Source: a virus. From it: a stretch of DNA of 39,111 nt. The notes beneath the pieces were generated by a model, which was given only the letters and a program-made list of their open reading frames with translations, made no database searches and had not been told where the DNA came from. Of this stretch, positions 1 through 39,111 are shown in pieces; positions within the stretch are counted from its first letter, which is position 1; the number at the start of each line of letters is the position of its first letter. The position numbers and the translations under genes are program-made. The stretch spans positions 1 through 39,111 of IMG/VR virus record IMGVR_UViG_3300046008_000380. One strand, written 5' to 3'.

Positions 1-39
1 ATGCTTAAACTAGACTCAAAGCCAGCGTATCAGTTCTAA
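1..39 (+). CDS. 3' end of an upstream gene (partial)
   Basis: An open frame enters from the left edge and ends at the TAA at 37-39; the last residues read LKLDSKPAYQF. The next gene starts on the base after the stop, so the two are probably translationally coupled. In T4 the gene before 59 is 33 (late transcription co-activator), so a gp33-like protein is possible by position. Twelve residues are too few to identify it. Confidence 0.5.
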   Translation: MLKLDSKPAYQF

Positions 40-585
40 ATGACACCTCAGGAAGTTGAAGCAATTTTTGATGCAGTGTGGTTAGGACTGCAAGGTAGGT
101 ATGATGCACTAAAGTATCATTTTAAGATGAAGACACCAAAGAATATATCCAATGGTGTCTTCTATAGATTGTCTATGAATGATAGTCTTACTAAAACAGA
201 CTTAATAAGATTGTTTATTTTACATACATTGATACATAATGAGTATAAAAAGAACTTAAGAATTTCAGACCAAGAGATATTAGAATATAAGCAGAGATTA
301 AGTAACCCTAGCTTATATCTTAATTTGGAACTTAAATCATTGACAATAAGTAAACTTAAACAACTCATTACAGAAACAGAATTTGGATCACCTTTAGCTC
401 AACAGACATTAGGAGGTAAAATTCACACAATAACTTTGCTTCAAATATGTGCAATAACAAAATGTAATTCAACATGGACTTGGGGAGGTTGGAAGGCTAT
501 TTCAGATAAGTTTGACAAGGCAATTCAATATATGCAGTTCACAAAGGATGAACAAATAAAACTAACAAAGTTGTTTACAGAATAA
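40..585 (+). CDS. 59: gp59-like loader of the replicative helicase
   Basis: This 181-residue protein resembles T4 gp59, which loads the gp41 helicase onto gp32-covered forked DNA. The segment QGRYDALKYHFKMK lines up with T4 NGKYDVIKYNWCMR. The following FYRLS, LIRLFILHTLIHNE and EILEYKQRLSN stretches follow the gp59 N-terminal helical domain in order. It is shorter than T4 gp59 (217 residues). Its place immediately before gene 32 is the conserved T4 arrangement and supports the call. The ATG directly follows the upstream stop. The alignment was made from memory, so a profile search would be the formal test. Confidence 0.82.
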   Translation: MTPQEVEAIFDAVWLGLQGRYDALKYHFKMKTPKNISNGVFYRLSMNDSLTKTDLIRLFILHTLIHNEYKKNLRISDQEILEYKQRLSNPSLYLNLELKSLTISKLKQLITETEFGSPLAQQTLGGKIHTITLLQICAITKCNSTWTWGGWKAISDKFDKAIQYMQFTKDEQIKLTKLFTE

Positions 586-602
586 CATTTTCATGATATT
601 AT
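574..602 (+). promoter_or_regulatory. Early-type promoter before gene 32
   Basis: TTTACA at 574-579 and TATTAT at 597-602 are separated by 17 bp. This is the same form as the other early promoters in the window, with one mismatch in the -10 box. It overlaps a late promoter box, so gene 32 could be transcribed in both phases. Confidence 0.5.
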
Positions 603-607
603 AAATA
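600..607 (+). promoter_or_regulatory. Late promoter box TATAAATA before gene 32
   Basis: An exact match to the T4 late consensus TATAAATA, 75 bp upstream of the gene 32 start. T4 gene 32 is likewise expressed early and late. Confidence 0.6.
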
Positions 608-635
608 GTTATGTAGGTAATATACTACATTTAAA

Positions 636-665
636 TTAGAATCGTTTAGAAAACTTTAGAATCGT
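636..665 (+). repeat. Direct repeat in the gene 32 leader, possible gp32 operator
   Basis: The 10-mer TTAGAATCGT occurs at 636-645 and again at 656-665, one 20-bp step apart, just before the gene 32 ribosome binding site (AGG near 667). In T4, gp32 represses its own translation by binding a leader of AU-rich repeats behind a pseudoknot. A similar role here is inferred from position and composition only. Confidence 0.4.
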
Positions 666-681
666 ATAGGAAAATAAAATT

Positions 682-1608
682 ATGGCATTAAATCATTCAG
701 CGTTAAAACGCCCATCAAGCAATCAAATCCAAGAATTGGCAAAGAAATTAGAGGCAGCAAATAAAGTTCCAGGAGCAGGTGACCGTCAGAAAGATGACCG
801 CTTTTGGCACCCAGAAATTGACTCTGCTGGTAATGGCTCTGCTGTTATTAGATTCTTACCACCAAAATCAGATGACTCATATCCATTTGTAAAAATCTAT
901 GACCACGGTTTCCAAGAGAACAATGCTTGGTACATTGAGACTTGTCCTACAACTAAAGGTCAAGGTAATCCATGTCCATGTTGTGAGCATAATTCTCAAA
1001 TGTGGAATTCTGGTATTGAGTCTGATAAAGAGATTGCTCGTAAGCACAAACGTCGTCTTAAATACTACAGTAATGTGTTAATTATTAAAGATCCAGCACA
1101 CCCAGAAAATGAAGGTCAAGTTAAAATCTTCCGTTATGGTGTTAAAATCTTTGAAATGATCCAAGCATGTTTCAACAATGATGCTGATATGGGTGAAGAA
1201 GCTTTCAATCCGTTTGGTTTCTTTGATGGTGCTAACTTTGGTATGAAAATTATCACTGTTGGTGGTTTTATTAATTATGACAAATCAAAATTCATCAAAG
1301 CACCAGATCTTTACAACGGTGATGAAGATAAGTTGATTGAAGTCTTAGAGAAAATGGCTGACCTACAAGAATTTGTTGCAGATGACAAATTTAAATCTTA
1401 CGAAGAATTAGCAGCTCGATTTAATCAAGTTGTGTTTGGTGTTAAGGGTAAAGGTGGTGTAAGTATTAAACAGGAAGCAGAAGATGAGTTTGCTCCGGCA
1501 CCACAAAAGGCAGCAAAAGAACATTCACCTAAAGAAGAACCAGCTAAACCTGCTAGTTCAGACGAAGATGATGACTTGAAATTCTTCCAAGATTTACTTA
1601 ATAAGTAA
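682..1608 (+). CDS. 32: Single-stranded DNA-binding protein gp32
   Basis: This 308-residue protein is the phage helix-destabilising protein that coats single-stranded DNA in replication, recombination and repair. The N-terminus carries the basic LAST-like segment (HSALKRPSS) used for cooperative binding. The zinc site is H75, C88, C98 and C101, with exactly the T4 spacing (12, 9 and 2 residues between ligands). The C-terminus is the expected acidic protein-interaction tail (SDEDDDLKFFQDLL). It follows gp59 and is followed by a strong hairpin. Length matches T4 gp32 (301). Confidence 0.95.
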   Translation: MALNHSALKRPSSNQIQELAKKLEAANKVPGAGDRQKDDRFWHPEIDSAGNGSAVIRFLPPKSDDSYPFVKIYDHGFQENNAWYIETCPTTKGQGNPCPCCEHNSQMWNSGIESDKEIARKHKRRLKYYSNVLIIKDPAHPENEGQVKIFRYGVKIFEMIQACFNNDADMGEEAFNPFGFFDGANFGMKIITVGGFINYDKSKFIKAPDLYNGDEDKLIEVLEKMADLQEFVADDKFKSYEELAARFNQVVFGVKGKGGVSIKQEAEDEFAPAPQKAAKEHSPKEEPAKPASSDEDDDLKFFQDLLNK

Positions 1609-1624
1609 TTTTTAATAATTAACT

Positions 1625-1642
1625 ATGGGGCTTCGGCCCCAT
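1625..1642 (+). terminator. UUCG hairpin after gene 32
   Basis: ATGGGGC-TTCG-GCCCCAT is a perfect 7-bp stem with a UUCG tetraloop, 17 bp after the gene 32 stop. The downstream bases are AT-rich but not a pure T-tract. Confidence 0.75.
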
Positions 1643-1647
1643 TATAG

Positions 1648-1655
1648 TATAAATT
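1648..1655 (+). promoter_or_regulatory. Probable late promoter before gp26
   Basis: TATAAATT matches the late consensus at 7 of 8 positions, just downstream of the gene 32 terminator and 31 bp before the baseplate gene start. Confidence 0.45.
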
Positions 1656-1678
1656 AATAACATACTATGGAGATTGCT

Positions 1679-2434
1679 GTGTCAAAATTTAAAATACCAA
1701 CCCTACCTACATATAGAACTAAGCTACCTGACTCTAAAAAAGAGATTCAATTTAGACCATTTACTGTCAATGAAGAAAAGTTGTTAGTGATTGCAAAGTC
1801 TGAAGATAATGATGAGGTTCGTAAGCAAGCTATCGATGACGCCTCTATTAATATGATTAAGGCTTGCGTAGTTTCTGATGTTAATATTGAAGATTTGAGC
1901 TCAATTGACATTGAGTGGATTATTCTGCAATTAAGGATTAAATCTGTTGGTAATTTAGTTGAGTTGTATTTTAATTGCTTAAAAAGCTACGACGGAGTAA
2001 AGTGTAGAGGTAGAATTGAGCATACAATTGATTTGAATACAGTGTCTGTAGTTGATAAGCGAGACGGTAATACAATATCGCTCGACTTTGATGGTGAACC
2101 TTATGTAATGGAATTAAATCCAGTGTCGCTTACATTATATAAAAAGATTGCTGCTAAGATTGATACAGGACTCAATATCACAATTGAAACTGATATTTTG
2201 ATCCTATATAACATGGTCAAATCCATATATAACTCAGATGAGATGTTCACTAGAGACGATCTTAGTTTTGAAGAGTTTCGAGCCTTTGTAGGGCTATTCA
2301 CTCCACAACATAAAGAACAAATTAAGAAGTATTTTGCATCTCAACCATACTTAAACTATACAGCTCACCTCGAATGTCCGATTTGTAAGAATAAGACTGA
2401 ATATGAGTTAAGGAAGCTTGAAGATTTTTTTTAA
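1679..2434 (+). CDS. 26: gp26-like baseplate hub/assembly protein
   Basis: The product belongs to the T4 gp26 baseplate family: it begins SKFKIPTLPTYRTKLP, followed by KEIQFRPFTVNEEKLL, the typical opening of that family. The C-terminal half has a CPICKNKTEYEL knuckle plus an upstream cysteine. The GTG at 1679 is chosen because GGAG at 1669-1672 sits at normal spacing; an in-frame ATG at 1667 overlaps that site. The gene ends GAT TTT TTT TAA, which is also a slippery sequence (see next entry). The downstream neighbour is a tape-measure/hub-like gene, so this is a baseplate operon. Confidence 0.8.
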   Translation: MSKFKIPTLPTYRTKLPDSKKEIQFRPFTVNEEKLLVIAKSEDNDEVRKQAIDDASINMIKACVVSDVNIEDLSSIDIEWIILQLRIKSVGNLVELYFNCLKSYDGVKCRGRIEHTIDLNTVSVVDKRDGNTISLDFDGEPYVMELNPVSLTLYKKIAAKIDTGLNITIETDILILYNMVKSIYNSDEMFTRDDLSFEEFRAFVGLFTPQHKEQIKKYFASQPYLNYTAHLECPICKNKTEYELRKLEDFF

Positions 2435-2607
2435 TATATCTTAGCCACCAAACGGTAGAGACCTACTATGAAACAAACTTCATAATGGCTCAAGATTACA
2501 AATGGTCAATATCAGAAATAGAGAGCATGATGCCATGGGAAAGAGATATTTACGCACTAATGATTGCTAGCTGGGTTAAGAAAAAAAATGAAGCTCGTAA
2601 TAAATAA
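2422..2607 (+). CDS. -1 frame extension of gp26 (probable programmed frameshift)
   Basis: The gp26 frame ends inside a run of eight T (2425-2432), read GA[T TTT TTT] TAA. A -1 slip at this heptamer enters a frame that stays open for 58 codons to the TAA at 2605-2607, giving a fusion of about 309 residues. The extension contains YYETNF, WSISEIESMMPWERDIY and a basic tail ending KKKNEARNK. An internal ATG at 2485 could also start a 40-residue protein alone. The EIE..MPWER.IY pattern is what I recall as the usual C-terminus of gp26-family proteins in other T4-like phages, so the fused form is probably the full-length one. The slip itself is inferred. Confidence 0.7.
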   Translation, partial: RFFLIYLSHQTVETYYETNFIMAQDYKWSISEIESMMPWERDIYALMIASWVKKKNEARNK

Positions 2608-2624
2608 GGTAAAAAGGATACAAC

Positions 2625-4568
2625 ATGGGATTATTATCAAACCTCGAAAAGTTTAAAAGTACCAATACATTCATTGATACTTTAATCGGACAAAAGATAC
2701 GAGCTCTACCAGATATGATAGAGGACTCGTTCTATGATATGTTCGGAGGAGTTGGTATAAAGATTAGAGAAGCTAAAGAGAAGTCGAAGTTCATTAACGA
2801 CGCTCTTGAGCAAGCCTCTACAGTTTGGGAATTTGCTGTATTAAGAAAAAAGCTTTCGAAAAGAATATCTAATAAACTCCAAAAGAAAGCTGCTATTATT
2901 GGTAAAAAGAATGACTTCGTGGCTGAGAAGATGAAGGAAGCTGCAGCTAAGATATCAAAGGTAACTGATTGGAAAGATGCAAAAGATCACATTACAACAG
3001 CTCTTCAATTAGACGACTCCATTCAAGGTATTATCGGTGTAGTATTCAATGAATATGTAGAATCATACGCTCCAGCTGATGAAGCTGCTGGACAGTCGCT
3101 AGACAATGCGGTTGCTGCATTTGATTTCATATCACCTCAAGGCCAAGATACTATTAGAACTCTTCTCGTTGAAGCTCAACAAAAGAGTTTTAATGATATG
3201 GTGGATTCAGATCCAGAAGGATTTGATGTAGGGTTGATTAAGGAACATAAAGAAAAGCTTAAGGATATTCAACAAGCTAAGCCTGAAGACTTAAAGAAAC
3301 TTTTATTAGAAGCTACCAAGAACCGAGATGTAGCAAAATCGTTTAAAAGCGAGACTACAAAGCAGTTGATGGGAGATTCTAAGCCTGCTGTAGGAAGAAC
3401 TAGAACTTCAGCTCAAGCTGCTGAAGTTCAAAAGTCGAAAGGTCGCCCTCAAGGTTCTAAAGATTCTGTTGCAAGAGCTCCTAGAGGTAGATTAGGTGAA
3501 ATGGCTGCAGCGAGTGGAGATACTCCTAATCTCAATTCTATTATGAATGGTGGTGATGATAGAACAGCAGGAATGGCTAAGGAGTTTGAAGAGGGTACAA
3601 GCGGATTAGAGGGTGCCGATTTAACAACTGCTATGTACGCGCTTGAGTCAGCTCTTCAAGAGTTAGCAAATCAAATCTCATCGGGTGAACTTCAGCCGAG
3701 TCAAATATCAGAAGCCATGATGAACTCAGAAGGCACTGACTTCGGAAAAACAAGTATAGAAGATCAAATTGAGGGTGATAATTGGGAAGACGAAATGCTT
3801 CTAAATACTATCGCTATCAAAGAAGCTCTTGATAAAGGACCTTTGGCAGCCGCAGAAGAAGAGGGTGGTGGACTATTCGGTAAGATTTTTGATCTATTTG
3901 GTGAAAATGGAATGTTAGGTAAGTTTCTTGGCCCTATGGCTGGAATGGTGTCTAAAATATTACCTATGATCGGTCAGTTAGGATCTTTGTTAGGACCAGT
4001 CGCTGCCGTGTCCGCTGCTGGATTTGCTGGATATAAAGCGGGTACGTGGCTAAATGAAAATGCAATTAATCCTCTAGTAGAGAAGCTTACTGGCGAGAAG
4101 GGAGCTACTCTCGGAAGCGCTGTCTATGATGGAGTTGACTCAATTCAATCCTTATGGGGAGGCGATGATAAGTCAAAAGCTAAAGAGTCTGAAAAAGAAC
4201 AATATCAGAAGATGTATGATGATAAAGTTAAGGCTGGAACAAAAGTAACTCCGAAGTTTGCGGCACTTGTATCAAAAGCTGGCGTACAAGTAGATCCTGC
4301 TATGGTTTTAGCTGAGGGTGAAACTCCAGGTCCGAAAGCTGCTTCTCCAACAGCTGAAATGAAACAGCAGACTGAAGAACAACGAAAATTTGAAGAACAG
4401 GTTGCCTCTGCAAATGCTAATGCAAAAGCAGCAGGTGGTACAGTAGTTAATGCACCAACTACAATTAATAATAAGACAGTTACACCTCCACCAGTTAATT
4501 ATGCCCCAGTAAGAACAGGTGAATCTGCTATCTCAAGGGCAAAAGATAGATTGGCTATTGTCCGATAA
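2625..4568 (+). CDS. Tape-measure / baseplate hub-like structural protein (gp29-like)
   Basis: This 647-residue protein has a charged helical N-terminal half (roughly 1-250), a low-complexity middle, then a hydrophobic glycine/alanine region around 425-475 (LGPMAGMVSKILPMIGQLG, AAGFAGYKAGTWLNENAINP). That pattern and length suit T4 gp29 (590 residues), the hub protein that measures tail length. The C-terminus is rich in Ala, Asn and Thr and reads like a virion protein. A Shine-Dalgarno AAGGA precedes the ATG. It follows the gp26 gene, supporting a baseplate role. No catalytic motif was seen, and the exact T4 equivalence is inferred. Confidence 0.5.
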   Translation: MGLLSNLEKFKSTNTFIDTLIGQKIRALPDMIEDSFYDMFGGVGIKIREAKEKSKFINDALEQASTVWEFAVLRKKLSKRISNKLQKKAAIIGKKNDFVAEKMKEAAAKISKVTDWKDAKDHITTALQLDDSIQGIIGVVFNEYVESYAPADEAAGQSLDNAVAAFDFISPQGQDTIRTLLVEAQQKSFNDMVDSDPEGFDVGLIKEHKEKLKDIQQAKPEDLKKLLLEATKNRDVAKSFKSETTKQLMGDSKPAVGRTRTSAQAAEVQKSKGRPQGSKDSVARAPRGRLGEMAAASGDTPNLNSIMNGGDDRTAGMAKEFEEGTSGLEGADLTTAMYALESALQELANQISSGELQPSQISEAMMNSEGTDFGKTSIEDQIEGDNWEDEMLLNTIAIKEALDKGPLAAAEEEGGGLFGKIFDLFGENGMLGKFLGPMAGMVSKILPMIGQLGSLLGPVAAVSAAGFAGYKAGTWLNENAINPLVEKLTGEKGATLGSAVYDGVDSIQSLWGGDDKSKAKESEKEQYQKMYDDKVKAGTKVTPKFAALVSKAGVQVDPAMVLAEGETPGPKAASPTAEMKQQTEEQRKFEEQVASANANAKAAGGTVVNAPTTINNKTVTPPPVNYAPVRTGESAISRAKDRLAIVR

Positions 4569-4573
4569 ATTTG

Positions 4574-4602
4574 TTTACATGATACATTAGGTAGGTTATA
4601 AT
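4574..4602 (+). promoter_or_regulatory. Early-type promoter, possibly giving a leaderless mRNA
   Basis: TTTACA (4574-4579), 17 bp, TATAAT (4597-4602). The ATG of the deaminase at 4609 lies about seven bases past the -10 box, where transcription should begin, so this mRNA may have no leader. Confidence 0.75.
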
Positions 4603-4608
4603 GTATCA

Positions 4609-5025
4609 ATGAAACAAAAACATAAAGATTTCTACTTAAGTGTAGCAAAACAAGCGGCACTACTGTCAACAGCAAAAAGAAAACAAGTTGGAGCTGTAGT
4701 AGTAAAAGATAATAAGATCATATCATTTGGTTATAATGGAACACTTGCTGGTTTAGATAATACTTGCGAAGATGAAGAAGGCAATACAAAACCCTCAGTA
4801 ATACACGCCGAAGCTAATGCAATTCTTAAATTAGCAGCCTCTACTGAGTCAGCAACTGATGCTTCTTTATTCCTAACTCTATCACCTTGTATAGAGTGTG
4901 CAAAAATGATTATTATATCTGGTATAACTGAATTGTATTACCTTGAAGACTATAGAGATAGAACTGGATTAGACTTTATAATGAATAACTCAAACATAAA
5001 TATTTTTAAAATGGAAACTAAATGA
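4609..5025 (+). CDS. cd: dCMP deaminase
   Basis: A zinc-dependent deaminase of 138 residues converting dCMP to dUMP for thymidylate synthesis. The HAEANAI motif supplies the zinc histidine and catalytic glutamate, and PCIECAK supplies the two zinc cysteines. The substrate-loop pattern SFGYNGT fits the dCMP/ComE family. It starts the nucleotide-metabolism block that continues into nrdA and nrdB. The next gene overlaps its end by four bases, so they are co-translated. Confidence 0.9.
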   Translation: MKQKHKDFYLSVAKQAALLSTAKRKQVGAVVVKDNKIISFGYNGTLAGLDNTCEDEEGNTKPSVIHAEANAILKLAASTESATDASLFLTLSPCIECAKMIIISGITELYYLEDYRDRTGLDFIMNNSNINIFKMETK

Positions 5026-5300
5026 AAACAACTGAATCGGCGGGTATCAAATCAGCAGTAATAGCAAATCGCATGGGAACATTTAAAATTAAGTCTGGTT
5101 ATATATTTAATGATCCAGAATTAGTATTTGCTGTTACAACAAAAACTCTTATCATTAAAACAGAACATGATTTTGTTACTGATACAATTACCTATTGGGC
5201 TTATGCACCATATTTTGATATTATTAAGACTGGTGGTGTAATCCCAGAGTATGATGTTCAAATAAGCAAAACTCATTTTACATTTGTGAAAGTAGATTAG
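5022..5300 (+). CDS. Small protein of unknown function
   Basis: This 92-residue product starts in an ATGA overlap with the deaminase and ends just before nrdA. It looks like a small beta-rich soluble protein (VIANRMGTFKIKSGYIFND, THFTFVKVD), with no cysteine cluster, membrane segment or recognised motif. Its tight coupling suggests expression with the nucleotide genes, but no function can be assigned. Confidence 0.7.
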   Translation: MKTTESAGIKSAVIANRMGTFKIKSGYIFNDPELVFAVTTKTLIIKTEHDFVTDTITYWAYAPYFDIIKTGGVIPEYDVQISKTHFTFVKVD

Positions 5301-5301
5301 T

Positions 5302-7119
5302 ATGGAATATCTTGGTATTAATATTGATTTAAGCAGAGATTCATTATTCTCTGAGTCTGGTCTACAACGACTTAAAGATGGTTATATGTTGGATGATGAA
5401 ACTAGTCCGCAACATAGATTTGCATATGTTTCAAAAGCATTTTCTTCCAATCCCGAACACGCTCAAAGATTATATGATTACTCCTCAAAAATGTGGCTGT
5501 CGTATGCTACGCCTATACTTTCGTATGGTAAGACTAAAAAGTCACTACCAATATCGTGCTTTGGTAGCCTTCTTGATGACAGCATGGAATCTATTTTGGG
5601 AACCAGCTCCGAAACACGTATGCTTGCGGTGGTTGGTGGAGGTGTTGGCTTACATGTTGGTCTTCGGCCTGGCGATAAAAAGTCTAGTGGTATTATTCCA
5701 CATCTAAAGACATATGATGCTGACACTCTAGCATTTAAACAAGGTACTACTCGCCGTGGTGCAACTGCTGCTTATCTAGATGTAAATCACCCAGAGATTA
5801 TTGAATTTCTTGAAATGCGTAAACCAACAGGTGGTGATCCAAACCGTAAATGTTTGAACTTACATCACGGTATCAATATTTCAGATGACTTCATGCGTCG
5901 AGTTGAATTGTTATCTACTCAAGAAGGTCTCTCAACACAAGAACGAGAAGAACTTGAAAAATTCCCATTAGTTAATCCACATACTAAAGAAGTAGTTGAA
6001 TATATTTCTACTACTGAATTGTGGGAACGCATACTTACAGTCCGCATGGAAACAGGTGAACCTTACTTGTTATTCATTGATACTGCTAATGCTGCTGTTA
6101 AACAATACCAAAAAGATTTAGGTCTATCAATTAAAGGTTCAAACCTTTGTATTGAGATTATGGAAGTTACTGACATGCTTCGTAGTTTTGTATGTTGCCT
6201 ATCATCTTATAATCTAGAAACATATGATGATTGGAAAGGTAATAAACAATTCATCCGTGATGTACATGAGATGTTAGATAATGTACTTACAGTCTTTATT
6301 GAAAAAGCATCACAATACCCTGAATTGAAGAAAGTAGTTTACTCTGCTATTCAAGAACGGTCTATAGGTATGGGTGCTATGGGTTGGCACGCTCTATTAC
6401 AGAAACGTGGTATCCCATTTGAATCTGCATTGGCTGTCGGCTTAAATAATCAAATCTGGTCATGGCTTAATGAGACTGCTACAGAAGTTAATATTCAATT
6501 AGCAAATGAGCGTGGTACTTGCCCTGATGCTGCAAGTGGAGGTGTTGTTTGGAGAAATACTAACATGTTTGCAATTGCACCAAATGCATCATCTGCTATT
6601 ATTTTAAATACATCACCAAGTATTGAACCATACAAAGCTAATATCTTCTTAGAGAAAGGTGTTAATGGTACTAAAACAACTAAGAATAAGTTCCTAGTTA
6701 AACTATTACAAGACTTAGGTAAAGATACACAAGAAGTCTGGTCAGAGATTATCAGTAATGATGGTTCAGTTGCCACATTAGACTTCTTAGATGACTATCA
6801 AAAAGATGTGTTTAAAACTGCTATTGAGTTAGATCAAACTTGGTTAGTGCAACATGCTGCTGATAGACAACAATATGTTTGTCAAGGTCAATCTTTAAAT
6901 CTATTCTTTAGTCCTACTGTTGATGTGCAATACTTACACTTAGTACATTTAATGGCATGGCAACAGGGTTTGAAATCACTCTACTACTGTCGTTCAAGTT
7001 CAATGAGAAAAGCAGATAGTATTGGTAAGAAAGTAGAAAGAGAAAGAATTGAAACATTGGCCGAAATGGCCTCTAAATTAGCAGCAGGGGAGGATGAATG
7101 TTTAGCATGTGCTGGATAA
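5302..7119 (+). CDS. nrdA: Ribonucleoside-diphosphate reductase large subunit
   Basis: Class I large subunit, reducing ribonucleotides to deoxyribonucleotides with NrdB. Visible catalytic features are the redox cysteine in PISCFG, the radical-site NLCIE (Asn, Cys, Glu), the second redox cysteine region SFVCCLSS, the tyrosine pair in SLYYCRSS for radical transfer, and a C-terminal CLACAG pair for re-reduction. At 605 residues it is well short of the usual 750 or so; the N-terminal ATP-cone domain appears absent, implying no dATP feedback through that domain. An HNH gene separates it from nrdB. Confidence 0.95.
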   Translation: MEYLGINIDLSRDSLFSESGLQRLKDGYMLDDETSPQHRFAYVSKAFSSNPEHAQRLYDYSSKMWLSYATPILSYGKTKKSLPISCFGSLLDDSMESILGTSSETRMLAVVGGGVGLHVGLRPGDKKSSGIIPHLKTYDADTLAFKQGTTRRGATAAYLDVNHPEIIEFLEMRKPTGGDPNRKCLNLHHGINISDDFMRRVELLSTQEGLSTQEREELEKFPLVNPHTKEVVEYISTTELWERILTVRMETGEPYLLFIDTANAAVKQYQKDLGLSIKGSNLCIEIMEVTDMLRSFVCCLSSYNLETYDDWKGNKQFIRDVHEMLDNVLTVFIEKASQYPELKKVVYSAIQERSIGMGAMGWHALLQKRGIPFESALAVGLNNQIWSWLNETATEVNIQLANERGTCPDAASGGVVWRNTNMFAIAPNASSAIILNTSPSIEPYKANIFLEKGVNGTKTTKNKFLVKLLQDLGKDTQEVWSEIISNDGSVATLDFLDDYQKDVFKTAIELDQTWLVQHAADRQQYVCQGQSLNLFFSPTVDVQYLHLVHLMAWQQGLKSLYYCRSSSMRKADSIGKKVERERIETLAEMASKLAAGEDECLACAG

Positions 7120-7144
7120 AATATATTTTCAAATAATTTCAAAA

Positions 7145-7189
7145 TTAACCTTCACATGTATAAATATATAATAAACATGTGAAGGTTAA
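7145..7189 (+). promoter_or_regulatory. Hairpin with late promoter in its loop, controlling the HNH gene
   Basis: TTAACCTTCACATGT (7145-7159) is perfectly complementary to ACATGTGAAGGTTAA (7175-7189). The 3' arm holds the AAGG ribosome binding site. The late box TATAAATA (7159-7166) starts at the end of the 5' arm and runs into the loop, so a late transcript would start after the 5' arm and leave the site free, while read-through RNA from nrdA would fold and hide it. Confidence 0.7.
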
Positions 7190-7193
7190 TAAA

Positions 7194-7934
7194 ATGAATT
7201 ATAAAAAGCAATACGAGTCATTAGTAAAAACTAGAAAAGAAAGAATTTTAAAGGAGGGTGAATATTACGAAAGGCATCATATATTGCCCAAATGTCTAGG
7301 TGGGTCAAATGATAAAGAAAATTTGGTAGTACTAACGGCAAGAGAACATTATATTGCCCACTGGCTTCTTTGTAAAATATATCCAGAATCATGGAAAATA
7401 AAAAGTGCATTATTTCAAATGGCGAAATGCAACGGCAAGAACAAAAGAGTTATTTCGTCTTCCCAATATGAAAGAGCTAAAAAATATAATTCATTGGCAT
7501 TAAAACAGAAATCAAAAGAACCCGGATATATAAACCCAGGAAAGTCTGAGAAATCAAGAAGTATAGCTAAAGAAAAATGGAATTCAGACTTGAATCCCAT
7601 GATAAGGTTTCCAGAGAGAAATCATACCGCAAAAAAGATAACAGTAGAATATGATGACGGGAGTATAAAAGAATTCAAAATGAAAAAAGCTTTGGCTCTT
7701 GAATTAAAATCGAAAACAAATTTAACAGATTCTGCCATAAAGCACAGAATTAATAAAAATAATTTACAGGAATTTGGTTATAAAAATATAATCATGGAGA
7801 TAAAATTGAATAAACCTGGAATTGCCAGTATAGGTAGAAAATGGTATACTAATGGAATAGACAACATGTTTGTATTTCCTGGTAATGAGGCAATCGGATT
7901 TAAACTTGGCAGGACTAAAAAGATTAAAGGATGA
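7194..7934 (+). CDS. HNH homing endonuclease between nrdA and nrdB
   Basis: A free-standing HNH endonuclease of 246 residues. The motif YERHHILPKCLGGSNDKENL, then LTAREHYIAHWLL near residues 25-65, is the typical H-H-N-H phage type. A basic Lys/Asn-rich C-terminal half probably binds DNA. ATG 7194 is chosen because AAGG at 7182-7185 is well spaced; an in-frame GTG at 7179 lies inside the upstream hairpin. It ends five bases before nrdB. Insertion between reductase genes is a common homing site in T4-like phages. Confidence 0.85.
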   Translation: MNYKKQYESLVKTRKERILKEGEYYERHHILPKCLGGSNDKENLVVLTAREHYIAHWLLCKIYPESWKIKSALFQMAKCNGKNKRVISSSQYERAKKYNSLALKQKSKEPGYINPGKSEKSRSIAKEKWNSDLNPMIRFPERNHTAKKITVEYDDGSIKEFKMKKALALELKSKTNLTDSAIKHRINKNNLQEFGYKNIIMEIKLNKPGIASIGRKWYTNGIDNMFVFPGNEAIGFKLGRTKKIKG

Positions 7935-7938
7935 TATT

Positions 7939-8925
7939 ATGAATGCAACAGTAACAAAACCAAAGAAAAGTATTTTAGGCGAACGAGCATATTTCAAACC
8001 GTTTCAATATCCTAAGGCGTTTGAGTTTTATGAAGAACATGAGAAGATGCACTGGCTTCCTAGTGAAGTACCATTGTCTCAGGATATTATCGACTGGAAC
8101 ACTAAGTTAAGTAAGAAAGAAAAACAATTCTTAACTCAGATTTTCCGGTTGTTTACTCAGTCTGATATTGACGTGGCTGGTGCTTACGCGACAAAATATA
8201 TTCCTATGTTCAAGTTACCTGAGATTAGAATGATGTTGTTATCATTTGCTTCTCGTGAGGCAATTCATATTCAAGCCTATAGTCATTTGATTGACACATT
8301 AGGTATGCCAGAAACTACTTACAAACAGTTTATGGATTATGAAGCTATGAAGGAGAAACATGACTTCTTCGAAGGTTTCATGGGTACAGATGAGAATCAA
8401 ATTATCCAACAGATTGCAGCATTCTCTGCTTTCACAGAAGGTATGCAGTTGTTTAGTTCTTTTATTATGTTGTTAAACTTTAAACGCTTTAATAAAATGA
8501 ACGGTATGGGTACTATGATTGATTGGTCTATTAAAGATGAATCATTACACGTAGAAGGTATGACTTGGCTGTTTAAAGAGTTCTTAAAAGAACATAGAGA
8601 TATCTGGACAGATGATCTTAAAGGTCAATTGTACACTATTGCTGAGAAGATGGTTGAGTTAGAAGATAAGTTTATTGACTTGGCTTTTGATGGTGGTGAG
8701 TTTGAAGGTTTAACGGCTGATGAAGTTAAACATTATATTCGCTATATTACTGACCGTCGCTTGATTGGTCTAGGTATGAAAGGTATCTTTAAAATCAAAG
8801 TAAATCCGTTACCATGGGTTGAAGAGATGCTAGGTGCACCTGAGCACACAAACTTCTTTGAGCAAAAGGCAACAGCTTATGCAAAGGGTTCACTAACAGG
8901 TAAATGGTCAAATGTTTGGAAATAA
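7939..8925 (+). CDS. nrdB: Ribonucleoside-diphosphate reductase small subunit
   Basis: The radical-bearing subunit, 328 residues. The EAIHIQAY stretch gives the metal ligands Glu and His and the radical Tyr in the class Ia pattern (ExxHxxxY). SFTEGMQLFSSF and DESLHVEG provide the second set of Glu and His ligands. ATG 7939 begins MNATVTKPKKSILGERAYF, a typical start, and directly follows the HNH gene. The gene appears intact despite the adjacent endonuclease. It pairs with nrdA upstream. Confidence 0.95.
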   Translation: MNATVTKPKKSILGERAYFKPFQYPKAFEFYEEHEKMHWLPSEVPLSQDIIDWNTKLSKKEKQFLTQIFRLFTQSDIDVAGAYATKYIPMFKLPEIRMMLLSFASREAIHIQAYSHLIDTLGMPETTYKQFMDYEAMKEKHDFFEGFMGTDENQIIQQIAAFSAFTEGMQLFSSFIMLLNFKRFNKMNGMGTMIDWSIKDESLHVEGMTWLFKEFLKEHRDIWTDDLKGQLYTIAEKMVELEDKFIDLAFDGGEFEGLTADEVKHYIRYITDRRLIGLGMKGIFKIKVNPLPWVEEMLGAPEHTNFFEQKATAYAKGSLTGKWSNVWK

Positions 8926-8936
8926 TGGAGATTAAG

Positions 8937-9314
8937 ATGGAAGATGTAAAATTAAGTCAAGAACAAGCAGTATTGTTATACACAGCAAAAATTACACATG
9001 CAGTAAATAAAGCTTATTGTGAGTCAATTGGAGACTTTAGTCAACTTGATTGGGACGAGTCTCCAACATGGCAACAAGAGTCTGCAATCAAAGGTGTTCA
9101 GTTTATTCTAGATAATCCAAAAGCAAAACCTTCTGCCTCGCATGAGTCTTGGCTTAAAGAGAAATATGCTGATGGTTGGCAATACGGTAAAGAAAAGAAC
9201 TCAGTACTTAAAACACACCCTTGCTGTGTACCTTATGTAGATTTACCTAAAGAACAAAAATCAAAGGACTTCATCTTTGGTGCCATTGTTCGGTCAATCT
9301 ATAATATTAAATAA
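8937..9314 (+). CDS. RyR-domain protein
   Basis: This 125-residue product contains a segment of the RyR (ryanodine receptor) repeat type: WQQESAIKGVQFILDNP, ASHESWLKEKYADGWQYG and HPCCVPYVDLPKEQKSKDF. Phages often carry such stand-alone RyR proteins; their role is unknown. The chosen ATG has GGAG at 8927-8930; an in-frame ATG at 8925 overlaps the nrdB stop. It probably belongs to the reductase operon. Confidence 0.8.
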   Translation: MEDVKLSQEQAVLLYTAKITHAVNKAYCESIGDFSQLDWDESPTWQQESAIKGVQFILDNPKAKPSASHESWLKEKYADGWQYGKEKNSVLKTHPCCVPYVDLPKEQKSKDFIFGAIVRSIYNIK

Positions 9315-9344
9315 ATAAACCAAACAACACAATAAAGGTTTATT

Positions 9345-9581
9345 TTGAAACTCGCAAAACAATTATTAGTTGATATGATTAATCAACAACCTCTCGGCCA
9401 TGTTATTGAGAGGGATGATCAGGCTCTTGATCTTATACTTTCTGATGTGAATAAGAAATACACAAATATGAAAGAAAAGTTTACGGACCGAGAACTTGAA
9501 GCAATGCTACTTGCAATTATGGCAAGACTTGAATTAAGCATTGCTATTGAAAACATAGAGGAAGATTATGCAACTGTTTAG
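9345..9581 (+). CDS. Small helical protein of unknown function
   Basis: A 78-residue protein beginning at a TTG preceded by AAAGG at 9335-9339. It appears almost entirely helical (LAKQLLVDMINQQP, DRELEAMLLAIMARLELSIA) and acidic at the C-terminus. It overlaps the next gene by 14 bases, indicating coupling. No family was recognised. Confidence 0.65.
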   Translation: MKLAKQLLVDMINQQPLGHVIERDDQALDLILSDVNKKYTNMKEKFTDRELEAMLLAIMARLELSIAIENIEEDYATV

Positions 9582-10290
9582 AAATATTAAGTCAATTAAC
9601 TTTTCATTGATTGATAATGAAGGTTCATTGGTACCAGTATCATTTACACTTGATGCTGTTGTAACTAACCAAGGTGAAGTTGCATCTATTATTACTGCTA
9701 CTAATAGTTTAGAGAATAAAGTCTTTTTAGTTGATGGTTACTCTAAGTATGAAAAGTCAAAAGCAAAGAAAGCCAATTTCTTAGTTAAGACAAATAAAAT
9801 TACATTAGACTATCCTATTGTTGAATTTGTTAATATCAAAGTTAACCAGTTTACGATTGATGAATTGACTATTGAACTTGAGCGATTAATCAATGAGAGA
9901 ACAGGCTTACAATCAAAGATTAAAGTGCATGAGAATATTCTCTTAGCTTCTAACTCTGTTGCTAAGTTCCAAACATGTTATGTTTCAAAAGACGGCATTA
10001 AGTCTATTTGTGGTGCTATTGAATTGTTTGCTGAAATTAATTCACAAGAACGATTTGATTCAATCCAATTACTAGTTCAGAAAATGGCAGATTCAATTAC
10101 TAGAACATATATCAATAATGTTACATATCTAATGACTTCAGACTTAAATGAGCAACTTGATGTTGAGTTAACCGATGAAGTTCTATTTGAAAAAGTATTA
10201 GCTAATTTCAAAACTAATCTAGAAACATTATCTATTAAGACTGTTACATTTATGACTACATCATCTGCAGGTCTAATAAAACTTTTATAA
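9568..10290 (+). CDS. Protein of unknown function (240 aa)
   Basis: A soluble protein with a beta-rich N-terminal 90 residues (SFTLDAVVTNQGEVASIITA) and a helical middle (IDELTIELERLINERTGLQSK) resembling a short coiled coil. No catalytic motif or signal peptide was seen. It starts inside the end of the preceding gene, and an early promoter follows its stop. The function is not recognised. Confidence 0.65.
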   Translation: MQLFRNIKSINFSLIDNEGSLVPVSFTLDAVVTNQGEVASIITATNSLENKVFLVDGYSKYEKSKAKKANFLVKTNKITLDYPIVEFVNIKVNQFTIDELTIELERLINERTGLQSKIKVHENILLASNSVAKFQTCYVSKDGIKSICGAIELFAEINSQERFDSIQLLVQKMADSITRTYINNVTYLMTSDLNEQLDVELTDEVLFEKVLANFKTNLETLSIKTVTFMTTSSAGLIKLL

Positions 10291-10298
10291 AATAGTTG

Positions 10299-10327
10299 TT
10301 TACAAAAAGCCTTATTAAGGATATAAT
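10299..10327 (+). promoter_or_regulatory. Early-type promoter
   Basis: TTTACA (10299-10304), 17 bp, TATAAT (10322-10327), followed by the common GTCTTTA start region. It drives the nuclease-like gene at 10360. Confidence 0.8.
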
Positions 10328-10359
10328 GTCTTTAATGAGGCTTTTAAGTATGGATTACT

Positions 10360-10848
10360 ATGTATCAATTTCCTTTATATTGTACGTCAAATGCATTAAA
10401 ACAAGGTTATATAGGTGAAGTATTAGTAGCAGATTATTTTATTAGTGAAGGTTATTCTGTAGAATGGCCAAATGATATCTATTCACCATGGGATTTAAAA
10501 ATCCATAAAGACGGTACAACTCAAACTGTTCAAGTTAAAACACAAACTCGTTATATAGTAAAGAATTCATGGAAGTTCTTTTGTAAAAGCCAACAGACAT
10601 TTAATAATATAAGAGGTAGTGATTTACTTATAGTAATTAATAGAGATACTCAAAAGAGTATGAAAATAAAAGATCCAGAATTTGCAGGTAGAGTTGTTCT
10701 TATACCTAAAAATCATGATCATAAGTGGGATGGCGAAGCATATTGGATTCCATGTGACCAAGAGTTCTTTGATATTTTTAGACTCACGGATAAACAGCTA
10801 AATATACTAAATCAATTCGATTTTGATGTTTACAGGAAAGATTTGTAG
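10360..10848 (+). CDS. Predicted PD-(D/E)XK nuclease
   Basis: A 162-residue protein with the layout of a small PD-(D/E)XK nuclease or resolvase-like fold: GYIGEVLVADYFISEGYSVE (early Glu), then PWDLKIH (metal-binding Asp) and VQVKTQT (the QxK element) near residues 45-65. The QVK motif after a D in a beta-hairpin is characteristic. It has its own early promoter. DNA cleavage is inferred from these motifs; substrate specificity is unknown. Confidence 0.65.
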   Translation: MYQFPLYCTSNALKQGYIGEVLVADYFISEGYSVEWPNDIYSPWDLKIHKDGTTQTVQVKTQTRYIVKNSWKFFCKSQQTFNNIRGSDLLIVINRDTQKSMKIKDPEFAGRVVLIPKNHDHKWDGEAYWIPCDQEFFDIFRLTDKQLNILNQFDFDVYRKDL

Positions 10849-10857
10849 TGTTATAAT
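10829..10857 (+). promoter_or_regulatory. Early-type promoter inside the 3' end of the nuclease gene
   Basis: TTTACA (10829-10834), 17 bp, TATAAT (10852-10857). The -35 box lies in the end of the preceding coding region. It drives the genes from 10879. Confidence 0.75.
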
Positions 10858-10878
10858 ACTTTATATATGGAGAAAATG

Positions 10879-11232
10879 ATGAAAAAAGAAATACCAAATA
10901 CAGCAGAAACCTATGATACAATGTTAGGTGTTAGAGATACAACTCAGGCTCCCGGTTCTTTGGCAGGTCTTTTGGGTATGGACGATACTGTAAAAGATGA
11001 AAAAGAGGAATGGAAGAAATTATGGCGAGGTATGCCAACTTTTGATAATAAGAAAGTAGTTCCACTTAAAACTCTTACAGTTAATTTTGAATCAGAAGAA
11101 CTTTATAATGAGTTTATTGAGTTGGTTGGTTTTAAAACAGTAACAGCAAAAACTAAATCTATTTGGTTCCCTGAAATTCCACGTGAGGCAAACTCACTAT
11201 TCCGCTTTGTTGATGCTTATGGAGATGAGTAA
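10879..11232 (+). CDS. Phage protein of unknown function with C-terminal KTKSIWFP motif
   Basis: A 117-residue product. The C-terminal 75 residues (WRGMPTFDNKKVVPLKTLTV ... NEFIELVG ... KTKSIWFPEIP) match a domain I recall in phage proteins, where it often accompanies ParB-like or methyltransferase domains; the N-terminus is disordered-looking. GGAG at 10869-10872 favours ATG 10879 over 10876. It overlaps the glycosyltransferase start, so it may act with the modification cassette. No activity is assigned. Confidence 0.65.
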   Translation: MKKEIPNTAETYDTMLGVRDTTQAPGSLAGLLGMDDTVKDEKEEWKKLWRGMPTFDNKKVVPLKTLTVNFESEELYNEFIELVGFKTVTAKTKSIWFPEIPREANSLFRFVDAYGDE

Positions 11233-12152
11233 TGATTGAACAAACAACTCCAAAATATCCTATCTATATCCTGAGCAAGGGTAGATATGAATATTGTCAT
11301 ACAATGAAAGCATTGGATAAGATGGGGCTTAAATATTTTGTTGCTGTTGAACCTCAAGAGTTTGAGAAGTATAAAGCAGCATTAAACCCAGACAATGCAA
11401 CAGTATTAGAACTACCATTTAGTAATCACGGTATGGGTGGTGGTCCTGCTCGTAACTGGATCTGGGAACACTCAGTTGCTCATGGTGCAAAACGTCATTG
11501 GATTTTAGATGACAATATCTCTGAGTTCTGGAGGTATCATAACAACAAACGTTACCGTTGTGAGTCTGGATCAATTTTCAGAGTTACAGAAGACTTTGTT
11601 GACCGCTTTAAAAATGTAATGTTGTCTGGGTTACAATATAAGTTCTTTGTTGTTGATAATTCTGCCGACTATCACCCATTTGTACTTAATACTCGTTTAA
11701 TGTCTTGTATTCTTATTCAGAATGATTGTCCACACAAATGGCGTGGTAAATACAACGAAGACGTAGATTTATCTATTCGAGTACTTAAAGATGGTTATTG
11801 TACTGTTCTTATGTATGCATTCTTGGCAGGTAAGATGGGTACTCAAACTCTCAAAGGTGGTAACACAGAAGAAATCTATGGTGATGGAACTTTTGAGAAA
11901 TCAAAAATGTTAGTTAATCTACACCCAGATGTTGTTGAGTTAAAACAACGATATGGTCGTTGGCATCATCATGCAGACTTATCTGGCTTTAAAGCAAATA
12001 AACTTATTCCAGTAGATAATTACGATGAAATTATCGCTAAATTACCTGAGTCAAATGAATATGGTATGATTTTTGTTAAAGATGCAGGACCAAATCAAAC
12101 AGTAATTAGTCTTAAAGATAAAAACTTTAGTGTTAAGAAGGAAGATGTATGA
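11232..12152 (+). CDS. TET-associated glycosyltransferase-type protein
   Basis: This 306-residue protein matches the TAGT family predicted to transfer sugars to oxidised or hydroxymethylated pyrimidines in phage DNA: YPIYILSKGRYEYCHTMKAL at the N-terminus, then GGGPARNWIWEHSVAHGA and HWILDDNI (the DD-type donor site) near residues 75-100, and KYNEDVDLS around 180. It is followed by three sugar-nucleotide genes, suggesting that the phage makes its own activated sugar. No hydroxymethylating enzyme is in this window, so the acceptor is unknown. Alternatively it could act on another glycan. Confidence 0.7.
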   Translation: MIEQTTPKYPIYILSKGRYEYCHTMKALDKMGLKYFVAVEPQEFEKYKAALNPDNATVLELPFSNHGMGGGPARNWIWEHSVAHGAKRHWILDDNISEFWRYHNNKRYRCESGSIFRVTEDFVDRFKNVMLSGLQYKFFVVDNSADYHPFVLNTRLMSCILIQNDCPHKWRGKYNEDVDLSIRVLKDGYCTVLMYAFLAGKMGTQTLKGGNTEEIYGDGTFEKSKMLVNLHPDVVELKQRYGRWHHHADLSGFKANKLIPVDNYDEIIAKLPESNEYGMIFVKDAGPNQTVISLKDKNFSVKKEDV

Positions 12153-12982
12153 GAATTTTGATAACTGGAGGTGCAGGTTTTATTGGCAGTAACTTATGTG
12201 AGCGATTAGTAAAAGAACACGAAGTTGTTTCAATTGATAATTACTCAACTGGTTCTATATCTAATCATGTACCTAATGTTATCTATTACAATATGAATAC
12301 AAAGGATATTTCAACATTAGATTTTAATCCAGATTTAATCTTTCATTTGGGTGAATATTCTCGTGTTGAACAATCTTTCACTGATATTTCAACTGTAATG
12401 GATTCAAACTTTACCGGAACATATGAAGTTCTTAAGTTTGCAAAGAAACATAACGCTAAATTAATCTATGCAGGTTCATCAACTAAGTTTGGTGATATTG
12501 GTTCAGACTCATCTCCTTATGCATTCACTAAAGCAACTAATACTCAGTTAGTTCAGAATTATGCACAATGGTATGGTTTGAACTATGCAATTACATATTT
12601 CTATAACGCGTATGGCAAAAATGAAATCCCTGTTGGTACTTATGCAACATTAATCGCAAAGTTTGCTACTAAATATAAGTTAGGTGAACCATTAACAGTA
12701 ACATTACCAGGAACTCAACTTCGTAACTTTACTCATGTAGATGACATTGTTGACGGTTTAGTCTTAGTTGGTTTGTATGGCTTTGGCGATGGTTATGGTA
12801 TTGGAAGTCCAGAGTCATATTCAGTATTAGAGATTGCAAATATGTTTGGTGGTACTGTAAACTTTACTCCAGAGAAACAAGGTAATCGTCTATCAGCACC
12901 TGTGTTAACTGAAAAGACTCAAGCATTGGGTTGGTCTGCGAAAAGAAATGTTAAAGATTATATTTACAAGATTAAAAATTAG
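12149..12982 (+). CDS. NAD-dependent sugar-nucleotide epimerase/dehydratase
   Basis: A 277-residue extended short-chain dehydrogenase. The Rossmann motif GGAGFIGSNL is at the N-terminus, with the active-site AGSSTKFG and catalytic YAFTK (YxxxK) around residues 110-130. This suits a UDP-sugar 4-epimerase or decarboxylase type; the substrate cannot be read. It overlaps the glycosyltransferase by an ATGA junction and precedes a UDP-glucose dehydrogenase-like gene, so the two could act in sequence on one nucleotide sugar. Confidence 0.8.
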   Translation: MRILITGGAGFIGSNLCERLVKEHEVVSIDNYSTGSISNHVPNVIYYNMNTKDISTLDFNPDLIFHLGEYSRVEQSFTDISTVMDSNFTGTYEVLKFAKKHNAKLIYAGSSTKFGDIGSDSSPYAFTKATNTQLVQNYAQWYGLNYAITYFYNAYGKNEIPVGTYATLIAKFATKYKLGEPLTVTLPGTQLRNFTHVDDIVDGLVLVGLYGFGDGYGIGSPESYSVLEIANMFGGTVNFTPEKQGNRLSAPVLTEKTQALGWSAKRNVKDYIYKIKN

Positions 12983-12991
12983 TGTTATAAT
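12963..12991 (+). promoter_or_regulatory. Early-type promoter
   Basis: TTTACA (12963-12968) lies in the end of the epimerase gene, 17 bp before TATAAT (12986-12991). It drives the dehydrogenase gene at 13016. Confidence 0.7.
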
Positions 12992-13015
12992 GATATTTTA
13001 TATGGAGAGTAATGT

Positions 13016-13864
13016 ATGTTAAAAATTGGTATTATTGGTAATGGATTTGTAGGAAAAGCCGTTGATGCTGGATTTACTAAAGATGTTGAGAAGTATTTGG
13101 TAGATCCATTACTTGGTACTACAATTGATTCTATGTATAGTCATTTCTTACCTGATATTATTTTTGTTGCTGTGCCAACTCCAATGGGTGAAGATGGTAC
13201 TATTGATGCAACAATTATTGAGTCTGTATTTGTTGACTTGGGTGCAGAAGAACACCAACCAATTGCAGTTATTAAGTCAACTGTTACTCCAGAAGTACTT
13301 AAGAACATTAAGTTAATCTATCCTAATGTTGTCTTTAATCCTGAGTTTTTAACAGAACGTAATGCTGCTTATGATTTTATTAATGCAGATATGTTAGTAC
13401 TTGGTGGTAATCAAGAAGATTGTGAACGCGTTAAAGAAATTTATGACCAACATTCTATCTGTGAACCTTGTCCTACATATTACATGGACTTGCAGGCTGC
13501 TGCAATGGTGAAATACACATTGAATTCATTCTTGGCAACTAAAGTACTTTTCTTTAATAAAATTAAAGATATCTTTGATGCAACCGGTACTGAATTGCAT
13601 TGGGATGACTTTACATCTATTGTGGGAACCGACCAACGTATAGGTAAATCTCATATGAAAGTTCCGGGACCGGATGGCCGTAAAGGTTATGGTGGTGCCT
13701 GCTTCAGTAAAGATCTACCAGCGTTAGTAAAATATGCAGATAATGTCGGAATTGATTTTAAACAATTAAAAGAAACAATTAGATCTAACCAAGAAATAAG
13801 AAATCAATATTCTGAATTAGACGCACGAGAAATTGCACAAAATATTAATTTTAATGTTGTTTAG
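13016..13864 (+). CDS. Short UDP-glucose/GDP-mannose dehydrogenase-like protein
   Basis: A 282-residue protein with the NAD-binding GIIGNGFVG start and a catalytic cysteine motif GYGGACFSKD. These are the N-terminal and central domains of the family that oxidises UDP-glucose to UDP-glucuronate. The usual C-terminal UDP-binding domain of about 100 residues is missing, and the protein stops soon after the central helix. It may act as a compact enzyme or depend on its neighbours. GGAG precedes the ATG, and a hairpin follows the stop. Confidence 0.8.
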   Translation: MLKIGIIGNGFVGKAVDAGFTKDVEKYLVDPLLGTTIDSMYSHFLPDIIFVAVPTPMGEDGTIDATIIESVFVDLGAEEHQPIAVIKSTVTPEVLKNIKLIYPNVVFNPEFLTERNAAYDFINADMLVLGGNQEDCERVKEIYDQHSICEPCPTYYMDLQAAAMVKYTLNSFLATKVLFFNKIKDIFDATGTELHWDDFTSIVGTDQRIGKSHMKVPGPDGRKGYGGACFSKDLPALVKYADNVGIDFKQLKETIRSNQEIRNQYSELDAREIAQNINFNVV

Positions 13865-13875
13865 GTAATATAGAA

Positions 13876-13903
13876 AATCCAAGATCTTTATAGGTCTTGG
13901 ATT
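13876..13903 (+). terminator. Hairpin after the dehydrogenase gene
   Basis: AATCCAAGATC pairs with GGTCTTGGATT (11 bp with one G-T) around a TTTATA loop. No T-tract follows, so it may be a terminator or a processing/stability hairpin. Confidence 0.5.
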
Positions 13904-13944
13904 CACTGCTTCAACATTTGATTTCAGGACAAAAGTGCAGTAAG

Positions 13945-13983
13945 TATAAATATATATTATAACTCATTTAAGGATTATAATAT
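13945..13983 (+). promoter_or_regulatory. Late promoter plus start-site hairpin for the GIY-YIG gene
   Basis: TATAAATA (13945-13952) is an exact late box. Just downstream, ATATTATAA (13954-13962) is complementary to TTATAATAT (13975-13983), placing the AAGGA ribosome binding site in the loop and the ATG in the stem. Late RNA should begin within the 5' arm and so lose part of the hairpin. Confidence 0.6.
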
Positions 13984-14677
13984 GTATGGCTATATCTATA
14001 AAACTACAAATCTTATTAACGGCAAGACTTATATAGGGCAGAAAAAATCTTCGAAGTTTGAAAAATCATATTATGGATCTGGATTATTAATTTCAAGAGC
14101 AGTTGAAAAATATGGAATAGAAAATTTTAAAATTGAAATATTATGTTGGGCTCTTTCAAAAGAACACTTAGATGAACTAGAAATATTATTAATAGAATCA
14201 AATTCAGTAAATGAAAATTATAATATAGCAAAAGGTGGTGATGGAGGTGATACAACATCAAATAATCCTAATAAACTTGAAATAATAGAAAAAAGAAAAG
14301 AAGGTATAAAGAAATTTAATGAATCTCTTTCAGATGAGTATTGGGTTGAAAGAAATATTAAAATAAGTAATTCTAAAAAAGGGAAAAGTAATGGTAGAGA
14401 TGGTTATAAACACAACCAAGAAACTAAAGATAAAATTAAATTAGCTAATCTAATTTCTAATAGTGGTGAAAATTGGACAGAAGAAAGAAGAAATAATTTT
14501 CTTGCTGCAATGGAAAAAAGAAGAGGTGTCACAAATAAAACATCAAAAATATTTAAAAAGGTTATTATTGATGGTATTATTTACTTAGATATAAAAGTAG
14601 CAGCAAAAGAACTTATTTTAACAAAAACAACTATATATAACTGGATAAGAAATGGAAAGGCAAAATATATTGATTGA
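13982..14677 (+). CDS. GIY-YIG homing endonuclease
   Basis: A 231-residue Seg-type endonuclease. YGYIYKTTNLINGKTYIGQK supplies the GIY and YIG elements at the N-terminus, followed by YYGSG, the helix containing RAVEKYG and the ENYN/AKGGDGG segment. The C-terminus is a basic helix-turn-helix-like region (VAAKELILTKTTIYNWIRNG). It is inserted between the dehydrogenase and cytidylyltransferase genes, and its last bases overlap the latter's start. It is strikingly AT-rich and Lys/Asn-rich, like the other endonuclease genes here. Confidence 0.9.
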   Translation: MYGYIYKTTNLINGKTYIGQKKSSKFEKSYYGSGLLISRAVEKYGIENFKIEILCWALSKEHLDELEILLIESNSVNENYNIAKGGDGGDTTSNNPNKLEIIEKRKEGIKKFNESLSDEYWVERNIKISNSKKGKSNGRDGYKHNQETKDKIKLANLISNSGENWTEERRNNFLAAMEKRRGVTNKTSKIFKKVIIDGIIYLDIKVAAKELILTKTTIYNWIRNGKAKYID

Positions 14678-15101
14678 TAATAGAAAAGGAAAGATAGGAT
14701 TTGTTGCAAGTTCTTTTGATCTCTTACACAGTGGGCATGTCATAATGTTGAAGGAGGCAAAAGATGCATGTGATTGGTTAATTGCTGCAGTGCAGGTTGA
14801 TCCAACTCATGATAGACCTGCTAAAAATAGACCAATACAATCTATTGTTGAGCGAGTAATTCAGGTTCAAGCAGTACGCTATGTTGATGAAGTTATTGTT
14901 TACTCAACAGAAAAAGACTTAGAGGACTTATTACTAATGTTACCTATTGATGTTCGTATTCTTGGAGAAGAGTACATGCATTCAGAGTTTACTGGTAAAA
15001 AGATTTGTGCTGAAAAGAAAATTGATTTAGTTTTTAATAAAAGAGAACACTCATTCTCTACATCAGAATTACGAAAAAGAGTTGCGGCATCAGAGCAATA
15101 G
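14652..15101 (+). CDS. Nucleotidyltransferase of the glycerol-3-phosphate cytidylyltransferase type
   Basis: A 149-residue protein with the SFDLLHSGHV motif (HxGH nucleotide-binding signature) near the N-terminus and the C-terminal FSTSELRKRV matching the STS/TxxxxRI element of the TagD/HldE-like family. These enzymes activate a phosphorylated sugar or polyol with CTP. ATG 14652 lies inside the end of the GIY-YIG gene, implying that the endonuclease supplies its upstream context. It may complete the sugar cassette with the epimerase and dehydrogenase; the substrate is unknown. Confidence 0.8.
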   Translation: MERQNILIDNRKGKIGFVASSFDLLHSGHVIMLKEAKDACDWLIAAVQVDPTHDRPAKNRPIQSIVERVIQVQAVRYVDEVIVYSTEKDLEDLLLMLPIDVRILGEEYMHSEFTGKKICAEKKIDLVFNKREHSFSTSELRKRVAASEQ

Positions 15102-15104
15102 TTG

Positions 15105-15143
15105 TTTACAAGTAATGGTTTTATGTAATATAATATATAAATG
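15105..15143 (+). promoter_or_regulatory. Early-type promoter overlapping a late-like box
   Basis: TTTACA (15105-15110), 18 bp, TATAAT (15129-15134), then TATAAATG (15136-15143), which matches the late consensus at 7 of 8. It serves the clpP-like and clamp genes, which may be needed in both phases. Confidence 0.55.
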
Positions 15144-15170
15144 TTGTATCTTTTATAATATGGAGTTTAA

Positions 15171-15824
15171 ATGAATAAAAAACAAGGTATTGGTGAATTA
15201 GAAGTCAATGAAGAAATCCTTGCCAAAATAACAAACTCAGATTATTTCATTAATGATTCCATTCACTCTGGTTCAGTACATGATATTATTTCTGGTATTA
15301 TTGAGGCTAATGCTGATATTGCTGCAGTCACATTAACTGAGGGTGAATTCTTATATCCAATTCGCATCTTCATCAACTCAGAAGGTGGTAGTCTTTCTGA
15401 TGCATTCTCACTGATTTCAGTAATGAAATCATCAGTTATCCCAATTATTACTATTGCTCTAGGTGATTGTTCATCATCAGCACTTATGATTGCAATGGCA
15501 GGTGATGTTCGGTATGTAAGTAAATACTGCAGCATCTTATCTCATCAATATTCTATGTCTATGGGCATGGCAAAATATGTTGATATTAAGTCTCGTATTA
15601 AAGACAATGACTTAACGGCAAATCGTATTGTAGATCTATACACAGAATGCACAGGTTTGTCTGCCGATGTTGTAAATGAACACCTCTTAAAAGCACATGA
15701 TGTTTTCTTGACGGCAGAGGAAGCATTAACTTATAACCTATTTGATGAATACTTTGAAAACTTCGGTCAAATAGTTCCAATTATCCAATCAACAACACAG
15801 GAAGAAACAGATGAAGATCTCTAA
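15171..15824 (+). CDS. clpP: ClpP-like serine protease
   Basis: A 217-residue ClpP-family protein. IRIFINSEGGSLSDAFSL is the oxyanion/strand region, GDCSSSALMIAMAG holds the nucleophile serine, SHQYS the catalytic histidine, and EEALTYNLFDE the aspartate region. T4-like phages use ClpP-type proteases in head maturation or with host Clp ATPases; which applies here is unknown. It overlaps the clamp gene by 14 bases. Confidence 0.85.
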   Translation: MNKKQGIGELEVNEEILAKITNSDYFINDSIHSGSVHDIISGIIEANADIAAVTLTEGEFLYPIRIFINSEGGSLSDAFSLISVMKSSVIPIITIALGDCSSSALMIAMAGDVRYVSKYCSILSHQYSMSMGMAKYVDIKSRIKDNDLTANRIVDLYTECTGLSADVVNEHLLKAHDVFLTAEEALTYNLFDEYFENFGQIVPIIQSTTQEETDEDL

Positions 15825-16470
15825 GAAAACACTTGACGCGTTAAAAACATTTGCAAATATCAATGCAAACTTCTTATTTAAAGCAGGTAAGAAACAAGCT
15901 ACGGTTGCAATTGCAAACAATATTTTTGGTGATGTAGTACTTGACGAAGATATCCCACAAGACTTTGGTATCTATAACCTTAATGAATTCTTAGGTGCTG
16001 TATCATTGTTCAATGAACCTCAATTTGAGTTTAGTGGTACTACTGTAGTCTTATCTGATGCAAAGAAACCAGGCAGTTCTTTGAAATATGTTGCTGCTGA
16101 TGTTGAAATTCTGCATGTACCAACAAAAGAAATTAAAGTTTCTAAATATGAGTTAGAGTTTGATTTGGACCAAGATACATTAAGTTCAATCCAAAAATCA
16201 TCTCAAATTATTGGTGCACCAGATGTTACTGTATCAAGCAAAGGTGGTTCATTAACTGTTACTGTATGTAACAAGAAAAATAAGAATGCAAATGATTTTT
16301 CTATTAAGTTACCATGTACAGGTGCTGATGGTGTGTTCTCATTGAAAGTTGAGAACTTGAAATTGATGCCGGGAAATCATAAGGTTTCAGTATCATTGGA
16401 TAAGTCATTCTCTCGCTTTACTAATACAGAAGCAAATTCAAATACTTTCGTAGCACACGAACAGGTCTAA
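15811..16470 (+). CDS. 45: Sliding clamp gp45
   Basis: A 219-residue protein similar to T4 gp45 (228): MKISKKTLDALKTFANINAN corresponds to the T4 start, and IYNLNEFLGAVSLFNEP to T4 IYDLNGFLGILSLVNDD. GVFSLKVENLKLMPGNHKVS matches the C-terminal clamp strand. It forms the trimeric processivity ring for the polymerase and in T4 also activates late transcription, consistent with the late boxes in this genome. A terminator follows directly. Confidence 0.92.
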   Translation: MKISKKTLDALKTFANINANFLFKAGKKQATVAIANNIFGDVVLDEDIPQDFGIYNLNEFLGAVSLFNEPQFEFSGTTVVLSDAKKPGSSLKYVAADVEILHVPTKEIKVSKYELEFDLDQDTLSSIQKSSQIIGAPDVTVSSKGGSLTVTVCNKKNKNANDFSIKLPCTGADGVFSLKVENLKLMPGNHKVSVSLDKSFSRFTNTEANSNTFVAHEQV

Positions 16471-16477
16471 TCACAAC

Positions 16478-16510
16478 TGGGGAATATTTATTTTAGATAT
16501 TCCCCATTTA
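16478..16510 (+). terminator. Terminator after gp45
   Basis: TGGGGAATAT (16478-16487) pairs perfectly with ATATTCCCCA (16497-16506), followed by TTTA. It sits between the gene 45 stop and the next early promoter. Confidence 0.75.
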
Positions 16511-16514
16511 GTTG

Positions 16515-16543
16515 TTTACTTTTAATACTAGTTGATATATAAT
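16515..16543 (+). promoter_or_regulatory. Early-type promoter
   Basis: TTTACT (16515-16520), 17 bp, TATAAT (16538-16543), then GTCTTATCAAATGAGG. It drives the small gene at 16568 and the exonuclease. Confidence 0.8.
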
Positions 16544-16567
16544 GTCTTATCAAATGAGGAGACAACT

Positions 16568-16816
16568 ATGAAAATTTTTACATCAACTGAGTACTATGCA
16601 AAACCACAAGAAGTTAAAGAACTACCAAAAGGTCAGTTCCTATTCCGTAAAGGTTATGTTAAGATTCAAGAAGAAGGTTCTAAGTTTGCAACATGGAGTG
16701 TTTACTACATTAATAGTGCAACTCGTAAATTCATCTATGTACCTTTTGATGAGTTAACAAAAGAACTTCAAGGTACTTATAAAGCAATGTACGAAGAACT
16801 TTACAACAAGGGTTAA
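16568..16816 (+). CDS. Small protein of unknown function (82 aa)
   Basis: ATG 16568 follows GAGGAG at normal spacing. The product is short and basic with alternating strands (GQFLFRKGYVKIQEEG, TWSVYYINSATRKFIYV) and no recognised motif. It is the first gene after an early promoter and ends one base before the exonuclease gene. Confidence 0.7.
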   Translation: MKIFTSTEYYAKPQEVKELPKGQFLFRKGYVKIQEEGSKFATWSVYYINSATRKFIYVPFDELTKELQGTYKAMYEELYNKG

Positions 16817-16817
16817 T

Positions 16818-17372
16818 ATGGCTCGCAAACAATTTAATATTGCAGAATGTACCGATGGTCAGATGGTTGATATTGAGACTTTAGGTATTGTGCCTAACTC
16901 AGTAATTCTGCAGATTGGTGCATGCCGCTTTAATGTTCTTACTCGTGAGACATATGACCACTTTTTAGTTAACATTGAACCAAAAACTTGTATTGAAGCA
17001 GGTATGGTTTTCTCTAAAGATACAGTTAAGTGGTGGACAACTCAATCACCTGAGGTTATTGCATCATTAAATGAGAATAAAGTTTCAATTCAAGAAGCTC
17101 TTACTGAGTTTAAAGCTTGGATTAAACGAGGTTCATGTATTTCTGCTCAAGGTGTTACATTCGACATGGGTATTTTGGCTAGTGCTTATGATACTGTATT
17201 ACATGAAGATACTCCGTGGAATTTCTGGGACATCTTTGATTTAAGAACTGTGTGTGCAATTTCTGGAATTAAGCCTGTTAAGGGTGAGATGTCTCATAAT
17301 GCCATGGCCGATGTTGAGAGTCAATGTCAAGTACTATTTGAATGTTTTAGCCCTACTGAGGAAGAAGTCTAA
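16818..17372 (+). CDS. dexA: 3'-5' exonuclease, DexA / DnaQ-like
   Basis: A 184-residue DEDD exonuclease. MVDIETLG supplies the first Asp and Glu, AQGVTFDMGILASAY the second Asp, and SHNAMADVESQ the HxxxxxD element, giving a DEDDh enzyme. T4 DexA (227) degrades single-stranded DNA 3' to 5'. The 3' end overlaps a convergent GIY-YIG gene by 20 bases, a sign of that element's insertion. Confidence 0.88.
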   Translation: MARKQFNIAECTDGQMVDIETLGIVPNSVILQIGACRFNVLTRETYDHFLVNIEPKTCIEAGMVFSKDTVKWWTTQSPEVIASLNENKVSIQEALTEFKAWIKRGSCISAQGVTFDMGILASAYDTVLHEDTPWNFWDIFDLRTVCAISGIKPVKGEMSHNAMADVESQCQVLFECFSPTEEEV

Positions 17373-18066
17373 CAAATCCTTTATAATACCCATTATTTCT
17401 AAAGTTTCTATTAGCAGAACTATAAACTAAACCAAAATTTGAACATAATTCTTCTGTTCCAATAAGTTCTATTAGAAATCCCATTGGTGTTAAAAAATTA
17501 TAAAGTTTTGTCATGGTAGTTGCAATCTTAAAATTATGATCTGAAGTATTTGGCTTTCTTGGACCTCTGATTTTTCCTTTTTGAGTAGCAGATCTTTTTG
17601 TTATGTGTTCTATTGTCTGTTTTTTACCTAACTTAGCAGCAGACCATTTCGCTTTAGTCTCTTCAGAATGTATTTTACCTTTATTTTTACCTATCATTGA
17701 TTTAGCACGTTTAGCAATGGTTTCTTCTGAATGAGATTTACCAATAGTATTAAATGCTTTCTTTAAATGAAAACACACTTTATTCAATGATTGTTCTTTT
17801 GAGATTTGCCATTGTTCCCAGATAAGTAGTTGTTCATGCAACCAAGAATCTTTAGGTTCAAAGAATTCAGCAACTATAATCCAATCAAATTCATGGAATT
17901 TTGCTTTAATTTCTGGAGCTGATGTTCTATAGATATAAAGATCAATATGAGAAGGTCTGTTGAGTTTTATATTTCTCATTCTAGAACCTTGATATTTCTG
18001 GCCTGTTACTTTGTGAGTGCCTTCATAGACATATGATAAGACTTTTGTGCTAGGATAAATTAACAT
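17353..18066 (-). CDS. GIY-YIG-type homing endonuclease on the minus strand
   Basis: This is the only clear minus-strand gene in the window. The N-terminus SYVYEGTHKVTGQKYQGSRM is a divergent GIY-YIG pair, and the middle carries NUMOD3-like repeats (SHSEETIAKRAKSMIGK, IHSEETKAKWSAAKLGKK) followed by a helix-turn-helix-like end. It lies between dexA and the ligase gene in opposite orientation. The start follows AGGAG on its own strand. A 5-bp hairpin (18071-18087) holds this ribosome binding site in its loop, recalling the other endonuclease genes. Confidence 0.85.
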   Translation of the reverse strand: MLIYPSTKVLSYVYEGTHKVTGQKYQGSRMRNIKLNRPSHIDLYIYRTSAPEIKAKFHEFDWIIVAEFFEPKDSWLHEQLLIWEQWQISKEQSLNKVCFHLKKAFNTIGKSHSEETIAKRAKSMIGKNKGKIHSEETKAKWSAAKLGKKQTIEHITKRSATQKGKIRGPRKPNTSDHNFKIATTMTKLYNFLTPMGFLIELIGTEELCSNFGLVYSSANRNFRNNGYYKGFVRLLPQ

Positions 18067-18091
18067 GTTGATACTCCTATTTAGTATTAAA

Positions 18092-18121
18092 GTCCTTGGT
18101 GATTCCAGTCACGCGAAGGAC
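18092..18121 (+). terminator. Hairpin terminator between the GIY-YIG gene and the ligase
   Basis: GTCCTT pairs with AAGGAC, and inner GTGA with TCAC, followed on the + strand by ATTTT. It would stop read-through from the clamp/dexA side just before the ligase promoter. Confidence 0.6.
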
Positions 18122-18131
18122 ATTTTAGTTG

Positions 18132-18160
18132 TTTACAACAAACATTTTATTTGTTATAAT
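18132..18160 (+). promoter_or_regulatory. Early-type promoter for DNA ligase
   Basis: TTTACA (18132-18137), 17 bp, TATAAT (18155-18160), 38 bp before the ligase start. Confidence 0.8.
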
Positions 18161-18197
18161 AGTATTTATACAAATTGATGTTTATATGGAGAAATTT

Positions 18198-19475
18198 ATG
18201 AGTATAATTGGAATTTTAGATGAGATTGCATCAAGTGCTTCGCGTCTACATAAAGAAGCAGTACTCAAGAAACATAAAGACAATGAGTTGCTAAAAGATG
18301 TTATCAAGGCAACATACGATCCTTATATAAATTATTTTTTAAAACAAATCCCAGAATATAAGCAAATTGGAACTACAGATATTGGCTTAGAAGAAGCATT
18401 AGACCAATTAGGACATATTAGTTCTAGACTTAAAACTGGTCATGCTGCTCGTGATCATTTACAACAAATTTTATGTAATGTTAATCCTTCTAGTGCCGAA
18501 GTCATCTGCCGTATCATCGACCGTGATTTAAAAGCAGGTTTCTCTGAGTCAACTGCTAACAAAATCTGGCCTGGATTAGTACCTACATTTGATGTAATGT
18601 TATCTCATAAAGATACTTCTGGTATTAAGTTCCCTTGCTACTCTCAGATTAAAATGGATGGCTTACGTGTTCATGTACATAAAGATGCTGCCGGCTTAGT
18701 AACTGCTCATACTCGAAATGGTAAAGAAGTAATGACACACGGCATATTAGATATTGGTGGTAAATACATGCTACCAGGCGAGACATGGGACGGTGAGTTA
18801 CTATTTGAAAAAGACGGTAAAATCCTACCTCGTACGACTGGTAATGGTATTGGTAATAAAGCAGTCCGTGGTACTATTAGTATGGAAGAAGCAGGTATGA
18901 TGGTCTTTACTGCTTGGGATATTGTTGACTTTACTTCTACAAAGCCATATTCAGAACGATTTGATGAGTTAACAAGCCGCTTTAAAACTATGTTCCAAGA
19001 GATGGCAGAAACTAACTTCAGATTAATTAAGTCTATTGTTGCAAATACAATAGAAGAAACTCAAGACATGCTTGCTGATGCTTGGGCTCATGGTGAAGAA
19101 GGTCTAATTCTTAAGAACATGAACTCTGTGTGGGAACCAAAACGTACAAAGAACTTGGGTAAGATTAAAGCAGAAGAGGAAGCCGATCTTATTATTGTTG
19201 CTCTTGAAGAAGGCAAAAATAAGTATAAAGGCATGCTTGGTGCATTTGTAGCAGAAACTTCTGATGGGCTATTAAGAGTTAACATTGGTACTGGACTTAC
19301 AGACCTTTGGAGAAAAGAATACTTCCAAGCAAAATATATTGGTAAAATTGTTACAGTTAAGTATAATGCAATTATCTCTAAAGAAGATAGTGATATGAAG
19401 TCATTATTTTTGCCTGTGTTTGTTGATATTCGATTTGACAAAGACCAAGCAAATCTGCTAAAAGAACTAAATTAG
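18198..19475 (+). CDS. 30: ATP-dependent DNA ligase gp30
   Basis: A 425-residue ligase sealing nicks in duplex DNA. The adenylation motif QIKMDGLR has its lysine near residue 152; WDGELLF, EGLILKN and the final KIKAEEEADLIIV correspond to motifs III, IV and V, and the C-terminal OB region follows. T4 gp30 is 487 residues. ATG 18198 is preferred because GGAG at 18187-18190 fits it, whereas the earlier in-frame ATG overlaps that site. Confidence 0.93.
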   Translation: MSIIGILDEIASSASRLHKEAVLKKHKDNELLKDVIKATYDPYINYFLKQIPEYKQIGTTDIGLEEALDQLGHISSRLKTGHAARDHLQQILCNVNPSSAEVICRIIDRDLKAGFSESTANKIWPGLVPTFDVMLSHKDTSGIKFPCYSQIKMDGLRVHVHKDAAGLVTAHTRNGKEVMTHGILDIGGKYMLPGETWDGELLFEKDGKILPRTTGNGIGNKAVRGTISMEEAGMMVFTAWDIVDFTSTKPYSERFDELTSRFKTMFQEMAETNFRLIKSIVANTIEETQDMLADAWAHGEEGLILKNMNSVWEPKRTKNLGKIKAEEEADLIIVALEEGKNKYKGMLGAFVAETSDGLLRVNIGTGLTDLWRKEYFQAKYIGKIVTVKYNAIISKEDSDMKSLFLPVFVDIRFDKDQANLLKELN

Positions 19476-19478
19476 TTG

Positions 19479-19507
19479 TGTACTTTTAATCTTAGTTGTT
19501 ATATAAT
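19479..19507 (+). promoter_or_regulatory. Early-type promoter
   Basis: TGTACT (19479-19484), 17 bp, TATAAT (19502-19507), then GTCTTATCAATTAAATAA. One mismatch in the -35 box relative to the others. Confidence 0.7.
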
Positions 19508-19538
19508 GTCTTATCAATTAAATAACACGGAGATTAAG

Positions 19539-19718
19539 ATGGCTTGTGATTATAAAGAACTATTAAGAATGTTTGATGATGGTGAGTTAAATGACTCATA
19601 CGCAGAATTCATTATGGATAATTGCGGTGGTGATAGAGTTATTTGTAATGGTGATACATTACTTTCAGCAATGGAAGATGGTTATCTTTCATATGAATTT
19701 CTAGAGTCAATATCATAA
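19539..19718 (+). CDS. Small acidic protein of unknown function (59 aa)
   Basis: Start ATG 19539 follows CGGAG. The product is acidic (LLRMFDDGELNDSYAEFIMD) and ends LSYEFLESIS. It has its own promoter upstream and another promoter right after its stop, so it is a single-gene early unit. No family was recognised. Confidence 0.65.
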   Translation: MACDYKELLRMFDDGELNDSYAEFIMDNCGGDRVICNGDTLLSAMEDGYLSYEFLESIS

Positions 19719-19725
19719 ATAGTTG

Positions 19726-19754
19726 TTTACATTTAATACTAATCAATATATAAT
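19726..19754 (+). promoter_or_regulatory. Early-type promoter
   Basis: TTTACA (19726-19731), 17 bp, TATAAT (19749-19754), followed by GTCTTTATTGATTGA. It drives the DUF932-like gene. Confidence 0.8.
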
Positions 19755-19802
19755 GTCTTTATTGATTGATTAATTAAACCCTTATATAACTTGGAGAATA
19801 AA

Positions 19803-20756
19803 ATGGCTGACGAAATTGCAAATGTGAATGGTAAAGATTCAATGGCTTTTGTAGGTGAGAAACCTTGGCACTTAAAAGGTCAGGAATTGACTAAGGATGC
19901 TTCAATTGAAACTTGGATTGAAGAAGCTGGTATGAACTTTGAAATCAAGTCAACAGATGTTCAATATCAATTAAATGGTACTCAAACATATGCCGGTAAG
20001 AAAGTGCTTTACCGTGATGATGTTGGTACTCCTTTGGCAGTTTTGTCTGATAAGTACAAAATTGTACAACCAAAAGAAATCATGGAGTTCTTCCGTGACT
20101 TAACTCAGTCTGCTGGTATGTATTTGGAAACAGCAGGTGTTCTATTTGATGGCCGTCGCTACTGGGCAATGGCTAATACTGGCCGTGCTGGCGAAGTTCT
20201 TGGTAATGATAAGGTTAAAGGTAACCTATTACTTTCAACTGCTTGTGACGGTTCTCTAGCTACTACGGCAATGTTTACTGCGGTTCGTGTTGTATGTAAT
20301 AACACTCTTCGTTTGTCTCTTGACTCTGCTAAGAGTGCAATTAAAGTTAATCACGGCCGTACTTTTGATGCTGCTGATGTAAAATTGCAATTAGGTTTGA
20401 TTGATATTGCATGGGATAACTTCATGAAAAATATCAATGTGTTGTCTACAAAGAGTGTTTCTGATGAAGCCGCTCGTAAGTTCTTCTTTAATCTAACTAA
20501 GAACCCAGAGGTGTTAGACTCAGAACAATCTTTTGTTGTTGAACGTACTGTGAATGATTTGATGAACCGCTTTAAAAATGGTATTGGTCATGACTTCCAT
20601 GCTAATACTGCTTGGGGTTTAGTAAATGCAGTAACAGAACGTGTAGGATATGCAGGTAAAGGTTCTCTTGATGCTAAATTTACTGAGAATTTCTACGGTA
20701 ATAAAGCTAAGATTGCTGATACTGCGTATGCAAGTGCTGTAGAAATGTATGTTTAA
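19803..20756 (+). CDS. DUF932 phage/plasmid-like protein
   Basis: This 317-residue protein matches the phage/plasmid-like DUF932 family: VGEKPWHLKGQELTKDASIE at the N-terminus, LYRDDVGTPLAVLSDKYKIVQ around 70-90, and TAVRVVCNNTLRLSL near 160-175. The biochemical role of the family is unknown; members are often early genes. GGAG precedes ATG 19803. Three small genes follow closely and are probably co-transcribed. Confidence 0.85.
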   Translation: MADEIANVNGKDSMAFVGEKPWHLKGQELTKDASIETWIEEAGMNFEIKSTDVQYQLNGTQTYAGKKVLYRDDVGTPLAVLSDKYKIVQPKEIMEFFRDLTQSAGMYLETAGVLFDGRRYWAMANTGRAGEVLGNDKVKGNLLLSTACDGSLATTAMFTAVRVVCNNTLRLSLDSAKSAIKVNHGRTFDAADVKLQLGLIDIAWDNFMKNINVLSTKSVSDEAARKFFFNLTKNPEVLDSEQSFVVERTVNDLMNRFKNGIGHDFHANTAWGLVNAVTERVGYAGKGSLDAKFTENFYGNKAKIADTAYASAVEMYV

Positions 20757-20772
20757 TTAAATGGAGAAAATT

Positions 20773-20937
20773 ATGGGTGAAGCTACAAATGTGTATGTAA
20801 GTATTAATAAAATGGAGGGAGGCTTTGTTGTTGGCCTTCCAACCGGTGATGTTGTTGCTACTTCTTTGAATAAAGCAATTAAATTGATCCGTGATGCATT
20901 GAGTGTTGGTACTTTGAACGAAGCAGAAGGTGAGTAA
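20773..20937 (+). CDS. Small protein of unknown function (54 aa)
   Basis: ATG 20773 follows GGAG and begins MGEATNVYVSINKMEGGFVV. The rest is a small beta-then-helix protein (VVATSLNKAIKLIRDALSVG), ending one base before the next start. It sits between the DUF932 gene and another small gene and is clearly coupled to both. Confidence 0.7.
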   Translation: MGEATNVYVSINKMEGGFVVGLPTGDVVATSLNKAIKLIRDALSVGTLNEAEGE

Positions 20938-20938
20938 G

Positions 20939-21208
20939 ATGGAAAAATACTCACATCTTGCAACTCGAATTGCTGCTACCAAAGATGTTTTTGAAAAAGA
21001 AGTTTGGCCTCAAATCAAGACTCATTTGTTTGGTTCAGATGAGAAGTTACACACCTTGATGGCTGGTCAAATCAATCAGGTTAAAGCGGCATATGAAAAG
21101 AATATGCTCAAAGACATGAACAAGAAATTTGGTAAGTCTGTCTATGTGCCACATCAATCCACCAAGGAGTGTCAGCGTCGTGTCAAACAAAATGCTTCCC
21201 GTACCTAA
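20939..21208 (+). CDS. Small basic protein of unknown function (89 aa)
   Basis: The ATG follows the previous stop by one base. The product is helical and basic (ATKDVFEKEVWPQIKTHLFG, KNMLKDMNKKFGKS), with a C-terminal CQRRVKQN tail. No family was recognised. It lies in the DUF932 operon. Confidence 0.65.
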   Translation: MEKYSHLATRIAATKDVFEKEVWPQIKTHLFGSDEKLHTLMAGQINQVKAAYEKNMLKDMNKKFGKSVYVPHQSTKECQRRVKQNASRT

Positions 21209-21479
21209 GATGTCATTTGCCCCATCAGATAACCCTGATGGGGGTTTGCCAAAAATCTATATTGAAGAAGGTCCATTTGCTGGTGTCATCTTTTCATATG
21301 ACAATGTAAATGTAGAAGAAAAAGATGATGGTACATTCATTGTATTTGATCCAATCTTTTACTTCATACCAACTGAATTAGATAAAAGCAAACTTGAATC
21401 TGATGGCTTTAAAGAAATTGCTGGTAATATTTTAAATAATTGTTTAGTTAGATTCATTGAAGATGAAATCATTAATTAA
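21192..21479 (+). CDS. Small protein of unknown function (95 aa)
   Basis: The frame overlaps the end of the previous gene. ATG 21192 or ATG 21210 are both possible, and neither has a clear ribosome binding site. The product reads as a compact beta protein (LPKIYIEEGPFAGVIFSYDN, GTFIVFDPIFYFIP) with an acidic C-terminus. No family was recognised. Confidence 0.6.
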   Translation: MLPVPKMSFAPSDNPDGGLPKIYIEEGPFAGVIFSYDNVNVEEKDDGTFIVFDPIFYFIPTELDKSKLESDGFKEIAGNILNNCLVRFIEDEIIN

Positions 21480-21564
21480 AATTCTTATTATTTTGTTTAC
21501 ACTCTATTGTTTAGGGTATATAATAGTCTTTTGTGGGCTAGTTTGGTTGTTAACTCTTGGATAA
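21463..21564 (+). CDS. Possible 33-residue membrane peptide
   Basis: A short frame starting MKSLIKILIILF and continuing as one hydrophobic segment (LGYIIVFCGLVWLLTLG) overlaps the end of the preceding gene and, unusually, spans a good early promoter (21496-21524). It may be a real single-pass peptide or an accident of the AT-rich promoter. No strong ribosome binding site is seen. Confidence 0.35.
   Translation: MKSLIKILIILFTLYCLGYIIVFCGLVWLLTLG
21496..21524 (+). promoter_or_regulatory. Early-type promoter
   Basis: TTTACA (21496-21501), 17 bp, TATAAT (21519-21524). It drives the membrane protein and RNase H genes. Confidence 0.7.
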
Positions 21565-21835
21565 TATTGTACAGGTTCTTATTTTTGTATTAACGCTTAC
21601 AACAGCATATCTTTGTTCTAGAGTTGAAGTAAAGACACGTGTTAAGGGTTATTTTCTTTCAATTGTTATTCAACCATTGTGGTTCTATTCATCACTTAAA
21701 GCTCAACAATATGGAATTTTGTCACTATCATTCTTTTATTTGGCGATTAATATTAACGCGTTTCTTAATCATGGAGGAATTCAATTTTGCAAAAACAGCT
21801 TGAACTGGTTTACGAAGAACAACCGGAACCAATAG
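21557..21835 (+). CDS. Small membrane protein (92 aa)
   Basis: Starts at a TTG (LDNIVQVLIF). Three hydrophobic segments are visible (VQVLIFVLTLTTAYLC, FLSIVIQPLWFYSSL, GILSLSFFYLAININAFL). The QPLWFYSSLKAQQYG pattern resembles small phage inner-membrane proteins I have seen without known function. It overlaps the next gene. Start choice is uncertain because no strong ribosome binding site is present. Confidence 0.6.
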   Translation: MDNIVQVLIFVLTLTTAYLCSRVEVKTRVKGYFLSIVIQPLWFYSSLKAQQYGILSLSFFYLAININAFLNHGGIQFCKNSLNWFTKNNRNQ

Positions 21836-22026
21836 AAAATGATAATCCTGCTTCATGGGATTTGGTATTAGAAGATATGAAACAACGCGACCTGCTTGGT
21901 TTAACTAGATATGGTACTAGGTTGCAGGCTCATAATGGTAGAGATTCTTTAAAAGATGTCTACGAAGAATTACTTGATGCTGCAGTGTATATTAGAACTT
22001 TAATGTTCGAACGGGATGGTAAATAA
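21787..22026 (+). CDS. Small phage protein, possibly MazG-like
   Basis: This 79-residue protein starts at TTG 21787 after GGAGG (21773-21777). The core GLTRYGTRLQAHNGRDSL and DVYEELLDAAVYIRTLMFE is common in phage genomes; the EELLDAAVY helix resembles the EExxD element of MazG-type pyrophosphohydrolases, but the protein is short and the activity is not assured. It is coupled to RNase H downstream. Confidence 0.6.
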   Translation: MQKQLELVYEEQPEPIENDNPASWDLVLEDMKQRDLLGLTRYGTRLQAHNGRDSLKDVYEELLDAAVYIRTLMFERDGK

Positions 22027-22877
22027 TGGAACCAAAAGGAAGACTGCTTATCGACTTCAGTGCTCTGTCTATGGCATCAGCATTTGCTCAAGGTATTGAT
22101 AATTCACTTGATGAAGGATTTCTACGTCATCTAATTTTAAATTCAATACTAGGTGCTCGTAAGAAATTCAAAGATTATGAGACTGTTCTTTGTATTGATG
22201 CAAGAACATATTGGAGAAAAGAAGTCTTTCCTTACTATAAAGCACATCGTAAGGCAGCAAGAGAAGCATCAACATTTGATTGGACAACATTTTTTGCTCA
22301 AAGGAACTTAATCTTAAATGAAATTAAAAACGTGTTTCCTTACAAAATCATTGAAATCGACTCAGCAGAAGCAGATGACATCATCGGTGTGTTGGCTGCT
22401 GAAGCCACAATCCCAACGGTTATCTATGCAGAAGATAATGACTTTAACCAATTAGCAAAAAATCCTAATGTAAGATTATATTCACCAATCAAAAAGAAAT
22501 TCAAGGCAGAACATACGCTTTGGGAACTTGATGAACATTTGTTTGAGAAAATATGTCGTGGTGACTCTGGTGATGGTATTCCAAACATTATGATGCCAGG
22601 AAATGCTATTGTTGAAAAGATTAGACAATCACCTATTAGTACCAAAAAGATAAATACTTGGTATGAATCAGGCATTCCAGAGAACTTAAAAGGTCGGTTT
22701 GAAGAAAACAAACTTTTAATTGACTTAAAATTGATCCCTGAGGATTTAAAACAAAAGATTAGAGCTGCAGTTGAAGAACCTGTTCTTGGTTCTAAAGCTA
22801 AAGTGTTTAATTATCTTACCTCGAAAGAGCTTTTAAAACTATCAAGCCGCTTTCTCAGCGAAGCGGAGGACTTTTAA
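22026..22877 (+). CDS. rnh: RNase H / 5'-3' flap nuclease (T4 rnh type)
   Basis: A 283-residue FEN-1-like nuclease removing RNA primers from lagging-strand fragments. Acidic metal ligands are visible in LLIDFSALS, VLCIDARTYWRKEVFPYYK, SAEADDIIGVLA, YAEDNDFNQLA and GDSGDGIPN, in the order of T4 RNase H (305 residues). It starts on the last base of the upstream stop. A hairpin with CCGCTT/AAGCGG arms lies in its last codons and may be a weak terminator. Confidence 0.92.
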   Translation: MEPKGRLLIDFSALSMASAFAQGIDNSLDEGFLRHLILNSILGARKKFKDYETVLCIDARTYWRKEVFPYYKAHRKAAREASTFDWTTFFAQRNLILNEIKNVFPYKIIEIDSAEADDIIGVLAAEATIPTVIYAEDNDFNQLAKNPNVRLYSPIKKKFKAEHTLWELDEHLFEKICRGDSGDGIPNIMMPGNAIVEKIRQSPISTKKINTWYESGIPENLKGRFEENKLLIDLKLIPEDLKQKIRAAVEEPVLGSKAKVFNYLTSKELLKLSSRFLSEAEDF

Positions 22878-22879
22878 CT

Positions 22880-23284
22880 ATGGTAAAACACCGTTTCGCA
22901 CCACTTGCAATAGATGAGATTTTTGAATTAGCAAATTCATTATCTGGAGATGAACAATTAGAATGTTTATCTCATTATACATCTAACAGTCCAAATCTAA
23001 AATTGTTTATGGAATTATACAAAACACCATTGCCAGATTGGATTAAAGATATTAAGTATAGACAACCTGAAGTAGGTGCAACTGCTTATAATTCAGTAAT
23101 AGGTAAATTAAAGACTATTATTAAGTTATTGTCTCCTGGTGATCTAGGATCAAATCAAGGCAACTTTGAATTGATTATGGAAACTATTACATTAGCAGAA
23201 GTCATGTTTATGGAACATTATATCCAAGGCTCGTTGGAAGATTACTATCCAAATATTGATTTTACATACTTCGGAATTAAATAA
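22880..23284 (+). CDS. Phage protein of unknown function (134 aa)
   Basis: Begins MVKHRFAPLAIDEIFELANS and is mostly helical (CLSHYTSNSPNLKLFMELYK, GNFELIMETITLAEVMFMEH). It faintly recalls a phage family with a similar opening (DUF6433-like), at low certainty. It sits between rnh and the zinc-ribbon gene and shares a stop/start overlap with the latter. Confidence 0.65.
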   Translation: MVKHRFAPLAIDEIFELANSLSGDEQLECLSHYTSNSPNLKLFMELYKTPLPDWIKDIKYRQPEVGATAYNSVIGKLKTIIKLLSPGDLGSNQGNFELIMETITLAEVMFMEHYIQGSLEDYYPNIDFTYFGIK

Positions 23285-23550
23285 TGCCATTATCGGATTT
23301 CAAATGTGATGACTGCGGTACAATCTTTGAGTTATACCACTCTAATGACGACTGGGCTGCCAGAACAATACCTTGTGCTGAGTGTGGTTCTACACACTTA
23401 GGCAAGTACTTTGGTAATTCTAATGTTGGCATTGTTCACAACGTCACTCAATTAAATAAACTTGTACCTACTGGAATGAAAGACGTACTTAAGTCTATCA
23501 AAGGTGGCGCAGGTAGACACGCAAACGAAACAACCTTCCAATCAATCTAA
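23284..23550 (+). CDS. FmdB-like zinc-ribbon protein
   Basis: An 88-residue protein with CDDCGTIFE and CAECGSTHLG, the two CxxC pairs of an FmdB-type zinc ribbon, in its first 45 residues. The tail (KDVLKSIKGGAGRHANETTF) looks flexible. Phage members are thought to bind nucleic acid or regulate expression, but the role is unproved. Confidence 0.8.
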   Translation: MPLSDFKCDDCGTIFELYHSNDDWAARTIPCAECGSTHLGKYFGNSNVGIVHNVTQLNKLVPTGMKDVLKSIKGGAGRHANETTFQSI

Positions 23551-23632
23551 GAAAGGATACAAGACTAATTATCTTACAACATTAAAGCAAGCAACCTCTA
23601 CACATTACAATAACAATAAGAGAGCTCCAAAT

Positions 23633-24361
23633 ATGTCAAGAAGTAAATTACGCGCAAAAGAACTACATAAACACCTTGATTTTGATACACAAGAGGTTTA
23701 TAGAACTAATACAGCACTAAAATTAAAACCAATTAGACCTAAAACTTTTGCACAAGAACAAATGCAAGGTGCTTGGGGTGCAGGTAATAATTTGGTCTTA
23801 TCGGGTTCCGCAGGTACAGGCAAAAGTTTTTATTCATGTTATTTAGCATTACAATGGGTACTTGACAACCCAGATAAGAAATTACTCATTATAAGATCAC
23901 CAGTGCAAACAAACTCAGTTGGGTTTCTACCAGGCACATTGGAAGAAAAGGAAAGACCATTTAAAGAAATCTTTATTGATATAGTAAATAGTCTTTGTAT
24001 CTATCCAGGCACTTGGGGTGAATTAGAAAGAACTGGTAAAGTTGAGTTTATGACGACAGCAAACATCAGAGGAGCGACTTGGGATAATTGTGTTGTGTTA
24101 TTTGATGAGATACAAAATGCTGAATGGAAAGAAATTGCTTCTGTATGTACACGTTTAGGTAAAGGTTCTCGTATTATTCTTTCTGGTGATTGTAAACAGA
24201 CTGATTTAGATGGCCGTAAGAATAAGTCTGGTTTTAATGATATGATTAATGTTGTATCTCGTATGAGTTCTTTTGATGTTGTTAATTTCTTACCACAAGA
24301 TATTGTTAGATCTGGCTTTGTTAAAGACTTCATCTTAGCATGTGAGGCAGTAGGACTTTAA
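23633..24361 (+). CDS. phoH: PhoH-like ATPase
   Basis: A 242-residue P-loop ATPase. SGSAGTGKSF is the Walker A motif, VVLFDEIQNAE Walker B, and LSGDCKQTD the sensor region, as in PhoH and helicase superfamily 1-like proteins common in T4-like and marine phages. Proposed roles include RNA metabolism. ATG 23633 is the first methionine after the preceding gene; the frame is open further upstream without a better start. Confidence 0.88.
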   Translation: MSRSKLRAKELHKHLDFDTQEVYRTNTALKLKPIRPKTFAQEQMQGAWGAGNNLVLSGSAGTGKSFYSCYLALQWVLDNPDKKLLIIRSPVQTNSVGFLPGTLEEKERPFKEIFIDIVNSLCIYPGTWGELERTGKVEFMTTANIRGATWDNCVVLFDEIQNAEWKEIASVCTRLGKGSRIILSGDCKQTDLDGRKNKSGFNDMINVVSRMSSFDVVNFLPQDIVRSGFVKDFILACEAVGL

Positions 24362-24384
24362 TGGTTTTTATTAGGTAACATTAA

Positions 24385-24417
24385 TAGAAGTGACACTCAT
24401 TTTTGCTGTCACTTCTA
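24385..24417 (+). terminator. Hairpin after phoH
   Basis: TAGAAGTGACA (24385-24395) pairs perfectly with TGTCACTTCTA (24407-24417). The 3' arm overlaps a late-like box TATAAATT (24416-24423) that could serve pqqA. Confidence 0.65.
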
Positions 24418-24423
24418 TAAATT
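24416..24423 (+). promoter_or_regulatory. Possible late promoter before pqqA
   Basis: TATAAATT matches the late consensus at 7 of 8 positions, about 39 bp before the pqqA-like start and directly after the phoH hairpin. Confidence 0.4.
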
Positions 24424-24461
24424 AATATGTAACACCTTAAAATAACCTTTGGAGAATTATT

Positions 24462-24533
24462 ATGTGGACTAAACCAGCTGCAACAGAAATGCGCTTCGGG
24501 TTTGAAGTAACTATGTACGTAATGAACAAATAA
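24462..24533 (+). CDS. pqqA: PqqA-like precursor peptide of pyrroloquinoline quinone
   Basis: A 23-residue peptide beginning MWTKPA and containing [11 protein letters not shown]. Known PqqA peptides are 22-24 residues, start MW.KPA and have R.G.EVT.Y with the Glu and Tyr (here E15 and Y19) that PqqE joins to build PQQ. Both are present at the exact ExxxY spacing. A Shine-Dalgarno GGAG lies at 24451-24454. No other pqq gene is in the window, so host PqqB-E would be needed. It sits alone between phoH and the tRNA array. A chance match of this length and pattern is very unlikely. Confidence 0.88.
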
Positions 24534-24588
24534 TTAAAAATATTTTGCAAAAACACTAGAAACTGATAACTACTTGATAAATAGATAT

Positions 24589-24696
24589 ATGAACAAATTT
24601 ACACTCATTAACACACAGAAACATAACGCCTCTATGCTTACGGCATATTGCCCGTTATCGTCAGTGCGTTTTAGTAATGAGGGTTGGAATGGTTAA
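24589..24696 (+). CDS. Possible 35-residue peptide after pqqA
   Basis: An ATG frame starting MNKFTLINTQKHNASML and ending FSNEGWNG. There is no clear ribosome binding site, but GATAAATA just upstream (24575-24582) resembles a late box. It lies between pqqA and a terminator. The composition is protein-like but no family is recognised, and it may be non-coding. Confidence 0.3.
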   Translation: MNKFTLINTQKHNASMLTAYCPLSSVRFSNEGWNG

Positions 24697-24729
24697 AGGT
24701 CTTTAATGTAAAAGTTCAGCAGTATACTT

Positions 24730-24766
24730 AAAAGACCTAATCCTTAAAAAGTTTTAGGTCTTTTTG
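24730..24766 (+). terminator. Strong terminator before the RNA array
   Basis: AAAAGACCTAA (24730-24740) pairs with TTAGGTCTTTT (24754-24764), ending in a T-rich tail. It separates the pqqA region from the RNA-array promoters. Confidence 0.8.
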
Positions 24767-24776
24767 CATTTAGTTG

Positions 24777-24805
24777 TTTACATTTAATATTGATGTGTAT
24801 ATAAT
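24777..24805 (+). promoter_or_regulatory. Early-type promoter for a small structured RNA
   Basis: TTTACA (24777-24782), 17 bp, TATAAT (24800-24805), then GTCTTTATTGATTGA. The only thing before the next promoter is one folded RNA. Confidence 0.8.
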
Positions 24806-24811
24806 GTCTTT

Positions 24812-24890
24812 ATTGATTGAAAAGCGGTTCTTTTAAAATAATTTGGTTGGGAGATCTGCCCGGAAAGAAATTCCAAATTATTTTAAAATA
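24812..24890 (+). ncRNA. Small structured RNA with a 16-bp stem
   Basis: TTTTAAAATAATTTGG (24831-24846) is perfectly complementary to CCAAATTATTTTAAAA (24873-24888). The 26-nt head contains GGGAGATCTGCCC and GGAAAGAAATTCC mini-hairpins, giving a Y shape. It has its own early promoter and no open reading frame. It may be a stable phage RNA like T4 RNAs C and D, or a promoter-proximal processing element. Function unknown. Confidence 0.55.
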
Positions 24891-24894
24891 ATTG

Positions 24895-24923
24895 TTTACA
24901 TTAAAGATTAGTTAATATATAAT
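24895..24923 (+). promoter_or_regulatory. Main early-type promoter of the RNA array
   Basis: TTTACA (24895-24900), 17 bp, TATAAT (24918-24923), then GTCTTTAATGAATT. No other clear promoter is seen until 29208, so this one probably drives about 4 kb of tRNA and structured RNA. Confidence 0.75.
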
Positions 24924-24929
24924 GTCTTT

Positions 24930-25056
24930 AATGAATTTAGTTGTAGGTGTTCTGAGGTGACTGTTTACCCTGCCGACACTTTAAAGAGAGAGGCTTAAAT
25001 GATTGGGGTTCTGGAGAGACAAAGGTCTCAATAGACTAGGTTTACGACGGTAAACC
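24930..25056 (+). ncRNA. Structured leader of the RNA array
   Basis: No reading frame. Clear hairpins are GAGAC-AAAG-GTCTC (25016-25029) and GGTTTAC-GACG-GTAAACC (25039-25056), with a weaker GTGT/ACAC pair further upstream. An outer stem could not be defined. It may be a processed RNA or a leader. Confidence 0.4.
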
Positions 25057-25171
25057 ATATATTGAAATGCTTTTGATTTCTCTTTATATTACACAATACG
25101 CTGGCGAAACAGTATAATGTTAGTTGGTTTAATGATAGTATAAGGTATCTTTGAGAGTGTTTCAATATATG
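25056..25171 (+). ncRNA. Structured RNA with a 12-bp closing stem
   Basis: CATATATTGAAA (25056-25067) pairs perfectly with TTTCAATATATG (25160-25171). Inside are a CTG-GCGAAA-CAG hairpin, with flanking ATA/TAT, and a GATA/TATC hairpin. No anticodon or CCA end is seen, so it is not a tRNA. Confidence 0.5.
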
Positions 25172-25172
25172 T

Positions 25173-25254
25173 ATTCTCCCAAATTGGGACTCCTTGTTGC
25201 TAGGATGAAAGGGGACAGCAGTCCTCCTTATGTTATTGTAATATAACAGAGAAT
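25173..25254 (+). ncRNA. Cloverleaf-like RNA without anticodon
   Basis: ATTCTC (25173-25178) closes with GAGAAT (25249-25254). Three inner arms follow: CCCA-AAT-TGGG, GGACT/AGTCC and TGTTAT-TGTAAT-ATAACA. The last stacks directly on the closing stem, as a T-arm does in tRNA. No CCA is encoded and no 7-base anticodon loop is present. Confidence 0.45.
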
Positions 25255-25259
25255 CTTAT

Positions 25260-25348
25260 GGAAGGTGATGTAGCCGGGGATGCTACCGCTGTTTTGAACG
25301 CAGCTGGAACCGAAAGGTCAGGATTTCGATTATGCCCTCCTTCCGCCA
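25260..25348 (+). tRNA. tRNA-Ser(UGA)
   Basis: Acceptor GGAAGG/CCTTCC with G73 and encoded CCA. D-loop CGGGGAT. Anticodon loop TTTGAAC (UGA) on stem GCTGT/GCAGC. Extended variable region as expected for serine. The T-stem is weak, with a bulged G around TTCGATT. Confidence 0.75.
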
Positions 25349-25389
25349 ATACGTGGACTGTTCACCACTATAAAAACGAGGGAGAATTT

Positions 25390-25472
25390 GGGCGACTGGT
25401 TAATACGAATTGGCACAGTTACTGGTTTTAGAAGCCAGACCTTTCTCGGTTCGAGTCCGAGGTCGCCTACCA
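25390..25472 (+). tRNA. tRNA-Leu(UAG)
   Basis: Acceptor GGGCGAC/GTCGCCT, A73, CCA. Anticodon loop TTTAGAA (UAG) on CTGGT/GCCAG. T-arm CTCGG-TTCGAGT-CCGAG. The D-region is enlarged (about 25 nt, with ATTGGCA), while the variable loop is only about 6 nt, unlike a normal class II leucine tRNA. Canonical elbow (GG with UC). Confidence 0.8.
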
Positions 25473-25479
25473 AATTTTT

Positions 25480-25554
25480 GGCTCTGTCATATAGTGGCTA
25501 TTATATCCGCCTGTCTAGTGGAATATGAGGGTTCGATTCCCTCCAGAGTCGCCA
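25480..25554 (+). tRNA. tRNA-Asp(GUC)
   Basis: Acceptor GGCTCTG/CAGAGTC, G73, CCA. D-stem ATAT/ATAT with GG in the loop. Anticodon loop CTGTCTA (GUC). T-arm GAGGG-TTCGATT-CCCTC. Canonical elbow. Confidence 0.9.
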
Positions 25555-25558
25555 AGTT

Positions 25559-25624
25559 TTAAACCGTGTTCACCGTGAAATTCGGTCTTAGCCACAACAT
25601 TAGAATGCAGCTTGTGGGGTTTAA
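25559..25624 (+). ncRNA. Y-shaped RNA between tRNA-Asp and tRNA-Tyr
   Basis: TTAAACC (25559-25565) pairs with GGTTTAA (25618-25624). Two inner hairpins are ACCG-TGAAATT-CGGT and CCACAA/TTGTGG (with CATT/AATG inside). The second hairpin abuts the 3' strand of the 7-bp closing stem like a T-arm on an acceptor. It follows the same AAGTTTT linker that separates tRNAs. Confidence 0.55.
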
Positions 25625-25633
25625 TTAGTTTAT

Positions 25634-25718
25634 GCGTTGATATACCGTTAAGGACACGGCCTGGACTGTAAATCCAGTATCTCTGATTGGCTAGGATCGT
25701 TACCTAGGCAACGCACCA
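25634..25718 (+). tRNA. tRNA-Tyr(GUA)
   Basis: Acceptor GCGTTG/CAACGC, A73, CCA. D-loop TTAAGGACA on CCG/CGG. Anticodon loop CTGTAAA (GUA) on CTGGA/TCCAG. Long variable arm. T-arm CTAGG-ATCGTTA-CCTAG, so positions 54-58 are A-U instead of U-A. Confidence 0.88.
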
Positions 25719-25726
25719 AAAGTTTT

Positions 25727-25801
25727 GCCCTTGAAACATAAATGGTGATGTGCCGGTTTTGTAATCCGGAAAATACAGTTCAAGTCTGTACGAGGGCACC
25801 A
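25727..25801 (+). tRNA. tRNA-Thr(UGU)
   Basis: Acceptor GCCCTTG/CGAGGGC, A73, CCA. D-arm ACAT-AAATGGTG-ATGT. Anticodon loop TTTGTAA (UGU). T-arm TACAG-TTCAAGT-CTGTA. Canonical elbow. Confidence 0.9.
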
Positions 25802-25809
25802 AGTTTTAT

Positions 25810-25884
25810 GCGTCTGAAGTGTTGGTGATTACACGCCGTCCTTCCAAGTCGGATTATAGGGTTTGACTCCCTACAGACGCTCCA
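25810..25884 (+). tRNA. tRNA-Gly(UCC)
   Basis: Acceptor GCGTCTG/CAGACGC, U73, CCA. D-arm GTGT-TGGTGATT-ACAC. Anticodon loop CTTCCAA (UCC) with one U-U in the stem. T-arm TAGGG-TTTGACT-CCCTA: base 56 is U, and the D-loop offers G18-A19. Confidence 0.88.
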
Positions 25885-25894
25885 AGTTTTAAAT

Positions 25895-25968
25895 GCTTTG
25901 ATAATTCAATGGTAGAATAATCGACCGATAATCGATAAACACAGGATCGTTACCTGTTCAAAGCACCA
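25895..25968 (+). tRNA. tRNA-Ile(GAU)
   Basis: Acceptor GCTTTGA/TCAAAGC, A73, CCA. D-arm ATTC-AATGGTA-GAAT. Anticodon stem ATCGA/TCGAT around CCGATAA: anticodon GAU but C at position 33 where U is nearly invariant. T-arm ACAGG-ATCGTTA-CCTGT (A54-U58). Confidence 0.85.
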
Positions 25969-25970
25969 AT

Positions 25971-26044
25971 CTCTGATTAGTATAGTGCTAATACTCTTGT
26001 TTTGGGAACAAGGATCGTTGGTTGGATTCCAACATCAGAGACCA
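25971..26044 (+). tRNA. tRNA-Pro(UGG)
   Basis: Acceptor CTCTGAT/ATCAGAG, A73, CCA. D-arm GTAT-AGTGCTA-ATAC. Anticodon loop TTTGGGA (UGG) on CTTGT/ACAAG. T-arm GTTGG-TTGGATT-CCAAC. The elbow pair is C19-G56, the reverse of the usual G19-C56. Confidence 0.88.
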
Positions 26045-26052
26045 AAAGTTAT

Positions 26053-26127
26053 GGGGGCAGCAATGAGTTGCGGAGAACACTTGCAATGTTCTTGTCTAGA
26101 AGAGTTTGATTCTCTCGGCCTCCACCA
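26053..26127 (+). tRNA. tRNA-Ala(UGC)
   Basis: Acceptor GGGGGC/GCCTCC region with one G-U, A73, CCA. D-arm GCA-ATGAGT-TGC. Anticodon loop CTTGCAA (UGC) on GAACA/TGTTC. T-loop TTTGATT: U56 with A19 in the D-loop. Confidence 0.85.
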
Positions 26128-26133
26128 AAGAAA

Positions 26134-26210
26134 CGGTAATGCCCTAGTCGTAAGTGTCTGCAGCGCGAAAAGACAAGTAAGTTAAATTAGCAGATGGGTT
26201 CGCTATGCCG
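26134..26210 (+). ncRNA. Y-shaped RNA after tRNA-Ala
   Basis: CGGTA (26134-26138) closes with TGCCG (26206-26210). Inner hairpins are TGTCT/AGACA (26155-26175) and TAGC-AGATGGGTTC-GCTA (26188-26205), the latter stacked directly on the closing strand. No CCA or anticodon loop. Confidence 0.5.
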
Positions 26211-26283
26211 GGAAGAGAAGTTCTAGATGCCGGGATATCCGGAAAGCTCGGTTACATGTCAGATAGCTGTTCTGACCTCTTCT
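26211..26283 (+). ncRNA. tRNA-like RNA without CCA
   Basis: GGAAGAG (26211-26217) pairs with CTCTTCT (26277-26283). Inner arms are CCGG-GATAT-CCGG and GTCAGA-TAGCTGT-TCTGAC, the second with a 7-nt loop directly before the 3' closing strand, as in a T-arm. The middle loop has only five bases, so no normal anticodon. It ends in AAATTTTT. Confidence 0.5.
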
Positions 26284-26308
26284 AAATTTTTAATGTAGTA
26301 TGTTTTGG

Positions 26309-26395
26309 TCCACAGTAAGCATAACTGGTACTGCACCGCACTGTTAATGCGGCTTCCGAAAGGTCTTGCTGGTTCGAACCCAGCCTGTGGAGCCA
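26309..26395 (+). tRNA. tRNA-Asn(GUU) with an unusually long variable loop
   Basis: Acceptor TCCACAG/CTGTGGA, G73, CCA. D-loop contains CTGG. Anticodon loop CTGTTAA (GUU) on CCGCA/TGCGG. T-arm GCTGG-TTCGAAC-CCAGC. The variable region CTTCCGAAAGGTCTT is 15 nt with a mini-hairpin, where asparagine tRNAs normally have about five. Confidence 0.88.
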
Positions 26396-26416
26396 AAACA
26401 TATTAAGGGAATAATC

Positions 26417-26536
26417 ATGAAAACAAGAAATGAAAATCTTCGTAAGTTACAATTTAGAACAGGTGCTGGTGCTCATGTTAAGAGCAATAAAGCATTACGA
26501 AGAAAGAATAAAGTTGTATTAAGTAAAGAATTATAG
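26417..26536 (+). CDS. Small basic protein within the tRNA array (39 aa)
   Basis: ATG 26417 is preceded by AAGGGA. The product starts MKTRNENLRKLQFRTGAGAH and is rich in Arg and Lys throughout. Similar tiny basic proteins occur in phage tRNA clusters. No fold or function is known; RNA binding is a guess from charge. It lies between tRNA-Asn and tRNA-Lys on the same transcript. Confidence 0.75.
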   Translation: MKTRNENLRKLQFRTGAGAHVKSNKALRRKNKVVLSKEL

Positions 26537-26542
26537 TATTAT

Positions 26543-26618
26543 GGGTTGCTGATGAAATTGGCTATCATATGACGCTTTTAACGTCGCTTTCAGAGTTCGA
26601 ATCTCTGGCAACCTACCA
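26543..26618 (+). tRNA. tRNA-Lys(UUU)
   Basis: Acceptor GGGTTGC/GCAACCT, A73, CCA. D-arm ATGA-AATTGGCTA-TCAT. Anticodon loop CTTTTAA (UUU) on TGACG/CGTCG. T-arm CAGAG-TTCGAAT-CTCTG. Canonical elbow. Lysine tRNA is a frequent target of host anticodon nucleases. Confidence 0.92.
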
Positions 26619-26626
26619 AGTTTTAT

Positions 26627-26701
26627 ATCGCATTAGACATCTGGTGAGGTCAGCAGGCTTTCAACCTGTTCAGAGGGGATCGTAACCCCTATGCGATGCC
26701 A
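26627..26701 (+). tRNA. tRNA-Glu(UUC)
   Basis: Acceptor ATCGCAT/ATGCGAT, G73, CCA. D-arm GAC-ATCTGGTGAG-GTC. Anticodon loop CTTTCAA (UUC). T-arm AGGGG-ATCGTAA-CCCCT (A54-U58). Confidence 0.9.
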
Positions 26702-26728
26702 AGTTTTTGTTACTTTACGTTCTATAAT

Positions 26729-26784
26729 TGTTTCAGCAATTACTGAGTAAAAGTAAATCACTGTGCTATATAGATGCTGAAACA
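26729..26784 (+). ncRNA. Structured RNA with a 10-bp stem
   Basis: TGTTTCAGCA (26729-26738) pairs perfectly with TGCTGAAACA (26775-26784). Inside lies TTACT-GAGTAAA-AGTAA with a 7-nt loop. It occupies the long spacer between tRNA-Glu and a tRNA-like gene. Confidence 0.5.
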
Positions 26785-26800
26785 TCAACACAAGCATAGA

Positions 26801-26868
26801 GGATATTGGTCTACTGGATACGGCGCCTGCGCGGAGCAGGAGAACAAGGTTCGATTCCTTGATATTCG
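26801..26868 (+). tRNA. tRNA-like gene with an abnormal anticodon arm
   Basis: Acceptor GGATATT/GATATTC with G73, a D-loop containing CTGGATA and a normal T-arm CAAGG-TTCGATT-CCTTG. The anticodon stem CCTGC/GCAGG encloses only GCGGA (five bases); even with the last pair open, position 33 would be G. CCA is not encoded, unlike the other tRNAs in the array. It is probably a decoy or degenerate tRNA. Confidence 0.5.
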
Positions 26869-26877
26869 TTGAACAAT

Positions 26878-26953
26878 TGCGGAGATGGGCTAACTAAGCA
26901 AGCCGCCGGCCTCATAAGCCGGAGACGAGGTGCAATTCCTCTGTCCGCTACCA
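26878..26953 (+). tRNA. tRNA-Met-type (CAU) with mismatched 1-72
   Basis: Core acceptor GCGGA/TCCGC with U1-U72 unpaired, A73, CCA. D-arm GGC-TAACTAAGCAA-GCC. Anticodon loop CTCATAA on CCGGC/GCCGG. T-loop TGCAATT: G55 with A18-G19 in the D-loop. A 1-72 mismatch is an initiator hallmark, but it could also be an Ile2-type CAU tRNA. Confidence 0.8.
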
Positions 26954-26961
26954 AGTTTTGA

Positions 26962-27069
26962 GTGCTCAAGAAAAGCTTAATTATACTTTAGCGAGTATAG
27001 CTCAAATTAAGTTTTGGGAAAGTCCGTACTTTATATATTCTAGTGCAAGGAGAGACGGACAGCACACCA
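26962..27069 (+). ncRNA. Y-shaped RNA ending in ACCA
   Basis: GTGCT (26962-26966) closes with AGCAC (27061-27065), followed by ACCA. Arm one is CTTAATT/AATTAAG enclosing ATACT-TTAGCG-AGTAT; arm two is GTCCGT/ACGGAC (27022-27060), which stacks directly on the acceptor-like strand. No anticodon arm. The encoded CCA suggests a tRNA-like 3' end. Confidence 0.55.
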
Positions 27070-27079
27070 ATTTTACAAT

Positions 27080-27156
27080 GGCCGCGAGATGCAACGAGAC
27101 GCATATCACCCTTTGACGGTGAGTTTTAATAGGTGCAAATCCTATAGCGGCTGCCA
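27080..27156 (+). tRNA. tRNA-Gln(UUG)
   Basis: Acceptor GGCCGC/GCGGCT, G73, CCA. D-arm ATGC-AACGAGAC-GCAT with no GG. Anticodon loop CTTTGAC (UUG) on TCACC/GGTGA. T-arm ATAGG-TGCAAAT-CCTAT: G55, matched by A18-G19. Confidence 0.88.
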
Positions 27157-27158
27157 GT

Positions 27159-27231
27159 TTTAATAGAGGGACGCTTCGGCGTAAGAGTGCCCTTAATATC
27201 CACGTCGCGTATCAAACGTGAGTCTATTAAA
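27159..27231 (+). ncRNA. Y-shaped RNA between tRNA-Gln and tRNA-Ser
   Basis: TTTAATAGA (27159-27167) pairs perfectly with TCTATTAAA (27223-27231). Arm one is GGG/CCC enclosing ACGC-TTCG-GCGT, a UUCG-capped hairpin; arm two is CACGT/ACGTG (27201-27220). No CCA or anticodon. Confidence 0.6.
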
Positions 27232-27239
27232 TTCAATAC

Positions 27240-27328
27240 GGAAGATGAACTTATCGGGTGATAAGCGCTGTTTGCTAAACAGTTGAGACTCGCAAGGGTC
27301 TTGGGGTCGGTACCTACTTCTTCCGCCA
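27240..27328 (+). tRNA. tRNA-Ser(GCU)
   Basis: Acceptor GGAAGA/TCTTCC, G73, CCA. D-arm CTTAT-CGGGTG-ATAAG. Anticodon loop TTGCTAA (GCU) on GCTGT/ACAGT. Long variable arm AGACTCGCAAGGGTCT. The T-arm is weak, reading about TTGGG-GTCGGTA-CCTAC. Confidence 0.82.
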
Positions 27329-27440
27329 GAATGCATCCGCAACTTCAGCGGTCTTGAAGAGGTGATTTTACCGGGACCATACACGGTGATGAGGTTTTGG
27401 AAGCGACCTCGGAGAGTCTAATTAACTCAGCTGACACATT
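27329..27440 (+). ncRNA. Multi-hairpin RNA before tRNA-Phe
   Basis: Four hairpins in a row: CCGC-AACTTCA-GCGG (27337-27351), ACCG/CGGT (27370-27387), GAGGT/ACCTC (27391-27410) and GAGT-CTAATTA-ACTC (27414-27428). Two have 7-nt loops. A short AATG/CATT pair could close the whole. No CCA or reading frame. Confidence 0.45.
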
Positions 27441-27515
27441 GCTTCTTTGAGTCAGATAGATGACTAGCGGTCTGAAGAGCCGACGAGGATGGTGCGATAC
27501 CATCAGGAAGCACCA
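27441..27515 (+). tRNA. tRNA-Phe(GAA)
   Basis: Acceptor GCTTCTT/AGGAAGC, A73, CCA. D-arm AGTC-AGATAGAT-GACT with no GG. Anticodon loop CTGAAGA (GAA). T-arm GATGG-TGCGATA-CCATC: G55, matched by A18-G19. Its CCA end takes part in the stem of the following structured RNA. Confidence 0.88.
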
Positions 27516-27585
27516 CATTAAAATACACTGTGTATTCGATACAGGACTTGATTCTGATGTCCCATAGCAGTGTATTTTAATGTGG
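27513..27585 (+). ncRNA. Y-shaped RNA with an 18-bp stem joining tRNA-Phe and tRNA-His
   Basis: CCACATTAAAATACACTG (27513-27530) is perfectly complementary to 27568-27585. The head holds TGTAT-TCG-ATACA and GGAC/GTCC hairpins. The stem includes the last bases (CCA) of tRNA-Phe and the first four (GTGG) of tRNA-His, so it should influence how both ends are processed. Confidence 0.65.
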
Positions 27586-27659
27586 CCATATCATAAAAGT
27601 AATGACCTAGGCTGTGAACCTAGTTAAGAGGGAGCATTACCCTCTGGTCACCCCAAGTA
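27582..27659 (+). tRNA. tRNA-His(GUG) lacking G-1
   Basis: Acceptor GTGGCCA/TGGTCAC, C73, CCA. D-arm TCAT-AAAAGTA-ATGA with no GG. Anticodon loop CTGTGAA (GUG) on CTAGG/CCTAG. T-arm GAGGG-AGCATTA-CCCTC: A54, G55, C56, U58. The base before position 1 is U, not the G-1 that histidyl-tRNA synthetases usually require. End placed at the CCA near 27655. Confidence 0.82.
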
Positions 27660-27669
27660 AGGAGTTATT

Positions 27670-27846
27670 ATGAATTTTAGAATTATCTCAGAAAAATTAA
27701 AGAGTAAATATGAATGCGATGCAATCTACTTTGATTTTATTGAACTTGAAGATAAGGTAATAATTCATAAAGTATTTTATAGAGATAATACAAGAGTTCT
27801 AATGCAACCTACATCATATAGTTACGAGGAATTAATTTCATTATGA
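27670..27846 (+). CDS. Small protein of unknown function (58 aa)
   Basis: ATG 27670 follows GGAG at 27661-27664. The product (MNFRIISEKLKSKYECDAIY ... VIIHKVFYRDNTR) looks like a compact alpha-beta protein with no known motif. Its stop overlaps the next start (ATGA), so the two small genes inside the tRNA array are coupled. Confidence 0.7.
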   Translation: MNFRIISEKLKSKYECDAIYFDFIELEDKVIIHKVFYRDNTRVLMQPTSYSYEELISL

Positions 27847-28019
27847 AGCAAGTCCCTCAATGGGTAAAAGATAGAGAAGCATTAGCACAACCACATGAAG
27901 AAGTTACTTTTGTGGGTGAAATGGGTGTTGATGCAGTTGTAGATGGTAAATTACCAAATGGCGAGCCTTATGTCTATCACAGACAAGATAAGAAATCCAG
28001 AGGTAGAAGAAGTAGATAA
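27843..28019 (+). CDS. Small protein of unknown function (58 aa)
   Basis: Coupled to the preceding gene by ATGA. It begins MKQVPQWVKDREALAQPHEE, has a central strand region (VTFVGEMGVDAVVDGKLPNG) and ends in a strongly basic tail (KKSRGRRSR), which could bind RNA or DNA. No family was recognised. It ends just before a Met-type tRNA. Confidence 0.7.
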   Translation: MKQVPQWVKDREALAQPHEEVTFVGEMGVDAVVDGKLPNGEPYVYHRQDKKSRGRRSR

Positions 28020-28021
28020 TT

Positions 28022-28097
28022 CGTGATAGATGCTTTATAGTACGCAGATAGTTTCATAAACTGTTGAAATATGGTGCGAGTCCATATATCACGACCA
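28022..28097 (+). tRNA. tRNA-Met-type (CAU), second copy
   Basis: Acceptor CGTGATA/TATCACG, A73, CCA. D-arm TGC-TTTATAGTAC-GCA with no GG. Anticodon loop TTCATAA (CAU) on ATAGT/ACTGT. T-arm TATGG-TGCGAGT-CCATA: G55 with A18-G19. It may be elongator Met or Ile2. Confidence 0.85.
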
Positions 28098-28105
28098 GTA
28101 TAAAC

Positions 28106-28188
28106 GGGGATGTGGTGAAATTGGCAAACACATCTGATTTAAGCTCAGACGCTTCGGCTTGAGAGTTCGACCCTCTCCTTCCCCACCA
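28106..28188 (+). tRNA. tRNA-Leu(UAA)
   Basis: Acceptor GGGGATG/CTTCCCC with one mismatch, A73, CCA. D-arm GTG-AAATTGGCAAA-CAC. Anticodon loop TTTAAGC (UAA) on TCTGA/TCAGA. Variable arm CGCTTCGGCTT. T-arm GAGAG-TTCGACC-CTCTC. Canonical elbow. Confidence 0.9.
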
Positions 28189-28196
28189 AAAATAAT

Positions 28197-28270
28197 GCCT
28201 TTATAGTATAATGTTATTACAGTTCATTGGTACTGAACAAATTGAGGTTAGATTCCTCATTTAGGCACCA
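28197..28270 (+). tRNA. tRNA-Thr(GGU)
   Basis: Acceptor GCCTTTA/TTTAGGC with two U-U mismatches, A73, CCA. D-arm GTA-TAATGTTAT-TAC. Anticodon loop TTGGTAC (GGU) on GTTCA/TGAAC. T-arm TGAGG-TTAGATT-CCTCA. The elbow pair is U19-A56 in place of G19-C56. Confidence 0.85.
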
Positions 28271-28276
28271 AACAAT

Positions 28277-28351
28277 GAGTTATTAGTGTAATGGTTAGCA
28301 CACGGCACTCCAAACGCCTTAGAGAGGGTTCGATTCCTTCATTTCTCGCCA
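28277..28351 (+). tRNA. tRNA-Trp(CCA)
   Basis: Acceptor GAGTTAT/ATTTCTC with two U-U mismatches, G73, CCA. D-arm GTGT-AATGGTTA-GCAC. Anticodon loop CTCCAAA (CCA) on a partly paired stem. T-arm GAGGG-TTCGATT-CCTTC. Canonical elbow. Confidence 0.85.
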
Positions 28352-28357
28352 ATCAAT

Positions 28358-28431
28358 GCCCGATTAAGTAAATGGTATACTGCTCTCCTTACAAGTGAGA
28401 CTCGGCGGATCGTAACCGTCATCGGGTACCA
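28358..28431 (+). tRNA. tRNA-Val(UAC)
   Basis: Acceptor GCCCGAT/ATCGGGT, A73, CCA. D-arm AGTA-AATGGTA-TACT. Anticodon loop CTTACAA (UAC) with one U-U in the stem. T-arm GGCGG-ATCGTAA-CCGTC (A54-U58). Confidence 0.88.
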
Positions 28432-28437
28432 AACAAT

Positions 28438-28512
28438 GTGTCGTGAGCCAGTTGATATGGGCACCGGTCTGCAAAATCGAGTAACAGGGTTTGATTCCCT
28501 GACGACATTCCA
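28438..28512 (+). tRNA. tRNA-Cys(GCA)
   Basis: Acceptor GTGTCGT/ACGACAT, U73 as usual for cysteine, CCA. D-stem GCC/GGC with loop AGTTGATAT. Anticodon loop CTGCAAA (GCA). T-arm CAGGG-TTTGATT-CCCTG: U56 matched by A19. Confidence 0.88.
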
Positions 28513-28519
28513 ACTAATC

Positions 28520-28589
28520 GCCCCTGCCGATGGACGGACTTTGGCCTACGAAGCCGAAAGAAGCGGTTCGATACCGTTCAGGGGCTCCA
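28520..28589 (+). tRNA. tRNA-Arg(ACG)
   Basis: Acceptor GCCCCTG/CAGGGGC, U73, CCA. Very small D-arm CCG-ATGGA-CGG. Anticodon loop CTACGAA (ACG) on TTGGC/GCCGA. T-arm AGCGG-TTCGATA-CCGTT. Total 70 nt, canonical elbow. Confidence 0.88.
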
Positions 28590-28613
28590 ATAAATAATTG
28601 CAAAGGAGCATGT

Positions 28614-29204
28614 ATGAGTCATCCATTAGTACTGACATTAAATAGCCATGGACACCCTTTGCATTGGGTAAATTGGCAAGATGCTATTGTAGCAAAAGTT
28701 AAAGGTCTTGTGTCTTGGTCTTTAGGTGAGACAGAGATTGAAGTGAAAGGTGGTACTTCACGCTTAACAGGTGAACGAACAATCATTACAGTACCTACAA
28801 TCATTGCAATCAACAATGAACATCGTAATACACGTGTACCAGTTCTGACAAACATTAATCTGTTCAGACGTGACCTTCATATTTGCGGATACTGCGGCCG
28901 AATGTTTATGCCTGACAAGTTGTCTAGAGATCATATTATCCCTGTATCAAAAGGTGGTAAAGATAACTGGATGAATGTTATCACCGCATGTAAACGGTGT
29001 AATAATGAAAAAGACGATTTATCCATTGACGAATGGAATAAGAAATCACTTAAGGAAACAGGTGAAGGTAGAGCATTAGTCTATTTACCTTATACACCTG
29101 ATAGATCTGAACAGTTGATTTTGCAGAATAGAAACATCTTGCAAGATCAAATGGAATATATTAAGTCTTTTATTCCAGATCATTCTCGTTTACATAACAA
29201 ATAG
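28614..29204 (+). CDS. HNH endonuclease with two CxxC pairs
   Basis: A 196-residue protein. ICGYCGRMF and ACKRCNNEKDD provide the two zinc-binding CxxC pairs around DHIIPVSKGGKDNWMNVITA, the classic HNH core (near residues 85-135). This form is common in phages and may act in packaging or as a restriction-like nuclease rather than in homing. ATG 28614 follows AAAGGAG. It lies directly after tRNA-Arg on the array transcript. Confidence 0.85.
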   Translation: MSHPLVLTLNSHGHPLHWVNWQDAIVAKVKGLVSWSLGETEIEVKGGTSRLTGERTIITVPTIIAINNEHRNTRVPVLTNINLFRRDLHICGYCGRMFMPDKLSRDHIIPVSKGGKDNWMNVITACKRCNNEKDDLSIDEWNKKSLKETGEGRALVYLPYTPDRSEQLILQNRNILQDQMEYIKSFIPDHSRLHNK

Positions 29205-29207
29205 TTG

Positions 29208-29236
29208 TTTACAGTATATGTCTATTGATATATAAT
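29208..29236 (+). promoter_or_regulatory. Early-type promoter for tRNA-Arg(UCU) and the tmRNA region
   Basis: TTTACA (29208-29213), 17 bp, TATAAT (29231-29236), about 17 bp before the tRNA-like gene. Confidence 0.75.
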
Positions 29237-29252
29237 GTATTTAATGAAACAT

Positions 29253-29334
29253 GCGGCTGTATCTCACGGAGCTTCTACCTCCGCGTTAACCGAGTAATTG
29301 GAGTATGGGAGTTCGAGTCTCTCCAGCCGCGCCA
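29253..29334 (+). tRNA. tRNA-Arg(UCU)-like with a reduced D-arm
   Basis: Acceptor GCGGCTG/CAGCCGC, G73, CCA, and T-arm GGGAG-TTCGAGT-CTCTC are clear. A perfect CGGAG-CTTCTAC-CTCCG hairpin gives anticodon UCU. This leaves only seven bases (TATCTCA) for the D-arm and 23 for the variable region, so the molecule is not a standard cloverleaf. An alternative fold was tried without success. Confidence 0.55.
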
Positions 29335-29373
29335 GAATTGTTGTAGAAGCACTAAAGTAATACATGTTGGACG

Positions 29374-29394
29374 GCGGTTCGATTCCGCCCATTT
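29374..29394 (+). pseudogene. Truncated tmRNA/tRNA T-arm upstream of the HNH gene
   Basis: GACGGCGG-TTCGATT-CCGCCCA forms a normal T-arm, preceded by GTTG as at the 3' end of many tmRNAs, but stops without the acceptor strand or CCA. The same GACGGCGG and CCGCCCA reappear after the HNH gene (29914-29935) with a different loop. It is probably a relic left by the HNH insertion. Confidence 0.55.
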
Positions 29395-29402
29395 TATAAA
29401 TA
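29395..29402 (+). promoter_or_regulatory. Late promoter TATAAATA of the HNH gene in the tmRNA locus
   Basis: An exact late consensus whose expected start point is at or next to the ATG at 29408, so late mRNA could be leaderless. Confidence 0.6.
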
Positions 29403-29407
29403 CTTAT

Positions 29408-29893
29408 ATGCATATACATCACATTATACCAAAACACATGGGTGGAACAGATGATCCATCTAATTTAATAGAACTCACAATAGAAGAACATGCAGAGGCT
29501 CATCGGTTGCTATTTGAGCAACACGGTCAATGGGAAGATGAAATAGCTTGGAAAGGTCTTTCTGGTATGATTTCTAAAGAAGAAATTATATTTAGGACTC
29601 AAAGTGAGTCATCTAAAGAAGTTTTAAAAAGAAATGGTAATCCTTGGTCAGGTAAAAGAACAAAAACAAATTTAGCAATAAATGAGCAACAGAGATTAGA
29701 TATGTCAGAAAAGTCAAAATCTCCAGAAGCTATAGAGAAAAGAAAAGAATCATTTAAGAAAATTGGTCACCAACAAGGAGAGAAAAATTCTCAATTTGGT
29801 AAATTTTGGATAACCAATGAACACGAAAGTAAAATGATTTTTAAAACCGATAGTATTCCTGTTGGTTGGAGAAAAGGTAGAAGAATTCGTTGA
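29408..29893 (+). CDS. HNH homing endonuclease inserted in the tmRNA locus
   Basis: A 161-residue protein that opens at once with the HNH core: MHIHHIIPKHMGGTDDPSNL and EEHAEAHRLLFEQHGQW. Other phage HNH proteins I recall start the same way, supporting ATG 29408. The rest is basic with NUMOD-like repeats (SKSPEAIEKRKESFKKIG) and ends VGWRKGRRIR. It lies between a truncated T-arm and the complete tmRNA acceptor half, so the tmRNA gene was its homing site. Confidence 0.85.
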   Translation: MHIHHIIPKHMGGTDDPSNLIELTIEEHAEAHRLLFEQHGQWEDEIAWKGLSGMISKEEIIFRTQSESSKEVLKRNGNPWSGKRTKTNLAINEQQRLDMSEKSKSPEAIEKRKESFKKIGHQQGEKNSQFGKFWITNEHESKMIFKTDSIPVGWRKGRRIR

Positions 29894-29944
29894 AGGTGTG
29901 AGTAAGAGGTCAAGACGGCGGAGCATTACCGCCCAGGTCCACCA

Positions 29945-29976
29945 TAAAACATATTTTAATTAGTATGTTTTATCAT
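29945..29976 (+). other. Intervening hairpin of the permuted tmRNA
   Basis: TAAAACATA (29945-29953) pairs perfectly with TATGTTTTA (29964-29972). It links the CCA end to the mature 5' end and should be cut out during maturation, as in known permuted tmRNAs. Confidence 0.8.
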
Positions 29977-30053
29977 GGGCCTGAATAGATTCGATTGGCG
30001 TTGGATGGTCACCTGAGGATAGACAAGAAAGTCTTAAAAATCAAAAATTAAAT

Positions 30054-30092
30054 GCAAACGATAGCGTTTATACTATTGCTCTAGCAGCTTAG
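30054..30092 (+). other. tmRNA tag reading frame
   Basis: GCA AAC GAT and so on give ANDSVYTIALAA, then TAG. The AND start and LAA end match bacterial proteolysis tags; E. coli has ANDENYALAA. Confidence 0.88.
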
Positions 30093-30186
30093 TCGGGGTC
30101 CGCCGGTTCCTTGTTATCAAATACCGGCAATTAACTTCAATAGGAGATTATTATGCGATCGTAAATTACAACACGGAGCAATAATA

Positions 30187-30576
30187 ATGTCAAGAACATA
30201 CAGAAAGAAATGTCCTTATGGTAGAGGTTGGGACACACTCGAATATCGTCTAGAAGATAGTGGCTTTACTTTAGATGAAGCACTTAAAATAGAAGGTGTT
30301 GAGAGTATTCACCTATCCCCTTACGGATCTCATTACAGAATGTTGTATGAGGTTCGCTACTCAAGAACATCTAAAAAAGGCAAGGAACTAATTGCACGTT
30401 GGCACTCTGATGCCGGTGTGTGTAGTTTTAAAGAGCCCGGACCTATGTGGTTTGTTAGAGAGTTCACTCAAGCACCCTACAGAGCAAGATGTAAGCAAGA
30501 GATTCACAAATATTACAAAGATGAAGATTATGAAGTTATCATTGAAGATATGCCTCACTTAGATTATTGGACTTAG
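30187..30576 (+). CDS. Phage protein of unknown function (129 aa)
   Basis: Begins MSRTYRKKCPYGRGWDTLEY and is strongly basic, with GSHYRMLYEVRYSRTSKKGK and ARCKQEIHKYYKDEDY. Tight beta-rich composition and basic patches suggest nucleic-acid binding, though no known domain was recognised. CGGAG precedes the ATG. It is the first protein gene after the tmRNA. Confidence 0.7.
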   Translation: MSRTYRKKCPYGRGWDTLEYRLEDSGFTLDEALKIEGVESIHLSPYGSHYRMLYEVRYSRTSKKGKELIARWHSDAGVCSFKEPGPMWFVREFTQAPYRARCKQEIHKYYKDEDYEVIIEDMPHLDYWT

Positions 30577-30579
30577 TTG

Positions 30580-30608
30580 TTTACATTTAATATTGTTTAT
30601 GGTATAAT
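30580..30608 (+). promoter_or_regulatory. Early-type promoter
   Basis: TTTACA (30580-30585), 17 bp, TATAAT (30603-30608), then GTCTTTATATTAATTGAGG. It drives the operon from 30637. Confidence 0.8.
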
Positions 30609-30636
30609 GTCTTTATATTAATTGAGGGGGTATTAT

Positions 30637-31059
30637 ATGAACAACTTAGCCAAGCATTATATTGAGGTAGAAATAACACTTAATCGCGTTATTAGTGCAA
30701 TGAAAAGTGTTGCTGATAAGCAAACAATACAAGATTTACAATCAGTAGGTACAATTATGGCCGAAATCAGGCATGCTGCAGTAAGTCTTAGTGATGGTTC
30801 TGATGTTGATGGAGTAACTCAACGAGTGATGAGCGGTTTATTAAATGTTGAGGAGAAACAAATGACTAATATTGAATTATGTGAAATCAATCTAAGACAA
30901 TCTAAATTGATTGAAGATTTGTGTAAAGAGTTGAAAACAGTTAAAGCGTTACTTGCAACTTCTGAAAAGATTTCAATTGAGTTAGAAAAACAATTATATG
31001 AGTCTGATAAAGCGTATTCAACATTAGCTAAAAAGATCTGCACACCTTTTAAATCTTAG
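30637..31059 (+). CDS. Helical protein of unknown function (140 aa)
   Basis: ATG 30637 follows GAGGGGG. The product is almost entirely helical, with a probable coiled coil in the C-terminal half (SKLIEDLCKELKTVKALLAT ... ISIELEKQLYESDKAYSTLA). No membrane segment or catalytic motif. It shares the promoter with the following small gene. Confidence 0.65.
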   Translation: MNNLAKHYIEVEITLNRVISAMKSVADKQTIQDLQSVGTIMAEIRHAAVSLSDGSDVDGVTQRVMSGLLNVEEKQMTNIELCEINLRQSKLIEDLCKELKTVKALLATSEKISIELEKQLYESDKAYSTLAKKICTPFKS

Positions 31060-31067
31060 GATATATT

Positions 31068-31364
31068 ATGAAACAACCAAATCTAGTTAAGATTGAAGCA
31101 GGCCGTTATAGTTTCTTTGAAGGTAAAGAACGAGTCATTTCAGTTGAACACATGCCTAAAGAGTTTCTTGAACAGTATAGGGTTAATCCTAAACAAATTG
31201 AGATTGATGCTAATCAGGTAGAAGAACCAATTGAAATGGTATCTATACCACAAGATGTGCTGCAAGATTTAGTTAACAAAGAACATTTCTTAGATAGATT
31301 TGTTCTAAAAGGTCTTTCAATGGATGAATGGATGGAACTTAATTATTCACCTGAGAAAGCATAG
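31068..31364 (+). CDS. Small acidic protein of unknown function (98 aa)
   Basis: AGGA precedes ATG 31068. The protein has a short beta start (LVKIEAGRYSFFEGKERVIS) and an acidic helical end (LVNKEHFLDRFVLKGLSMDE). No motif was recognised. It ends six bases before a Met-type tRNA gene. Confidence 0.65.
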   Translation: MKQPNLVKIEAGRYSFFEGKERVISVEHMPKEFLEQYRVNPKQIEIDANQVEEPIEMVSIPQDVLQDLVNKEHFLDRFVLKGLSMDEWMELNYSPEKA

Positions 31365-31369
31365 TTTCC

Positions 31370-31448
31370 GTGCCTCAAGCTTAAGTCTGGTATAAGCGCT
31401 CGGCTCATAACCGAAGGATAGAGGGTTCGAATCCCTCGGGGCACACCA
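31370..31448 (+). tRNA. tRNA-Met-type (CAU), third copy
   Basis: Acceptor GTGCCTC/GGGGCAC, A73, CCA. D-loop AGTCTGGTA. Anticodon arm CTCGG-CTCATAA-CCGAA followed by GG, which resembles the fMet anticodon arm. T-arm GAGGG-TTCGAAT-CCCTC. Canonical elbow, and isolated from the main array. Confidence 0.88.
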
Positions 31449-31471
31449 AATTTTTAACAATGGAGAACTGT

Positions 31472-31708
31472 ATGAAAGTCAAAGCAAAATCAAAACCGCT
31501 AATAGAGAAAGGTGTTAATGGTGAACACCTTGATGTCTATGAAGCACTTCAAAAAATTAATCCACAAAATATGTATGCTGCAATTCTTGAGGCCGCTCAG
31601 CGCGCTAAAGAAATAGCAAAAACACGTGATCGATATGACCAACAATTGGGTTATATTAAGCATTACAAATATAAACCATTGAATCAAGCATTAGCAGAAG
31701 TATTATAG
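31472..31708 (+). CDS. Small protein, possibly RNA polymerase omega-like
   Basis: A 78-residue protein (DVYEALQKINPQNMYAAILE, AAQRAKEIAKTRDRYDQQ, YKPLNQALAEVL). The order of a helix with an Asn/Tyr-containing turn, an AA.RAKEI helix and a final KP...AL.E.L element resembles the omega/Rpb6 subunit of RNA polymerase. If real, it could alter host polymerase assembly. The similarity is weak. ATG 31472 follows GGAG. Confidence 0.4.
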   Translation: MKVKAKSKPLIEKGVNGEHLDVYEALQKINPQNMYAAILEAAQRAKEIAKTRDRYDQQLGYIKHYKYKPLNQALAEVL

Positions 31709-31752
31709 TGAAAACTTGGTTCACATCAGATACGCATTGGTTGCATAAAATC
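31708..31752 (+). pseudogene. 5' fragment of a metallophosphoesterase gene
   Basis: From GTG 31708 the frame reads MKTWFTSDTHWLHKI, the start of a calcineurin-like phosphoesterase with the DxH metal motif. Similarity then ends abruptly at the endonuclease gene. A second, recoded copy of this segment lies after the endonuclease. Confidence 0.7.
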
Positions 31753-31757
31753 AGCAT

Positions 31758-31791
31758 TTTAATAAATACCTATATTATAGGAGATATTAAA
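31758..31791 (+). promoter_or_regulatory. Late-like box and hairpin before the endonuclease gene
   Basis: TTTAATA (31758-31764) pairs with TATTAAA (31785-31791), and inside CCTAT pairs with ATAGG, hiding the GGAG ribosome binding site. AATAAATA (31761-31768, 7 of 8 late matches) lies in the 5' strand. Confidence 0.5.
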
Positions 31792-32717
31792 TGGCTAAAA
31801 TTGAAGTACAATGTGATAACTGCGGAAAACTAATTTCAAAATATAACTCAAAACCACAAAAAAGATATTTCTGTTGTTTGGAATGTAAAAATAGTTTTAT
31901 GAAAGGTAAATCTTTATCTGAACTTCATGGTAATGAATTAGCAAATAAAATTATAGAGAAATTAAAATCTCAAACAGGAGAAAATAATCCAAATTTTGGT
32001 GTAAAATGGTCTGATGAACAAAAAGAAAATCAATCAATTTTAATAACTCAAAAAATGGAAGAAATGGGTGAGGAATTAAGAAAAGCTACTTGTGGAAAAT
32101 CTAATAGAGGTTTAAAAAGAAGTAAAGAATTTATTGATAACTGGAATTCAACCCAAAATTCTCCAGATTATATAAGACCTAAAAAAACCGAAGAAACTTT
32201 AAAGAAGATAGCTGAAGCATCAAGTAAAAAATTTGATAATCCTGAGTATGTAAAAAGACAGAGATTTGTTATGGAAGAAAGAGGTCACTGGATTCCATTA
32301 GAAGAAAAAACTGACTGGGAATTATATACAAAAGAAGCAAATTGGATTAAAGGTATGTGGAATTTAATAGAAGATTCTAGAGGATTATTATCTGAATTAG
32401 GAGTTTTTCATTCTACAAATAATTCAAAAGGAGTTGTGAGAGATCATAATTATAGTAGAAAATCTGGATTCTTAAATGGTGTTTTTCCAGAAATATTAAG
32501 ACACCCTATGAATTGCCAAATATTAACTCATAGTGAGAATATTAAAAAGAAAAAAGCAAAACATATTGATGACGACCACCAATCACTTACTGAATTATTT
32601 TATAAAATAGAACAATATTTTGGTAATTGGGAAGAACATGATTTATGTTTATTATTAATAAAGGAGTATAAAGATGGTAGAAGATATGAAAGGAGACTGT
32701 CCGATGAAACCTGTTAA
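31791..32717 (+). CDS. Putative homing endonuclease with N-terminal zinc finger
   Basis: A 308-residue, Lys/Asn-rich protein that splits the phosphoesterase gene. The N-terminus has VQCDNCGKLI and FCCLECKNSF, two CxxC pairs as seen in endonuclease DNA-binding fingers, followed by NUMOD-like segments (NPNFGVKWSDEQKENQ). The C-terminal VVRDHNYSRKSGF, HPMNCQILTHSENIKK resembles an HNH-type core (D-H-N ... N-C ... H-S). Placement, base composition and the late-like start support homing. The fold is inferred. Confidence 0.7.
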   Translation: MAKIEVQCDNCGKLISKYNSKPQKRYFCCLECKNSFMKGKSLSELHGNELANKIIEKLKSQTGENNPNFGVKWSDEQKENQSILITQKMEEMGEELRKATCGKSNRGLKRSKEFIDNWNSTQNSPDYIRPKKTEETLKKIAEASSKKFDNPEYVKRQRFVMEERGHWIPLEEKTDWELYTKEANWIKGMWNLIEDSRGLLSELGVFHSTNNSKGVVRDHNYSRKSGFLNGVFPEILRHPMNCQILTHSENIKKKKAKHIDDDHQSLTELFYKIEQYFGNWEEHDLCLLLIKEYKDGRRYERRLSDETC

Positions 32718-33276
32718 AACTTGGTTTACATCGGACTCATGATCGCACTGGCTACATAAAAATATTTTGAAGTTCCAAGAGAAAGCCGGTACACGTCAAG
32801 GTGCAGATCATTACGAAATGACAGCTTTAATGTTATGCCAATGGAATAAACAAGTCGCTCCTAACGATGTAGTATATCATCTAGGTGATGTTTCATTTGG
32901 TACACATGCAGCAACATTGAGTATATTAAAGGAACTGAATGGTATTAAGCATTTAATTAAAGGTAACCATGACTCTGTTATTGACCATGTTGATATTAGA
33001 GCTCAATTTGCTTCTATTCAAGATTACAAAGAACTTAAGCATGATGGTGAGTTTATTGTAATGTGCCATTATCCATTTGCTCAATGGAACAAAGGCCATT
33101 ACGGTGCATTTCACTTCTTTGGTCATTGCCATGGTAACTATAAAGTCCCGGCAGGCCGAAGAATGATTGATGTTGGAGTTGATAATCGACCACAAAAAGA
33201 TATGGGACTGTGGTCTTGGGAAGAATTAAAAGAACGTATGCTATCAATTGAGATGGCATCTGATATGCATCATTAG
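32704..33276 (+). pseudogene. Metallophosphoesterase, recoded 3' copy with an in-frame TGA
   Basis: The frame from ATG 32704 reads KTWFTSDS, stop, SHWLHKNILKF and then a normal calcineurin-like phosphoesterase: YHLGDVSFG, LIKGNHDS, VMCHYPF, FGHCHG. The TGA lies between the Asp and His of the first metal motif, beside a TCATGA 6-bp insertion. Translation from TTG 32767 would give 169 residues without that motif. If the stop is bypassed or the unit restarts, activity could be retained. Probably damaged. Confidence 0.7.
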
Positions 33277-33285
33277 GAGAAAGAT

Positions 33286-33756
33286 ATGGATTTTGTTAGA
33301 AAAGTACAATTGTTTAATGCTATTGCTGGCACTAAAGAAGAGTTTAATCAACGAAAAGCAGCAATGTATGTTGGGTTGATACTTGAAGAAGTTGCAGAGA
33401 TGATTGAGTCATTTAAAAATGAAAGTTGTGAAGGCAGAGTAAAAGAGTTTAATGAAATTGCAATGAAATTCAAATCAGGTGAACTTGATTATCTATTAGA
33501 TAATGTTGACCGTGTTGAATTCCTAGATGCTGCTGTAGACATTGCTGTTGTCGCTTTGGGTGCTGGTATTTCTATTGGTGGTGATATTGATAAGGCTTGT
33601 AATAAAGTTGCAGATAATAATCTTGAGAAGTTTCCATTGGTGAATGGAGTGCATACAGTACTCAAAGATGAGAATGGCAAGGTTAGAAAACCTGAGGGCT
33701 ACAAATCAGTTAACTTAGAAGATTGTATTCACTACATATCAAAAGCAAAAGAATAG
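33286..33756 (+). CDS. MazG / HisE-like nucleotide pyrophosphohydrolase
   Basis: A 156-residue helical protein. GLILEEVAEMIESF gives the EExxE metal motif, and FLDAAVDIAVVALGA gives the downstream ExxD-type element. Such phage proteins hydrolyse nucleoside triphosphates, and some reduce (p)ppGpp levels. It follows the phosphoesterase and precedes an early promoter. A (p)ppGpp hydrolase-like gene lies 2 kb downstream. Confidence 0.75.
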   Translation: MDFVRKVQLFNAIAGTKEEFNQRKAAMYVGLILEEVAEMIESFKNESCEGRVKEFNEIAMKFKSGELDYLLDNVDRVEFLDAAVDIAVVALGAGISIGGDIDKACNKVADNNLEKFPLVNGVHTVLKDENGKVRKPEGYKSVNLEDCIHYISKAKE

Positions 33757-33785
33757 TTTACTTTTAATACTAGTTGATATATAAT
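33757..33785 (+). promoter_or_regulatory. Early-type promoter
   Basis: TTTACT (33757-33762), 17 bp, TATAAT (33780-33785), then GTCTTATCAAATGAGG. The stretch is nearly identical to the promoter at 16515. Confidence 0.8.
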
Positions 33786-33811
33786 GTCTTATCAAATGAG
33801 GAGAGTTATAT

Positions 33812-34009
33812 ATGAATGTTTTAGGTAAAGCGTTAGGTATGTTTTGTCTTTTAATTTTACTATCAGCAATATTTGCATATCCAGCAATGTTGCTATGGAA
33901 TGGTTGTTTAGTTCCCGCGACAGATTTGAAAGAGGTAACTTGGTTACAGATGTGGGGTATTCAAGTTCTAGTCTCAGTATTATTTAAAACTAATACAAAT
34001 ACAAAATGA
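33812..34009 (+). CDS. Small membrane protein (65 aa)
   Basis: GAGGAGA precedes the ATG. One long hydrophobic stretch (GMFCLLILLSAIFAYPAMLL) and a second weaker one (LQMWGIQVLVSVLF) suggest two membrane passes around LWNGCLVPATDL. Similar small phage membrane proteins exist without known function. Its stop overlaps the next ATG. Confidence 0.7.
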   Translation: MNVLGKALGMFCLLILLSAIFAYPAMLLWNGCLVPATDLKEVTWLQMWGIQVLVSVLFKTNTNTK

Positions 34010-34185
34010 TTACTAAAATTGAATACGGTACGTGGAAAGAATGTATGGGTATTGTTCGCAGATCAAAAATGAAGGCGAGAGATCCTAATAAACGAATATT
34101 TGATAGATATGATATTGTGTTATTGTTTCCTAATGTAAATCCAAAGCTTGAAAAGTATGTTCTAACATTGTATAAAGGAGAGTGA
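34006..34185 (+). CDS. Small basic protein of unknown function (59 aa)
   Basis: ATG 34006 overlaps the preceding stop. The product begins MITKIEYGTWKECMGIVRRS, is basic, and ends KYVLTLYKGE. It looks like a compact beta protein; no family was recognised. Coupled to neighbours on both sides. Confidence 0.65.
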   Translation: MITKIEYGTWKECMGIVRRSKMKARDPNKRIFDRYDIVLLFPNVNPKLEKYVLTLYKGE

Positions 34186-34186
34186 A

Positions 34187-34360
34187 TTGAAGTTTATTAA
34201 TTATGTTATTGCATTAATCATATCGATTATTGCCGTTAAGTTTCTAGGTTCGTGGACCTTTAATCATATTAATCCGTGGGCTGGTATTGCTGTAGGTTTT
34301 GTAGGTTGTTATGCAATTGGTTGGTTTGTCGTTACTAAAATTATGGAGAGTTTAAAATGA
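34187..34360 (+). CDS. Small membrane protein (57 aa)
   Basis: Starts at TTG 34187 after AAAGGAGAG. Two hydrophobic segments (VIALIISIIAVKFLG and WAGIAVGFVGCYAIGWFVV) form a probable hairpin in the inner membrane. It overlaps the lipoprotein gene downstream, suggesting a joint role at the membrane. Confidence 0.65.
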   Translation: MKFINYVIALIISIIAVKFLGSWTFNHINPWAGIAVGFVGCYAIGWFVVTKIMESLK

Positions 34361-35139
34361 AGAAGTTTTTAATTGGTTTGATGTTTATATTCTTAACAGC
34401 TTGTGGTCAGTTAGTAGAGCCAAATTATGCTGGTGTGTTGATGGAGAATTATGGTAAAGACGGTAAGAATGATTTCAGTTTACAAAAAGGCCGTGTGAAT
34501 ACTATTGCTCCTGGTACTGAGTTATATCAGGTACCTTTGTGGGAACAGCGAGCTAACTTTGAGAAACCTTTGAACCTTAAAGCTGCTGATAATACTGCAT
34601 TCAATTCTAATCCAGTGTACAGCTATAAGATTATTGAGAAGCGTGCTATTGATGTGGTATTCGAGAATAAGCAGTTAGGTTCCGGAACTAATTTCATGGG
34701 TGCTCTTGAGAATAATATTCTTGAACCGAAGATTTATGATTTGATGAAAGAAGAGTCTCGTAAGTATACCACAGATGAATTGATGGCTAATGGTGGTTCA
34801 TTGAAGTTTGAGAACGCTGTCCAAGAGATTGTCAAGAAAGCTCTTGAGGATAAAGGTCTTGAATTGGTAACATTCTCTGCTCAATTGAACTTCTCGGATA
34901 AGGTGACTGCTAAGATTGACTCTCGAAATGAGGTGAATACTAACATTACTGTTCTTGACCAAAAGATTGCAGAGCAGAAGAAACAAAATGAGCTTGAAGA
35001 ATTGATTAAACAACAAAACCTAATCCGTTCAGCGGGTATCACTCAAGCCCTGTTACAGCAACAGTTCATTGAGAAGTGGGATGGTAAAACTCCATTGTAC
35101 GGTAATTCAATGCCAATCACTTTGATGAAGAAAGAATAG
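34357..35139 (+). CDS. SPFH/prohibitin-like lipoprotein
   Basis: A 260-residue protein with a lipoprotein signal (MKKFLIGLMFIFLTAC), so Cys16 is the probable lipid site. The following domain (NYAGVLMENYGKD ... YSYKIIEKRAI ... VQEIVKKALEDKGLELVTFS) is like the SPFH/Band 7 family, with a helical tail (LDQKIAEQKKQNELEELIKQ) for oligomerisation. Phage members may protect the membrane or modulate FtsH. The role is inferred. Confidence 0.7.
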   Translation: MKKFLIGLMFIFLTACGQLVEPNYAGVLMENYGKDGKNDFSLQKGRVNTIAPGTELYQVPLWEQRANFEKPLNLKAADNTAFNSNPVYSYKIIEKRAIDVVFENKQLGSGTNFMGALENNILEPKIYDLMKEESRKYTTDELMANGGSLKFENAVQEIVKKALEDKGLELVTFSAQLNFSDKVTAKIDSRNEVNTNITVLDQKIAEQKKQNELEELIKQQNLIRSAGITQALLQQQFIEKWDGKTPLYGNSMPITLMKKE

Positions 35140-35149
35140 AATCCTTGCA

Positions 35150-35265
35150 AGGTAGTTAGATGCTGGTGAACCGCACACAAGCATAGGCGAAGCGAGTATC
35201 TAGCCTGTAACACGATGCCGTAACTGTGGATATATTGGCTGTCACAGCGTGTTATGGAGTAGGTA
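35150..35265 (+). ncRNA. Structured non-coding region after the lipoprotein gene
   Basis: TAGATGCT pairs with AGTATCTA (one G-U), with a small GGTGAACC loop inside. Further on, TAACACG pairs with CGTGTTA, enclosing CTGTG/CACAG. No reading frame. The form recalls the Y-shaped RNAs of the tRNA array. Confidence 0.5.
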
Positions 35266-35280
35266 TTTGAAAAATAGTTG

Positions 35281-35309
35281 TTTACATTTAATCTCCTTTA
35301 TAATATAAT
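35281..35309 (+). promoter_or_regulatory. Early-type promoter
   Basis: TTTACA (35281-35286), 17 bp, TATAAT (35304-35309), then GTCTTATCAGTTAAATAA. It drives the hydrolase/phosphatase operon. Confidence 0.8.
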
Positions 35310-35348
35310 GTCTTATCAGTTAAATAAAACCCTTTAAGGAGATTACAA

Positions 35349-35687
35349 ATGAAAGTTTTTCACTTAAATGTAACAGAAGCAGGTTTAAATAATCCAATCA
35401 CTTCTAGAGTGTATGGTGACATTGTTATGTTAGGTCATCAAAATGATGTAAATGCAATTTTATTAGATCTTCATACGGATCTATCATACAAATTCGTAGC
35501 TACGGTTGATTGTGATACATTAAATCAAGCATTCAAATTAACAAATTCAATAGATTGTTACTGGGGCGACAACGAAGGTGTTGTCGGCTTATCTAAATGC
35601 CGTTCAACATGTGTTGGTGACATTATTGAAGATAATACTGGCAAGAGATTTCTTGTTGCAATGTTTGGTTTTGAGGAGTTAGTATGA
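35349..35687 (+). CDS. Protein of unknown function (112 aa)
   Basis: AAGGAG precedes the ATG. The product is mostly beta strand (VYGDIVMLGHQNDVNAILLD ... YKFVATVDCDTLNQAF) and ends GKRFLVAMFGFEELV. Three cysteines are spread without a zinc pattern. It overlaps the next gene (ATGA), so it may assist the hydrolase; this is only positional. Confidence 0.65.
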   Translation: MKVFHLNVTEAGLNNPITSRVYGDIVMLGHQNDVNAILLDLHTDLSYKFVATVDCDTLNQAFKLTNSIDCYWGDNEGVVGLSKCRSTCVGDIIEDNTGKRFLVAMFGFEELV

Positions 35688-36130
35688 AAAGTCAAATTCA
35701 ATTAGAACGCGCAATTCGGTTAGCAATGATTGCTCATGCTGGTCAAGTTGATAAAGCAGGTCGACCATACATTTTGCATCCATTGAAGGTTATGGAACTA
35801 TTGAACACAGATGACTATGAGTTAATGGCTATTGCTGTGTTACATGATGTTGTTGAAGATACTGAGTACACTCTCGATGATTTAATGAATGATGGTATAA
35901 ACATAAGAGTTATTAATGGTGTTAAGGCTTTGACTAAAGTTAAAGGTCAATCTTATGATGAGTACAAAACTCAAGTTAAAGCAAATCTTGATGCTGTTAA
36001 AGTAAAAATGGCTGACTTGACTCATAACTCTAACATAAGCAGAATATCAAATCCCACTCAGAAAGACTTTGACCGAGTAACAAAATACTTTAAATTCTAT
36101 GATGAATTGGAAAACTTTTTAAATGGCTAA
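35684..36130 (+). CDS. HD-domain hydrolase of the SpoT/MESH1 type
   Basis: A 148-residue HD phosphohydrolase: AHAGQVDKAGRPYILHPLKV (first His and HP), AIAVLHDVVEDTEY (HD) and VKMADLTHNS, the order of small alarmone hydrolases that remove pyrophosphate from (p)ppGpp. It would lower stringent-response signalling during infection. No synthetase domain is present. It overlaps the phosphatase-like gene. Confidence 0.85.
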   Translation: MKSQIQLERAIRLAMIAHAGQVDKAGRPYILHPLKVMELLNTDDYELMAIAVLHDVVEDTEYTLDDLMNDGINIRVINGVKALTKVKGQSYDEYKTQVKANLDAVKVKMADLTHNSNISRISNPTQKDFDRVTKYFKFYDELENFLNG

Positions 36131-36557
36131 ACTCACTCGTAATAGGTTAAACAATACTTTCAATGAATACCAAGGTAAACATAAGAAAGTGCTATGTGTC
36201 TGCTCAGCTGGTGTACTTCGGTCACCTACTGCTGCAGCAATTCTCTCAAGTCCTCCATACAACTTTAATACTCGTGCCGTTGGTACGTCTGAAGAATATG
36301 CTCTAATTCCTATTGACTTAGCTCATGTGGCTTGGGCAGATTGTTTTATCTGTTTTGATAAGTCTCAAGAAGATAGAATTAGGGCTATGCAGAGTGAGTT
36401 AAAAGAAAGTTATGGCTCAAGTCATTATCTGTTACGTGATGAGATGAAATCTGTCTATAATTTAGAAATTGACGATGAATATAATTACAGAGATCCAGAG
36501 TTAGTTGATAGATTAGAAAGACATTTTAATGTGTTATTTGGCGCGAGTTATGATTAA
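36123..36557 (+). CDS. Low-molecular-weight phosphatase-like protein
   Basis: A 144-residue protein with VLCVCSAGVLRSPTAA, the C(X)5R phosphate-binding loop of low-molecular-weight tyrosine phosphatases, near residues 23-38, and YNYRDPELVD further on. Substrate unknown; host signalling or RNA phosphate ends are possible. It overlaps both neighbours. Confidence 0.75.
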   Translation: MAKLTRNRLNNTFNEYQGKHKKVLCVCSAGVLRSPTAAAILSSPPYNFNTRAVGTSEEYALIPIDLAHVAWADCFICFDKSQEDRIRAMQSELKESYGSSHYLLRDEMKSVYNLEIDDEYNYRDPELVDRLERHFNVLFGASYD

Positions 36558-36780
36558 TACTCTCTTTAATTATATTTTCGATGTTAATAGGTTCCAAAGT
36601 TCTCGTAATATTGAGACTTGGACTCTTTATGTATCAAAGGATTGTTTATATGAAATTAGAAAAGATGCAGAGAGTCTTTCTTGTTTACGGTTTAATAGTA
36701 ATGATGAACTTGACTCTATATTTGGAATTAGACTCAAAGTTAGTTCTGAACTCAAGGGAATAGACTATGAGTTAAAATAG
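36550..36780 (+). CDS. Small protein of unknown function (76 aa)
   Basis: ATG 36550 overlaps the end of the phosphatase gene. Sequence begins MINTLFNYIFDVNRFQSSRN and continues as an alpha-beta protein (WTLYVSKDCLYEIRKDAESL). No family was recognised. An early promoter follows its stop. Confidence 0.6.
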   Translation: MINTLFNYIFDVNRFQSSRNIETWTLYVSKDCLYEIRKDAESLSCLRFNSNDELDSIFGIRLKVSSELKGIDYELK

Positions 36781-36783
36781 TTG

Positions 36784-36812
36784 TTTACTTTTAATTGAGA
36801 ATAGATTATAAT
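36784..36812 (+). promoter_or_regulatory. Early-type promoter
   Basis: TTTACT (36784-36789), 17 bp, TATAAT (36807-36812), then GTCTTATCAATTAAATAA. It drives five small genes. Confidence 0.8.
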
Positions 36813-36850
36813 GTCTTATCAATTAAATAAACCCTTTCATGGAGATTAAA

Positions 36851-37225
36851 ATGAAACAGTTAGTTAAACAGGCAAGGTTTGAATTAAACGTAGGTCAATT
36901 GTTTGATGGTAAGACTATTGCTGAAGCTAAAGCTAAACTTATTGACATGGTTGGTGAGTGTGAGGAACACTTAGATTTTGCCGAAGGTCGTTTCAGAGTT
37001 GAACCTTATGGTTATGATGGTGGAATTGATTTGTATTATGACTTATATCGCTATGAAACTGATGAAGAGTTCTTAGCTCGTGAAGAGAAAGAAAAGGCTA
37101 AAGCTGAAGCTAAGAAAGAACGTGAAAGATTAAAGAAAGAAAAGGCTCTTGCCAAATTAATGGCACAAGATGCTGATTTTGAACTGTATTTGAAACTTAA
37201 AGCGAAGTTTCAAGGGGAAGAGTAA
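36851..37225 (+). CDS. Protein of unknown function with charged coiled coil (124 aa)
   Basis: GGAG at 36841-36844 selects ATG 36851. The N-terminal half is alpha-beta (LFDGKTIAEAKAKLIDMVGE) and the C-terminal half a long Lys/Glu helix (EEKEKAKAEAKKERERLKKE), probably a coiled coil. No catalytic motif. The ATG of the next gene overlaps its stop. Confidence 0.65.
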   Translation: MKQLVKQARFELNVGQLFDGKTIAEAKAKLIDMVGECEEHLDFAEGRFRVEPYGYDGGIDLYYDLYRYETDEEFLAREEKEKAKAEAKKERERLKKEKALAKLMAQDADFELYLKLKAKFQGEE

Positions 37226-37434
37226 TGAGTAGAATGATTGATATTCGTGATGTTGATGTTGATGAAGTGATTACTCAAATCAGGTATAGTGATTTCACAG
37301 GTCCTATTGAATTATGTGATAGTAATGATACAATTTACCATGGTGATGTAGGTGGCGCTCTCGTTTCTATAAAAGAAATTGATAATCTTATTAAGGCATT
37401 ACAATATGCTAAAGAGATATGGAGATTAAAATGA
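37225..37434 (+). CDS. Small protein of unknown function (69 aa)
   Basis: Starts at the stop overlap of the preceding gene. An acidic alpha-beta protein (IDIRDVDVDEVITQIRYSDF ... VSIKEIDNLIKALQYAKE) with no recognised family. It overlaps the next gene by four bases. Confidence 0.65.
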   Translation: MSRMIDIRDVDVDEVITQIRYSDFTGPIELCDSNDTIYHGDVGGALVSIKEIDNLIKALQYAKEIWRLK

Positions 37435-37868
37435 AAACAGAATTAGAATATAGATTTGATCCTAAATGGGTTGGGTTTTGGGTTGGGTCTAATACACGAG
37501 ACATCTCAGTATTAGTTGGTCAGACAATTGAATCTGTTGTAAAAGATGAAGACGACCGTGAAATCATCTTTAAAACAAAAGAAGGTTACACTTACAAAAT
37601 GTATCACTCTCAGGATTGTTGCGAGTCTGTTTATGTTGAGTCTGTTGTTGGCGACTTAGAAGACTTAGTTGGACAGAAAATTGAAGTTGCAGAAGAGCGC
37701 ACTTCAAGAGATGTTCAATCATGGGAAGAAGATGATGGATATGAAGCAGAGTCATTTACATGGACATTTTATTGTATTCGTTGTGTGAAATGTTCTGTTG
37801 ATATTCGCTGGTATGGTTCTTCTAACGGGTACTATTCTGAAGGTGTTTCTTTTGATCGGATTGCATAA
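37431..37868 (+). CDS. DUF7448-like phage protein
   Basis: A 145-residue protein with TIESVVKDEDDREIIFKTKE and YKMYHSQDCCESVYVESVVG, then DLEDLVGQKIEVAEE. The YHSQDCCESVY block is characteristic of a phage family I recall as DUF7448, of unknown function. Two further cysteine pairs are visible near the end (CIRCVKC). ATG 37431 follows GGAG. Confidence 0.75.
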   Translation: MKTELEYRFDPKWVGFWVGSNTRDISVLVGQTIESVVKDEDDREIIFKTKEGYTYKMYHSQDCCESVYVESVVGDLEDLVGQKIEVAEERTSRDVQSWEEDDGYEAESFTWTFYCIRCVKCSVDIRWYGSSNGYYSEGVSFDRIA

Positions 37869-38212
37869 TGAACACTAGAGAGAACTTTAATACTGATGCT
37901 CAATGGAAACGGTGGTTAGATGTTTCTGGTCTCTTTTATGATATTCAAAGGTTACAGAATCAAGGTATCACTGTTTGGCATAAGAATGGTAATACATTCG
38001 AAGAGTTGGGACCAATTCAATTTCTTAATGCTGGAAATGAGTGGCATATTGTAGAGATGTATTCTAGTGGTTCAATGTTAGTCTGGGTCGGTTCTTGTCA
38101 TGACTCGAATAAGAAAACAGGTAAGTTTGATATACTTCACCTTGAACAGTCTTTGAAGTCTCTCAAGAAACAATTTCAATTTAAGTACTTTAAGGAAGAG
38201 GTTTTGCTGTGA
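37868..38212 (+). CDS. Protein of unknown function (114 aa)
   Basis: Starts on the last base of the upstream stop. Opening MNTRENFNTDAQWKRWLDVS, with a central strand region (EWHIVEMYSSGSMLVWVGSC) and a basic helical end. No family was recognised. It overlaps the following GTG start. Confidence 0.6.
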   Translation: MNTRENFNTDAQWKRWLDVSGLFYDIQRLQNQGITVWHKNGNTFEELGPIQFLNAGNEWHIVEMYSSGSMLVWVGSCHDSNKKTGKFDILHLEQSLKSLKKQFQFKYFKEEVLL

Positions 38213-38532
38213 CAGATGATTTAGTTTATCGACTAAAGAAACGCGCTGAGATCCGTAGGCAAATCTCTACTCGCAAGTCTGTACAAGAAGGTGCTCCTGA
38301 TAGGATTGCAGACTTACTTGAAGAGGCAGCTAAAGAATTAGATGCTAAACAAGCAAAAATAGACGCCTTGATGTTAGAGTTTTGTCCTGATGAGATGACC
38401 GGTGAGCAGATAAGTCGATGGGTAGAACATCAACGAGAACATCAACGCGTTGTAAGGATCGCTACCAAGTATCTCAGTGAAAGTGTTGATACTTCTTTGA
38501 CTGAATACCCGGCTGAGTTTGATAATGAATAA
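38209..38532 (+). CDS. Helical phage protein of unknown function (107 aa)
   Basis: GTG start in a GTGA overlap. DDLVYRLKKRAEIRRQISTR and EGAPDRIADLLEEAAKELDA form a pattern frequent in small phage proteins; the remainder is helical. Function unknown. Preceded by AGGAAGAGG. Confidence 0.65.
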   Translation: MTDDLVYRLKKRAEIRRQISTRKSVQEGAPDRIADLLEEAAKELDAKQAKIDALMLEFCPDEMTGEQISRWVEHQREHQRVVRIATKYLSESVDTSLTEYPAEFDNE

Positions 38533-38537
38533 AGTTG

Positions 38538-38566
38538 TTTACTTTAATTAGCTTTTAGTATATAAT
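38538..38566 (+). promoter_or_regulatory. Early-type promoter
   Basis: TTTACT (38538-38543), 17 bp, TATAAT (38561-38566), then GTCTTATATTAATTGAGG. It drives the last two genes of the window. Confidence 0.8.
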
Positions 38567-38592
38567 GTCTTATATTAATTGAGGAGCATTAT

Positions 38593-38871
38593 ATGAAAAC
38601 ACTTGGTGCAGTTGTTAAAAATCTAAAAGAGTATTATGGCCGCACTTATCAGTTTACAATATTCGATGATACAATTGTAATCACATCAGAACAAAACTAT
38701 AAAGACCTTAAAGCATGGCATAATCTTGAATATGATATTACTCATCTATTGGATAGAGACTCTGGTGTTGAGTCATATGATATGGTAACACCATTTGAAG
38801 TAGGTGTTAATGAATGGAATAAAGACTTATGCTACATTCAATTCTCTGTCAACTTTTATGAGAAACATTAA
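38593..38871 (+). CDS. Small protein of unknown function (92 aa)
   Basis: GAGGAG precedes the ATG. The product has an N-terminal helix (AVVKNLKEYYGRTYQF), strands (TIFDDTIVITSEQNY) and a conserved-looking WNLEYD-like stretch (AWHNLEYDITHLLDRD). No family was recognised. It is adjacent to the next start. Confidence 0.6.
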   Translation: MKTLGAVVKNLKEYYGRTYQFTIFDDTIVITSEQNYKDLKAWHNLEYDITHLLDRDSGVESYDMVTPFEVGVNEWNKDLCYIQFSVNFYEKH

Positions 38872-39111
38872 ATGAAAATTATCCCTATAATAAAGGCGGA
38901 AAAATTAATTCCAAAAGGTTCATATTGTTACTCTGGTCTAGAGCAAGATATTGACCATGCTGAATTCGGTCTAGTATCATTTAATGTTATTGGTCGCTGT
39001 CCTTATTGGTCAATTGATAATACTAAACCTAACCAAATGAATGGGTATTGTTCTTATCTGAAGATAGGTGACTGGATGGATGATGGAACTATGTTCTTAT
39101 TTGACCAATCC
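38872..39111 (+). CDS. 5' part of a gene running off the right edge
   Basis: The ATG directly follows the previous stop. Eighty codons are present (MKIIPIIKAEKLIPKGSYCY ... PYWSIDNTKPNQMNGYCSYL) and the frame is open at the window end. The spaced cysteines and tryptophans suggest a small folded domain; no family was recognised. Confidence 0.6.
   Translation, partial: MKIIPIIKAEKLIPKGSYCYSGLEQDIDHAEFGLVSFNVIGRCPYWSIDNTKPNQMNGYCSYLKIGDWMDDGTMFLFDQS

Follow-up and report, generated by a model that had tools for sequence, protein, structure and literature searches.

PqqA is the consumable of the PQQ pathway and PqqB–E are its catalysts. In methylotrophic hosts of the kind considered here, the natural client is methanol dehydrogenase rather than glucose dehydrogenase. 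The PQQ pathway has been described (PMC10906245), as have the methanol dehydrogenase gene copies of the Methylophilaceae (PMC4109929). Members of the Methylophilaceae are reported to have 3 to 12 copies of pqqA, with the remaining pqq genes usually single (PMC4109929), and of the five pqqA copies of one methylotroph, two have expression levels well above the rest (PMC9851590). The closest described phage system dates from 2020, when VP_266, a T4-like phage population from Lake Baikal assigned to Methylophilaceae, was reported to carry PqqA (PMC7678222). Methanol dehydrogenase is likewise encoded by the Baikal phages, and VP_139 has radical SAM proteins besides (PMC7678222). In 2026, viral pqqA was included among phosphorus-cycle genes in reservoir sediments (PMC13188868).

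For cultured methylophages, we found no report of pqqA in open-access main texts. The term "pqq" is absent from the main texts of PMC8024684, PMC8163748, PMC10580990 and PMC13059738, and PMC9004378 names PQQ a single time, as an ingredient, at 1 nM, of the medium for strain H5P1. Term searches of the papers describing MEP301, Venkman, Melnitz and MEP401/402 gave no phage PQQ gene, even though auxiliary metabolic genes have a section of their own in the MEP401/402 paper. One Methylophilaceae phage with PqqA is already published (PMC7678222), and the breadth, constraint and host match described below were not found in the part of the literature searched.

The stretch of DNA analyzed here (the window) is a record of 39,111 bases with 34.9% G+C. 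It contains genes for a gp32-type SSB, a T4 baseplate protein, a sliding clamp, NrdA/B, dCMP deaminase and PhoH, and is a 39 kb fragment of a T4-like phage. Like VP_266 as described (PMC7678222), it presents PqqA in a T4-like phage of probable Methylophilaceae, with the same proposed role. Unlike the Baikal phages, it has neither a PQQ alcohol dehydrogenase nor PqqE within its 39 kb.

The pqqA gene occupies positions 24462–24533 on the plus strand, and comprises 23 codons and a stop. An earlier note, made from the letters alone, had described a 23-residue frame with a good ribosome binding site; the frame is exact, and a GGAG site can be read in the sequence at 24451–24454 (plus strand), 7 nt before the ATG. 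The same note had called the product PqqA-like. PF08042 (Pfam PqqA) matched the 23-mer over its full length (positions 1–19 of 19) with 42.4 bits and an E value of 6.4e-11, against a curated cut-off of 21.1 bits, confirming the identification. A six-frame search gave this as the sole PqqA match in the whole record (40.2 bits, E 2.6e-11), which is far beyond chance. The EVTMY core of the translation holds both residues that are crosslinked, Glu15 (24504–24506, plus strand) and Tyr19 (24516–24518, plus strand), and the Glu-x-x-x-Tyr pair is present as E15 V T M Y19, as the note had claimed. The equivalent residues in PqqA of M. extorquens are Glu16 and Tyr20 (PMC10906245).

Upstream of pqqA is a phoH-like gene (23504–24361, plus strand; phrog_170, E 9.6e-71), for whose product no close relatives were found in IMG/VR. 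The 100 bases between the two genes contain a strong hairpin at 24384–24418 (plus strand; fold of 24362–24470, −23.6 kcal/mol, z −2.9), which may be the end of the phoH transcript. A consensus scan called no terminator at this hairpin and recognized no promoter directly before pqqA. The sequence TATAAAT at 24416, with 46 nt separating it from the ATG, was considered as a late promoter; this motif occurs 8 times on the plus strand of the window against about 12 expected and, since it is not enriched, no late promoter is claimed. After pqqA come approximately 950 bases (24534–25480), up to the first called tRNA, without ORFs of 60 or more amino acids, and two similar promoter-like sites, TTTACA-17-TATAAT, are found downstream of pqqA at 24777 and 24895. 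An Rfam scan of 24362–25480 gave a single chance-level match and none that was convincing. Further downstream are a tRNA cluster (25480–28509), a permuted (two-piece) tmRNA at 29882–30092 (plus strand; RF04321, 91.4 bits), also reported for Melnitz (PMC9004378), and another tRNA at 31370. There are five homing/HNH endonuclease genes in the 39 kb (7179–7934, 13982–14677, 17353–18066 on the minus strand, 28530–29204 and 29225–29893), two of which follow the tRNA cluster and precede the tmRNA.

The window peptide is identical, letter for letter, to 104 of the 188 Methylophilaceae PqqA copies fetched, and the genes for these identical peptides differ from the window pqqA at 4–11 of 66 bases, all of them silent. 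Of 187 Methylophilaceae genomes, 183 have a match to the DNA from 24362 to 30100, in all listed cases at pqqA. The six best matches (87–91% over 100–116 bases) start 26 to 42 bases before the ATG, and all are in genomes of 1.5–1.8 Mb, including one of Candidatus Methylopumilus universalis (G001, locus L161). DNA similarity to Methylophilaceae pqqA, which in the best matches sets in at 24433 or before, marks a host-like leader at 24433–24461 (plus strand). When the 28 bases preceding the ATG are compared, the eight host rows nearest to the window, some of which are the same host copy taken twice, have 4–5 mismatches and all belong to one Methylopumilus-like group. A scan of bacterial genomes for pqqA, confined to A/T-rich codons, gave among the matches listed mostly Methylophilaceae (Methylotenera, Methylophilus, Methylopumilus, Methylovorus), together with Methylophaga and some others.

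The peptide identity and the similarity of the upstream DNA indicate that the phage very probably infects a methylotroph of the Methylophilaceae, on the evidence of one small gene. The likeness of the leader to that of the Methylopumilus-like group further suggests that pqqA and its ribosome site were captured together from a bacterium of this kind, and that this is most likely the host group. Its T4-like neighbors and host-identical peptide make this a host metabolic gene on a phage genome, as expected of an auxiliary metabolic gene. The suggestion in the earlier note that the peptide hints at the host is well supported by the identical host PqqA, and by the presence of PqqA in 100 and PqqE in 96 of 100 Methylophilaceae genomes.

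In these 100 genomes the mean number of pqqA copies is 4.31 (median 4, range 1–12), with at least two copies in 96 genomes, while PqqE is present as one copy in 94 and two copies in 2. The scattered stand-alone pqqA genes of Methylophilaceae (PMC4109929) resemble the window gene in peptide, in leader and in a position usually away from pqqBCDE; they differ in being cellular genes, some of which adjoin the pqq operon (G001, G002), unlike that of the window. Two small genomes (G020, G069) have a tandem pqqA pair about 100 kb from pqqE (loci L288–L291), and no pqqA was found in the DNA examined around their pqqE. Scattered host copies also have in common a leader of approximately 110 bases that extends beyond the ribosome site (TTATTCATGA..GATAG..GCGTA..TATTCATT..; loci L133, L164, L168, L173, L180, L205, L230, L234 and L370), perhaps a common promoter or regulatory element.

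A tblastn search of 50,697 phage records with the window peptide returned 12 matches, and a query of another PqqA type returned the same 12. Two of these, both named "Acinetobacter phage MD-2021a", were dropped from the phage count. One (CAKLQF020000010.1, locus L297) has ppk, pqqB, pqqC, pqqD and a radical SAM gene beside pqqA and is therefore bacterial DNA, apparently chromosome and not phage; the other was dropped by name alone. The remaining ten are from phages: Venkman, P19250A, MEP301, MEP401, MEP402, four Melnitz records and the uncultured MW202481. All nine that have a recorded host infect Methylophilales or Methylophilaceae, a count that covers the Methylophilales records returned by tblastn; the taxonomy names MEP431–434, Venkman EXVC038S, HIM624-A, phiMB624-A, MG-MTP1 and RSA-MFP1 in addition. 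None of the ten records annotates pqqA as such: the gene falls in an annotation gap in five and under a "hypothetical protein" in five, and in the two of the latter five that were inspected this ORF lies over pqqA on the opposite strand.

The cultured methylophages Venkman, P19250A, MEP301, MEP401, MEP402 and Melnitz resemble the window in having a stand-alone PqqA frame of 23–24 residues starting with ATG. They differ from it in genome type and gene neighbors, and residues 2–5 are WTTP in P19250A and WTSP in MEP301. The cultured phages are themselves of more than one genome type. By record taxonomy, Melnitz belongs to Kyanoviridae and MEP401/402 to Zobellviridae; Venkman has been grouped with P19250A (PMC8163748). 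Over 5 kb, Venkman and MEP301 have in common only a 141-base patch around pqqA. This patch, set against the host-like leader of the window, leads us to a reading in which pqqA in phages would have at least two histories, host capture and spread between phages.

Two patterns were used to find pqqA in IMG/VR: pattern 1 requires WTKP and the EVT-Y core, and pattern 2 the core alone, with the N-terminus free. Pattern 1 found at least 120 contigs, and all 120 listed translate to PqqA; pattern 2 also found at least 120, of which 57 of those listed were new. Together the scans give at least 177 contigs with pqqA, a number that is not a rate. Among the contigs listed, the window and the named phages, 126 of 128 loci examined match pattern 1, the exceptions being P19250A and MEP301. 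The 126 phage copies among the listed matches and named phages all start with ATG, have an SD-like motif in 122 cases, and encode 60 distinct peptides. In the 120 pattern-1 contigs listed, the longest ORF near pqqA matches phage families such as primase/helicase (15 contigs), DnaB-like helicase (14 contigs), portal protein (7 contigs), clamp loader (5 contigs) and major head protein (4 contigs); these families suggest that the neighborhoods are largely viral, although not each is individually established. The listed contigs form at least 25 groups with fewer than two nearby ORFs in common, a number inflated by fragments. A tRNA is present anywhere in the DNA examined at 6 of 122 phage loci, and within 1 kb at 5, against 2.9 expected at random, numbers too small to support a link. 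At loci L003, L008, L010, L014, L018, L028, L032 and L105 the phage PqqA is of a second type: its leader has Tyr-Glu, and its core, with IRLGFE or VRLGFE, ends in MYF. This type suggests phages of other PQQ-making hosts.

The phage copies are under coding constraint. At the ten codons left free by pattern 1, pN/pS is 0.26 (98 distinct strings among the matches listed), and Arg, Gly and Phe are invariant in all 98 of these strings despite the 5, 4 and 2 codons by which they were encoded. No IMG/VR contig with Glu or Tyr replaced was found with one pattern per residue, patterns that omit codons starting with G at the Glu site or with T at the Tyr site and require the remaining core to be intact. 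The constraint and the absence of such replacements make decay improbable; against the idea of a dead-end decoy they are weak evidence.

PqqE and PQQ-dependent alcohol dehydrogenase were searched for in 50 pqqA phage records, many of them fragments: the window, two named phages, and 47 of the 120 listed contigs, chosen among the longest. Neither was found in any of the 50, PqqE being judged by its cut-off. Three records gave weak PqqE matches (17–28 bits), which we take to come from radical SAM proteins of a generic kind, as matches below the cut-off appear in 14 of 14 control genomes too. A pqq operon would include pqqE, and the window has none in the same record. The statement in the earlier note that no other pqq genes are visible thus stands for PqqE, the one partner searched for, which has no candidate in the 39,111 bases. 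From 50 largely fragmentary records we conclude that phage pqqA is usually not in an operon, and no more than that.

Residue 4 divides the PqqA sequences. Among the pattern-2 contigs listed it is Lys in 64 and another residue in 56, and the 57 new contigs include 44 with WTTP and 9 with WTSP. By the patterns used, 187 Methylophilaceae genomes divide into 86 with Thr/Ser only, 74 with Lys only, 23 with both and 4 with neither. P19250A, whose host is freshwater LD28, has WTTP, and marine OM43 phages have WTKP or WTSP. The N-terminal PqqA leader is thought to be bound by PqqD (PMC10906245), and we therefore conjecture that the split between Lys and Thr/Ser may reflect PqqD types.

We consider it likely that the window carries a genuine phage pqqA, derived with its ribosome-binding leader from Methylophilaceae, which acts as a substrate-only auxiliary metabolic gene feeding host PQQ synthesis. 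During infection, the 23-mer would be made from the replicating phage genome and bound by host PqqD; host PqqE would crosslink Glu15 to Tyr19; and a host protease, PqqB and PqqC would trim and complete the product, so raising PQQ and keeping up its supply to methanol dehydrogenase, to the benefit of the phage. The phage would shut off host expression, and host PqqB–E would outlast the shut-off. PqqA alone would pay because each PQQ uses up an entire PqqA while the enzymes are catalysts that persist; given the shut-off and the need of methanol dehydrogenase for PQQ, only PqqA would have to be resupplied. Hosts that have many pqqA copies but a single PqqE, and phages that have pqqA alone, fit resupply of a consumable, and the several scattered host copies may be the hosts' own answer to the same dosage need. 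Those same copies count against resupply, since the precursor may not be limiting in a host that already has several. The missing promoter signal just ahead of the gene, the scope of the Glu/Tyr patterns and the chance that PqqE lies beyond the ends of the fragmentary contigs also weigh against it. Of the interpretation in the earlier note, the identity and the host hint have held up, and the feeding of PQQ synthesis by a translated peptide is what we infer.

Alternatively, pqqA could be a passenger, a small gene picked up by chance from a many-copy family and of no benefit to the phage. With up to 12 scattered host copies capture would be easy, and the window leader is still like host DNA. 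We nevertheless regard this as unlikely in view of the coding constraint among phage copies (pN/pS 0.26), the occurrence of pqqA in all nine Methylophilales records returned and in the 25 or more (fragment-inflated) contig groups, and its presence as a cassette common to otherwise dissimilar phages. The peptide could instead be made in order to bind PqqD or PqqE and to block or retune host PQQ synthesis, as a decoy or regulator. That the substrate alone is carried, and that the PqqD-binding N-terminal residues vary between Lys and Thr/Ser, would suit such a role; we judge it very improbable, because the window peptide is the host's own, no Glu- or Tyr-replaced contigs appeared with the patterns tried, and both reactive residues are kept, though a decoy need not lose them. 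Least probable to us is that the DNA or RNA matters and not the peptide, as a small regulatory RNA or as a recombination site shared with the scattered host copies. That pqqA precedes tRNA genes both in the window and in Melnitz, and the 141-base patch of Venkman and MEP301, could be read in this way, but the codons show plentiful silent changes and the residues stay the same, a tRNA is within 1 kb at only 5 of 122 loci, and the one Rfam match around the gene is at chance level.

If a substrate-only auxiliary gene is indeed what the window carries, 72 bases would resupply the sole used-up part of the PQQ pathway. The wider pattern is the interesting part, rather than the window's gene itself. 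More tentatively, and with somewhat less than even confidence, we propose that phages of methylotrophs follow a near-universal strategy of furnishing the host's maturation enzymes with a consumable RiPP-type precursor alone, that this strategy arose more than once and has passed among phages that are not related, and that residue 4 (Lys or Thr/Ser) tracks the type of the host clade, so that a 69-base gene could help to name the host. The gene has been missed by annotation, and could serve to mark the host of viral contigs. A limitation of PQQ precursor during infection would be testable with phages and hosts already in culture, strain H5P1 and its phages Venkman and Melnitz among them. If these phages do resupply the PQQ precursor, they would influence methanol oxidation among methylotrophs that are abundant in fresh and coastal waters.

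Follow-up and report, generated by a model that had tools for sequence, protein, structure and literature searches.

The tRNA elbow, at which D-loop and T-loop meet in the contacts 18-55, 19-56 and 54-58, is regarded as near-invariant. Its letters form part of tRNA finders and also underlie the accounts of how tRNAs are recognised by RNase P, the ribosome and modification enzymes. Suppressor tRNAs with alternative D/T-loop contacts, selected in the laboratory by the Steinberg group, reportedly support translation. The elbow of the eukaryotic initiator tRNA consists of A54, A58 and A60, and eukaryotic tRNA-Ala(AGC) carries A54 and A58 with a purine at position 60 (PMC10602860, PMC7566577). In phages, tRNAs evade anticodon nucleases via changes in the anticodon loop (PMC10264068), and in T5 a tRNA evades PARIS AriB via changes in the anticodon stem and the D-loop (PMC12409363). 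A literature search returned no description of rewired elbows in phages; many subscription papers were outside its reach, and this absence is not proof. Here, we analysed a tRNA array in a viral DNA of 39,111 nucleotides (IMGVR_UViG_3300046008_000380, in its full length referred to as the window).

Results

In the window ARAGORN found 14 tRNAs, and Rfam reported 12 at the gathering threshold together with a permuted tmRNA. A structure-only scanner that is blind by design to bases 18, 19 and 54-58 added Gln, Phe, His, Val, Cys and a second CAU tRNA, while Ser, Leu, Tyr, Ala and Arg were added by hand reading. Three good cloverleafs, Gln, Phe and His, were reported neither by Rfam at E<=5 nor by ARAGORN. 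On 3.1 Mb of reversed sequence the scanner gave no false positives. The D-loop register is unambiguous only with 7-nt loops; the models for Ala and Ser(GCU) are less firm. The following members were compared:

25480..25554, + strand, tRNA-Asp(GUC): canonical elbow, for comparison
25634..25718, + strand, tRNA-Tyr(GUA): A54-U58 with A60, T-loop ATCGTTA; partly hand reading
25727..25801, + strand, tRNA-Thr(UGU): canonical elbow
25810..25884, + strand, tRNA-Gly(UCC): A19-U56, D-loop TGGTGATT, T-loop TTTGACT; A8/U14 swapped too
25895..25968, + strand, tRNA-Ile(GAU): A54-U58 with A60
25971..26044, + strand, tRNA-Pro(UGG): C19-G56, D-loop AGTGCTA, T-loop TTGGATT; C1-G72 and A73 retained
26053..26127, + strand, tRNA-Ala(UGC): A19-U56, hand-read, short D-loop; G3-U70 retained
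26309..26395, + strand, tRNA-Asn(GUU): canonical elbow, long variable arm
26543..26618, + strand, tRNA-Lys(UUU): canonical elbow
26627..26701, + strand, tRNA-Glu(UUC): A54-U58 with A60
26879..26953, + strand, CAU-anticodon tRNA: A18-G55, T-loop TGCAATT; hand-read
27080..27156, + strand, tRNA-Gln(UUG): A18-G55, D-loop AACGAGAC, T-loop TGCAAAT; unseen by ARAGORN and Rfam
27240..27328, + strand, tRNA-Ser(GCU): G54-G58 with A60, T-loop GTCGGTA; hand-read, some stem mismatches
27441..27515, + strand, tRNA-Phe(GAA): A18-G55, D-loop AGATAGAT, T-loop TGCGATA; unseen by ARAGORN and Rfam
27582..27655, + strand, tRNA-His(GUG): A18-G55 and A54-U58, D-loop AAAAGTA, T-loop AGCATTA
28022..28097, + strand, CAU-anticodon tRNA: A18-G55, D-loop TTTATAGTAC, T-loop TGCGAGT
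28106..28188, + strand, tRNA-Leu(UAA): canonical elbow
28197..28270, + strand, tRNA-Thr(GGU): U19-A56, D-loop TAATGTTAT, T-loop TTAGATT
28277..28351, + strand, tRNA-Trp(CCA): canonical elbow
28358..28431, + strand, tRNA-Val(UAC): A54-U58 with A60
28438..28512, + strand, tRNA-Cys(GCA): A19-U56, T-loop TTTGATT; U73 retained
29882..30092, + strand, circularly permuted tmRNA: D-loop AG for GG, T-loop AGCATTA (A54-U58, G55)
31370..31448, + strand, tRNA-Met(CAU): canonical elbow

The tmRNA belongs to the permuted tmRNA family RF04321 (91.4 bits, cutoff 47, Rfam) and contains the tag-peptide region. In the window Ser UGA, CGG 26799 and Arg UCU have damaged stems or D-arms, and homing-type HNH/NUMOD genes lie within and around the array. 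A protein search with the PhoH-like and 30187 ORFs returned no close relatives of the window, and a near-DNA search of the phages collection gave one 89-base match to it.

The conserved G18, G19, U54, U55, C56 and A58 are replaced by covarying substitutes in about half of the window genes. Pairs 18-55 and 19-56 are compatible in 27 of the 27 alignable window tRNAs/tmRNA, a number reached by none of 20,000 shuffles of the T-loops among the D-loops (mean 14.8, maximum 23). For the altered members alone (n=11), 7 of 20,000 shuffles matched all 11. The original prediction that these pairs covary, with 19-56 in all four Watson-Crick forms, was thus borne out. Covariance alignments with Rfam (55 bits) confirmed the C19/G56 and U19/A56 claimed for Pro(UGG) at 25971 and Thr(GGU) at 28197, and the A19-U56 proposed for Gly and Cys was recovered by the structure-only scanner, which ignores elbow bases. 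In Ala (26053) the same pair was read by hand from a 6-nt D-loop, the least certain register of the set. G55 was expected with A18-G19 and was found so in Gln, Phe, His and CAU(28022) by the structure-only scan and in CAU 26879 by hand reading; in the tmRNA, AG stands at the GG of the Rfam consensus D-loop and is paired with T-loop AGCATTA. A54-U58 likewise proved correct for Tyr, Ile, Glu, Val, His and the tmRNA. That the remainder is canonical holds for about half of the array, but Ser(GCU) at 27240-27328 with its G54-G58 had been overlooked.

An exact-pattern scan of IMG/VR in the fixed context AGTG[19]TA...GGTT[56]GATTCC...CCA revealed at least 119 contigs in which both 19 and 56 are altered, and four contigs each with 19 alone or 56 alone. 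Among the matches listed, A19-U56 occurred 98 times, C19-G56 and U19-A56 10 times each and U19-U56 4 times; 118 of these 122 double changes are Watson-Crick and the other four are U-U in Lys tRNAs. A19-U56, the commonest swap among the matches listed, is the class accessible via a G-U step. At 18-55 the distinct cloverleafs showed A-G (51), C-G (2) and G-C (88), and no G-G, A-U or A-C was present among those searched. A18 and C18 were restricted to G55, whereas G18 was combined with U55 or C55. In cellular genomes the double 19/56 pattern gave 12 matches among 84,980, 6 of them in Mycoplasma-type genomes, in which a chromosomal tRNA-Gly or tRNA-Asp carries A19-U56. The cellular matches L133 and L141 share one common sequence with no recognised cloverleaf. 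Moreover, none of 149 genomes searched from a single bacterial phylum matched the A18-G55 pattern; in that phylum the canonical pattern had 14 matches in 15 genomes. Judged by predicted genes, the elbow letters are swapped with the pairs kept in many phages, unrelated ones included, and almost never in bacterial tRNAs.

As bystanders we considered the tRNAs left after dropping any match to either bait pattern. The loci had been picked for holding at least one altered tRNA, and therefore the altered fraction of 24% does not give the prevalence in phages at large. Position 19-56 was Watson-Crick in 437 of 446 bystanders (shuffle maximum 397). At 54-58 we counted U-A 1364 times, A-U 88, G-G 51, A-A 28, C-A 13 and others about a dozen times. 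A60 accompanied A-U (71/88), G-G (44/51) and A-A (22/28), was present in 18/1364 of the U-A class and was not linked to the C-A class. The elbow of the eukaryotic initiator type, A54 with A58 and A60, is found in a subset, 22 of the 28 A54-A58 bystanders, and the A54-U58 and G54-G58 tRNAs of the window do not have it. Position 8-14 covaries too (U-A 393, A-U 14, G-G 12, A-A 9), and non-U8 was associated with altered loops (odds ratio 2.3). The highest mutual information between loop columns was found for 54-58, 18-55, 54-60, 58-60, 8-14, 19-56 and 15-48, which include textbook tRNA tertiary contacts. In bystander pairs the elbow sites changed more slowly than the stem sites; positive selection as read from elbow rates is unsupported in these pairs.

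The altered tRNAs form complete cloverleafs with stems of 7/4/5/5 bp, 7-nt anticodon and T-loops, U33 and CCA. Identity elements are kept with altered loops, namely G3-U70 in 8/8 Ala, U73 in 19/19 Cys, G73 in 32/32 Asp and C1-G72 in 12/13 Pro tRNAs, and of 17 stem pairs 16.63 are formed in altered vs 16.71 in canonical tRNAs. With stems, CCA and charging identity preserved, the altered tRNAs lack the unconstrained stems and identity bases expected of pseudogenes and are not pseudogenes. In the IMG/VR loci holding an altered tRNA, altered T-loops occurred across all 20 isotypes. Their share was uneven (His 49%, Trp 3%), and differences this wide between isotypes speak against relaxed selection. 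For 50% of the altered tRNAs the nearest canonical tRNA was of the same isotype (6% by chance), and therefore switching occurred in many isotype lineages. Horizontal spread of a single odd tRNA was ruled out by the presence of all 20 isotypes and their clustering by isotype with canonical relatives.

Close relatives differ chiefly at the elbow. The His T-loop is AGCATTA (A54-U58) in the window vs GGCGGTA in Coruscant, and the Streptomyces phages have G54-G58; a His gene seems to be common to the window and these phages. The Ser orthologues have GTCGGTA (G54-G58) in the window vs ATCGATA (A54-A58) in DLP_6. In a Gly(GCC) family, of which both elbow states had been selected as bait, the bodies are identical, positions 19, 55 and 56 are switched together and the flanking DNA is 15-25% diverged.

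Among cultured phages, the Streptomyces phages Coruscant and Jay2Jay have one altered His gene each, with T-loop GGCGGTA or GGCAGTA. In Stenotrophomonas phage DLP_6 the scan recovered four altered genes, Phe, Ile and Asn with ATCGT.. and Gln with A19-U56, and Ser was added by eye; E. coli phage Mt1B1_P17 carries a single altered gene, a CAU tRNA with ATCGAAA. Only canonical elbows were present among the tRNAs that the scanner found in XacN1, Myrna, Sw2 and 65.2. Some cultured phages have more than 20 tRNAs in a canonical array; therefore, the trait is specific to lineages and does not follow from a large number of tRNAs. Tunturi_5 was dropped as a second case, being mostly canonical and merely without tRNA annotation. 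ARAGORN recovered 1254 of 1264 tRNAs with canonical loops (99%), 3 of 42 with G54-G58 and G55 (7%) and 9 of 34 with A54-U58 and G55 (26%). Because it misses most G55 tRNAs with altered 54-58, phage tRNA repertoires are under-annotated, which bears on studies of codon compensation and defence escape.

Discussion

Our results point to predicted functional phage tRNAs whose elbow is probably conserved as a structure and not as a sequence, with relaxed selection on the identity of its letters. The three loop contacts would be under strong selection as a structure, while selection to retain the precise letters that host factors recognise, namely T-loop modification enzymes, RNase P/Z, ribosome and synthetases, may be weaker in phages than in cells. 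With such weaker identity selection a one-sided change would therefore be tolerated and be compensated later on the other side, many times over, giving several alternative elbows. These would comprise Watson-Crick swaps at 19-56, A18-G55 or G18-C55 for G18-U55, and, at 54-58, A60 together with A-U, G-G or A-A. Once formed, such tRNAs might be inherited and exchanged between phages. At the level of the genes, the pattern agrees with a constraint on structure and none on identity, as compensated pairs dominate, the most frequent 19-56 swap is accessible via G-U, other core pairs move too and elbow sites are slower than stems. A18-G55 is awkward for simple drift because it needs two changes and its intermediates A18-U55 and G18-G55 are nearly absent. 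Moreover, the three-site switch of the Gly(GCC) family looks like a focused change, which speaks against drift, with both states having served as bait.

The original prediction held the changes to be hard to explain by decay, and simple decay is indeed excluded by intact stems, CCA and identity bases and by the strong covariation. Together with the empty control scan of 3.1 Mb reversed sequence, this refutes for the whole set that we are dealing with pseudogenes or misaligned non-tRNA sequence, an explanation of negligible probability to which only the damaged Ser UGA, CGG 26799 and Arg UCU of the window conform. Escape is rather unlikely as well. Here a host or phage factor reading the canonical elbow or T-arm, such as a tRNA-cleaving defence nuclease or a phage nuclease aimed at host tRNAs, would select altered elbows, and the second change would restore folding. 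Defences that target tRNAs are common and some are evaded by phage tRNAs, Cas12a3 touches the T-arm backbone (PMC12851939), an RNA ligase and a polynucleotide kinase are also found in Jay2Jay, and the precise toggling of the Gly(GCC) family at the elbow speaks for escape. However, the Cas12a3 contacts are with phosphates, not bases (PMC12851939), and no elbow-specific nuclease was identified. Canonical tRNAs make up about half of the window set and most of the other altered arrays, XacN1, Myrna, Sw2 and 65.2 are canonical only among the scanned tRNAs, and elbow sites are slower than stems. Since the 8-14 core pair covaries likewise, the changes extend beyond the T-arm. These points, with the large canonical arrays of cultured phages, also count against the nuclease or homing endonuclease that had been proposed as the agent. 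Similarly doubtful is a selected elbow code, in which the altered 18-55, 19-56 and 54-58-60 sets would hide phage tRNAs from a host or phage factor reading the canonical elbow; if true, compensation would keep ribosome function, and host-type tRNAs would be attacked or stay unmodified.

It is improbable that the altered tRNAs became independent of host T-loop modification, folding without m5U54, Psi55 and Gm18 and thus without need of TrmA, TruB and TrmH. A54, G54, G55 and C55 do remove the modified U, and in the eukaryotic initiator tRNA, which has A54/A60, T54 and Psi55 are missing (PMC10602860). Nevertheless, canonical neighbours persist, and a uniform rule of modification avoidance is weakened because A19-U56, the commonest 19-56 class, still fits the TruB consensus GUUYRANYC (PMC7912444). 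A reading in which the changes prevent recombination, either among members of the array, as had also been proposed, or with integrases using tRNA T-arms, agrees with the density of the arrays, in which the T-arm is the most repeated part of the DNA, and with the HNH/NUMOD genes in and around the array. It would predict changes in T-arm DNA and leaves those at 8-14 unexplained, GGTTCRANTCC-type T-arms are still common to half of the array, and some arrays stay canonical with more than 20 tRNAs, which makes it very improbable.

With relaxed identity and conserved structure as the preferred reading, phages appear to be a large natural compensatory-mutation experiment on the tRNA elbow. Covariation alone recovers tertiary contacts, with at least four solutions at 54-58-60, and the need for a pair would be separable from the need for its identity.

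The altered phage tRNAs have in common with canonical bacterial and phage tRNAs (RF00005) the cloverleaf, CCA, U33, identity elements, a purine at 57 and G53-C61, but use other base combinations at 18-55, 19-56 and 54-58. The A54-A58 with A60 of the eukaryotic initiator recurs among the four phage solutions, e.g. in Mt1B1_P17, whereas phages add A-U and G-G at 54-58 as well as A18-G55, across many isotypes. As in the phage tRNAs known to evade anticodon nucleases (PMC10264068; PMC12409363), the sequence departs from that of the host; however, the evading tRNAs are changed in or close to the anticodon arm and at D-loop cleavage contacts, and those described here at the D/T-loop elbow. In contrast to the laboratory-selected tRNAs of the Steinberg group, the phage elbows are natural, many and covarying. 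A cellular likeness is the elbow AGTGATA/TTTGATT with A19-U56 in tRNA-Gly and tRNA-Asp of Mycoplasma, which, unlike the phage set, is limited to cellular genes in few genomes.

Non-canonical elements of the tRNA array

The array also contains elements that depart from the usual tRNA form. Between tRNA-Phe and tRNA-His lies a perfect 19-bp hairpin (window 27512-27588), for which a fold z-score of -7.95 was obtained. At 26961-27069 we observed a tRNA-like RNA that ends in AGCAC-A-CCA at its 3' terminus. Its 5' end carries GTGCT, which pairs with the terminal AGCAC, and the long interior between them is not a cloverleaf. The candidate tRNA-Arg(UCU) at 29253-29334 seemingly lacks a normal D-arm and contains a long insert in its interior.

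An isolated canonical T-arm is found at 29342-29396. It is directly followed by an HNH ORF and then by the circularly permuted tmRNA (29882-30092), which is here carried by a phage of the T4-like superfamily. The lone T-arm could be a leftover from an older piece of tmRNA or tRNA.

Comparison with other genomes

The elbow pair A19-U56 also occurs in tRNA-Gly(UCC) or tRNA-Asp(GUC) of six Mycoplasma-type chromosomes (L131, L134, L135, L138, L139 and L140). The Tunturiibacter phage Tunturi_5 (L388) possesses a tRNA array, which is not annotated in the deposited record. This array adjoins a tRNA nucleotidyltransferase gene and a gene for a tRNA splicing ligase, and its elbows are canonical for the most part. 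The tRNA-Asn(GUU) of the window (26309-26395) has a long variable arm, and the E. coli phage Mt1B1_P17 likewise carries a tRNA-Asn(GUU) of this form.

Follow-up and report, generated by a model that had tools for sequence, protein, structure and literature searches.

A phage-encoded permuted tmRNA with a matched non-standard elbow and a displaced acceptor half at an endonuclease gene

Introduction

Two-piece tmRNAs are already known from phages. According to the accessible part of the paper on Methylophilales phage Melnitz, a T4-type marine phage whose ssrA encodes a two-piece tmRNA, ARAGORN found 53 two-piece structures among 133 phage tmRNA structures, 50 of these 53 being marine or aquatic, and a glutamine riboswitch adjoins the Melnitz ssrA (PMC9004378). 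The tmRNA database paper, in the portion available, lists 79 phage tmRNAs and is the source of family RF04321 (PMC11915505), in which alpha, beta and cyanobacterial permuted tmRNAs are merged. Since the two-piece tmRNAs of Melnitz and of Sphingobium phage Lacusarx as well as the 53 phage structures have been published, as far as the available text of these sources goes, a phage permuted tmRNA is not new in itself (PMC9004378, PMC11915505, PMC5648845). The gene described here lies in an IMG/VR virus record of 39,111 bases, which over its full length is called the window.

Few sequences in biology are as conserved as the T-loop; that of the window tmRNA reads AGCAUUA compared with the standard UUCRANY, combined with A18 in the D-loop compared with the standard G18. 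The accessible part of a review describes T-loop conservation as a hallmark of tRNAs in all three domains (PMC7912444). RF04321 shares with the window gene the order of the halves, the acceptor stem, and the AND start and AA end of the tag, whereas its consensus T-loop is UUCGAUU. The Melnitz ssrA has the same G55/A18 elbow (GGCAGTA with AACTAGGTTCGA), but it differs in having G54.G58 instead of A54.U58 and is alpha-type. The ssrA of Lacusarx resembles the window gene in its AGCGTTA T-loop, in A18 and in the overlap of the tmRNA with the 3' end of an endonuclease gene. However, the host of Lacusarx is alphaproteobacterial, as stated in the accessible text (PMC5648845), no displaced half was found upstream of its tmRNA, and the scanned tRNAs have TTC in all 16 cases. 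By eye, the DNA of its annotated HNH endonuclease (L446:2495-3040) reads LAGFLDGEG, which is LAGLIDADG-like. Target-restoring genomic islands, going by the available part of the Islander paper, likewise combine a displaced target fragment with a regenerated gene, but no integrase was seen beside the window gene, the endonuclease is of the HNH type within a phage genome, and the replacement concerns the first half of a permuted gene (PMC4383910). Three findings extend the sequence-only reading of the window: the compensated elbow, the tRNAs with similar exchanges, and the displaced half at an endonuclease gene.

Results

The phage record

The record carries the T4-type genes gp32, gp45 clamp, RNase H, baseplate, ribonucleotide reductase, DNA ligase and PhoH, and since it has only 39,111 bases for a T4-type phage, it is a fragment. 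Its DNA ligase is nearest to that of Stenotrophomonas phages (40%). A ClpP-like peptidase (15171-15824; Pfam Clp protease, 2.3e-18) is encoded outside the head genes, with a head maturation protease as best PHROG; in an alignment judged by eye, its ClpP positions are occupied by Ser, His and Asp. The same phage has both a tmRNA and a ClpP-like protein. The gene at 11232-12152 belongs to the TET-associated glycosyltransferase family (Pfam TAGT) and adjoins nucleotide-sugar genes, so that DNA base glucosylation is possible.

Identity and anatomy of the tmRNA gene

When the whole window was compared with 4227 families by cmscan, the Infernal search that had been suggested with the permuted tmRNA models, the locus matched RF04321 (tmRNA_permuted) with 91.4 bits against a cut-off of 47 (E 1.6e-16). 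RF01850 (beta_tmRNA), which also covers the hairpin after the tag, reached 66.8 bits, under its cut-off of 84, and is the best of its clan without the locus being filed as a member. Together with the T4-type nature of the record, this bears out the claim of the sequence-only reading that a phage encodes a circularly permuted tmRNA. The features are compiled in Table 1.

Table 1. Positions of the tmRNA gene, its parts and the neighbouring features in the window
Feature	Position	Strand	Basis
tRNA array with compensated elbow variants	25480..28431	+	ARAGORN, Rfam, own cloverleaf scan
tRNA-His(GTG), elbow class as in the tmRNA (AGCATTA T-loop, AAAAGTA D-loop)	27582..27654	+	own cloverleaf scan
Truncated older acceptor half, canonical T-loop TTCGATT	29335..29391	+	48/55 aligned bases as in the L113 tmRNA half
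HNH homing-type endonuclease, 161 aa from in-frame ATG	29408..29893	+	Pfam HNH, PHROG homing endonuclease, translation
Permuted tmRNA gene	29882..30092	+	RF04321 match
Acceptor (tRNA-like 3') half, ends ACCA, T-loop AGCAUUA	29882..29944	+	sequence; 48/53 bases as in L127 over 29883-29935
T-arm GGCGG-AGCATTA-CCGCC	29917-29933	+	sequence
Non-canonical T-loop A54 G55 C56 A57 U58 U59 A60	29922..29928	+	numbering by homology
Acceptor 3' strand CAGGTCC	29934-29940	+	sequence
ACCA end of acceptor half	29941-29944	+	sequence
Linker, 32 bases, 12-pair hairpin joining the acceptor strands	29945..29976	+	minimum-energy fold; excision presumed
Acceptor 5' strand GGGCCTG, partner of 29934-29940, G3.U70 kept	29977..29983	+	sequence, alignment
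D-loop AATAGATTCGA, A18 = 29987, G19 = 29988	29984..29994	+	sequence, loop covariation
Tag reading frame ANDSVYTIALAA and stop TAG	30054..30092	+	translation
Hairpin 3' of the tag, loop TCCTTGTTATCAAAT near beta_tmRNA consensus	30102..30128	+	beta_tmRNA alignment

The order of the halves is that of a permuted tmRNA: the CCA-ending acceptor half precedes the tag half with a hairpin linker in between, each element lying where the sequence-only reading had placed it. Its statement that the acceptor strands GGGCCTG and CAGGTCC pair fully is right in that 7/7 positions pair, but one of these pairs is a G.U, namely G3.U70, which we take to be the alanine identity pair. The tag had been read as ending in LAA, and indeed the codons GCA AAC GAT AGC GTT TAT ACT ATT GCT CTA GCA GCT TAG form an open frame with the conserved start GCAAACGAT, a stop and a hydrophobic AA end. 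The terminal ALAA is like that of tags for Clp proteases, and 85 of 87 viral tags of the permuted-tmRNA kind end in AA. The gene start has to be corrected, since the model match begins at 29882 and the earlier position, 29891, falls within the stop codon that ends the endonuclease ORF upstream. That reading had passed over the non-standard T-loop as well as the second, truncated acceptor half. The loop motif of the hairpin 3' of the tag is found again in the viral loci L127 and L113. By the RF04321 model, the tRNA-like domain has a weak P2, and the T-loop departs from UUCRANY, a feature that is common among permuted tmRNAs and does not define them. ARAGORN called the tmRNA neither in the window nor in L127, L165 and L176.

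The fold of the locus has a z-score of -4.19, none of 200 shuffles being equally stable, and the minimum-energy fold contains the linker hairpin, the acceptor stem and the T-arm. In an alignment of six related sequences, 72/72 cells of the acceptor and T-stem are paired, compared with at most 58.3% in slid controls, and 5/12 pairs show two-sided changes. The acceptor stem has seven pairs, and at the G3.U70 pair all six aligned sequences have U-G. An exact search of the viral contigs with the T-arm gave no match, Blast of the tmRNA against named phages gave chance-level matches only, the number of sigma-70-like sites around the gene does not exceed chance, and no relatives were found for the downstream gene 30187-30576. 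That the window gene is a real permuted tmRNA is practically certain, and that it works is highly probable.

Covariation of T-loop and D-loop in tmRNAs

A set of 88 distinct viral permuted tmRNAs was collected by the tag, and therefore blind to both loops; 26 further matches (non-tmRNA matches, cut contigs and odd D-loops) were left out. Positions 18-19 were read two or three bases ahead of TCGA (TAGA in L088), i.e., two registers were allowed. G55 is found in 68/88 and U55 in 20/88 of these tmRNAs. At one of the two registers the D-loop has AG in 68/68 G55 tmRNAs and GG in 20/20 U55 ones, the alternative dinucleotide being also possible in 4/68 and 3/20, respectively. In viral permuted tmRNAs the pair 18-55 is G-U or A-G, and 54.58 is U.A, G.G or A.U. 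The elbow of the window tmRNA is compensated, with A18-G55 for G18-U55 and A54.U58 for U54.A58, the covariation being observed and the geometry presumed. Because the T-loop class and the D-loop dinucleotide covary in the 88 viral tmRNAs, this is a compensated elbow and not decay.

When only the T-arm was used for scanning, 91 viral stretches were obtained in which AGCRTTA precedes TCCACCA. AG is present in the D-loop of all ten distinct viral permuted tmRNAs of the AGC type, most of which were found via the T-arm alone; the register of L443 is ambiguous. The ten are the window, L127, L165 (the same as L176), L183, L373 with its copies, L412, L417 (the same as Lacusarx), L431, L443 and L150, the last of which comes from a search other than the T-arm-only scan. 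L113 forms a near-minimal pair with the window, as it has the same acceptor stem and T-stem and 87/107 bases of the coding half, but TTCGATT together with GG.

In GTDB, a pattern with A, G or T at 54 and G at 55 matches at least 117 loci, mostly of Alphaproteobacteria. Among the matches listed, 96 have a permuted D-loop resolved by script, all with AG, 8 look standard and 13 were not resolved; A54 occurs in 0/117 of the matches listed. Compared with these listed matches, A54.U58 in a tmRNA is seen in viral records only, the isolate Lacusarx included. Since the G55 loci of GTDB are mostly alphaproteobacterial permuted tmRNAs with AG, G55/A18 is ordinary in alphaproteobacterial tmRNA and is ruled out as a phage-only trait. 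U55 is absent from the alphaproteobacterial permuted-tmRNA matches as well, as it is from 68/88 of the viral ones. Steinberg and colleagues reportedly obtained active suppressor tRNAs with G54-G58 pairs by in vivo selections. A literature search, with subscription journals mostly outside it, found no description of elbow covariation in phage tRNAs or tmRNAs in the text accessible there.

Elbow variants in tRNAs

A cloverleaf scan in which the bases of the D- and T-loops play no role detects 16 tRNAs between 25480 and 31444 of the window. In 16/16 the D-loop dinucleotide is the one predicted from the T-loop: G18 with U55, A18 with G55, and at position 19 the Watson-Crick partner of 56. A18-G55 is present in Met 26878, Gln 27080, His 27582 and Met 28022, and the 19-56 variants are C19-G56 in Pro 25971, U19-A56 in Thr 28197 and A19-U56 in Gly 25810. 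A54.U58 with normal G18-U55 is found in Tyr 25634, Glu 26627, Val 28358 and Ile 25895, the Ile loops coming from a separate reading. By eye, Ala(TGC) near 26055 (GA, TTTGATT) and Phe(GAA) near 27446 (AG, TGCGATA) also fit the elbow rule. Four tRNAs with non-canonical T-loops (Tyr 25634-25717, Gln 27080-27155, His 27582-27654 and Met 28022-28096) are listed neither by ARAGORN nor at the Rfam cut-off. Because ARAGORN misses four tmRNAs, and ARAGORN and the Rfam cut-off miss these four window tRNAs, counts of phage tRNAs and tmRNAs are probably too low.

The survey was widened to 327 viral loci (2.80 Mb), which gave 605 distinct cloverleafs and 0 hits in reversed sequences. This sample is biased, 206/327 loci having been fetched by T-arm patterns with A54-G55, and its related sequences are not independent events. 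Sorted by T-loop positions 55-56, the UC class (374) has GG in 365 D-loops, GC (195) has AG in 192 and CC (8) has GG in 8; among the rarer classes UU (20) has GA in 20, UA (4) GU in 4, GA (2) AU in 2 and UG (2) GC in 2. Compensated exchanges at 18-55 and 19-56 are thus common to the window tRNAs and the 605 viral cloverleafs. GG can be found in 27/195 GC-class D-loops and in 0/28 of the rarer ones. In seven-base D-loops, where the position is fixed, GG occurs in 55/56 of the UC class, AG in 44/46 of GC and GA in 3/3 of UU. All 28 rare cloverleafs fit; when other D-loops were drawn for them 5000 times, 13.0 fitted on average and never more than 23. The elbow-blind subset comprises only 120 loci with 30 tRNAs, 26 of them U55C56 and 4 G55C56. 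In a pooled shuffle test, which is weak for such small subsets, the tag-fetched set scores 29/30 with a shuffle maximum of 29, and the non-UC tRNAs of the tag-fetched set plus the window score 6/7 with a shuffle maximum of 6. Position 60 goes along with 54.58, as A.U and G.G mostly occur with A60 (ATA 82, GGA 52) and U.A with U60 or C60 (376 and 48, respectively). In the 605 viral cloverleafs, A54.U58 is no obvious isostere of U54.A58.

Among the isolates, the tRNAs of T4 (6/6) and Comrade (3/3) are canonical with TTC, as are 14/15 of Pseudomonas phage 254, which has one G56 with GC; Lacusarx has a TTC T-loop in 16/16 scanned tRNAs and a GG D-loop in 15. The idea that odd tRNAs occur in every phage with such a tmRNA is ruled out by the TTC T-loops of Lacusarx, T4 and Comrade; L057 combines odd tRNAs with a canonical tmRNA. 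Canonical and variant tRNAs occur together in 56/107 viral contigs with tRNAs, which speaks for a change RNA by RNA and not for a phage-wide code. The tRNA arrays of L057, L149, L159, L161, L397, L416 and L424 have several elbow classes per contig. L360:530-604 and L403:3340-3416 show a short acceptor, a D-loop and a T-arm, about 50 bases apart, with AGCGTTA and A18, and look like TLD-only tmRNAs without tag.

A displaced acceptor half at the endonuclease gene

Upstream of the tmRNA the order is a second, truncated acceptor half (the stump), the HNH gene and then the intact acceptor half. The stump reads GAATTGTTG...GTTGGAC GGCGG TTCGATT CCGCC CA and breaks off after CCGCCCA, two bases into the acceptor strand, so that the remaining strand and CCA are missing. 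The endonuclease has the HNH domain of homing endonucleases and relatives in 512 phage records, and its stop (29893) overlaps the intact tmRNA half. DNA relatives of its gene begin at 29391 (L127, 79% over 117 bases), i.e., the homology starts exactly where the stump ends, as in a split target, in this one contig only. By eye, a tRNA-like sequence (29253-29334; acceptor GCGGCTG/CAGCCGC, canonical T-arm) lies directly before the displaced half, apparently with no D-arm and with a long variable region.

The D-loop of the window tmRNA, GAATAGATTCGATTG, has the L127 form; the L113 form is found in the acceptor stem and in the greater part of the tag half. L127 has a related endonuclease about 1.9 kb upstream of its own tmRNA; since its acceptor stem is GGGGATG/CATCTCC and not GGGCCTG, L127 is not the donor itself. 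In 104 tmRNA candidates, 89 of them with at least 700 nt upstream and a few of them false (at least two, e.g., L212 and L424), a stump was found in the window only, and the exact junction of old half and endonuclease gene was found nowhere else in the viral contigs; the insertion history therefore rests on one contig. For the related endonucleases of S-SKS1 and S-SRM01 no tRNA or tmRNA is annotated in the 3 kb examined, so that a specificity for tmRNA is at most putative.

Discussion

The overall picture that explains the data best, and which we consider likely, is a phage-encoded working permuted tmRNA with a matched non-standard elbow and an endonuclease-borne replacement of one half. By analogy with the family, cleavage of the transcript at both acceptor ends would give two pieces, one with the acceptor and one with the tag, which remain paired, and the RNA would be charged with alanine through G3.U70. 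It would then use SmpB, presumably that of the host, engage ribosomes that have stalled on broken mRNA and append ANDSVYTIALAA; this would mark the product for Clp-type proteases and free the ribosome, and the phage might benefit during mRNA breakdown. No SmpB gene was found in the 39 kb record, which is a fragment. Ribosome release together with tagging is the natural reading of the role of the phage tmRNA. The Lacusarx authors, in the available part of their paper, propose a role counteracting host tmRNA tagging (PMC5648845), and TLD-only phage forms are able to inhibit tmRNA according to the accessible text of two sources (PMC4131195, PMC11915505). The window tmRNA could thus be a decoy that mainly competes for SmpB or ribosomes and blunts host tagging, which we regard as quite improbable, as the tag frame, the resume region and the LAA end are intact and kept in viral relatives, and a decoy would have no use for them. 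If the gene were a host tmRNA that the phage acquired and that is now decaying, the non-canonical T-loop, the weak P2 and the missing ARAGORN call would fit, but this is hardly credible given the compensated T- and D-loop, the retained G3.U70, the fully paired stems with two-sided changes and the open tag.

As to the stump, an insertion by the endonuclease together with a donor half probably accounts for it, judging from the chimeric sequence. The gene of the HNH homing endonuclease would have entered an older tmRNA gene of canonical type, whose first half remained as the stump, and an acceptor half of another lineage would have been co-converted with the matching D-loop from an L127-like relative. 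Both sides of the tertiary contact would thereby have been exchanged at once, and the gene would work again. It is also conceivable, although unlikely, that the acceptor half was duplicated in tandem, that the endonuclease later came between the copies and that the downstream copy and the D-loop drifted to the new elbow. Both halves begin with GAATT and have GACGGCGG...CCGCCCA in common, as a duplication would predict; however, the halves are nearer to separate lineages (48/55 for the stump and L113, 48/53 for the intact half and L127) than to each other (40/50), and the D-loop, too, is of the L127 form. The record was assembled from a metagenome (IMG/VR) and the two halves are of different lineages, so that the stump might be an artefact in which two strains were joined, but this is very improbable, because the copies have a stretch of just about 20 bases in common and are separated by a unique gene.

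If an endonuclease-borne exchange indeed took place, the displaced half points to a plausible one-step route for swapping both sides of a tertiary contact and gives a hint at phage RNA reshuffling. A bolder reading, which we regard as possible but less likely than not, is that phages re-code the universal tRNA elbow, in that 18-55 (G-U/A-G), 19-56 (G-C/C-G/A-U/U-A) and 54.58 (U.A/G.G/A.U) shift jointly, RNA by RNA, in viral tRNAs and tmRNAs, and that mobile endonucleases can carry a matched T- and D-loop together, whereby the fold survives the exchange of half a gene. For each elbow contact, double mutants occur naturally in the tRNAs and tmRNAs of the window and its relatives, which makes elbow requirements testable with natural parts. 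If the proposal is true, RNAs without U54, U55 or G18 would be beyond TrmA, TruB and TrmH as well as beyond host and phage factors that read the standard elbow.
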